Notes under the pieces: generated by a model
The model's database searches: none
The model's input: only the letters and a program-made list of their open reading frames with translations
Told to the model about the DNA's origin: nothing
Position numbers and translations under genes: made by a program
In this document: positions 1 to 33,863 of the stretch, one piece after another
How the letters are laid out: every line of letters starts with the position of its first letter
Position numbering within the stretch: position 1 is the stretch's first letter
Assembly: GCA_017470095.1 (NCBI GenBank)
Contig: JAFUFC010000010.1
Span: forward strand, 1-33,863
DNA: 33,863 nucleotides
Source: Clostridia bacterium
GTDB lineage: Bacteria; Bacillota; Clostridia; Christensenellales; Aristaeellaceae
Direction: 5' to 3'

Positions 1-138
1 CCGGATGGCCTGGGGCGTGGCCGGACTGCCGGGATACGCGCTCAGCCCCGCGGAATCCGCGTCAATGCCCGCCGCGCGGGCCAGGGCGCAGGCCATGGGG
101 CTGCGGCAGGTGTTGCCGGTGCAGACGAACAAGATCAT
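1..138 (-). CDS. ywlE: Low-molecular-weight phosphatase, probable protein-arginine phosphatase (partial, N-terminal 46 aa)
   Basis: Only the first 46 residues are inside the window; the gene runs off its left edge. The translation opens with a hydrophobic strand and then the LMW-phosphatase P-loop CTGNTCRSPMA: nucleophile Cys6 and phosphate-binding Arg12 in CX5R spacing. Classical tyrosine phosphatases usually carry a bulky residue (CLGNICR) where this protein has Thr10. In Bacillus YwlE the equivalent Thr is the residue that selects phospho-arginine, so an arginine phosphatase opposing a McsB-type kinase is the better guess. This is family inference; the rest of the protein, including the general-acid Asp loop, is not visible. 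The ATG at 138 follows an AAAGGAG on the minus strand and lies downstream of a good promoter at 173-201. It is divergent from rpsT. Confidence 0.85.
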   Translation of the reverse strand, partial: MILFVCTGNTCRSPMACALARAAGIDADSAGLSAYPGSPATPQAIR

Positions 139-172
139 AGCCAATCCCCCGCTCCTTTCCAGAATATTTCCT

Positions 173-201
173 ATTATATCACGGCCCGAATATCCGCGCA
201 A
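173..201 (-). promoter_or_regulatory. Sigma-A-type promoter for the ywlE-like gene
   Basis: On the minus strand TTGCGC (196-201) is followed after 17 bp by TATAAT (173-178), about 35 bp ahead of the ATG at 138. Confidence 0.6.
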
Positions 202-266
202 CGCGGCAATTTTCCCCGGTTTGTGGGAAAAATATCAATTTTTTTAAAAAAGAATGAAAAAAATGC

Positions 267-295
267 TTGCGTTTTTCTTTTTCTTATGCTAAAAT
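267..295 (+). promoter_or_regulatory. Sigma-A-type promoter for rpsT
   Basis: TTGCGT (267-272), 17 bp spacer, TAAAAT (290-295), in an AT-rich stretch that differs sharply from the GC-rich surroundings. The transcript would begin about 40 nt ahead of the rpsT start. Confidence 0.6.
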
Positions 296-343
296 AACCG
301 ATGCTGATTATCAGCGTAAGTATCCGTGAGGAGGTGAAGGAAG

Positions 344-607
344 TTGCCGAACATCAAATCCGCCATGAAGCGTGTGAAGGTGAGCAAGAAAAAGAACCTG
401 CGGAATCGTATGGTGAAGACGGGCGTTAAGACTGCCATCAAGAAGTATCAGGTCGCACTGAATGAGGGTGTCGCCCCCGCCAGCGCGCAACTGAGCGCCA
501 CCACCTCCGCTATCGATAAAGCGGCTGCTAAGGGCATCATTCATAAGAATGCCGCCAACCGCAAAAAGGCCCGTTTGGCCAAGGCCCTGAACAAGGTCAA
601 CGCGTAA
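344..607 (+). CDS. rpsT: 30S ribosomal protein S20
   Basis: 87-residue, very basic protein beginning MPNIKSAMKRVKVSKKK, the standard S20 opening, and of normal S20 length. S20 binds 16S rRNA early in small-subunit assembly. The start codon is TTG at 344: it matches the conserved N terminus and follows a GAGGAGGTGA ribosome site at 329-338, and no ATG fits. Weak TTG starts are common for S20 in other bacteria, where translation is autoregulated. The gene is monocistronic, with its own promoter at 267-295 and a terminator at 623-649. Confidence 0.97.
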   Translation: MPNIKSAMKRVKVSKKKNLRNRMVKTGVKTAIKKYQVALNEGVAPASAQLSATTSAIDKAAAKGIIHKNAANRKKARLAKALNKVNA

Positions 608-622
608 GCTCATCCTGAGCGC

Positions 623-649
623 AAAGCCCGCTGCATGGCGGGTTTTTTT
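623..649 (+). terminator. Rho-independent terminator of rpsT
   Basis: AAAGCCCGC (623-631) pairs with GCGGGTTTT (638-646) around a short loop and runs into a T tract ending at about 649. Confidence 0.85.
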
Positions 650-681
650 CTGTACATGATGAAGAAAACCGCAATTTTTGC

Positions 682-710
682 TTGACAATCTTTCCGCGCG
701 ATGATAAACT
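682..710 (+). promoter_or_regulatory. Promoter of the T-box transcript
   Basis: TTGACA (682-687), 17 bp, TAAACT (705-710). Transcription would begin just before the T-box leader at about 731. Confidence 0.75.
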
Positions 711-730
711 ACATTCAATTTCATAACCAA

Positions 731-1061
731 AGGCGATGACGAAGACGGCGGAAGAAGCGCTGCTTTCCAGAGAGCCGGGGCAGCTGAAAACCGGCAGCAG
801 GCGTTTCCTCACAGAGCCCATCCCTTCCGAGCCGAAGCGGTGAACCTCGGGCCCGCGAAGCGGCCAATCCCTGAACAGGGCGGCTGTGGCCGGGCATGAA
901 ACGGGAAGTAATCGTCTTCCGTGATGGCTGCGTCAAGGCCGGCGGCTTGGAACACGAGCCGCGAGAGCGGCGCTTTTCAGCGCAATTTGAGTGGTACCGC
1001 GGGTTGAAGCAATTAAATCAGCTCGTCTCAAAGCGAAAATGACTTTGGGGCGGGCTTTTTT
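731..1061 (+). promoter_or_regulatory. T-box leader (tRNA-sensing riboswitch)
   Basis: Hallmarks visible in order. Lower stem I: CGGCGGAA (746-753) can pair with UUCC-GA-GCCG (825-834), leaving a GA bulge like the stem I K-turn. The distal AGAGAG motif is at 769-774, followed by a CCGG...CCGG hairpin. Further hairpins lie at 868-880 (CCCUG/CAGGG), 901-922 (ACGGGAAG/CUUCCGU) and about 943-962 (GCGGCU/AGCCGC). The T-box itself is GTGGTACCGCGGG (991-1003). The antiterminator UUUGAG (986-991) can pair with CUCAAA (1027-1032), which would break the 5' arm of the terminator at 1021-1061. Uncharged cognate tRNA would favour read-through into the HTH-cupin-ligase gene. I could not assign the specifier codon with confidence; candidates lie in 808-824. 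Confidence 0.88.
1021..1061 (+). terminator. T-box regulatory terminator
   Basis: GCTCGTCTCAAAG (1021-1033) pairs along its full 13 bases, with G-U wobbles, with CTTTGGGGCGGGC (1043-1055), and is followed by six T residues. Its 5' arm overlaps the antiterminator, giving the either/or switch. Confidence 0.88.
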
Positions 1062-1088
1062 CTCGCCCCGGATGAGGAGGAATGTACC

Positions 1089-3359
1089 ATGGATGTGACC
1101 CAGGCCCAGCATATGCCCGATCAGGTGCGGGAGGTGGCTGCCCGTATCCGGGAATTGCGGGAAATCAGCGGTTATTCTCAGGAGGAAATGGCCCGTTTGA
1201 CCGACGTGAGCGTCGATATGTACCGGGCGTATGAAGAAGCCCGCATCGATCTGCCTTTCACCTTCCTGCACAAGTGCGCCCTGACCTTTAAGGTGGAAAT
1301 GATCGACCTGATGGAGGGCCGCAGCGCGCAATTGTCCTCTTACACCATCACCCGCAAAGGCGCGGGCGAGGTGACCGCCCGGGAGCACGGCATCGATATT
1401 CGCAATTTGGCCCCCATGTTCCGCAAGAAGATTTCGGAGCCCTATTTCGTTCGCTATTCCTATGAGCCGGACCTGCAGGACAAGCCCATCCACACCACCA
1501 CCCACTCCGGCCAGGAATTTGACTACATCCTCTCCGGCGCTTTGAAAGTGCAGGTGGGCGAGCACATCGAGCTTTTGCGGGAAGGCGACTCCATCTACTA
1601 CGATTCCGCCACCCCCCACGGCATGATCGCTGCCGAAGGGAAGGATTGCGTGTTCCTGGCGGTGGTGCTGCCCGGAGAGGAAACGGAAGAGCGCCAGGTG
1701 ATGCAGACCATCAAGGCCAGCATGCCCATCGAGGAGCGCCTGATCAGCGACCGGTTTGTGCACACCACAGAAGACGAAACGGGCGCTCTCAAGGATATCT
1801 CCTTCTCCAACCTGGAAAACTTCAATTTTGCCTTCGATATCGTGGATGAATTGGCCGCCCGCAAGCCTGACCATCTGGCCATGCTGCACTTGGACAAGGA
1901 TCAAAAGGAGCGGCGCTTCACCTTCCTGGATATCAAAAAGCAGTCCAACCGTACCGCCAATTATTTCCGTTCCCTGGGGATTAAGAAGGGGGATAAGGTG
2001 CTGGTGGTGCTGCGGCGGCAGTATCATTTCTGGCTGAGCATGATGGCCCTGTGCAAGATCGGCGCCATCGCTATCCCGGCCACCGATCAATTGCTTCCCC
2101 ACGATTATGAGTACCGCTTCAACAAGGCGGAGGTCAGCGCCGTTTTGTGCACCGCCTACGGCCAGGCCGCTCAGCACGTGGAGGACGCCCTGCCCCAGTG
2201 CCCTTCCGTCAAGACCCTGGTCCTCTGCGGCGGCAGCCGGGCAGGCTGGCATGATTTCGACGCCGATTACGAAGCTTTCTCCTCCCGCTTCGCCCGCACC
2301 GATGAAACGCCCGCCGGCAGCTACCCCATGGTGATGTTCTTCACCTCCGGCACCACCGGCTATCCCAAGCTGGTGGCCCATAGCCACACCTATCCCCTGG
2401 GGCACTACATCACCGCCCGTTACTGGCACTGTGTGGTGCCGGGCAAACTGCACCTGACCATTTCCGATACCGGCTGGGGCAAGGCCCTGTGGGGCAAGCT
2501 CTACGGCCAATGGCTATGCGAATCCCCGGTGTTCGTCTACGATTTTGAACGCTTCCACGCCGAAAATATCCTGCCCCTGTTCAAGAAATACGATATTGCC
2601 ACCTTCTGCGCCCCGCCCACCATGTACCGCATGCTGATCAAAGAGGATTTGAGCAAGTACGATCTTTCTTCGATCCAGCACGCCACCATCGCCGGCGAAG
2701 CGCTGAACCCCGAGGTGTTCTACCAGTTCAAGAAGGCCACCGGCCTTTCCCTGATGGAAGGCTTTGGCCAGACCGAAACCACCCTGTCCATCGGCAACCT
2801 GGTGGGCATGGCCCCCAAGCCCGGCTCCATGGGCAAGCCCACCCCGCTTTTTGACGTGGATATCGTCGACCCCAACGGCAACCCCGTGCCTACCGGCGAA
2901 ACGGGCGAGATCGTGATCCGCCTGGGCGAAGGCAAACCCGCCTGCGGCCTGTACCTGGGCTACCTGGGCCAGGATAACAGCCACCCCGACGGCTTCTACC
3001 ACACCGGCGACACCGCCTGGCGGGATGAGGACGGTTACTTCTGGTATGTGGGCCGGGTGGACGACCTTATTAAGTCCTCCGGCTACCGCATTGGGCCGTT
3101 TGAAATTGAGTCCGTCATCATGGAACTGCCCTATGTGCTGGAGTGCGGCGTCTCTGCCGCGCCGGACCCCGTCCGCGGCCAGGTGGTCAAGGCCAGCATT
3201 GTGCTGGTGAAGGGCAAGGAAGGCACGGAAGAACTCAAGAAGGAAATCCAAAATTACGTCAAGCAGCGCACCGCGCCCTACAAGTACCCCCGCATCGTGG
3301 TCTTTAAGGACGAGCTTCCCAAGACCATCAGCGGCAAGATCCAGCGAAACCTGCTGTAA
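1089..3359 (+). CDS. HTH(XRE)-cupin-AMP-dependent acyl-CoA synthetase fusion protein
   Basis: 756 residues with three modules. Residues 15-76 form an XRE/Cro-type helix-turn-helix (RIRELREISGYSQEEMARL). Residues about 125-195 form a small-molecule-binding cupin, with candidate metal histidines in HTTTHS (about 134-139) and TPHG (about 176). Residues about 235-756 are an ANL-superfamily ligase: the P-loop FTSGTTGYPK is at about 416, GFGQTE at about 558, YHTGD at about 637, GRVDDLIKSSG at about 655 and ISGKIQR near the C terminus. It should adenylate a carboxylic acid and transfer it to CoA; the ligase half resembles the acetyl/medium-chain (ACSM-like) type, and the substrate is unknown. The HTH and cupin could sense the acid and repress its own or other genes. 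ATG 1089 follows GATGAGGAGG closely, right after the T-box terminator, so expression should depend on tRNA charging. The stop is followed by a palindromic repeat rather than another gene. Confidence 0.9.
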   Translation: MDVTQAQHMPDQVREVAARIRELREISGYSQEEMARLTDVSVDMYRAYEEARIDLPFTFLHKCALTFKVEMIDLMEGRSAQLSSYTITRKGAGEVTAREHGIDIRNLAPMFRKKISEPYFVRYSYEPDLQDKPIHTTTHSGQEFDYILSGALKVQVGEHIELLREGDSIYYDSATPHGMIAAEGKDCVFLAVVLPGEETEERQVMQTIKASMPIEERLISDRFVHTTEDETGALKDISFSNLENFNFAFDIVDELAARKPDHLAMLHLDKDQKERRFTFLDIKKQSNRTANYFRSLGIKKGDKVLVVLRRQYHFWLSMMALCKIGAIAIPATDQLLPHDYEYRFNKAEVSAVLCTAYGQAAQHVEDALPQCPSVKTLVLCGGSRAGWHDFDADYEAFSSRFARTDETPAGSYPMVMFFTSGTTGYPKLVAHSHTYPLGHYITARYWHCVVPGKLHLTISDTGWGKALWGKLYGQWLCESPVFVYDFERFHAENILPLFKKYDIATFCAPPTMYRMLIKEDLSKYDLSSIQHATIAGEALNPEVFYQFKKATGLSLMEGFGQTETTLSIGNLVGMAPKPGSMGKPTPLFDVDIVDPNGNPVPTGETGEIVIRLGEGKPACGLYLGYLGQDNSHPDGFYHTGDTAWRDEDGYFWYVGRVDDLIKSSGYRIGPFEIESVIMELPYVLECGVSAAPDPVRGQVVKASIVLVKGKEGTEELKKEIQNYVKQRTAPYKYPRIVVFKDELPKTISGKIQRNLL

Positions 3360-3392
3360 GTTGTGCTGTAAGTTGTGAAAATTGGGAGAATA

Positions 3393-3435
3393 GCGGGGGA
3401 ACCACGCTTTCAAAGCGAAGGCATGGTTCCCCCGC
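3393..3435 (+). repeat. GGGGGAAACC-family palindrome, copy 1
   Basis: GCGGGGGAACCA (3393-3404) is the exact reverse complement of TGGTTCCCCCGC (3424-3435), with a small inner hairpin CGCTTT/AAAGCG. It is followed by GCGCCATTTCCC. Related copies are at 10102, 11698, 22773, 28446 and 32545. There is no T tract here, so a terminator role is not obvious. Confidence 0.8.
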
Positions 3436-3521
3436 GCCATTTCCCAGAAAGCTGCAAGGGAATGGAACTGAACAATAAAAACAGGCAATCTCTCCCAGAA
3501 AATTAGGAAAAGCCAGAAAAA

Positions 3522-3626
3522 TGTAGGGGCGGATATCATCCGCCCGCCTGCATCCCAGGGTGATTGCAGGTTCACCGGCCAAGGCCGGCCCCATCCTGAA
3601 ACGAGCGGATCCTATCCGCCCCTGCA
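3522..3626 (+). repeat. GGGGCGGATAT element, full copy with inverted ends
   Basis: About 105 bp. The left end TGTAGGGGCGGATA is the inverse of the right end TATCCGCCCCTGCA (one mismatch). Inside are CCTGCA/TGCAGG (3547-3552/3565-3570) and the palindrome CCGGCCAAGGCCGG (3575-3588). It carries no coding capacity. Half-copies occur at 11545-11572 and 21380-21404. With the palindrome at 3393 and the promoter at 3698, it accounts for the gene-free stretch 3360-3766. Confidence 0.75.
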
Positions 3627-3697
3627 TGGGATTTGGAAATCCGTAATTCTTTGAAGGAAAGAAACTTTTTTCTCCGCCGTTTTCCTTTTCGTTTCCA

Positions 3698-3726
3698 TTG
3701 ACTTTCCCACTTTTTTCCTCTATAAT
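3698..3726 (+). promoter_or_regulatory. Strong sigma-A promoter of the WG-repeat gene
   Basis: TTGACT (3698-3703), 17 bp, perfect TATAAT (3721-3726). It rules out translation starts upstream of about 3735. Confidence 0.85.
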
Positions 3727-3766
3727 GCAGGTGGGTTTAAATACGAAAAGGGAGATGAAAACCACA

Positions 3767-5341
3767 ATGAAAAAAATGCTGACGGTTTTGCTGGCGGCGG
3801 CGCTGCTGCTGTCCATGCTGCCCACCGCGCTGGCGGTTGGATCCCGGACGATGGTGGCCCGGGAATTGACCTTGAACAAATATTCCGGCACGCTCTCCTA
3901 CCGGGCGGACCGGAACAACTATTATCAGCTGATCACCGCCAACGGCGATGTGCTGGTGCCCGAAAGCGAGCAATACACCTACCTGGTGCCCACCAGCGGC
4001 TACGGCTTCTTCAAGGCGGAAAAGGCTTCCGCGGATGGCGTGCATGACGAGGGCCTGATCGACGGCCAGGGCCACGTGATCGTGCCTGCCGAATACGCCG
4101 ATGTGGATGTGATTTCTGAGCGGTGGCAGGTGGCCGTTAAGCTGACCCCCTCCGACGCCGACCACAAGGATTACACGTATACCAATTATTCCACCGGGGA
4201 TAAGCATTTTTTCCTCATCGATACGGCGGATTTCTTCTTTGACGGCCAGAAAGTGGGCACTCTGAACCGCAGCGATTATAGCAGCGCCAGGGCTTTGGGC
4301 GCCTACCTGTGCGTCACCAACCAGGCCCGGGAGCGGGTGTTCTACAACAGCAAGATGGAAAAATCCCCCCGGGAAGCCCAGTACAGCGGCGAATATGAAG
4401 AGCAGTACAAGCAAGGCACCACCACCTTCATCCACCAGGGCAGCGGCCAGCAGGCCTTCACCGCTTCCTGCACCCTGACCAAGGATGAAGTGGAAACCGC
4501 CTACCAATATATTAAAGGCAAGATGTACGATTTGCAGGGCAACGTGGCGTTTGTGCCCAAGCAGAATTACGATACCATCCGCGCGTTTAAAAACGGCTAT
4601 GCCGTGGTGCGCATGAACGGCCTCAACGGCCTGATTGACGAGCAGGGCAACGAGCTGATTCCCCCTATCTATGAAGAATTGAGCAATTATGAAGATACCC
4701 TGCTGGAATACGGCTACATCAGCGCTGTGAAGGACGGCAAATTTGGCTTCCTGGACGCTCACGGCCATGTGACATGCGATTTTGTGTATTCCAAGGATGT
4801 GGTCAAGAACCGCTCCACCTTTGCTACCATCCAGAACCTGGATGGCTCCATCATCGTGCTCAGCGCCGCTGTGGGCGAACTTCCGGAGCATTACACCGAT
4901 GTGTCCTTCCCTCGGTATGACGGCAGCGCCGCCTTCGTGGCCCAAAATGATCAGAAGCAGCTGAGCGTGGTTGACCTCTACGGCAACACTCGCATTCCCT
5001 TTGGCGATTACCGCTCCATCGACTTGACCGTGGATGGCACTGTGGCACTGGCGTATACCCAGGATCGGGAATATGTGATTTACAGCTTCGATCCTATCAC
5101 AGCCCAAGCGCCCGCCGCTGAAACTCCCGCCGTTTCCGAAACCCCCGCTGCGGCCGCTGCCGATGACAACTGGACTTGCGAAAACGGCCATGACGGCAAC
5201 CGCGGCAATTTCTGCTCTGAATGTGGTTCACCTCGTCCGGCGGAGCAGGCGGCGTCTACCTTCTGTAGCAACTGCGGTTATGAATTTACCGATGGCGCCC
5301 CCAAATTCTGCCCCAACTGCGGCGCGGCTGTGGCAAAATAA
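3767..5341 (+). CDS. Exported WG-repeat protein with C-terminal zinc ribbons
   Basis: 524 residues from ATG 3767, chosen because it follows GGGAG, begins the signal peptide and lies below the promoter at 3698-3726. Residues 1-23 (MKKMLTVLLAAALLLSMLPT then ALA) are a type I signal peptide. The body has WG/KWG beta-repeat units of the form GLIDxxGxxIxPxxYxxV, seen near nt 4060, 4620 and 4735. A Pro/Ala-rich linker (about residues 446-464) leads to two zinc-ribbon-like Cys motifs: one at about 465-488 (CENGH...FCSECGSPRP) and one at about 496-520 (FCSNCGYEF...KFCPNCGAAV). The function is unknown; WG repeats are thought to mediate protein or surface contacts. Zinc ribbons are usually cytoplasmic, so having them behind a signal peptide is odd. 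The gene is a single transcription unit ending in a terminator. Confidence 0.85.
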   Translation: MKKMLTVLLAAALLLSMLPTALAVGSRTMVARELTLNKYSGTLSYRADRNNYYQLITANGDVLVPESEQYTYLVPTSGYGFFKAEKASADGVHDEGLIDGQGHVIVPAEYADVDVISERWQVAVKLTPSDADHKDYTYTNYSTGDKHFFLIDTADFFFDGQKVGTLNRSDYSSARALGAYLCVTNQARERVFYNSKMEKSPREAQYSGEYEEQYKQGTTTFIHQGSGQQAFTASCTLTKDEVETAYQYIKGKMYDLQGNVAFVPKQNYDTIRAFKNGYAVVRMNGLNGLIDEQGNELIPPIYEELSNYEDTLLEYGYISAVKDGKFGFLDAHGHVTCDFVYSKDVVKNRSTFATIQNLDGSIIVLSAAVGELPEHYTDVSFPRYDGSAAFVAQNDQKQLSVVDLYGNTRIPFGDYRSIDLTVDGTVALAYTQDREYVIYSFDPITAQAPAAETPAVSETPAAAAADDNWTCENGHDGNRGNFCSECGSPRPAEQAASTFCSNCGYEFTDGAPKFCPNCGAAVAK

Positions 5342-9079
<3,738 letters not shown>

Positions 9080-9094
9080 TTCCATCGATTGCAA

Positions 9095-9127
9095 AAGGGT
9101 GCCGCCTTACGACGGCACCCTTCTTTG
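9095..9127 (+). terminator. Terminator of the PFOR gene
   Basis: AAGGGTGCCG (9095-9104) pairs with CGGCACCCTT (9113-9122), followed by a T-rich tail. The next gene starts 28 bp later with no separate promoter visible, so it may depend on read-through. Confidence 0.85.
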
Positions 9128-9154
9128 TTCAAATCAACCCACGGAGGACAAACC

Positions 9155-10093
9155 ATGAAACGCCCGATTGCCTGGATGCTGCTGCTTTGTTTGCTCATAA
9201 CGCCCTGGAGCGCGCTGGCCGCGCAGAAGCCATCGCCGGAAAAATCCCGCTTGCCGGGGCCCGTTGAAATGGACGGGGAAGCTCGGGAGCGTATCCTAAA
9301 AAACGGCAGCATTCAGCGCTCGAAGGCCCTGGATGTGGCCTTTTCCCTGCTGGAGGAGGGCAACCCCTTCCTGGAGCGGTACAACCTGATCACCGGCGCG
9401 AAGATTAAGCCCCGACTGCCCTATGGCGTGCCGTATCTGTTCGGCGGCCAGGCCGCCAACCACGTGTTCGCCAAAGCGCCGGACTATGTGGTGCAGCAGG
9501 CCTGGCAGAACAGCAAGAACTATTACCGGGCGGGAACCACCTACATTTACGGTTTCGATTGCGTGGGCTTTGCCAAGTGGGCATGGAAGCAAACGTATAA
9601 AACCGATATGCAGTCCATCGATACCCTGCTGCGGGACCGGAAAAAGCAAATCTGGAACAGCGCCTCCAAGCCCATGCCCGATTGGCCGGACATGCAGGAT
9701 ACCCTGCAGCCCGGGGATCTGCTGGTGCTCAAGCACCCCGGCACCCACGTGGCCTTTTACGTGGGCACCCTGCGTATGTATGGCTACACGGAGGAGGAAG
9801 CGCCGGGGCTTGCCGATTGGCTGGATTGGCCCCTGGTTATTCATTCCAGCACCAATGCCGCCGTGTCCGACCATTTCGCGTATCTGATCAAGCACGGCTT
9901 GCGCAAGTACCGCATCGCAACCGTTACCGATGGGGGTGTGGCGGTGTCTCTCCTGTGCGCATCCAACGCCATCGCCCCTTACAAGGTGAACCAGCAGAAC
10001 CAGAATACCTGCTACTTCGTCCTGCCGGATAACAGCTGGCTCACGCTGCTGCCGTGGAAAAACGTGGTTCAGTTTTGCTGGTATCGGAAATAA
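9155..10093 (+). CDS. Secreted NlpC/P60-like cysteine hydrolase
   Basis: 312 residues from ATG 9155, which follows ACGGAGGAC at good spacing. The N terminus (MKRPIAWMLLLCLLITPWSA then LAA) is a signal peptide. The catalytic region fits the NlpC/P60 papain-like fold: Cys136 in YGFDCVGFAKWAW, His198 in GTHVAFYVG, and a following polar segment VIHSST. The GDLLVLKHPG segment just before the histidine is typical of the family. Such enzymes cut peptide bonds in cell-wall stem peptides or related amides. No SH3 or LysM wall-binding domain is visible, and residues 25-110 have no family I recognise. The true substrate is not clear. It lies between the PFOR terminator and a palindromic repeat. Confidence 0.8.
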   Translation: MKRPIAWMLLLCLLITPWSALAAQKPSPEKSRLPGPVEMDGEARERILKNGSIQRSKALDVAFSLLEEGNPFLERYNLITGAKIKPRLPYGVPYLFGGQAANHVFAKAPDYVVQQAWQNSKNYYRAGTTYIYGFDCVGFAKWAWKQTYKTDMQSIDTLLRDRKKQIWNSASKPMPDWPDMQDTLQPGDLLVLKHPGTHVAFYVGTLRMYGYTEEEAPGLADWLDWPLVIHSSTNAAVSDHFAYLIKHGLRKYRIATVTDGGVAVSLLCASNAIAPYKVNQQNQNTCYFVLPDNSWLTLLPWKNVVQFCWYRK

Positions 10094-10101
10094 ATGACAA
10101 C

Positions 10102-10142
10102 GGGGGAAACCGCTCTTTGAAGGCCAAAGAGCAGTTTCCCCC
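10102..10142 (+). repeat. GGGGGAAACC-family palindrome, copy 2
   Basis: GGGGGAAACCGCTCTTT (10102-10118) pairs with AAAGAGCAGTTTCCCCC (10126-10142), 16 of 17 positions, around a 7-nt loop. It begins 8 bp after the stop of the NlpC-like gene and could stabilise or end its mRNA. Confidence 0.85.
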
Positions 10143-10157
10143 ATATTCCTTTCCGAC

Positions 10158-10473
10158 AAAGCCGCCTTATTTGCGGCTTTCAGGGTGTCGAAAAAGTATT
10201 TTCGACACCCTGCGAATCAAATCGGAATCGAAATTCCGCTTTGATTCGGTACATCCATTTCCTGCAAAAATGGGTTTTCAACCTCTAAAAGAGGTCAAAA
10301 ACCCTATTTTCGCGGCCGGAAATAGATCAAGGAAGCAACCTTCGGTTGCTCCTCGGCGCCGCACATGTCGCCGCCTGCGGAACTTAATCGAAGGGGCTTT
10401 GACCCCTTCGATACATGAACTGCACCCCCATTTGTTAGACAAGTATGGTATACTACTAACAAATGGGGTGCAG
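10158..10473 (+). repeat. Array of eight consecutive hairpins in a gene-free region
   Basis: Perfect or near-perfect hairpins follow one another: AAAGCCGC/GCGGCTTT (10158-10180); CAGGGTGTCGAAAA and its inverse (10181-10212); CGAATCAAA-CGGAAT with inverse (10213-10248); GGGTTTT-ACCTC with inverse (10272-10304); AGCAACC/GGTTGCT (10331-10352); CGGCG/CGCCG (10354-10373); TCGAAGGGG/CCCCTTCGA (10388-10411); and a 19-nt arm CTGCACC..GTTAG (10420-10438) with its inverse at 10456-10473. The first three abut without a gap. The open frame through here is punctuated by these palindromes and is not gene-like. Together with flanking repeats this fills the gene-free stretch 10094-10670. Confidence 0.85.
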
Positions 10474-10499
10474 TCCACTTTTTCATTCGGGTTTATTTG

Positions 10500-10660
10500 A
10501 TACTATTCTCCGTTTAAAATATGGAATTCTGGGTTGCCTTTTCCGCTCTGGCTTTGCTTCGTTCTGGTCCACGCAGCGCAGCTACGCCTCCCTTCATTCA
10601 GCTGAACCAGAGCGAAAAATCCATCCCGAAGCTTTCAAACTTTTAGACGTCAAATAGTAT
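10500..10660 (+). mobile_element. MITE-like element, TATACTA-ended family, copy 1
   Basis: The ends are inverted: ATACTATTCTCCGTTTAAAA on the left, and ATACTATTTGACGTCTAAAA read inward from the right. The inside also folds back (GCTCTGG/CCAGAGC). It shares left-end, internal and right-end blocks with 28304-28435, for example AAAATCCATCCC then CTTTCAA..TTTTAG then AGTAT. There is no ORF, so any movement would need a transposase elsewhere. It lies just past the 3' end of mrp. Confidence 0.7.
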
Positions 10661-10670
10661 GAATATGATG

Positions 10671-11492
10671 TTACGCCAGAAGCTTCCGGATGGCGTCATT
10701 CAGCCAATCGCCTTCAAACAGCTCGATCAGCCCGGCATCGCACGCGGCGGCCAGCTTCAAATTGATGGGCAGCTGGGCCAGCACCTGGGTGCCGAAGCGC
10801 TCCGCGGTTTCGCCCACGTGGCTTTCGCCAAACACCGGCACGTGCTTGCCACAGTCGGGGCAGAGGGCGTAGCTCATGTTTTCCACCAGGCCGGCCACGG
10901 GGATGTTCATCATCTGGGCCATGTTCAACGCCTTTTCCACGATCATGCCCACCAGGGCCTGGGGCGTGGTGACTACGACGCATTCATCCACCGGAATGGA
11001 CTGGAACACGGTTAGCGGCACATCGCCGGTTCCCGGGGGCATATCGATGAACATGACGTCCACGTCGCCCCAGAGCACATCGGTCCAGAACTGTTTGACA
11101 GTGCCGGCGATCACCGGGCCGCGCCACACCACGGGGGTGTTGTCCTCCTCCAGGAGCAGGTTCACGCTCATCATTTTGATGCCCGTTTTGCTGACTACCG
11201 GCAGGATGCCTTCTTCGTTGCCCATGGCCTTTTCGGTGATGCCGAAGGCCTTGGGGATGGAGGGGCCGGTCACGTCGGCGTCCAGGATGGCGGTTTTGTA
11301 GCCCGCGCGCTGGGCCATCACGGCCAGCAGGGCGGTGACCATGGATTTGCCCACGCCGCCTTTGCCGCTCATGACGGCAATGACCTTTTTGATGCTGCTG
11401 CCCGCGTGGGGCTTTGCCAGCAGGCTCTGCTGCTCCCGGCTGGGGCAATTGGCCCCACAGGAGGAGCAATCATGGGTGCAGTTTTCGCTCAC
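10671..11492 (-). CDS. mrp: Mrp/NBP35-family P-loop ATPase (Fe-S cluster carrier)
   Basis: 273 residues. Walker A of the deviant ParA/MinD type, SGKGGVGKS, is at 42-50. The switch region DADVTGPSIPKAF and DMPPGTGDVPLT are typical of Mrp/ApbC. The C-terminal CPDC at about 213 is the pair that bridges a 4Fe-4S cluster between two subunits. The N terminus adds a Cys-rich segment CTHDCSSCGANC, as in Nbp35-type proteins, which may hold a second cluster. It probably delivers Fe-S clusters to apoproteins in the cytoplasm, fitting a cell that makes Fe-S enzymes such as PFOR. The start is GTG at 11492, chosen for the upstream AAAGGACG and because it includes the Cys motif. It lies downstream of htpG on the same strand, 275 bp away. 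Confidence 0.93.
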   Translation of the reverse strand: MSENCTHDCSSCGANCPSREQQSLLAKPHAGSSIKKVIAVMSGKGGVGKSMVTALLAVMAQRAGYKTAILDADVTGPSIPKAFGITEKAMGNEEGILPVVSKTGIKMMSVNLLLEEDNTPVVWRGPVIAGTVKQFWTDVLWGDVDVMFIDMPPGTGDVPLTVFQSIPVDECVVVTTPQALVGMIVEKALNMAQMMNIPVAGLVENMSYALCPDCGKHVPVFGESHVGETAERFGTQVLAQLPINLKLAAACDAGLIELFEGDWLNDAIRKLLA

Positions 11493-11544
11493 TTTTCTTC
11501 GTCCTTTCTGGGTTTGTTCGCATATTTGCGTTCTTGATCAATTC

Positions 11545-11572
11545 GGGCGGGCGGATCATATGCGCCCCTGCA
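11545..11572 (-). repeat. GGGGCGGATAT element, half-copy 2
   Basis: On the minus strand it reads TGCAGGGGCGCATATGATCC then GCCCGCCCG, matching the left half of the element at 3522-3626 with few changes. It lies between mrp and htpG. Confidence 0.65.
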
Positions 11573-11697
11573 TTTTTTGCCGCGTTACAAATCTATTGGC
11601 CGCAGCTTCTTTTGATTGACTGCGGCGCATTCGTATTAACCGCGGCAGATTGCTGGCAGCATCAGCCTTCCATACTCCGCCATCTCGGATGGGGGCC

Positions 11698-11739
11698 TGG
11701 GGAAAACCACGCTTTGGGCCACAAAGAGCGGTTTTCCCA
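11698..11739 (+). repeat. GGGGGAAACC-family palindrome, copy 3
   Basis: TGGGGAAAACCACGCTTTG (11698-11716) and CAAAGAGCGGTTTTCCCA (11722-11739) form a near-perfect hairpin, followed by a CTATTCCCTTTC tail as in other copies. It begins 29 bp past the htpG stop, so it may end or protect that mRNA. Confidence 0.8.
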
Positions 11740-11767
11740 AGCTATTCCCTTTCTCCGTTCTCTAATC

Positions 11768-13627
11768 TCACATTTTCTCCGCCAGCTTGGCCACCAGCTC
11801 GTTGCTGCGGGCGATGAAGTCCTGCAGATCGTTGGCCTCCAGGGGTCGGCCGGAGAGACGGGCCAGATCGAACAGCTGGTGGCACAGCAGGTGGGCGGTT
11901 TCCTCATCCTGCATGGCCGCCAGGGCGCGAACGGTGGGGCACAGGCGGTTGAGCACCAGGGTGTACTTGCTGGGGAAAGCAAAGTCCTGGCCGTAGATGG
12001 CGCTCATTTCCTTGTAGCGGCGCACTTGCTCATCTTCGGTAAGGATGACGGGCAGGTCATGGTCGCTAAGGGCTTCAATTTTGATGGTCAATTCCTGATC
12101 GCCCAAAGCGTCCCGGAACAGTTTTTCCATTTGCCCCTGGTCAATATCCTTGCCTTCTTCGCTTTCTTCGGTCAGGCCGGATACGTCGGCGTCCACCCGA
12201 ACGAACTGCAAATCCTTCATGCCGCTGCCGTACTCCATGAAGGACATGAAATTCATGTCGATCAAGGTGTCCATGACCACCACGTCGATGCCCCGGTTGG
12301 TGTACAGGGCCACGGCGGCGGCCTGGCGGCTGGCCTCGGTGGTGTAATACAGCTTGCCGTCGGCCTTGCCTTCGTTCCGGGCCTTGTATTCGTCGATGGT
12401 CAGGTAATCGCCGGCGGTGGTTTTGAACAGCAGGCTGTCCTTCACCATTTCATAGAATTTTTGATCCCGCACGCAGCCGTACTTGACGAAGGGATGAATG
12501 TCGTCCCAGTAGGTTTCGTACTGCTTGCGCTCGGTGTTGAACAGGCCGTTGAGCTTGTCCGCCACTTTCTTGGTGATGTGGGCGGACAATTTCTTCACGT
12601 ACCCATCGTTTTGCAGGAAGGAACGGCTCACGTTCAGGGGCAGGTCGGGGCAATCGATCACGCCTTTGAGCAGCATCAGGAATTCAGGGATCACTTCCTT
12701 GATGTTGTCAGCCACGAACACCTGCCGGTTGAACAGCTTGATTTCGCCTTCCTGGCCGCCGAAATCCCGCTTGATCCGGGGAAAATACAGGATGCCCTTC
12801 AGATTGAAGGGATAATCCACATTCAGGTGCACCCAGAACAAAGGCTCCTCAAAGGTGTGGAAGAGCTTACGGTAAGTTTCCTTGTATTCTTCTTCGGTGC
12901 ATTCCTTGGGGTTTTTGAGCCACAGGGGATGGATATCGTTGATGGGCTTTTCGGCCTCGGCCTTTTCTTCTTCTTCGGTGCCGGTCACGTGGTCCTCATC
13001 TTTGGGGGTTTCTTCCTTGTTCAGGTCCTCCAGGTAGATGGGCACGGCCATGTAGCCGCAGTACCTCTCCAGCACCTGGCGCACCCGGTAGGCGTCCAGG
13101 AATTCTTTTTCTTCCTCAAAAATGTGCAGGGTGATGGTGGTGCCCCGCTCCTTGCGGCCGCCGGTGCGCATGGAGAAGGCCATGCCATCTTCGCTTTCCC
13201 ACAGGACGGGCTCAGCCCCCTCCTGCCAGGACAGGGTGTCGATGGTCACTTTGTCGGCGGCCATGAAGGCGGAATAGAAGCCCAGGCCGAAATGGCCGAT
13301 GATGCCGCCTTTATCGTCGCCGGTATAATTTTTGAGGAATTCTTCGGCGCTGGAGAAGGCCACCTGATTGATGTACTTTTCCACTTCCTCCGCCGTCATG
13401 CCGATGCCGTTATCGGTGAAGCGCAGTTCGCCCGCTTCCTTGTCCACAGTCACGGTGACGCGTAGGTCTTCGCCCGTTTCGCCTTTGAGCATTTTGTACT
13501 TGGTCACGGCGTCGCAGCCGTTGGACACCATTTCGCGGATAAAAATATCCTTATCGGAATACAGCCAGCGCTTAATGACCGGCATAATATTTTGCGCATG
13601 AATGGAAATATTGCCTTTCGTTTCCAT
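11768..13627 (-). CDS. htpG: Molecular chaperone HtpG (Hsp90)
   Basis: 619 residues, the usual bacterial Hsp90 length. The GHKL ATPase motifs are present: REMVSNGCDAVTK (31-43) with the N-box Asn (Glu and Asn conserved), DNGIGM (72-77) and GHFGLGFYSAF (110-120). An acidic, Glu-rich stretch follows at about 220-235, then the middle domain (LFWVHLNVDYPFNLKGILYFPR, SRSFLQND) and the dimerisation domain. It remodels client proteins with ATP in the cytoplasm. ATG 13627 follows AAGGAGGTG. Upstream are a clear promoter and a CIRCE operator, so HrcA control is likely. It is transcribed toward mrp, with a palindromic repeat just after its stop. Confidence 0.98.
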   Translation of the reverse strand: METKGNISIHAQNIMPVIKRWLYSDKDIFIREMVSNGCDAVTKYKMLKGETGEDLRVTVTVDKEAGELRFTDNGIGMTAEEVEKYINQVAFSSAEEFLKNYTGDDKGGIIGHFGLGFYSAFMAADKVTIDTLSWQEGAEPVLWESEDGMAFSMRTGGRKERGTTITLHIFEEEKEFLDAYRVRQVLERYCGYMAVPIYLEDLNKEETPKDEDHVTGTEEEEKAEAEKPINDIHPLWLKNPKECTEEEYKETYRKLFHTFEEPLFWVHLNVDYPFNLKGILYFPRIKRDFGGQEGEIKLFNRQVFVADNIKEVIPEFLMLLKGVIDCPDLPLNVSRSFLQNDGYVKKLSAHITKKVADKLNGLFNTERKQYETYWDDIHPFVKYGCVRDQKFYEMVKDSLLFKTTAGDYLTIDEYKARNEGKADGKLYYTTEASRQAAAVALYTNRGIDVVVMDTLIDMNFMSFMEYGSGMKDLQFVRVDADVSGLTEESEEGKDIDQGQMEKLFRDALGDQELTIKIEALSDHDLPVILTEDEQVRRYKEMSAIYGQDFAFPSKYTLVLNRLCPTVRALAAMQDEETAHLLCHQLFDLARLSGRPLEANDLQDFIARSNELVAKLAEKM

Positions 13628-13668
13628 TGAAATGCACCTCCTTGTGGGTATAACTCATGTGCAGGAGC

Positions 13669-13697
13669 ATTATAACACCACAGGAAGGAAAATGCAA
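13669..13697 (-). promoter_or_regulatory. Promoter of htpG
   Basis: On the minus strand TTGCAT (13692-13697), 17 bp, TATAAT (13669-13674), about 42 bp before the ATG. Confidence 0.75.
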
Positions 13698-13704
13698 GGG
13701 AAAA

Positions 13705-13731
13705 TTAGCACTCTCGGAAAACGAGTGCTAA
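13705..13731. promoter_or_regulatory. CIRCE element (HrcA operator)
   Basis: TTAGCACTC-N9-GAGTGCTAA, a perfect match to the consensus inverted repeat. It lies 7 bp upstream of the htpG -35 box rather than over the start point. Confidence 0.93.
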
Positions 13732-13835
13732 TTTTGTAATGTCCCAGTTAAATTGTAAATAAATGAGAAAAAATTGAAGAATTTGACATTTGAATGACAC
13801 ATTTCTGACTTATTTCAAAGATAGTATAAAATGAT

Positions 13836-13943
13836 CCGGAAAGATTGATCCGCAATGGAAACTGCCCCCTCGGTTTGCATGCTGGCATCTTTTTTATCCA
13901 CTTTCCGGAAGCACGCCGCTCCCCTCGCGGCGTGTCTTTTTTT
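13836..13943 (+). ncRNA. Possible small structured RNA or gtrA leader
   Basis: A closing stem CCGGAAAG (13836-13843)/CTTTCCGG (13901-13908) encloses about 57 nt and is followed at once by an intrinsic terminator (13912-13943). A TATAAA-like -10 at 13825-13830 has only a poor -35 (TTCTGA, 13803-13808). No known riboswitch was recognised. It could be a free-standing small RNA or an attenuator for the GtrA gene 82 bp downstream. Together with the CIRCE and htpG promoter it occupies the gene-free stretch 13628-14024. Confidence 0.4.
13912..13943 (+). terminator. Intrinsic terminator upstream of the GtrA gene
   Basis: CACGCCGC (13912-13919) pairs with GCGGCGTG (13927-13934), followed by TCTTTTTTT. 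No coding gene on the plus strand ends here. Confidence 0.8.
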
Positions 13944-14024
13944 CTGTGTTTCCCGAAACGGAAACAGGAAAAATAAAATTGGGAACGAATAAAAATGAAT
14001 AATCTTTCACAAGGGAGGGGTCGT

Positions 14025-14462
14025 ATGACCAGAGAACAGCGGAAGGAAGCGCTGCGGGCGCTGAAATTTTTGCTCATTTCCATTTCCGCGGGGCTGATTC
14101 AAATTGGCTCGTTTACCCTGCTCAAGGAGGTCTTTGGCCTGGTGTACTGGCAGGCCTATCTGATTTCGCTGGTCCTGAGCGTGGTGTGGAATTTCACTTT
14201 TAACCGACGCTATACCTTCCAATCCGCAGTCAATATTCCCAAAGCCATGGCGCTGGTAGCGCTGTTTTACTGCGTGTTCACGCCGCTGAGCACCTGGTGG
14301 GGCCACGCCCTGGACCAGGCCGGGGTGAACAATTATCTCATTGAGGGGGGCACCATGGTGATCAATTTCATCACCGAATTCCTCTACCAGCGGTTTGTGG
14401 TGTTTCGCGGCTCTCTGGATACCAATGCCCGGGCAAAAAGGGAGAAGAAGGAAACAGCCTAA
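14025..14462 (+). CDS. GtrA-family membrane protein
   Basis: 145 residues. The pattern fits GtrA (PF04138): an N-terminal FLLISISAGLIQIGSFTLLKE segment, then YLISLVLSVVWNFTFNRRYTF with the conserved WNFxxxRxxxF motif, then two more hydrophobic segments (about 75-93 and 105-128), ending in a basic tail. Four membrane helices are expected. Family members are linked to moving lipid-linked sugars for cell-surface glycans, but no glycosyltransferase is nearby, so the role here is open. ATG 14025 is preferred over 13995 because AAGGGAGGGG lies just before it. Confidence 0.85.
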   Translation: MTREQRKEALRALKFLLISISAGLIQIGSFTLLKEVFGLVYWQAYLISLVLSVVWNFTFNRRYTFQSAVNIPKAMALVALFYCVFTPLSTWWGHALDQAGVNNYLIEGGTMVINFITEFLYQRFVVFRGSLDTNARAKREKKETA

Positions 14463-14500
14463 AAACGGATAAAAATACAAGAAAAACACAGGAAAAATGC

Positions 14501-14529
14501 TTGATAATGAGCCCAATCCTGCGTATAAT
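14501..14529 (+). promoter_or_regulatory. Promoter of the livJHMGF operon
   Basis: TTGATA (14501-14506), 17 bp, TATAAT (14524-14529), giving a leader of about 85 nt before livJ. Confidence 0.8.
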
Positions 14530-14619
14530 TGCTTCATTCGGATCCGTTCTTTCCTTAAAAATGAAGGAAAAGGGCGCCTTCCAATTCATTTTTTTCCAAG
14601 ATTAGAGGAGGAAATGTAC

Positions 14620-15774
14620 ATGAAAAAGTTTTTTGCCATGATGCTGGCGCTTGCCATGTTGCTGACCTGCGTGTCCGCTTTTGCGGATGACGATGTGGTC
14701 ACCCTGAAAATCGCCCATATCGGCCCCACCACCGGTGGTGCTGCGCTGTACGGCCAAGCCACGCGGGATGGCGCCGCCATCGCTGCCGATGAAATCAACG
14801 CCCTGGGCGGCAAGTACCGGGTGGAACTCATCAACGAAGACGACGAGCACAACGTGGAAAAGGCCGTGAACGCCTACAACGCCGCGCTGGACGCCGGCGC
14901 GCAGATCATCCTGGGCACCACCACCTCCAAGCCCTGCGAGGCTGTGGGCGCGCTGGCCGTGAATGACCGGGTGTTCATGCTCTCGCCCTCCGCTTCCTCC
15001 GAAGCCGCCGTGGAGCCTGACAACGTGTTCCAGGTTTGCTTCACCGACCCCAACCAGGGCGCCGCTTCCGCTGAGTACATCGCTGAGCATAAGCTGGGCA
15101 CCAAGGTGGCCATCATTTACAACAACGCCGATGTGTACTCCACCGGTATCCGGGACACCTTTGTGGAAAAGGCTGCCGAGCTGGGCCTGGAAATCGTGAC
15201 ACAACCCATCACCTTCACCGATGAAACCACCGACTTCACCGTGCTGGTGGCCGAAGCCCAGAACGCTGGGGCGGAAATCGTGTTCCTGCCCATTTACTAC
15301 ACCCCCGCTTCCCAGATCCTGACTGTGGCCGCCGCCAAGGAATTCAAGCCCATCTTCTTCGGTGTGGACGGCATGGACGGCATCCTGGAGATCGAAGGCT
15401 TTGACAAGTCCCTGGCCGAGGGCGTCATGCTGCTGACCCCCTTTGTTGCCACCGCGCAGGATGAAAAGACTGTCAGCTTCGTCACCAAGTATCAGGAAGC
15501 TTACGGCATCAAGCCCATCCAATTCGCCGCCGATGCCTATGACGGCATTTACATCATCGTGGCCGCCGCCGAAAAGGCCGGCATCACCGCCGAAATGGTG
15601 CGGAAGGCTGAGGAGGAGAAGGATCCTTCCGAAATCTGCGAGGCCCTGATCGCCGCCATGACTGAAATCGAAGTGGAAGGACTGACCGGCACCATGACCT
15701 GGGATGAATCCGGCAAAGTCACCAAGACGCCTATGGCCGCCACCATCGTGAACGGCGAATATGTTTTTGAATAA
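14620..15774 (+). CDS. livJ: Branched-chain amino-acid ABC transporter, substrate-binding protein
   Basis: 384 residues from ATG 14620, 8 nt past AGAGGAGG; ATG 14614 is too close to it. A signal peptide (MKKFFAMMLALAMLLTCVSA then FA) precedes a type 1 periplasmic-binding fold (Peripla_BP_6): LKIAHIGPTTGGAALYGQ, AAIAADEINALGGKYRVELI, the GTTTSKPCEAV ligand loop and SPSASSEAAVEPDNVFQ. It captures Leu/Ile/Val or a similar compound outside the membrane. Gram-positive binding proteins are usually lipoproteins; here Cys19 (LLTC) is not in a convincing lipobox and AFA-D looks like a type I cleavage site. First gene of the liv operon. Ligand specificity cannot be read from sequence. Confidence 0.93.
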   Translation: MKKFFAMMLALAMLLTCVSAFADDDVVTLKIAHIGPTTGGAALYGQATRDGAAIAADEINALGGKYRVELINEDDEHNVEKAVNAYNAALDAGAQIILGTTTSKPCEAVGALAVNDRVFMLSPSASSEAAVEPDNVFQVCFTDPNQGAASAEYIAEHKLGTKVAIIYNNADVYSTGIRDTFVEKAAELGLEIVTQPITFTDETTDFTVLVAEAQNAGAEIVFLPIYYTPASQILTVAAAKEFKPIFFGVDGMDGILEIEGFDKSLAEGVMLLTPFVATAQDEKTVSFVTKYQEAYGIKPIQFAADAYDGIYIIVAAAEKAGITAEMVRKAEEEKDPSEICEALIAAMTEIEVEGLTGTMTWDESGKVTKTPMAATIVNGEYVFE

Positions 15775-15792
15775 TCCCTAACCTGTTCAAAA

Positions 15793-15840
15793 GCGGGCTG
15801 GCTCCGGGCAAGCGGGGCCAGTTCCGCCTTTTCGTTTTAT
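15793..15840 (+). terminator. Intercistronic partial terminator between livJ and livH
   Basis: GCGG..CTGGCTCC (15793-15805) pairs with GGGGCCAG..CCGC (15814-15827), then a broken T tract. A leaky terminator here would give more binding protein than permease, the usual ratio in ABC importers. Confidence 0.65.
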
Positions 15841-15869
15841 TACGCAAGGATGCTTGGGGGAAAAGCAAG

Positions 15870-16748
15870 ATGATTTTTCTCGATAACCTGATCAACGGAT
15901 TGAGCCTGGGCAGCATTTACGCCATCATCGCCCTGGGGTATACGATGGTGTACGGTATTGCCAAGATGCTGAATTTTGCCCATGGCGACATCATCATGGT
16001 GGGCGCTTATGTGGCGTTTTGCGGTTTGCAGTATTGGGGCCTTCCGCCGGTGGCGGCCATCCTGGTGGCCATGGCGGTGTGCACGGTGCTAGGCATTTTG
16101 ATCGAGGGGCTGGCGTACCGGCCGTTGCGGCAGGCGGCCAGCCTGGCGGTGCTGATCACCGCCATCGGCATGAGCTACCTGCTGCAGAATCTGGCGCTGA
16201 TGATCTGGGGCGCCAATCCCAAATCGTTTCCGCGCACCTTCATTAATTCCTTCAGCATCCAACTGGGCCAGCTGAATGTGTCCAGCGCCACGATCGTCAC
16301 CATCCTGGCCAACATTGTGATCATGGTGGCACTCAGCCTGTTCATCAATCAGACCAAGGTGGGCAAGGCCATGCGCTGCGTATCGGAGGACCGGGGCGCG
16401 GCGGAGCTGATGGGCATTAACGTGAACCGCACCATTTCCCTCACCTTCGCTATCGGCTCTGCCCTGGCGGCCATCGCCGGCGTGCTGCTGTGCTCCTCCT
16501 ACCCCATCTTGCAGCCCACCACCGGCTCAATGCCCGGTATTAAAGCCTTTACGGCGGCTGTTTTTGGCGGCATCGGCTCCATTCCGGGAGCCATGATTGG
16601 AGGCGTGCTGCTGGGCGTGATCGAGATTTTCGGCAAGGCCTATATTTCCACGGAGTTGGGCGATGCCATTGTGTTCGCGGTGCTGATCGTGGTGCTGCTT
16701 GTGAAGCCCACGGGGCTGCTGGGCAAGCCCATCCGGGAGAAAGTGTGA
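15870..16748 (+). CDS. livH: Branched-chain amino-acid ABC transporter, permease LivH
   Basis: 292 residues, highly hydrophobic, about eight membrane segments. The start MIFLDNLINGLSLGSIYAIIALGYTMVYGIAKMLNFAHGDIIMVGAY is the LivH signature. GIKAFTAAVFGGIGSIPGAMIGGVLLG near the C terminus is the coupling region that contacts the ATPases. It pairs with LivM in the membrane. ATG 15870 follows a modest GGGGGAAAAG site. The stop is 10 bp before the livM start and livM's ribosome site overlaps it, so translation is probably coupled. Confidence 0.95.
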   Translation: MIFLDNLINGLSLGSIYAIIALGYTMVYGIAKMLNFAHGDIIMVGAYVAFCGLQYWGLPPVAAILVAMAVCTVLGILIEGLAYRPLRQAASLAVLITAIGMSYLLQNLALMIWGANPKSFPRTFINSFSIQLGQLNVSSATIVTILANIVIMVALSLFINQTKVGKAMRCVSEDRGAAELMGINVNRTISLTFAIGSALAAIAGVLLCSSYPILQPTTGSMPGIKAFTAAVFGGIGSIPGAMIGGVLLGVIEIFGKAYISTELGDAIVFAVLIVVLLVKPTGLLGKPIREKV

Positions 16749-16758
16749 GGTGATGAAG

Positions 16759-17838
16759 ATGACGAAAGCGAAAAGGAAGCGCCTGATCTATAACCTCATC
16801 ACCTTCGCTCTGGTGATCGCCGCCTTTATCATCCTGCAATCCATGATTGCCAACAAGATGATCAGCCGTTCCCTGAAGGGCCAGCTGGTGCCCATCTGCG
16901 CGTGGATCGTGATGGCCGTGTCGCTGAACTTGGTCATCGGTTTTTCCGGGGAATTGAGCCTGGGCCACGCCGGCTTCATGAGCGTGGGGGCCTACACGGG
17001 GGCCATCATCAGCGGCTGGCTTTTGCAGGTCTATGAAGTTCAGGATACCACTCTGCGCCTGGTGCTGGCCATGGTGGCAGGCGGCCTGATCGCGGGCATC
17101 GCGGGGGTGCTGATCGGCATCCCGGTGCTGCGGCTGCGGGGCGACTATCTGGCCATCGTCACCCTGGCCTTTGGCGAAATTATCCGCAGCTTAGTGAACG
17201 TGCTGTACGTGGGCGTGGCGGATGGCAAGCTGCATTTTTCCTTCCTGAATAAGAATATGCCAGCAGGGGTTTCGATGCTGGTGGATGGGGCCAAGGGCGC
17301 GGTGAAAATCAAGCCGGTGGCCACCTTCACCGCCGGGTTCGTTCTCATTTTGATCACCCTGGTGGTGGTGCTGAACCTGGTCAATTCCCGGGCAGGAAGG
17401 GCCATCCAGGCCACGCGGGATAACCGGATTGCCGCTGAATCCATGGGCGTGCCGGTGACCAAATACAAGATGATGGCGTTTGTCACAGCCGCCGTGCTGG
17501 CCGGCATGGCCGGAGCGCTGTACGGCCTCAATTCTTCCACCGTTATTCCCACCCAGTTCACCTTTAACCAGTCTATTAACGTGCTGGTGTTCGTGGTGCT
17601 GGGCGGCCTGGGCAACGTGCTGGGAAGCGTCGTGTCCGCCACGCTGCTCACCGTGCTGCCCGAAGTGCTGCGCGCCTTTGCCGATTACCGCATGCTGGTG
17701 TACGCTATCGTTTTGATCCTGGTGATGGTTTTCACCAACAACCCCACCATCCGCGCTTTTGCCGACCGGCTGTTTGCGCCCGTCAAGGCAATCTTCCGGA
17801 GAAGTAAGAAAAAGACCGCGGGAGGTGACGCGCAATGA
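16759..17838 (+). CDS. livM: Branched-chain amino-acid ABC transporter, permease LivM
   Basis: 359 residues from ATG 16759. GTG 16750 and ATG 16753 are also in frame, but GAGGTGAT lies at 16747-16754 at the right distance only for 16759. It has a basic N terminus (MTKAKRKR), then many membrane helices. Family motifs: WIVMAVSLNLVIGFSGELSLGHAGFMSVGAYTGA, GIPVLRLRGDYLAIVTLAFGEI, TRDNRIAAESMGVPVTKYK (coupling loop) and GGLGNVLGSVVSATLLTVLPE. It is the second transmembrane subunit. Its last four bases overlap the livG start (ATGA). Confidence 0.95.
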   Translation: MTKAKRKRLIYNLITFALVIAAFIILQSMIANKMISRSLKGQLVPICAWIVMAVSLNLVIGFSGELSLGHAGFMSVGAYTGAIISGWLLQVYEVQDTTLRLVLAMVAGGLIAGIAGVLIGIPVLRLRGDYLAIVTLAFGEIIRSLVNVLYVGVADGKLHFSFLNKNMPAGVSMLVDGAKGAVKIKPVATFTAGFVLILITLVVVLNLVNSRAGRAIQATRDNRIAAESMGVPVTKYKMMAFVTAAVLAGMAGALYGLNSSTVIPTQFTFNQSINVLVFVVLGGLGNVLGSVVSATLLTVLPEVLRAFADYRMLVYAIVLILVMVFTNNPTIRAFADRLFAPVKAIFRRSKKKTAGGDAQ

Positions 17839-18695
17839 GCCAGCTGCCAAAAAAACACCGCTCCGATACCAAAATGGTGCCGGTGCCGTCTCATTCCATC
17901 GTTCCGGAAAGAGACGTGAACGAGATTCCTGTGCTGGAAACCCGCCACCTGGGCATTGAGTTTGGCGGCTTGAAGGCAGTGGACGACTTTAACCTGACCA
18001 TCGGCAAAACGGAAATTGCCGGGCTGATTGGCCCCAACGGCGCGGGCAAGACCACGGTGTTCAATATGCTCACCAAGGTGTACGAGCCCACCACCGGCGC
18101 GGTGCTGATCAACGGGAAGGACCTGCACGGCATGAGCATTGTGCAGGCCAGCAAATTGGGCATCGCTCGCACGTTCCAGAATATCCGCCTGTTTGATAAA
18201 ATGACAGTGGAAGAAAATGTGCGCATCGGCCTGCATAATCAAATTAAGTATGATATGTTCTCTGGCATCTTCCGCCTGCCCCGGTACTGGAAGCAGGAAA
18301 GGAAGCAGCATGAAAAGGCCATGGAGCTGCTGGATATTTTCGGCATGCAGGACCTGGCCGACGAGGAAGCGGGCAGCCTGCCCTACGGCGCCCAGCGGCG
18401 GCTGGAAATCGTGCGAGCTTTGGCCACGGACCCCAAGCTGCTTCTGCTGGATGAACCTGCCGCCGGCATGAACCCCAAGGAAACGGAAGAACTGATGGAA
18501 AACATCGCCAAAATTCGCGATCAGTTCCAGATCGCCATCCTGCTGATCGAGCATGATATGAGCCTGGTTATGGGGGTGTGCGAGGGCATTTGCGTGCTGA
18601 ATTTCGGCAAAGTCATCGCCAAGGGCACGGCGGATGAGATTCAGGCCAATCCCGTGGTGATCGAAGCCTATCTGGGCAAGAAGAAGGAGGGCTGA
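17835..18695 (+). CDS. livG: Branched-chain amino-acid ABC transporter, ATPase LivG
   Basis: 286 residues. Walker A GPNGAGKTT at 66-74, signature LPYGAQRRLEIVRAL, Walker B LLLLDEPAAGMNPKE, switch His in IEHDM. ATG 17835 overlaps the livM stop and has an excellent GGAGGTGA site, but it gives about 33 residues of polar, low-complexity N-terminal extension (MSQLPKKHRSDTKMVPVPSH) before the usual LivG beginning at IPVLETRHLGIEFGG. A later GTG (codon 28) is possible but has a weaker site. It powers import on the cytoplasmic face with LivF. Confidence 0.95.
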   Translation: MSQLPKKHRSDTKMVPVPSHSIVPERDVNEIPVLETRHLGIEFGGLKAVDDFNLTIGKTEIAGLIGPNGAGKTTVFNMLTKVYEPTTGAVLINGKDLHGMSIVQASKLGIARTFQNIRLFDKMTVEENVRIGLHNQIKYDMFSGIFRLPRYWKQERKQHEKAMELLDIFGMQDLADEEAGSLPYGAQRRLEIVRALATDPKLLLLDEPAAGMNPKETEELMENIAKIRDQFQIAILLIEHDMSLVMGVCEGICVLNFGKVIAKGTADEIQANPVVIEAYLGKKKEG

Positions 18696-18697
18696 CC

Positions 18698-19429
18698 ATG
18701 ACGACACAAATTTCGCAGGCGGCCCCGCTGCTGAAGGTCAACGATATTCACGTGTACTATGGGGCGATCCACGCCATTAAGGGCATTTCCCTGGAGGTGC
18801 ACCAAGGAGAGATCGTCACCCTGATCGGCGCCAACGGCGCGGGCAAATCCACCACGCTGAACACCATTGCCGGGCTGCTTAAGCCCCGGCAGGGCGCCAT
18901 CGAAATGAACGGCGCGTCCATTCAAGGCACCGGCGCGTCCAAGATGGTCAGCAAAGGCCTGGCCCTATGCCCCGAAGGCCGCCGCATTTTCCAGCAGATG
19001 ACCGTGAAGGAAAACCTGGAAATGGGCGCGTACAGCCGCCCCAAGAGCGAAATCAATGCTTCGCTGGAGGAAATGTTCCAGCGCTTCCCCCGCCTGAAGG
19101 AGCGGGAAAAGCAGGTGGCAGGCACCCTGAGCGGCGGCGAACAGCAGATGCTGGCCATGGCCCGGGCCCTGATGAGCAAGCCCCGCCTGCTCATGCTGGA
19201 TGAGCCCTCGATGGGCCTGGCGCCCATCCTGGTGGAGCAGATTTTCTCCATCATTACTGAGCTCCATGGCTCCGGCGTCACTGTGCTGCTGGTGGAGCAG
19301 AACGCCCAAATGGCCCTGCAGGTGGCCGATCGGGCCTACGTGATGGAAACGGGCCTGATCACCATGCAGGGCCCGGCCAACGAACTGCTGCATAACGACG
19401 CGGTGCAGAAGGCCTACCTGGGGTCGTAA
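18698..19429 (+). CDS. livF: Branched-chain amino-acid ABC transporter, ATPase LivF
   Basis: 243 residues, typical LivF length. Walker A GANGAGKST at 44-52, LSGGEQQMLAMARALM signature, LLMLDEPSMGLAP Walker B and VEQNA switch are all intact. The short MTTQISQAAP lead precedes LLKVNDIHVYYGAIHAIKGI. It starts 2 bp after the livG stop with AAGAAGGAGG as its ribosome site. Last gene of the operon; a strong bidirectional terminator follows. Confidence 0.96.
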   Translation: MTTQISQAAPLLKVNDIHVYYGAIHAIKGISLEVHQGEIVTLIGANGAGKSTTLNTIAGLLKPRQGAIEMNGASIQGTGASKMVSKGLALCPEGRRIFQQMTVKENLEMGAYSRPKSEINASLEEMFQRFPRLKEREKQVAGTLSGGEQQMLAMARALMSKPRLLMLDEPSMGLAPILVEQIFSIITELHGSGVTVLLVEQNAQMALQVADRAYVMETGLITMQGPANELLHNDAVQKAYLGS

Positions 19430-19495
19430 GCGCGGCGGCATGCCGCTCTCCTGCCATTTCCCGACCGAGTGGCGACAATTTTTTCCACATTCTAA

Positions 19496-19528
19496 AAAGA
19501 CCATGCCGTTATTTCTGGCATGGTCTTT
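19496..19528. terminator. Bidirectional terminator between livF and the acyl-CoA ligase
   Basis: AAAGACCATGCC (19496-19507) is the exact inverse of GGCATGGTCTTT (19517-19528), with A residues upstream and T residues downstream, serving both converging genes. Confidence 0.88.
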
Positions 19529-19566
19529 GCTGTATATGGGTCTGGGGTGCGAAGGCAGGCTGCCGC

Positions 19567-21201
19567 TTATCCCCTGTTCTGCGCTTCCACCAGGCGCACG
19601 CCGCAGTATTGTTCCCGCAGCTTGGGCTTTTCGATTTTGCCGGTGGGGTTCCGGGGTACGTCGGCAAAGATGATTTTCCGGGGGCGTTTGTACCGGGGCA
19701 GATCCAGGCAGAAGTGGTTAATTTCCTCCTCGGTGCATGCCATGCCGGCCTTGATTTGGATGATGGCGGCGGCAATTTCGCCGAGCCGGGGATCGGGCAG
19801 GCCAATGACGGCCACATCGTGAATTTTGGGATGGGCGGCCAGGAAATCCTCGATCTGGACGGGGTAGAGGTTTTCGCCGCCGGTGATGATCACGTCCTTC
19901 TTCCGGTCCACCAGGAAGATGAAGCCGTCCTCATCCTGCTTGGCCATATCGCCGGTGTGGAGCCAGCCGTCCTTGAGCACTTCGGCGGTGGCCTTGGGGT
20001 CGTGATAATAGCACTTCATCACGCCGGGGCCCTTCACGCACAATTCGCCCACGTCCCCCGGCTGCACCTTTTCATCCTTTTCATTCACAATTTTGCATTT
20101 CCAGCCGAAGCCCGGCACGCCAATGGCGCCCACCTTGTGCACGTTTTCCATCCCCAGGTGCACGCAGCCGGGGCCGGTGGATTCGCTCAGGCCGTAGTTG
20201 GTGTCGTACTTGTGATGGGGAAAATATTGCAGCCAGTGCTTGATCAGGGACGGGGGCACCGGCTGGGCGCCGATGTGCATCAGCCGCCACTGGGACAATT
20301 GGTAATCTTCCAATTTCACGTCGCCCCGTTCGATGGCGGCCAGGATATCCTGGCACCAGGGCACCAGCAGCCACACGATGGTGCATTCTTCCCAGGAGAC
20401 CGCGTCCAGGATGGCCTTGGGGCTGTTGCCCTTCAAAATCACCGCTCGGCTGCCGGTGAACAGGCTGCCGAACCAGTGCATTTTCGCGCCGGTGTGATAC
20501 AAAGGCGGAATGCACAGGAACACGTCGCTGTGGGTGGTTTCATGGTGTATGGCTTCCATCCGGGCGGACTGCATCAGCGCCGCATGGTCCAGCAAAATGG
20601 CCTTGGGGAAGCCGGTGGTGCCGGAGGAATAGTAGATGGCGGCGTCGTCCGTGTCCTCGATGAGCACCTTGGGGGCGGAGGAGGAGCAATTGGCCACCGC
20701 TTCGTTGTAGCTTTCGGCAAAGCTGGGCCGGTTGTCCCCCACGAAGAACAGGATTTTTTCCCCGCTGATCTTGGGCACAATGTCCTCCACCCGGCCGATG
20801 AACTCCGGGCCGAAAAAGAGCACATCCGCATCCGCCAGGCGGAGGCAGTATTCAATTTCGTCCGCTGTGTAGCGGAAATTGAGGGGCACCGCGATGGCGC
20901 CGGTCTTGAGAATGCCAAAGTAAATGGGCAGCCATTCCAGGCAGTTCATCAGCAAAATGGCCACCTTCTGCCCTTTCCGGATGCCCCGGCGCAGCAGCAT
21001 GTTGGCCACCCGGTTGGCTTTTTCGTCAAACACGCTCCAGGTGATCTCCCGCCGGTAGGGCGCAGCGGCGGTGGGCTGGATGAGCTCATACTCCCGCCAG
21101 GTCACCTTGGGCGCTTCCGTCACTTCCGGATTGATCTCCACCAGGGCCACTTCTTCGCCGTAGAGCTTGCTGTTGCGTTCCAGCAGATCGGTAATGGGCA
21201 T
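19567..21201 (-). CDS. Class I AMP-dependent acyl-CoA synthetase
   Basis: 544 residues from ATG 21201 (MPITDLLERNSKLYGEEVAL), chosen because AAAGGA lies 10 nt before it; a longer in-frame reading would start in the promoter. ANL motifs: YYSSGTTGFPK at about 190-200, GLSESTGPG, WLHTGDMAKQDEDGF, DRKKDVIITGGENLYPVQIE at about 430 and PTGKIEKPKLRE with catalytic Lys near the C terminus. It should activate a carboxylic acid as an acyl-AMP and make the CoA thioester. The GGENLYPVQIE form resembles medium/long-chain or aryl acid ligases; the substrate is unknown. It converges on the liv operon and has its own promoter. No acyl-CoA dehydrogenase or thiolase is nearby. Confidence 0.92.
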   Translation of the reverse strand: MPITDLLERNSKLYGEEVALVEINPEVTEAPKVTWREYELIQPTAAAPYRREITWSVFDEKANRVANMLLRRGIRKGQKVAILLMNCLEWLPIYFGILKTGAIAVPLNFRYTADEIEYCLRLADADVLFFGPEFIGRVEDIVPKISGEKILFFVGDNRPSFAESYNEAVANCSSSAPKVLIEDTDDAAIYYSSGTTGFPKAILLDHAALMQSARMEAIHHETTHSDVFLCIPPLYHTGAKMHWFGSLFTGSRAVILKGNSPKAILDAVSWEECTIVWLLVPWCQDILAAIERGDVKLEDYQLSQWRLMHIGAQPVPPSLIKHWLQYFPHHKYDTNYGLSESTGPGCVHLGMENVHKVGAIGVPGFGWKCKIVNEKDEKVQPGDVGELCVKGPGVMKCYYHDPKATAEVLKDGWLHTGDMAKQDEDGFIFLVDRKKDVIITGGENLYPVQIEDFLAAHPKIHDVAVIGLPDPRLGEIAAAIIQIKAGMACTEEEINHFCLDLPRYKRPRKIIFADVPRNPTGKIEKPKLREQYCGVRLVEAQNRG

Positions 21202-21264
21202 TGCAGCGTCGTCCTTTCTGAATGGCGGAAGGGTCCGCACTTTATTGCTTTTATGCACTAAAGA

Positions 21265-21293
21265 ATCATACACCATTTATGAAAGATTGTCAA
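21265..21293 (-). promoter_or_regulatory. Promoter of the class I acyl-CoA synthetase
   Basis: On the minus strand TTGACA (21288-21293), 17 bp, TATGAT (21265-21270). Confidence 0.82.
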
Positions 21294-21320
21294 GGGCTTT
21301 GTTTGCGCGGATTCAAAATG

Positions 21321-21353
21321 AAAAAAACTGCGCAGCCCCGTGGCGTGCGCAGT
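21321..21353 (-). terminator. Terminator of purA
   Basis: ACTGCGCA and TGCGCAGT (21327-21334 and 21346-21353) form a hairpin. Read on the minus strand it is followed by seven T residues (21321-21327 on the plus strand are A). Confidence 0.85.
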
Positions 21354-21379
21354 GAAAAAGATTTTCAGTTTGCAGGAGA

Positions 21380-21404
21380 CGGGCGGAGGATATCCGCCCC
21401 TACG
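21380..21404 (-). repeat. GGGGCGGATAT element, half-copy 3
   Basis: On the minus strand it reads CGTAGGGGCGGATATCC then TCCGCCCG, matching the left half of 3522-3626. It lies between the purA stop and its terminator, so it is transcribed in the purA 3' tail. Confidence 0.65.
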
Positions 21405-21473
21405 ATCATTTTTTCCTGATCATTTGGGAGTGATTGCTTGCTTTTCACGGTTCCCCCCGCCTGTCAGCATCCT

Positions 21474-22748
21474 TTACCTGTAAATAATCTCTTCCCGCTT
21501 GGGGCCGTTGGACAGCATGGTGAGCGGGCAATCGATCTGCTTTTCGATGAATTCCACGTACTGGCGGCATTTTTCAGGCAGGTCCTCATACTTGGTGATA
21601 CCGCGAATATCCTGCTTCCAGCCGGGCAGGGTGACATACACCGGCTTGGCCTTTTCCACCAGGGGGGTGACGGGGAAGTTGGTCACTTCCTGGCCGTCGA
21701 TCTCATAGGCCACGCAGACCTTGATTTCGTCCAGGTAGCCCAGCACATCCAGGTTGGTCATTACGCAGTCGGTGGCGCCCTGCATCATGCAGCCATAGCG
21801 GGTGGCCACCGCGTCGAACCAGCCCACTCGCCGGGGACGGCCGGTCTTGGCGCCGTACTCGCCCGCGTCGCCGCCGCGTTTGCGCAGCTCTTCCGCTTCT
21901 TCGCCGAACAATTCCGTGGTGAAGGGGCCAGCGCCCACACAGGAGGAATAGGCCTTCGTCACGGCAATTACCTGTTCAAAGGCCGTGGGCGGCAACCCCG
22001 CGCCCACCATGCCAAAGCCCGCCAGGGGCGAAGAGGAGGTGGTGAAGGGGAAGATGCCGTGGTCCGGGTCCCGCAGGGTGCCCAGCTGGCCCTCCAGCAG
22101 GATCTTTTTGCCGTCCTTCACGGCCTTATGCAGGTACTGAGCCACATCGCAGATCATGGGCTTGATCTGCTGGGCCAGGGCGTAATATTTTTCGGTCAGG
22201 ATATCGACGTCCAGCAGGGGCTTGTGGTACAGGTTTTCCAGCATGGCGTTTTTGAGCCGGGCGGCGTTTTCCAGCCGGGCGTGGAGGATTTCCTTGTCCA
22301 GCATCTGGCACAGCTGCACGCCGATCTTCATGTATTTGTCGCCATAGAAGGGGGCGATGCCGGATTTGGTGGAACCAAAGGACGCTTTGCCCAGCCTTTC
22401 TTCCTCGTAGCAGTCAAAGGCCACGTGGTATTCCATCAGCACCTGCACCCGGTCGGAAATCAGCAGGCGCGGCATGGGCAAGCCCCGGTCGGTGATGGTT
22501 TTCAATTCGTTCAGCAGCGCTTCAATATCCAGCGCCACGCCGGGGCCGATCACATTCACCACATGCTTGTGGCACACCCCGGAGGGCAGCAGGTGCAGGG
22601 CAAATTTGCCGTATTCATTGATGATGGTATGCCCCGCGTTGGCCCCGCCCTGGAAGCGAACCACGATGTCGCTGTCCTGGGCCAGCATGTCGGTAATTTT
22701 TCCCTTGCCTTCATCGCCCCAATTGGCGCCCACAATTGCACGTACCAC
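21474..22748 (-). CDS. purA: Adenylosuccinate synthetase
   Basis: 424 residues, normal length. It joins IMP and aspartate using GTP, the first step from IMP to AMP. GANWGDEGKGKITD at about 6-19 holds the GTP P-loop and catalytic Asp; GGANAGHTI carries the catalytic His. The start is GTG at 22748 (VVRAIVGANWGDEG), preferred because AAAGGAGGA lies right before it and it matches the family N terminus. A palindromic repeat sits just upstream of the ribosome site. It lies downstream of dapL on the same strand, 204 bp away; I saw no convincing promoter in the gap. Confidence 0.97.
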   Translation of the reverse strand: MVRAIVGANWGDEGKGKITDMLAQDSDIVVRFQGGANAGHTIINEYGKFALHLLPSGVCHKHVVNVIGPGVALDIEALLNELKTITDRGLPMPRLLISDRVQVLMEYHVAFDCYEEERLGKASFGSTKSGIAPFYGDKYMKIGVQLCQMLDKEILHARLENAARLKNAMLENLYHKPLLDVDILTEKYYALAQQIKPMICDVAQYLHKAVKDGKKILLEGQLGTLRDPDHGIFPFTTSSSPLAGFGMVGAGLPPTAFEQVIAVTKAYSSCVGAGPFTTELFGEEAEELRKRGGDAGEYGAKTGRPRRVGWFDAVATRYGCMMQGATDCVMTNLDVLGYLDEIKVCVAYEIDGQEVTNFPVTPLVEKAKPVYVTLPGWKQDIRGITKYEDLPEKCRQYVEFIEKQIDCPLTMLSNGPKREEIIYR

Positions 22749-22772
22749 GGTAAAAATCCTCCTTTGTTTTAT

Positions 22773-22812
22773 GCGGGAGAACTGCTTTTGTGTCACAAGC
22801 GGTTTCCCCCGC
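22773..22812 (+). repeat. GGGGGAAACC-family palindrome, copy 4
   Basis: GCGGGAGAACTGCTTTTG (22773-22790) against CAAGCGGTTTCCCCCGC (22796-22812), followed by GCCCCTTCC. It lies in the purA 5' leader, a few bases upstream of the ribosome site. Confidence 0.75.
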
Positions 22813-22816
22813 GCCC

Positions 22817-22895
22817 CTTCCGAAAACCGCTTCGGAAGAAGAAGCGTTGATGCTTTCTTACAACCCTTCCAATCGTTCCAACCGTTCCAATCGTT
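22817..22895 (+). repeat. Two short hairpins and a 9-bp tandem repeat
   Basis: CTTCCGAA/TTCGGAAG (22817-22838) and AAGAAGC/GCTTTCTT (22839-22859) directly follow the palindrome at 22773. Then come three 9-bp units, CCAATCGTT, CCAACCGTT, CCAATCGTT (22869-22895). These fill the dapL-purA gap. Confidence 0.65.
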
Positions 22896-22952
22896 TCGCG
22901 CTGCTTTGGGCGGGCCTTAATCCATCCCCGCGTTTTTTAGCGTTGTTTGGTT

Positions 22953-24161
22953 TTACAGCACGTCCACGATTTTTTGTACCGCCGCCTGGGTTTTTTCCAG
23001 GGTGTTGAAGGCGGTCAGGCGGAAATAGCCTTCGCCGCAGGGGCCAAAGCCTTCCCCGGGGGTGCCCACCACGTGGGCCTTGCGCAGCAGCAGGTCGAAG
23101 AAATCCCAGCTCTTCATTTCATTTGGCGTTTTCATCCACACATAGGGGGAATGAACGCCGCCAAACACCTGCACGCCGGCCTTTTGCAGCCCTTCCCGGA
23201 TGACCTGGGCGTTTTTGCGGTAGTAGTTGATGCTTTCCATGATCTGCTTCTGGCCGTCCTCCGTATAAATGGCGGCGGCAGCCCGCTGGACAGGGTAGGA
23301 CACGCCGTTGAACTTGGTGGCTTGGCGGCGGCCCCACATCTTATTGAAATGGCCGCCCTGGTAGCTCAGCTCCCGGGGCACGATGGTGTAGGCGCAGCGG
23401 GTGCCGGTGAAACCGGCGGTTTTGGAAAAGGAGCAGCATTCGATGGCGCACCGCTTGGCCCCGGGCACCTCGTAGATGCTGCGGGGGATGTTCTCATCGC
23501 TGATAAACGCCTTGTATGCCGCGTCGTAAATGATCAGGGCGTCGTTTGCAAGGGCGTAATCCACAAACGCCTGCAATTGCGCCTTGGTCAGCACCGTGCC
23601 GGTGGGATTGTTGGGGTAGCACAGGTAAATCACGTCGGCCTTTTCCTGCGGCAGCGGCGGCACAAAGCCGTTTTCGGCGTTGGTGGGCAGGTAGATGAGA
23701 TGGGTCCATTTGCCGTTTACGTAATCTCCCAGCCGGCCGGCCATGGCGTTGGAATCCACATACACGGGATACACAGGGTCCGTGACGGCGATGCGGGCGT
23801 CGGCGGCGAACAGCTCCTGCAAGTTGCCCACGTCGGATTTGGCCCCGTCGGAGATGAACACCTCGTCCCGGCCGATCTTGACGCCCCGGGGCGCGTAATC
23901 CCCGGCAATGATGGCGTCAATCAGGAAATCATAGCCAAAATCCGGGCCGTAGCCGTGGAAGCCCTCGAAGGTGCCCATTTCGTCGGCGGCCTGCTTCAGC
24001 GCGTCCACCGCCGCGGGGCACAGGGGCCGCGTCACATCGCCAATGCCCAGGCGCAACAGCTCAACCCCGGGGTTTTCCGCCTGGTAATCCTTCACCCGCC
24101 GGGCCACCTCAGCGAACAAATAACCGGCCGGCATGGCCGCCAAATGCGTGTTGATGTTCAT
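22953..24161 (-). CDS. dapL: LL-diaminopimelate aminotransferase
   Basis: 402 residues, right for DapL. It converts tetrahydrodipicolinate directly to LL-DAP using glutamate, a shortcut in lysine and cell-wall DAP synthesis. Class I aminotransferase features: N-terminal INTHLAAMPAGYLFAEVARRV, LRLGIGDVTRPLCPA, the YPNNPTGTVL loop, IYDAAYKAF, and PLP Lys at about 245 in CSFSKTAGFTGTRCAYT. The TFEGFHGYGPDFGYDFL segment fits the DapL family. ATG 24161 follows GGAGGC. It is in series with dapF upstream, whose product acts next in the pathway. Confidence 0.96.
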   Translation of the reverse strand: MNINTHLAAMPAGYLFAEVARRVKDYQAENPGVELLRLGIGDVTRPLCPAAVDALKQAADEMGTFEGFHGYGPDFGYDFLIDAIIAGDYAPRGVKIGRDEVFISDGAKSDVGNLQELFAADARIAVTDPVYPVYVDSNAMAGRLGDYVNGKWTHLIYLPTNAENGFVPPLPQEKADVIYLCYPNNPTGTVLTKAQLQAFVDYALANDALIIYDAAYKAFISDENIPRSIYEVPGAKRCAIECCSFSKTAGFTGTRCAYTIVPRELSYQGGHFNKMWGRRQATKFNGVSYPVQRAAAAIYTEDGQKQIMESINYYRKNAQVIREGLQKAGVQVFGGVHSPYVWMKTPNEMKSWDFFDLLLRKAHVVGTPGEGFGPCGEGYFRLTAFNTLEKTQAAVQKIVDVL

Positions 24162-24331
24162 CGGATGCCTCCATCAAATCCGTTAGGTCGTAGAATCCAT
24201 TATGCGTAATTCGCCGGATGCGTTGAAGGGCGGCCAGCCCTTTGACCTCAATTCGCAGGGTCTGGGCGCCGGCCTGAGGAGAAAATTTTTGGAGGACAGC
24301 TTGCCGCCCGAAGAAAATTTTTATTCCTTTC

Positions 24332-24408
24332 AAATTTTCCGGCCGTGAACCGCAGGTTCACAGGAAAATTTGCAATCCCATGAAATGAAATTGATTTCAT
24401 TTCATGGG
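24332..24408. repeat. Two adjacent palindromes between dapF and dapL
   Basis: AAATTTTCC..GTGAACC (24332-24351) folds with GGTTCAC..GGAAAATTT (24355-24371). CCCATGAAATGAAAT (24377-24391) is the exact inverse of ATTTCATTTCATGGG (24394-24408). The second ends 2 bp from the dapF stop. Neither is followed by a clean T tract on the minus strand. The rest of the 248-bp gap holds AGAAAATTTTT twice and nothing else I recognise. Confidence 0.75.
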
Positions 24409-24409
24409 C

Positions 24410-25246
24410 TCAGTCCCCCAGCCATTCCCCATCGTACACGAACGCCGCGGGGCCGGACTGGTAAACATGGTTATCCTCGGCGCTCCACTGCAATTGCAGG
24501 TTGCCGCCGGATAATTTCATCTGCACGGTGCGGTCGCTCAAGCCTGCCAGCACCGCCGCCACCAGCGCCGCGCAGGCGCCGGTGCCGCAGGCCAGGGTTT
24601 CGCCCGCGCCCCGCTCCCACACGCGCATCTGCAAAATGCCCCGGTCAATCACCCGAACGAATTCCACATTGGTGCGCCGGGGGAACAGGGGATGGTGCTC
24701 GATCATGGGCCCGATGGTGGGCAGATCGATCACTTCCGGGTCCCGCACGAACAGGACGGCGTGGGGGTTGCCCATATTGACACAGGTGATGAACAGCGTC
24801 TGCCCCATGATTTGCAGCCGGTGGCGCAGCACCATTTCACCGGGCAGATCCACAGGGATCAGCTTGGGGTTCAATTCCGGAGTGCCCATATCGGCCCTCA
24901 CCCGGGCCACCTGGCCGTCCTCCACCGTAAGCCACAACTGCTTCAAGCCGCTCTTGGTGGCGATGGTCAATTCGGTTTTCTTGGTCAATCCCCGCTCATA
25001 GACGTATTTGCCCACGCACCGGATGCCGTTGCCGCACATATCGCCTTCACTGCCGTCGGCATTAAAAATCCGCATGCCGAAATCTGCCGTATCGCTGGGC
25101 TCGATCAAAATTAACCCATCGCTGCCTACGCCGTAGTGAGGCTTGCTCATGACGATGGCCATGCGCTCCGGATCCCGCACGATCTCTTCAAAACAGTTGA
25201 TGTAAATATAATCGTTGCCGATGCCATGCATCTTGGTAAACCGCAT
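24410..25246 (-). CDS. dapF: Diaminopimelate epimerase
   Basis: 278 residues. It interconverts LL-DAP and meso-DAP without a cofactor using two cysteines, both present: Cys71 in GDMCGNGIRC and Cys at about 222 in ETLACGTGACAAL. The opening MRFTKMHGIGNDYIYIN and FNADGSEGDM are family motifs. ATG 25246 follows GGGAGG. It lies 49 bp after argS and upstream of dapL, so argS-dapF-dapL probably share transcription. meso-DAP feeds lysine and peptidoglycan. Confidence 0.97.
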   Translation of the reverse strand: MRFTKMHGIGNDYIYINCFEEIVRDPERMAIVMSKPHYGVGSDGLILIEPSDTADFGMRIFNADGSEGDMCGNGIRCVGKYVYERGLTKKTELTIATKSGLKQLWLTVEDGQVARVRADMGTPELNPKLIPVDLPGEMVLRHRLQIMGQTLFITCVNMGNPHAVLFVRDPEVIDLPTIGPMIEHHPLFPRRTNVEFVRVIDRGILQMRVWERGAGETLACGTGACAALVAAVLAGLSDRTVQMKLSGGNLQLQWSAEDNHVYQSGPAAFVYDGEWLGD

Positions 25247-25295
25247 CGCTGCCGCCTCCCTTCCCTTGCTTCCTATGTTGCGCAGCGCAAAAAGG

Positions 25296-27008
25296 TTACA
25301 TGCGCTCCGGCGCGTTCACGCCGATCAGGTACAGCCCCGTTTTGATCACCTGGGCTGTGGCCCGGGTCAGCTGGATGCGGGCCGCGGTGGATGCCGCATC
25401 GTCGTCCAGGATGCGGTGTTCGTAGTAGAATTTGTTGTAGGATTTGGCAATTTCCGTGGTGGCCCGGGTGACGATGGAGGGCTCATTGCGCAGAGCCGCT
25501 TCAGCCACCGCTTCGGGGAAGCGGGACAGGAGGCGGAGCAGCGCCTGGGCCTCGTCGTCGGTCAGCGCGGCGTAATCGGGCCCGGGCAGGTTTTCCGGCG
25601 CTTTGCGCAAAACGGAGCAGCACCTGGCGTGGGTGTACTGCACGTAGGGGCCCGTTTCGCCGTCAAAATTCAGCGCCCGATCCCACCAGAAATCGATATC
25701 CTTGATTCGGTTGTTTTGCAGAGTGGCGTACACCACCGCGCCCACGCCCACTTGCCGGGCCACTTCTTCCTTGTTTTCCAGGTTGGGGGATTTTTCGTTG
25801 ATGATATCCAGCGCCTTCTGCTGGGCCCGGGCCAGCAATTCGTCCAGCAGCACCACATGACCCTTCCGGGTGGCCATGGCCTGGCCCTCATAGGATACCA
25901 TGCCGAAGGCCACGTGCTTGCATTCGTCTTTGGCCCAGTCATAGCCCATCAGCTCCAGCACCTTGAACAGCTGCTTGAAATGCAGATCCTGCTGGTAGGC
26001 CACGATGTACAGGCTCTGGTCGAAATGATAGGTTTCCTTGCGGTAGATGGCGGCGGCGATATCCCGGGTGTGGTACAGGGTGGTGCCGTCGGATTTCAGG
26101 ATCAGGCAGGGGGGCATGCCGTAGTCCTCCAAATCCACGATTCGGGCCCCGTCGGATTCCCGGAGCAGGCCCTTTTCTTCCAGTTCCTTTACCACCCGGT
26201 CCGTCTTGTCGGCATAGAAGCTCTCCCCGGCGTAGCTGTCAAAATGCACGTCCAGGATGTCGTACACCTTCATGGCGTCCTTGAGGGTCACATCCTTGAA
26301 CCACTGGAAAATTTCCAGCGCTTCTTCGTCGCCGTCTTCGATTTTTTTGAACCAGGCCCGGCCCTCGTCCTCCAGGGCGGGGTTCTTTTCGGCTTCCTCG
26401 TTAAAGCGGACGTACAGTTTGGTCATTTCGTCCACGCCGCCTTTTTCCACGGTTTCCTTATCGCCCCATTTTTTGTAGGCGCAGACCATTTTGCCAAACT
26501 GGGTGCCCCAATCGCCCAGATGGTTGATGGACACCGTTTTCCACCCCTGGAAATCGTAAATGCGCTTGAGCGAATTGCCGATCACGGTGGTGGATAAGTG
26601 GCCCAGGTGGAACCGCTTGGCGATGTTGATGGAGGAATAGTCCATGCACACGGTTTTGCCCTTGCCATCCTCGCTGCCGCCCCATTTTTCCGGCGCGGCC
26701 ATGATGGCGGAAAGCAGCTCCTTGGCGAAATTCTCCCGGTTAAAGAAGAAATTCAGATAGCCGCCCACGCATTCCACCCGGGCAATTTCCGGATGCGCGT
26801 CCGCCGCGGCCAATTTCTGCGCGATCATGGGCGGGCCCATGCGCAGGGCCTTGCTCAACTTAAAGCAGGGAAAGGCATAATCGCCCAGAGCGGGGTCCGG
26901 CGGCACCTCCAGCAGGGTGGCCAAATCCTCCGGCAGCTCCTGGGCCTGGGGGAACGCGGCACGGACCATTTCCCCGGTCAGATCGGCAATGCGCTGTTTC
27001 ATATCCAT
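25296..27008 (-). CDS. argS: Arginyl-tRNA synthetase
   Basis: 570 residues, class I synthetase charging tRNA-Arg. The HIGH-type motif is FHLGHLSTT at 133-141, and a KMSKS-like MATRKG loop follows GMVSYEGQA. The N-terminal additional domain (PPDPALGDYAFPCFKLSK) and the C-terminal DALR anticodon domain (QLTRATAQVIKTGLYLIGVNAPERM) are both intact. ATG 27008 (MDMKQRIADL) follows AGGAGGA at 11 nt; ATG 27002 is a second option. No T-box is seen upstream, although one occurs elsewhere in the window. Confidence 0.97.
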   Translation of the reverse strand: MDMKQRIADLTGEMVRAAFPQAQELPEDLATLLEVPPDPALGDYAFPCFKLSKALRMGPPMIAQKLAAADAHPEIARVECVGGYLNFFFNRENFAKELLSAIMAAPEKWGGSEDGKGKTVCMDYSSINIAKRFHLGHLSTTVIGNSLKRIYDFQGWKTVSINHLGDWGTQFGKMVCAYKKWGDKETVEKGGVDEMTKLYVRFNEEAEKNPALEDEGRAWFKKIEDGDEEALEIFQWFKDVTLKDAMKVYDILDVHFDSYAGESFYADKTDRVVKELEEKGLLRESDGARIVDLEDYGMPPCLILKSDGTTLYHTRDIAAAIYRKETYHFDQSLYIVAYQQDLHFKQLFKVLELMGYDWAKDECKHVAFGMVSYEGQAMATRKGHVVLLDELLARAQQKALDIINEKSPNLENKEEVARQVGVGAVVYATLQNNRIKDIDFWWDRALNFDGETGPYVQYTHARCCSVLRKAPENLPGPDYAALTDDEAQALLRLLSRFPEAVAEAALRNEPSIVTRATTEIAKSYNKFYYEHRILDDDAASTAARIQLTRATAQVIKTGLYLIGVNAPERM

Positions 27009-27050
27009 AAAAAGCGAGTCCTCCTGAAATCCAAAATAGCAATACACTTT

Positions 27051-27079
27051 ATAATACCATAATTGGCAATAATTCGCAA
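27051..27079 (-). promoter_or_regulatory. Likely promoter of argS-dapF-dapL
   Basis: On the minus strand TTGCGA (27074-27079), 17 bp, TATTAT (27051-27056), 43 bp before the argS start. Confidence 0.55.
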
Positions 27080-27169
27080 CGCGCAGGCCCGCCAAATTTC
27101 AAATTTCCTTTTTTGTTATTCTGTGATATACTGAGAAAAAACAATCGTTTTTGAAGGAGGCATACCCTG

Positions 27170-28072
27170 ATGAGAATCGGTTTAAGCTCCTATTCCTTGG
27201 ATAGGGAAATCAAATCCGGCCGGATGACGCTGGGCGGCGCCATTGAGTGGGCCGCCCGCAACGGGGCTGAGTGTATCGAGTTGGTGCCCTTTGCTTTTCG
27301 GTTTGACGATCCGGAGACGGGCAGGATCGACGAAGAAAAAATCAAGGCTGTGCGCCGCCACGCTTTGGACGCCGGGGTGCCCCTGGTGAATTACAGCGTG
27401 CTGGCGGATTTTTGCAAGGAAGGGGAAGCGCTGGACAAGGAAATTGCCCGGGTGAAGCACGAGGTCGATATCGCCGCGGCCCTGGGCGTGCCCAAGATGC
27501 GGCACGACGTATCGGGCTTCCGCCGGCCCCAAAGCCAGAACACCAGCGCGGATTTTGACCGGTGGTTGCCGGTGATGGCTGCCGCTGCCAAAGAAGTGAC
27601 CCGGCATGGCAAGGAAGTGGGCGTGAAAACCATGATTGAAAACCACGGCTTCTTCGCCAACGGCTGTGACCGGGTCGAAAGGGTGCTCCAGCTGGTGGAT
27701 GATGAGAACTACGGCCTGCTTCTGGACACCGGCAACATCGTCTGCGTGGATGAGGACGCTTCCGTGGCCGCGGCCCAGCTGTCCCCCATCACGAGGATGG
27801 TGCATTTGAAGGATTTCTATATCCGCACCCGGGACCCTGGGGACAGCACCCAGTTTGACTGCGCCGGCAGCTGGTTCCGCTCCCGGGGCGGCAAATACCT
27901 GCGGGGCGCCATCCTGGCCCAGGGCGACCTGGATATTTACGCCGTGCTCCATTCCCTGAAGGCGAATGGCTACGACGGGGATATTGCCATTGAGTTTGAG
28001 GGCCTGGAAAGCGCGCCCTACGCCTGCGCCGTCAGCATGGCCAACGCTCGGCGGATCTGGGAGGAAGTGTAA
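27170..28072 (+). CDS. Sugar phosphate isomerase/epimerase-like TIM-barrel protein
   Basis: 300 residues of the xylose-isomerase-like / AP-endonuclease-2 fold (PF01261). Typical strand-end motifs with candidate metal ligands: IGLSSYSLD, CIELVPF, IENHGFF (Glu), LLDTGNI (Asp), MVHLKDFYIR (His, Asp) and IAIEFEG (Glu). Such proteins isomerise or epimerise sugars and cyclitols, or cleave related substrates; the substrate here is unknown and no sugar genes flank it. ATG 27170 follows GAAGGAGGC. TATACT at 27127-27132 is a likely -10 without a good -35. It is divergent from argS and single. Confidence 0.85.
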   Translation: MRIGLSSYSLDREIKSGRMTLGGAIEWAARNGAECIELVPFAFRFDDPETGRIDEEKIKAVRRHALDAGVPLVNYSVLADFCKEGEALDKEIARVKHEVDIAAALGVPKMRHDVSGFRRPQSQNTSADFDRWLPVMAAAAKEVTRHGKEVGVKTMIENHGFFANGCDRVERVLQLVDDENYGLLLDTGNIVCVDEDASVAAAQLSPITRMVHLKDFYIRTRDPGDSTQFDCAGSWFRSRGGKYLRGAILAQGDLDIYAVLHSLKANGYDGDIAIEFEGLESAPYACAVSMANARRIWEEV

Positions 28073-28081
28073 GAATAGAAC

Positions 28082-28303
28082 CTGTTTCTAAATTCGGAAA
28101 GATGCATTTTCGGTGTCTCAGGCTGCACTTTGGCGTTGTTTTTCCTCGATTGCTCCTTCGGCCCAGGGCTTCCGCATGGCCTGCGCGGAACATGCTCCAC
28201 TGGAGCATGTTCCGGGCGCTTCGGCCCCAGTAAACCATCGTCAAAGCGCCTTGAATTGCAGCCCAATTCGCTCGAAACTGCACATTCCTTATTTTAGAAA
28301 CAG
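28082..28303 (+). mobile_element. Foldback element of about 222 bp with inverted ends
   Basis: The end CTGTTTCTAAA (28082-28092) recurs inverted at 28293-28303; over the outer 25 bases 18 match. The symmetry continues inward: GGCTGCA (28121-28127) against TGCAGCC-type sequence near 28258, then a perfect core palindrome GGAACATGCTCC/GGAGCATGTTCC (28187-28213). There is no ORF. It begins 9 bp past the stop of the TIM-barrel gene. With the elements at 28304 and 28446 and the terminator at 28520 it fills 28073-28553. Confidence 0.7.
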
Positions 28304-28435
28304 ACTCTAAATCGTGTCTAAAATATTGAATCTATGGGTGTCTTTTTTGCCCTGGTGTTGCTTCTCTCCGGTCAGCTTAGCCAGAACCCAAAATCCATCC
28401 CATATCTTTCAACATTTTAGTTGTGATTTAGTATA
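28304..28435 (+). mobile_element. MITE-like element, TATACTA-ended family, copy 2
   Basis: The left end CTAAATCGTGTCTAAAATAT matches the inverted right end ACTAAATCACAACTAAAATG. The blocks AAAATCCATCCC, CTTTCAACATTTTAG and TTAGTATA align with 10500-10660. It abuts the foldback element at 28082-28303 directly, as if one had inserted beside the other. Confidence 0.7.
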
Positions 28436-28445
28436 AGAATAAAAA

Positions 28446-28486
28446 GGCGGGGGAATCCGTTCTTTGATGGTCAAAGCCCGCCCCCG
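28446..28486 (+). repeat. GGGGGAAACC-family palindrome, copy 5 (degenerate)
   Basis: CGGGGG..CTTTGA (28448-28467) against TCAAAG..CCCCCG (28471-28486). The outer and inner arms pair but the middle has drifted. Confidence 0.6.
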
Positions 28487-28519
28487 ACTTTATCGCCTGC
28501 TGGCGAGGGGCAAACTGAG

Positions 28520-28548
28520 AAAACGTCGCGTAACGCGCGGCGTTTTTT
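28520..28548. terminator. Bidirectional terminator 3' of msrA
   Basis: AAAACGTCGCG (28520-28530) pairs with CGCGGCGTTTT (28536-28546) with one G-U. A residues lie on one side and T residues on the other. It can end msrA (minus strand) and plus-strand read-through. Confidence 0.82.
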
Positions 28549-28553
28549 GCATT

Positions 28554-29024
28554 TCAATCAAAATGAATGTGGCAGTACCCATCCGGGTGCTTTTCCAGGT
28601 ATTTTTGGTGGTATTCCTCCGCTGGGTAAAAATTTTGCAGCGGCAGGTGCTCGATGGCCAGGGGCCGGTCATATTGCTGGGCCAAATCTGCCAGGGCGGC
28701 GTCGATGATGGGCGCGTCGGCGGGGTCGGTGTAATAAATGCCGGTGCGGTACTGGATGCCGAAATCCCCGCCCTGGTGGTTAACGGCGGTGGGATCGATT
28801 ACGGCAAAATATTTTTCAAGCAATGCGCGCAAAGGCAGCACGGCGGGGTCATATGCGATCCGCACGGTTTCGGCGTGGCCCGCGTGGGCTTTCACCTGCT
28901 CGTAAGACGGCCGCTCGATTGGCCCGTTGGCGTAGCCCACCTCCGTTTCGGTCACGCCATCCATCAAATCAAAATACTTTTGGCAGCCCCAGAAGCAGCC
29001 GCCGGCCAGGTAAATGGTGCTCAT
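28554..29024 (-). CDS. msrA: Peptide methionine-(S)-S-oxide reductase MsrA
   Basis: 156 residues. It reduces S-epimers of methionine sulfoxide in proteins. The catalytic Cys is in the GGCFWGCQKYF motif near residue 10, and the GYANGPIERPSYEQV, HAETVRIAYDPAV and QYRTGIYY segments are family hallmarks. It ends HIHFD, so there is no extended C-terminal tail with resolving cysteines; Cys14 (FWGC) may serve. ATG 29024 lies 3 bp after the msrC stop and its GGAGGAA site sits inside the end of msrC, so the two are translationally coupled. Confidence 0.96.
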   Translation of the reverse strand: MSTIYLAGGCFWGCQKYFDLMDGVTETEVGYANGPIERPSYEQVKAHAGHAETVRIAYDPAVLPLRALLEKYFAVIDPTAVNHQGGDFGIQYRTGIYYTDPADAPIIDAALADLAQQYDRPLAIEHLPLQNFYPAEEYHQKYLEKHPDGYCHIHFD

Positions 29025-29027
29025 GCC

Positions 29028-29489
29028 TTATTCCTCCATCATCATGGTCGTTTCGATGACGCGGGCGAATGCTTCCAGGCCCCGCTGGTCGTTTTCGTCA
29101 AACCGGTTGAACCGCGGGCTATCCATATCCAGCACGCCCACTACCTGGCCGCCCTGCCGCAGGGGCACGACGATTTCTGCGTTGGACGCGCCGTCGCAGG
29201 CAATGTGGCCGGGAAACGCGTGTACATTATCCACTCGCTGGGTGGCGTTTTGTGCCCAGGCTGTGCCGCACACGCCTTTGCCCTTGGCAATGTGGATGCA
29301 GGCCACCTTGCCCTGGAAGGGGCCCAGCACCAGCTTGTCCCCCCGCACCAGGTAGAACCCGGCCCAGTTGAGATCAGGCAAGGATTGATACAGCAAGGCC
29401 GACGCATTGGCAAGCAAGGGCACCCAGGCTCGCTCGCTGTCCGAAAGGGCCTGCATTTGCTGGCACAGCAGCGCGTAATCCATGTTCAT
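29028..29489 (-). CDS. msrC: Free methionine-(R)-sulfoxide reductase (GAF domain)
   Basis: 153 residues, a single GAF domain of the fRMsr type. The three conserved cysteines are visible: CIHIAKGKGVCGTAW (two) and HIACDGAS (the catalytic one in known members). LNWAGFYLVRGDKLVLGPFQGK and VVGVLDMDSPRFNRFDE are typical. It reduces free Met-R-sulfoxide in the cytoplasm. Paired with msrA it covers free R and protein/free S forms; msrB is not in the window. The start is ambiguous: ATG 29489 is only 3 nt from GGAG, while ATG 29483 (MDYALL) has better spacing. Confidence 0.93.
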   Translation of the reverse strand: MNMDYALLCQQMQALSDSERAWVPLLANASALLYQSLPDLNWAGFYLVRGDKLVLGPFQGKVACIHIAKGKGVCGTAWAQNATQRVDNVHAFPGHIACDGASNAEIVVPLRQGGQVVGVLDMDSPRFNRFDENDQRGLEAFARVIETTMMMEE

Positions 29490-29506
29490 CCGCTCCTTCC
29501 GTCCCT

Positions 29507-29535
29507 ATTGTACGATAAAATCCCCCGTCTGTAAA
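29507..29535 (-). promoter_or_regulatory. Promoter of msrC-msrA
   Basis: On the minus strand TTTACA (29530-29535), 17 bp, TACAAT (29507-29512). On the plus strand TTGTAC (29508-29513), 18 bp, TAAATA (29532-29537) covers the same bases and could serve the divergent ytfI-like gene. Confidence 0.65.
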
Positions 29536-29579
29536 TATTTGCTTCAAAACGGGCAAACATACGGAGGGAGGCGCATAGA

Positions 29580-30131
29580 ATGGTTCCGTTGATTTTTGTG
29601 ATTTTGTTTTTGCTTTTGATCACGCCGGTGAAGGTGGGCGTGGTGCTGTGCCTGGGCGGCGGGCCCGTTCGGGGCGAAATCGGGGTGATGCTCTGGGGCG
29701 TGCGATTGCAGGGGCGATTTGAACTCAAGCAGGGGAAGCCCGCTTTGTCCTTCCGGGGCAAACCACTGCACCTGCCCCACCGGAAAACAAACCGTCCATC
29801 CTTGCTGCCCATGCTCAAAAGCCTGCTGGGAAACGGCGTTCCATCGCCTTTCCGGCCCGCCATCTCCATCCTGAAGGCGGAAATCATCGTTGATGTGGGG
29901 CTGCAAGACGCGGCGACCGTGGCCCTGCTGACGGGGCTTTTGCGCTCGGCGTCCGTCTGGCTTCCCGTGCTGAAAATCCATGCCCGGCCCTGCTTTGGCG
30001 GCTCCTCTGCCCTGCATGCCCGCTGCATAGCGGAAGGCCGGCTGGGCATGCTATTGGCAGCGTATCTTCTGGCGAAGCAGGGCCGGAAGCAAAAGGAGGA
30101 ACAACCATGGATCATCCCATCGGCAACCTGA
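29580..30131 (+). CDS. DUF2953-type membrane-anchored protein, YtfI-like
   Basis: 183 residues. It has an N-terminal hydrophobic segment (VPLIFVILFLLLITPVKVGVVL), a beta-rich middle (GEIGVMLWGVRLQGRFEL), and the AEIIVDVGLQDAATVALLTGLLRS segment that resembles DUF2953 proteins. In Bacillus the DUF2953 protein YtfI precedes ytfJ (gerW), and the same order is seen here; this context drives the call. The function is unknown, possibly sporulation-linked. ATG 29580 follows GGAGGGAGG. It overlaps gerW by 25 bp. Confidence 0.7.
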   Translation: MVPLIFVILFLLLITPVKVGVVLCLGGGPVRGEIGVMLWGVRLQGRFELKQGKPALSFRGKPLHLPHRKTNRPSLLPMLKSLLGNGVPSPFRPAISILKAEIIVDVGLQDAATVALLTGLLRSASVWLPVLKIHARPCFGGSSALHARCIAEGRLGMLLAAYLLAKQGRKQKEEQPWIIPSAT

Positions 30132-30505
30132 TGCAGACCACATTGGAAAATATTAAGGACATGGTGGATGTGAACACCGTCATCGGCGAACCCATCCCCA
30201 CGGTGTCCGGCCCCACCATCATTCCGGTATCGAAGGTCAGCTTCGGCTTTGTGGCCGGGGGCGGGGAATATGACGCGTCCAAGCAGCCCGCCAATTTGAG
30301 CCTGCCCTTTGCTGGGGGCAGCGGCGCGGGGGTATCGGTGCAGCCGGTGGGCTTCCTGGTGGTGAGCGAGGACGGGGTGAAGGTGCTGCCCGCCCAGTAC
30401 GTAACGCCTTTTGACCGGGTGGTCAACGCCGCGCCCCAGTTAATGGAGGATATTCAGGCGCTGGTCAACAAAAAGAAGCAGAACCAAAAGGAAGTTACCG
30501 CATGA
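30107..30505 (+). CDS. gerW: GerW/YtfJ-family sporulation protein
   Basis: 132 residues. HPIGNLMQTTLENIKDMVDVNTVIGEPI, then GPTIIPVSKVSFGFVAGGGEY, GGSGAGVSVQPVGFLVV and VKVLPA are the YtfJ family signature and full length. Bacillus GerW/YtfJ is needed for normal spore germination; homologues also occur in Clostridia. ATG 30107 follows AAGGAGG inside the end of the ytfI-like gene, and its TGA stop overlaps the dacF ATG (ATGA), so the three genes are coupled. Confidence 0.93.
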   Translation: MDHPIGNLMQTTLENIKDMVDVNTVIGEPIPTVSGPTIIPVSKVSFGFVAGGGEYDASKQPANLSLPFAGGSGAGVSVQPVGFLVVSEDGVKVLPAQYVTPFDRVVNAAPQLMEDIQALVNKKKQNQKEVTA

Positions 30506-31602
30506 AGAAAATGATCGCGGGGCTGCTTGCCGCCCTGGTTTTTCTGCATCACGGCGCCGCCCTGGCCGACGCCCGCTCCGCCGTGCTCATCGAAGCCAAT
30601 ACAGGCCGGGTGCTGTATGAGCAAAACGCCCATGAAGCCCTGCCCATGGCCTCCACCACCAAAGTGATGACGGCGCTGCTGGCCATTGAGCGGGGGGATG
30701 TAACGTCCACCGTGACCACGGGCAAGAACGCCTTTGGCGTGCCGGGCACCAGCATTTACCTGGCCCTGGGGGAACAATTGACCCTGGAGCAGATGCTCTA
30801 CGGCCTGATGCTCTCCAGCGGCAATGATGCAGCCGTGGCCATTGCCGAGCATATCGGCGGCACAGTGCCGGATTTTTGCCGGATGATGACCGAACGGGCG
30901 GAGGAAATCGGCTGTGAAAACACAGTGTTTTCAACCCCCCACGGCCTGCCCGCCGATGGCCACCACACCACTGCCTGGGATCTGGCCCTCATCGCCCGGG
31001 AGGCCATGAAGCAGCCCCTGTTCCGCCAAATCGTTTCCACCCAGCGGGCCACGCTGCCCTGGGAGGGCCACGAGTACGACCGGGTGCTGAACAACAAAAA
31101 TAAGCTCCTGGCCACCTACCCCGGGGCCATTGGCATCAAAACGGGCTATACCAAAGCGGCTGGCCGGTGCCTGGTGTTTGCGGCGGAGCGAGCGGGGCTC
31201 ACGATCATTGGCGTGGTGCTCAACTGCCCGGATTGGTTTGACCGGGCGGCGGGGCTGCTGGACTGGGGATTTGAAAACTGGCAGCAGGTGACGCTGCTCA
31301 GCGCCGGGGAAACGGTGCGCACCGTGCCAGTGGACCGGAGCACGGCGGAAAGCGTGCGGGTGATCGCGGCCCAGGATGTGGCCGCCCCGGTGGCCGTCGA
31401 CGCCTGGCCTGACCTAATCATCGATCTGCCGGATACCCTGCCCGCGGGGATTGAAAAGGGGCGGCAGGTGGGCACCGCGTCCCTGGTCGATCAAGGGCAA
31501 ACGCTGGTGACCGTGCCACTTATCACAGCCGACCTTGCCCCGGAGCAGACCTTTCGCTTCCACCTCACCCGTCTTACTACCCTCTGGCCCCTGGCCCAGT
31601 AG
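30502..31602 (+). CDS. dacF: D-alanyl-D-alanine carboxypeptidase (DacF/PBP5-like)
   Basis: 366 residues. It trims the terminal D-Ala of peptidoglycan stem peptides outside the membrane. A signal peptide (MKKMIAGLLAALVFLHHGAA then LADA) precedes the penicillin-binding motifs: Ser51-Thr-Thr-Lys54 (MASTTKVMTALLA), SSGND at about 106 and KTG at about 213 (GIKTGYTKAAGR). A C-terminal PBP5-type beta domain follows. It ends FRFHLTRLTTLWPLAQ with no clear amphipathic anchor; a hydrophobic stretch in the +1 frame just downstream could be its lost tail. Placed with gerW, it may act in the spore envelope, as DacF does in Bacillus. Confidence 0.94.
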   Translation: MKKMIAGLLAALVFLHHGAALADARSAVLIEANTGRVLYEQNAHEALPMASTTKVMTALLAIERGDVTSTVTTGKNAFGVPGTSIYLALGEQLTLEQMLYGLMLSSGNDAAVAIAEHIGGTVPDFCRMMTERAEEIGCENTVFSTPHGLPADGHHTTAWDLALIAREAMKQPLFRQIVSTQRATLPWEGHEYDRVLNNKNKLLATYPGAIGIKTGYTKAAGRCLVFAAERAGLTIIGVVLNCPDWFDRAAGLLDWGFENWQQVTLLSAGETVRTVPVDRSTAESVRVIAAQDVAAPVAVDAWPDLIIDLPDTLPAGIEKGRQVGTASLVDQGQTLVTVPLITADLAPEQTFRFHLTRLTTLWPLAQ

Positions 31603-31699
31603 CGTCCCGCCGGTCCTGGCCGGCCTGTGGGCCGCCGCCGGCACCGTGCTGTGGCTAATGGAAAAACGGCGAATTTGACCGGGAACTTTGCCGATTTTC

Positions 31700-31728
31700 T
31701 TGACGGGCCCTGCCGAATCCTATATAAT
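31700..31728 (+). promoter_or_regulatory. Strong promoter of rluB
   Basis: TTGACG (31700-31705), 17 bp, TATAAT (31723-31728), with a leader of about 95 nt. Confidence 0.82.
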
Positions 31729-31827
31729 GAAAAAGCCATCGCGTATCGCAAAACACGCGGTGGCTTGCATGATTTTGATCGCCATAAGGCAATAAGCTTC
31801 GTGGAGGAAATACAAAGGAGACTGCTT

Positions 31828-32535
31828 ATGCGTTTGCAAAAATATATGGCCCTGTGCGGCGTGGCCAGCCGCCGGAAAGCCGAGGAAATGATCGCCGCCG
31901 GGCAGGTGGCCGTCAATGGCGTCACCGTCACCGAAATGGGCGCCCAGGTGGAGGACGGGGACGAAGTGCGCGTGGATGGAAAAATCATCCGCCCCGAAGC
32001 GGAAAAGCGCTACGTCATCTACCACAAGCCGGCCGGGGAGGTGACCACCGTCAGCGACCCGGAGGGCCGCGCCTGCGTGCTGGATCATTTCCGGGATTAT
32101 CCTGTGCGCATCTACCCTGTGGGTCGGCTGGATTACGACAGTGAAGGGTTGCTTTTGCTTACCAACGACGGGGCATTGACCGAGCGTTTGCTTCACCCCA
32201 GCCATCAGGTGGACAAGACCTACCTGGCCCGGGTGACCGGCCAGGTGGGGATGGAGGAAGTGCGCCAACTTCGCCAGGGCGTTTTGCTGGATGACCACAA
32301 AACATCCCCGGCCAAAGTGCGGGTGATCAAGCTGGAAACGTTTGCCACCCAGGTGCTGGTCACCATCCATGAGGGCCGCAACCGCCAGGTGCGAAGGATG
32401 TTTGAAGCGGTGGGCCACCAGGTGCTGCAACTGCGCAGGGTCCAGTTTGGTCCGCTGGACTTGGGCGACCTCCGGCGCGGCCAATGGCGGGAATTGACGG
32501 CAGAGGAAGTGCGGAAATTGCAGGCTTACCTGTGA
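31828..32535 (+). CDS. rluB: Ribosomal large-subunit pseudouridine synthase, RluB family
   Basis: 235 residues. An S4 RNA-binding domain (MRLQKYMALCGVASRRKAEEMIAAGQVAVNG, 1-60) precedes the RsuA-type catalytic domain. Catalytic Asp lies in GRLDYDSEGLLLLTNDG, with KPAGEVTT before it and HEGRNRQVRRMFEAVGH after. It isomerises a uridine in 23S rRNA (position 2605 in E. coli numbering for RluB). ATG 31828 follows AAAGGAG and matches the S4 start; a longer frame to 31627 would span the promoter. A palindromic repeat follows the stop. Confidence 0.95.
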   Translation: MRLQKYMALCGVASRRKAEEMIAAGQVAVNGVTVTEMGAQVEDGDEVRVDGKIIRPEAEKRYVIYHKPAGEVTTVSDPEGRACVLDHFRDYPVRIYPVGRLDYDSEGLLLLTNDGALTERLLHPSHQVDKTYLARVTGQVGMEEVRQLRQGVLLDDHKTSPAKVRVIKLETFATQVLVTIHEGRNRQVRRMFEAVGHQVLQLRRVQFGPLDLGDLRRGQWRELTAEEVRKLQAYL

Positions 32536-32544
32536 AAAATATAA

Positions 32545-32603
32545 GCAGGGGAAAACGCGGGGGGAAAACGTTTTTTTCAAGCCCCCAAGCGGTTTCCCCC
32601 TGC
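32545..32603 (+). repeat. GGGGGAAACC-family palindrome, copy 6
   Basis: GCAGGGGAAAACGC (32545-32558) against GCGGTTTCCCCCTGC (32589-32603), with an inner GGGGG/CCCCC pair around a T-rich loop, then ACCCCTTTCCC as in other copies. It starts 10 bp after the rluB stop. Confidence 0.75.
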
Positions 32604-32684
32604 ACCCCTTTCCCAAAATGAAGGGGATGATTGCAAAACGAGCGATGCCGGCAATTTTTTCCCAGGAGATGGAAGGTGGTTTTG

Positions 32685-33251
32685 ATGCCCTACGAATTGA
32701 AATCCGCCCGTTTTTTAGCGGCGGATATTTTGCGCCAGGCCGTCCGGCCCGGGGATGTGGTGGTCGACGCCACCATGGGCAACGGCCATGATACCCTCAT
32801 GCTGTGCCAATTGGTGGGGGAAGAAGGCCATGTATACGCCTTTGACGTGCAGGAAAAGGCGGTGGAAAACACCCGCCGGCGGCTGATGGACGCGGGAGTG
32901 GCCGAAAGGGCCCATCTGTTCTGCCTGGGCCATGAGCACATGGCCGAGCAGGTGCTGGGGCCGGTCCGCGCTGCGGTGTTCAACCTGGGCTGGCTGCCCG
33001 GGGGCGACCATGCTGTTACCACCCGGTGGGAAACCACCCAAATCGCCATCGAAGCGGCCCTTTCCCTGCTGGAGAAAGGCGGGGTGCTGGTGATATGCGC
33101 CTATCCCGGCCACGCCGAGGGCGACCGGGAGCGCCAGGCGCTGGCGAATTTTCTGTCCGCCCTGCGGCCCCAGGCTTTCAACGTATTCCACCACCGCTTC
33201 CTCAACGCCGGGCCCGGCGCGCCGGAGTGCTTTGTGGCGCAGAAACAATAG
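32685..33251 (+). CDS. mnmM: Class I SAM methyltransferase, MnmM (YtqB) family
   Basis: 188 residues, right for YtqB/MnmM, which in Gram-positive bacteria makes the final methylation of mnm5(s2)U34 in some tRNAs. SAM motif I is DVVVDATMGNGHDT, motif II YAFDVQEKAV; FNLGWLPGGDH and TTQIAIEAAL are the family-specific segments. YPGHAEGDRE sits where the family has its substrate loop. ATG 32685 follows GGAAGGTGG and matches the conserved opening (PYELKSARFLAADIL). It probably shares a transcript with rluB, another RNA-modifying enzyme. Confidence 0.9.
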   Translation: MPYELKSARFLAADILRQAVRPGDVVVDATMGNGHDTLMLCQLVGEEGHVYAFDVQEKAVENTRRRLMDAGVAERAHLFCLGHEHMAEQVLGPVRAAVFNLGWLPGGDHAVTTRWETTQIAIEAALSLLEKGGVLVICAYPGHAEGDRERQALANFLSALRPQAFNVFHHRFLNAGPGAPECFVAQKQ

Positions 33252-33328
33252 CATAAATAAAAATCAGGGGGGAATCTCCTTCAAGAAAGCCGAAAAACTT
33301 GAAAATTTTAGCACTGATGAAACAAAGT

Positions 33329-33377
33329 GCTCCTGTTGATCGTCTTTATAGGCGAGCGTGACAAGGAGCCGTTTTTC
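33329..33377 (+). terminator. Possible terminator after mnmM
   Basis: GCTCCT (33329-33334) and AGGAGC (33364-33369), with partial inner pairing, then a T-rich stretch CGTTTTTC. It lies about 78 bp past the stop and just ahead of the next gene, so it could instead be a leader structure. Confidence 0.45.
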
Positions 33378-33400
33378 TTTTTTACGAAGGAGGGATGCCC

Positions 33401-33863
33401 ATGAAACGGTTGATGGTTCTGGTCATTCTGTGTTTGTTCATGCTTTTGCCCATCGCTTTGGCGGACGCGCCCATGCCCACGCTCCCGGAAGGGGATTTTT
33501 CCGTGCAGGATGTATCCCTGACCCTGGGCAAAAAATGGCCGGTCTTTACCGGCCCCGGGGAGGAATACCGGCAAGCCAACGCGGGCAAAGCTTCCGTGGG
33601 CACCAACGGCTGGGTGCAGGTGCTGGGCGGCGACCAGTGGAGCTATTTACTGGTGCAGTACGCCGTCAGCGATACGCGCCTCCGCATCGGCTGGATTTCC
33701 GTTGACGCCCTGCCTGAAAAGGAGCGGAATTTCGCCACCGTCTGCGCCCTGGGTGAACGCTTCCGCTGGCGGGAAAGCCACCTGAGCCGCTATGCCGAAT
33801 TGACCGATGATCCCCTGCTGAGCCAGGAGCCCGTCATTCGCCTGCAAGCAGGAGAGACGGTGC
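33401..33863 (+). CDS. Secreted SH3-like domain protein (partial, runs off the window)
   Basis: About 154 residues are visible with no stop before the end. The signal peptide MKRLMVLVILCLFMLLPIAL then ADA is followed by FSVQDVSLTLGKKWPVFTGPGEEYRQAN..ASVGTNGWVQVLG..WSYLLVQYAVSDTRLRIGWI. This looks like a bacterial SH3-like module (PVFTGPGEEY, then GW-V, then a final GWI), often used for wall binding or as a sensor. ATG 33401 follows GAAGGAGGG. The function cannot be given without the missing C-terminal part. Confidence 0.75.
   Translation, partial: MKRLMVLVILCLFMLLPIALADAPMPTLPEGDFSVQDVSLTLGKKWPVFTGPGEEYRQANAGKASVGTNGWVQVLGGDQWSYLLVQYAVSDTRLRIGWISVDALPEKERNFATVCALGERFRWRESHLSRYAELTDDPLLSQEPVIRLQAGETV

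Follow-up and report, generated by a model that had tools for sequence, protein, structure and literature searches.

T-box control works by an established mechanism, and the locus described here raises the question of why a T-box should precede a gene for an HTH-cupin-acyl-CoA ligase, which amino acid it reports, and which acid the ligase activates. The window, by which we mean the whole stretch of DNA that was analyzed, comprises 33,863 nucleotides of Clostridia bacterium (contig JAFUFC010000010.1). We put at about 0.8 the probability that a tRNA-Ile-responsive T-box controls a 2-methylbutyrate ligase whose product would be converted to isoleucine by VorBAC and a branched-chain aminotransferase (BCAT), with a Val-specified paralogue serving the same route from isobutyrate.

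The leader and its specifier codon

The elements that the initial annotation had recognized (AGAGAG, T-box, antiterminator, 13-bp terminator, ribosome site, and ATG) were all located where it had placed them. The features are as follows.

682..710, + strand: predicted sigma-70-like promoter (TTGACA at 682-687, 17-nt spacer, TAAACT at 705-710)
727..1033, + strand: T-box leader (full-length RF00230 match)
769..774, + strand: AGAGAG of Stem I
820..822, + strand: specifier codon AUC (Ile); C823 comes next, then the basal Stem I helix (3' strand)
986..1032, + strand: antiterminator (986-991 paired with 1027-1032, plus 999-1004 with 1021-1026)
1021..1061, + strand: intrinsic terminator (13 bp, 1021-1033 paired with 1043-1055, then six T at 1056-1061)
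1074..1080, + strand: ribosome binding site GAGGAGG
1089..3359, + strand: gene for an XRE HTH - cupin_2 - AMP-forming acyl-CoA ligase of 756 amino acids (Pfam domains)
2478..2480, + strand: codon of Gly464 in TGW-G-KALWG, the acyl-pocket motif

The promoter, predicted from the consensus only, matched 10 of the 12 consensus positions (one such site found, 0.1 expected in shuffles), and a terminator-like hairpin of rpsT lies at 623-646. The T-box element GTGGTACCGCGGG occupies 991-1003, with its bulge UGGUACC (992-998) inside the antiterminator. Antiterminator and terminator are mutually exclusive, with 1021-1032 common to both, and 27 bases separate the T-run from the ligase ATG at 1089.

The T-box of the window is real and belongs to the class I transcriptional type. 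The Rfam model that the initial annotation had proposed to run, RF00230, matched the leader over its full length (1-219) with 45.0 bits and an E value of 8.6e-9 for a 481-base stretch, although below the Rfam gathering score of 93 bits, and the match was obtained in e-value mode. A default Rfam scan of the window returned no match because 45 bits lies under that score. In a scan of the whole genome (3.05 Mb), the T-box of the window (E 1.3e-8) was the weakest among the 15 T-boxes listed. Leaders of related genes scored above 93 bits (115, 104.6, and 101.4). The model alignment revealed that the Stem II region of the window copy carries a long insert and that the specifier loop has no AGUA/GAA S-turn; this motif is common but not obligatory for every T-box, and AGUA is present in the Val leader of locus L088.

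Given that unaided folding of the leader was no better than that of shuffles (z of -1.13, with 14 of 100 shuffles equally good), the T-box is supported instead by the covariance model, by conservation, and by covariation. We measured covariation in 43 extracted leaders against 500 shuffles. For the terminator, 96.0% of cells were paired, and double changes occurred in 6 of 13 pairs (32 double-change cells versus a shuffle mean of 4.1); for the antiterminator, the corresponding values were 96.3% and 3 of 12 pairs (17 cells versus 1.5). The number of double-change cells was reached by 0 of 500 shuffles in either helix, values that are not probabilities since the leaders are related. Weaker measures for the antiterminator were reached more often, the covariation score by 15 and the number of pair types by 92 of the 500 shuffles. 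An earlier count on 33 of the 43 leaders (ten omitted, L039 and L136 by choice) had the same outcome. Both the terminator and the antiterminator thus covary.

The specifier of the window leader is AUC (Ile). The covariance-model alignment places AUC 820-822 at the specifier, and the register that we used, in which the codon and one further base precede a basal helix closing with GAG or a variant, holds for the T-boxes of nine synthetase genes in this genome: valS (GUC), metG (AUG), alaS (GCC), pheS (UUC), ileS (AUC), serS (UCC), thrS (ACC), proS (CCG), and hisS (GAC, Asp), a hisS-aspS pair being common. Eight of these synthetase names were over their NCBIfam cut-offs; ileS, an incomplete piece, scored 568.8 bits (cut-off 621.4). 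In the same register, a gene for a TrpX-like binding protein (204 bits, under the NCBIfam cut-off of 390) read UGG, and leuA-like, LDH-like, and aminotransferase-like genes, with all NCBIfam matches under cut-off, read CUC, UGG, and UAC, respectively. Five of the 13 reads (valS, thrS, proS, the binding protein, and LDH) were made by eye from the leaders, with the motifs checked. The remaining one of the 15 T-boxes lies at a contig end (C15), where it reads GUG and heads the Val paralogue of this genome, the rest of which is on contig C175. The base that follows the window specifier is C823, the usual base at this position being A or G.

Two of these leaders merit separate mention. The T-box at G000:C154:2743-3003 (L115; UGG for Trp, by eye) precedes an L-lactate-dehydrogenase-like gene (277 bits, cut-off 303) whose product is perhaps an aromatic hydroxy-acid dehydrogenase, and that at G000:C97:31389-31635 (L116; UAC for Tyr) precedes a PLP aminotransferase-like gene.

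Isoleucine- and valine-specified ligases

The protein downstream of the leader matched PF01381/PF13560 (HTH), PF07883 (cupin_2), PF00501 (207.8 bits), and PF13193 (74.7 bits). The ANL-superfamily motif T419-S-G-T422 and K750 were invariant among 18 sequences. The best NCBIfam match of the ligase part was MbcS (NF047394) with 418.9 bits, below the equivalog cut-off of 850, and the best match among solved sequences was PDB 3etc (784.6 bits), the medium-chain acyl-CoA synthetase of Methanosarcina acetivorans (MacsMa).

Relatives of the ligase (E up to 1e-60) were present in 45 of the 60 genomes examined, that of the window included, mostly at two per genome. As a second sample, we took loci of named MAGs, most of them from the ruminant gut; these were the best 80 of a larger number. 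Together these sets gave 178 ligase genes with N-termini (66 from the 60 genomes and 112 from the MAG loci, some loci being in both), two matches of the first set without an N-terminus having been omitted, and 169 distinct proteins of at least 600 amino acids. A specifier was readable in 153 of the 178 genes, across several families (90 AUC, 45 GUA, 13 GUG, and 5 GUC), and none of these 153 leaders carried a specifier for an amino acid other than Ile or Val. The patterns applied accept any three bases at the specifier and so do not favor Ile or Val. The Val specifiers have constant first and second bases and A, G, or C as the third, as expected of a codon. The tight patterns, ordered by strictness, read 153 of 156 leaders with a T-box core; loose patterns misread, giving other codons in 9 rows with 3 unread and, in a second version, 8 and 10, respectively.

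Three of the 178 genes had a T-box core with an unreadable Stem I, and in another 22 the patterns detected no core; of these, 10 are the second genes of tandem pairs. One of the 22, L083_5190, has an Rfam T-box of 91.9 bits and AUC by eye. No T-box match was found near the ligases of six genomes (G050, G041, G058, G037, G033, and G030). Both the model match and this comparison of orthologous leaders, in which the T-box is kept, bear out the claim of the initial annotation that a T-box controls the HTH-cupin-acyl-CoA ligase.

The same counts bear on the idea that the T-box remained behind when a synthetase gene was lost and is unlinked to the ligase. T-boxes are thought to have been duplicated onto other genes and then re-specified, as described in the available text of PMC2494555, which would allow for such a history. 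The Ile or Val T-box is nevertheless readable in most of the related genes in several families, and ileS is located elsewhere in the genome with an AUC T-box of its own, so that the loss of a synthetase gene from this site, which the initial annotation had named as a refuting case, is not what we found. We consider this explanation extremely improbable.

The two specifiers correspond to two types of ligase. In a tree of 46 chosen ligases, the Ile/Val label changed only twice, compared with a mean of 15.6 for shuffled labels, and a tree of 133 rows labeled with a poorer pattern likewise showed two changes. One Val group stands apart from all Ile rows. The second is nested in the Ile group as sister to the Ile ligases of the window's genus (SH-aLRT of 99-100, quick search), and the pair therefore probably arose anew through a duplication in which the specifier changed accordingly.

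Residue 464, a position chosen post hoc after inspection of the columns, was Gly in all 88 distinct Ile-type proteins and Ala in all 60 distinct Val-type proteins, both Val groups included, and was the sole fully split column among the best 28 columns listed. Seven further divergent T-box ligases were read by eye. Five were consistent (L083_5190, G045, two of G057, and G051), and two broke the rule (G035 with Met and AUC, G040 with Ala and AUC). The corresponding stretch of 3etc is SGW-G-KCVW, with Gly at the counterpart of residue 464; its second Trp is Trp259, as counted from the tag-ending Met in the alignment. According to the available text of PMC10455477, Trp259 of MacsMa occupies a position like that of the Trp that determines which acyl groups acetyl-CoA synthetase accepts, and the preferred substrate of MacsMa is 2-methylbutyrate. 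A smaller pocket for a smaller acid, isobutyrate, is the direction that would be expected of Ala. From the specifier, Gly464, and MacsMa, we infer that the ligase of the window is most likely a 2-methylbutyrate-CoA ligase.

The fused HTH-cupin part could provide a second, ligand-sensing layer of control, as the initial annotation had proposed. In G035, the HTH-cupin is a separate gene before the ligase, with one AUC T-box ahead of both, an arrangement suggesting that the fusion united two genes of an operon. The motif AAT(T/C)N(C/G)ATA, which directly follows the -10 element (711-730 in the window), was present in 38 of 39 Ile and Val leaders from the genus of the window and in 12 of 114 other leaders, some of which belong to that genus under another locus id. 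It is a possible operator, to be taken only as a lead.

At L190:11572-11823, a T-box of 101.8 bits with UUC (Phe) by eye was observed, and the best family of the next gene was PaaK (525.7 bits, cut-off 646.3).

Candidate genes for the proposed route from branched acids to amino acids

The initial annotation had suggested that the ligase activates a branched acid for rebuilding of one amino acid by reductive carboxylation with a PFOR-like enzyme. Rebuilding of an amino acid from a branched acid is favored by the Ile specifier, the Val-specified paralogue, the pocket residue, and the gene content and clusters described below; the proposed partner enzyme did not stand. The product of the gene at 5468-9079 is a canonical pyruvate:ferredoxin oxidoreductase (1909 bits against a cut-off of 911), and PFOR was not found in the regions round the ligase in 17 relatives (about 4 kb upstream and up to 8 kb downstream). 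We therefore rejected it as the partner. In G007 and G026, a match of PFOR length lies farther upstream on the same contig as the ligase. A WG-repeat protein with a zinc-ribbon-like end, encoded between ligase and PFOR (3698-5341), was likewise not found in the regions of the 17 relatives.

The likely partner is VorBAC, encoded on another contig of the same genome. VorB (NF005507) at G000:C15:5091-6161 scored 456 bits against a cut-off of 399 and is followed by beta (106.8 bits) and gamma (94.1 bits) subunits, both under their model cut-offs. The vorBAC genes are divergent from the Val ligase T-box on C15 and are preceded by a gene for an ATPase that matched no family at E 1e-15. A BCAT over its cut-off is encoded at G000:C89:22605-23657, 57 bases behind the gene for an 825-amino-acid protein with a CoA-ligase part; the order on this contig (L114:6350-11658) is Leu (CUC) T-box, leuA-like gene, the 825-amino-acid protein (CoA ligase C-terminal), and BCAT. 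The genome, with a completeness of 92%, had no match for ilvC or ilvD and only a 27-bit match for ilvB, with no true ilvB.

In other families, these genes form one cluster (L083 and L088) consisting of leuA-like, Ile ligase, Val ligase, BCAT, ATPase, VorB, beta, and gamma genes; the L090 cluster is similar, without BCAT there. In L088, BCAT and VorB were over their NCBIfam cut-offs, and beta and gamma were under theirs. P-loop ATPases of approximately 222-228 amino acids with no over-cut-off family recur beside vorBAC (L088:10355-11023, L113:6470-7156, and others), and at other loci, too, CUC or CUG T-boxes are found with leuA-like genes.

These neighborhoods bear on whether the ligase instead feeds branched-chain acyl-CoA primers to membrane fatty acids, with the T-box only reporting that their usual source, the breakdown of Ile or Val, is short. 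MbcS, the best NCBIfam name for the ligase even if under its cut-off, is said to supply such primers, and the same acyl-CoAs would be involved. The five neighbors scanned behind the L088 ligase pair are, however, BCAT, the ATPase, and three VOR subunits; the ligase accompanies vorB and the absence of ilvC and ilvD; and primers do not require distinct Ile- and Val-controlled copies. We regard a role in primer supply as unlikely.

Co-occurrence was scored in the 60 genomes with the ligase at E up to 1e-60 (unfused relatives included) and with ilvC and vorB over cut-off. Ligase and ilvC were both present in 2 genomes, the ligase only in 43, ilvC only in 10, and neither in 5 (Fisher 2e-6), and the corresponding counts for ligase and vorB were 42, 3, 3, and 12. 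In a set restricted to a single genome from each family of the order (24 genomes), they were 1, 11, 9, and 3 for ilvC (p 0.0028) and 12, 0, 3, and 9 for vorB (3e-4). The genomes are related and mostly incomplete, so that Fisher values overstate independence. Counter-cases are G024 and G047, which have ligases together with ilvC, and G024, G047, and G051, which have ilvB over cut-off. A protein of the ilvD family (498-554 bits, cut-off 618) was found in seven ligase genomes.

VOR is reversible in known systems, and these genomes commonly contain other 2-oxoacid oxidoreductases, as would suit a catabolic arrangement in which ligase and VOR serve amino-acid fermentation and run towards acids. A T-box switches genes on when the amino acid is scarce, however, which is the wrong sign for fermentation, and the window genome lacks matches for ilvC, ilvD, and a true ilvB. 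The catabolic arrangement appears very improbable.

Proposed mechanism and relation to known systems

In the reading that we prefer, isoleucine made from 2-methylbutyrate, scarcity of isoleucine would leave tRNA-Ile uncharged, and this tRNA would pair with the specifier and the T-box bulge. The antiterminator (986-1032) would then keep 1021-1032 from the terminator (1021-1055), and the ligase would be made; with charged tRNA-Ile, the terminator would remain. The ligase would convert 2-methylbutyrate to 2-methylbutyryl-CoA, which VorBAC, running in the direction of synthesis, would combine with CO2 and reduced ferredoxin to yield 3-methyl-2-oxopentanoate, and BCAT would convert this product to isoleucine. 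The Val-specified paralogue would open the same route from isobutyrate. Flux through the route would replace the ilvBCD pathway that was not found in the window genome.

A wider scheme, possible though somewhat doubtful, would be that gut Clostridia lacking de novo synthesis of branched-chain amino acids salvage acids by means of an entire T-box regulon. It would comprise one tRNA-controlled CoA ligase per amino acid: the Ile and Val ligases, a Leu-specified operon with leuA-like and ligase genes, and, in one locus, a phenylacetate-CoA-ligase-like gene with a Phe specifier. The HTH-cupin part of the Ile and Val ligases would sense acid or acyl-CoA and regulate its own promoter and the divergent vor promoter. 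The protein would thus be both enzyme and repressor, and tRNA charging would gate the system from outside.

We found no open-access paper that links a T-box with acyl-CoA synthetase, CoA ligase, or phenylacetate-CoA ligase, subscription literature being outside the scope of the search, and T-box with isobutyrate returned only papers that appeared unrelated by title and start of abstract. The available texts of PMC3766115, PMC2494555, and PMC7778990 name no CoA ligase or acyl-CoA genes as T-box targets, and that of PMC7583486 lists no target genes. In our reading, genes for acid-activating enzymes would be added to the range of T-box targets. For each of the two ligase types, the specifier codon indicates the amino acid concerned and so offers substrate predictions for otherwise unassigned enzymes, and the ligases are candidate marker genes for dependency on branched acids in uncultured Clostridia.

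The window leader resembles the class I T-box of RF00230 in its Stem I AGAGA, specifier, Stem II AGUA, T-box sequence UGGUACCGCG, and mutually exclusive antiterminator and terminator. It differs from the usual T-box in its target, an acyl-CoA ligase, in its long insert, and in lacking the AGUA/GAA specifier-loop motif. MacsMa is the closest solved sequence to the ligase and shares Gly at the counterpart of residue 464, whereas it is archaeal, has a chain of 580 residues, and is without the HTH-cupin part. To our knowledge, T-box control is not to be expected in archaea. The MbcS model NF047394, the best NCBIfam match although under cut-off, has 525 positions, which correspond to the ligase part alone.

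That rumen microbes form branched-chain amino acids by carboxylating branched volatile fatty acids was reportedly described by Robinson and Allison in 1969 and by Allison and Peel in 1971, both as cited in PMC7356843. The available text of PMC7356843 has 2-methylbutyrate giving Ile and isobutyrate giving Val in the rumen, and that of PMC10658910 also contains the carboxylation route in rumen microbes. These works provide the route, from 2-methylbutyrate to isoleucine and from isobutyrate to valine; for this route, known for decades, we propose here candidate genes and their control by tRNA.
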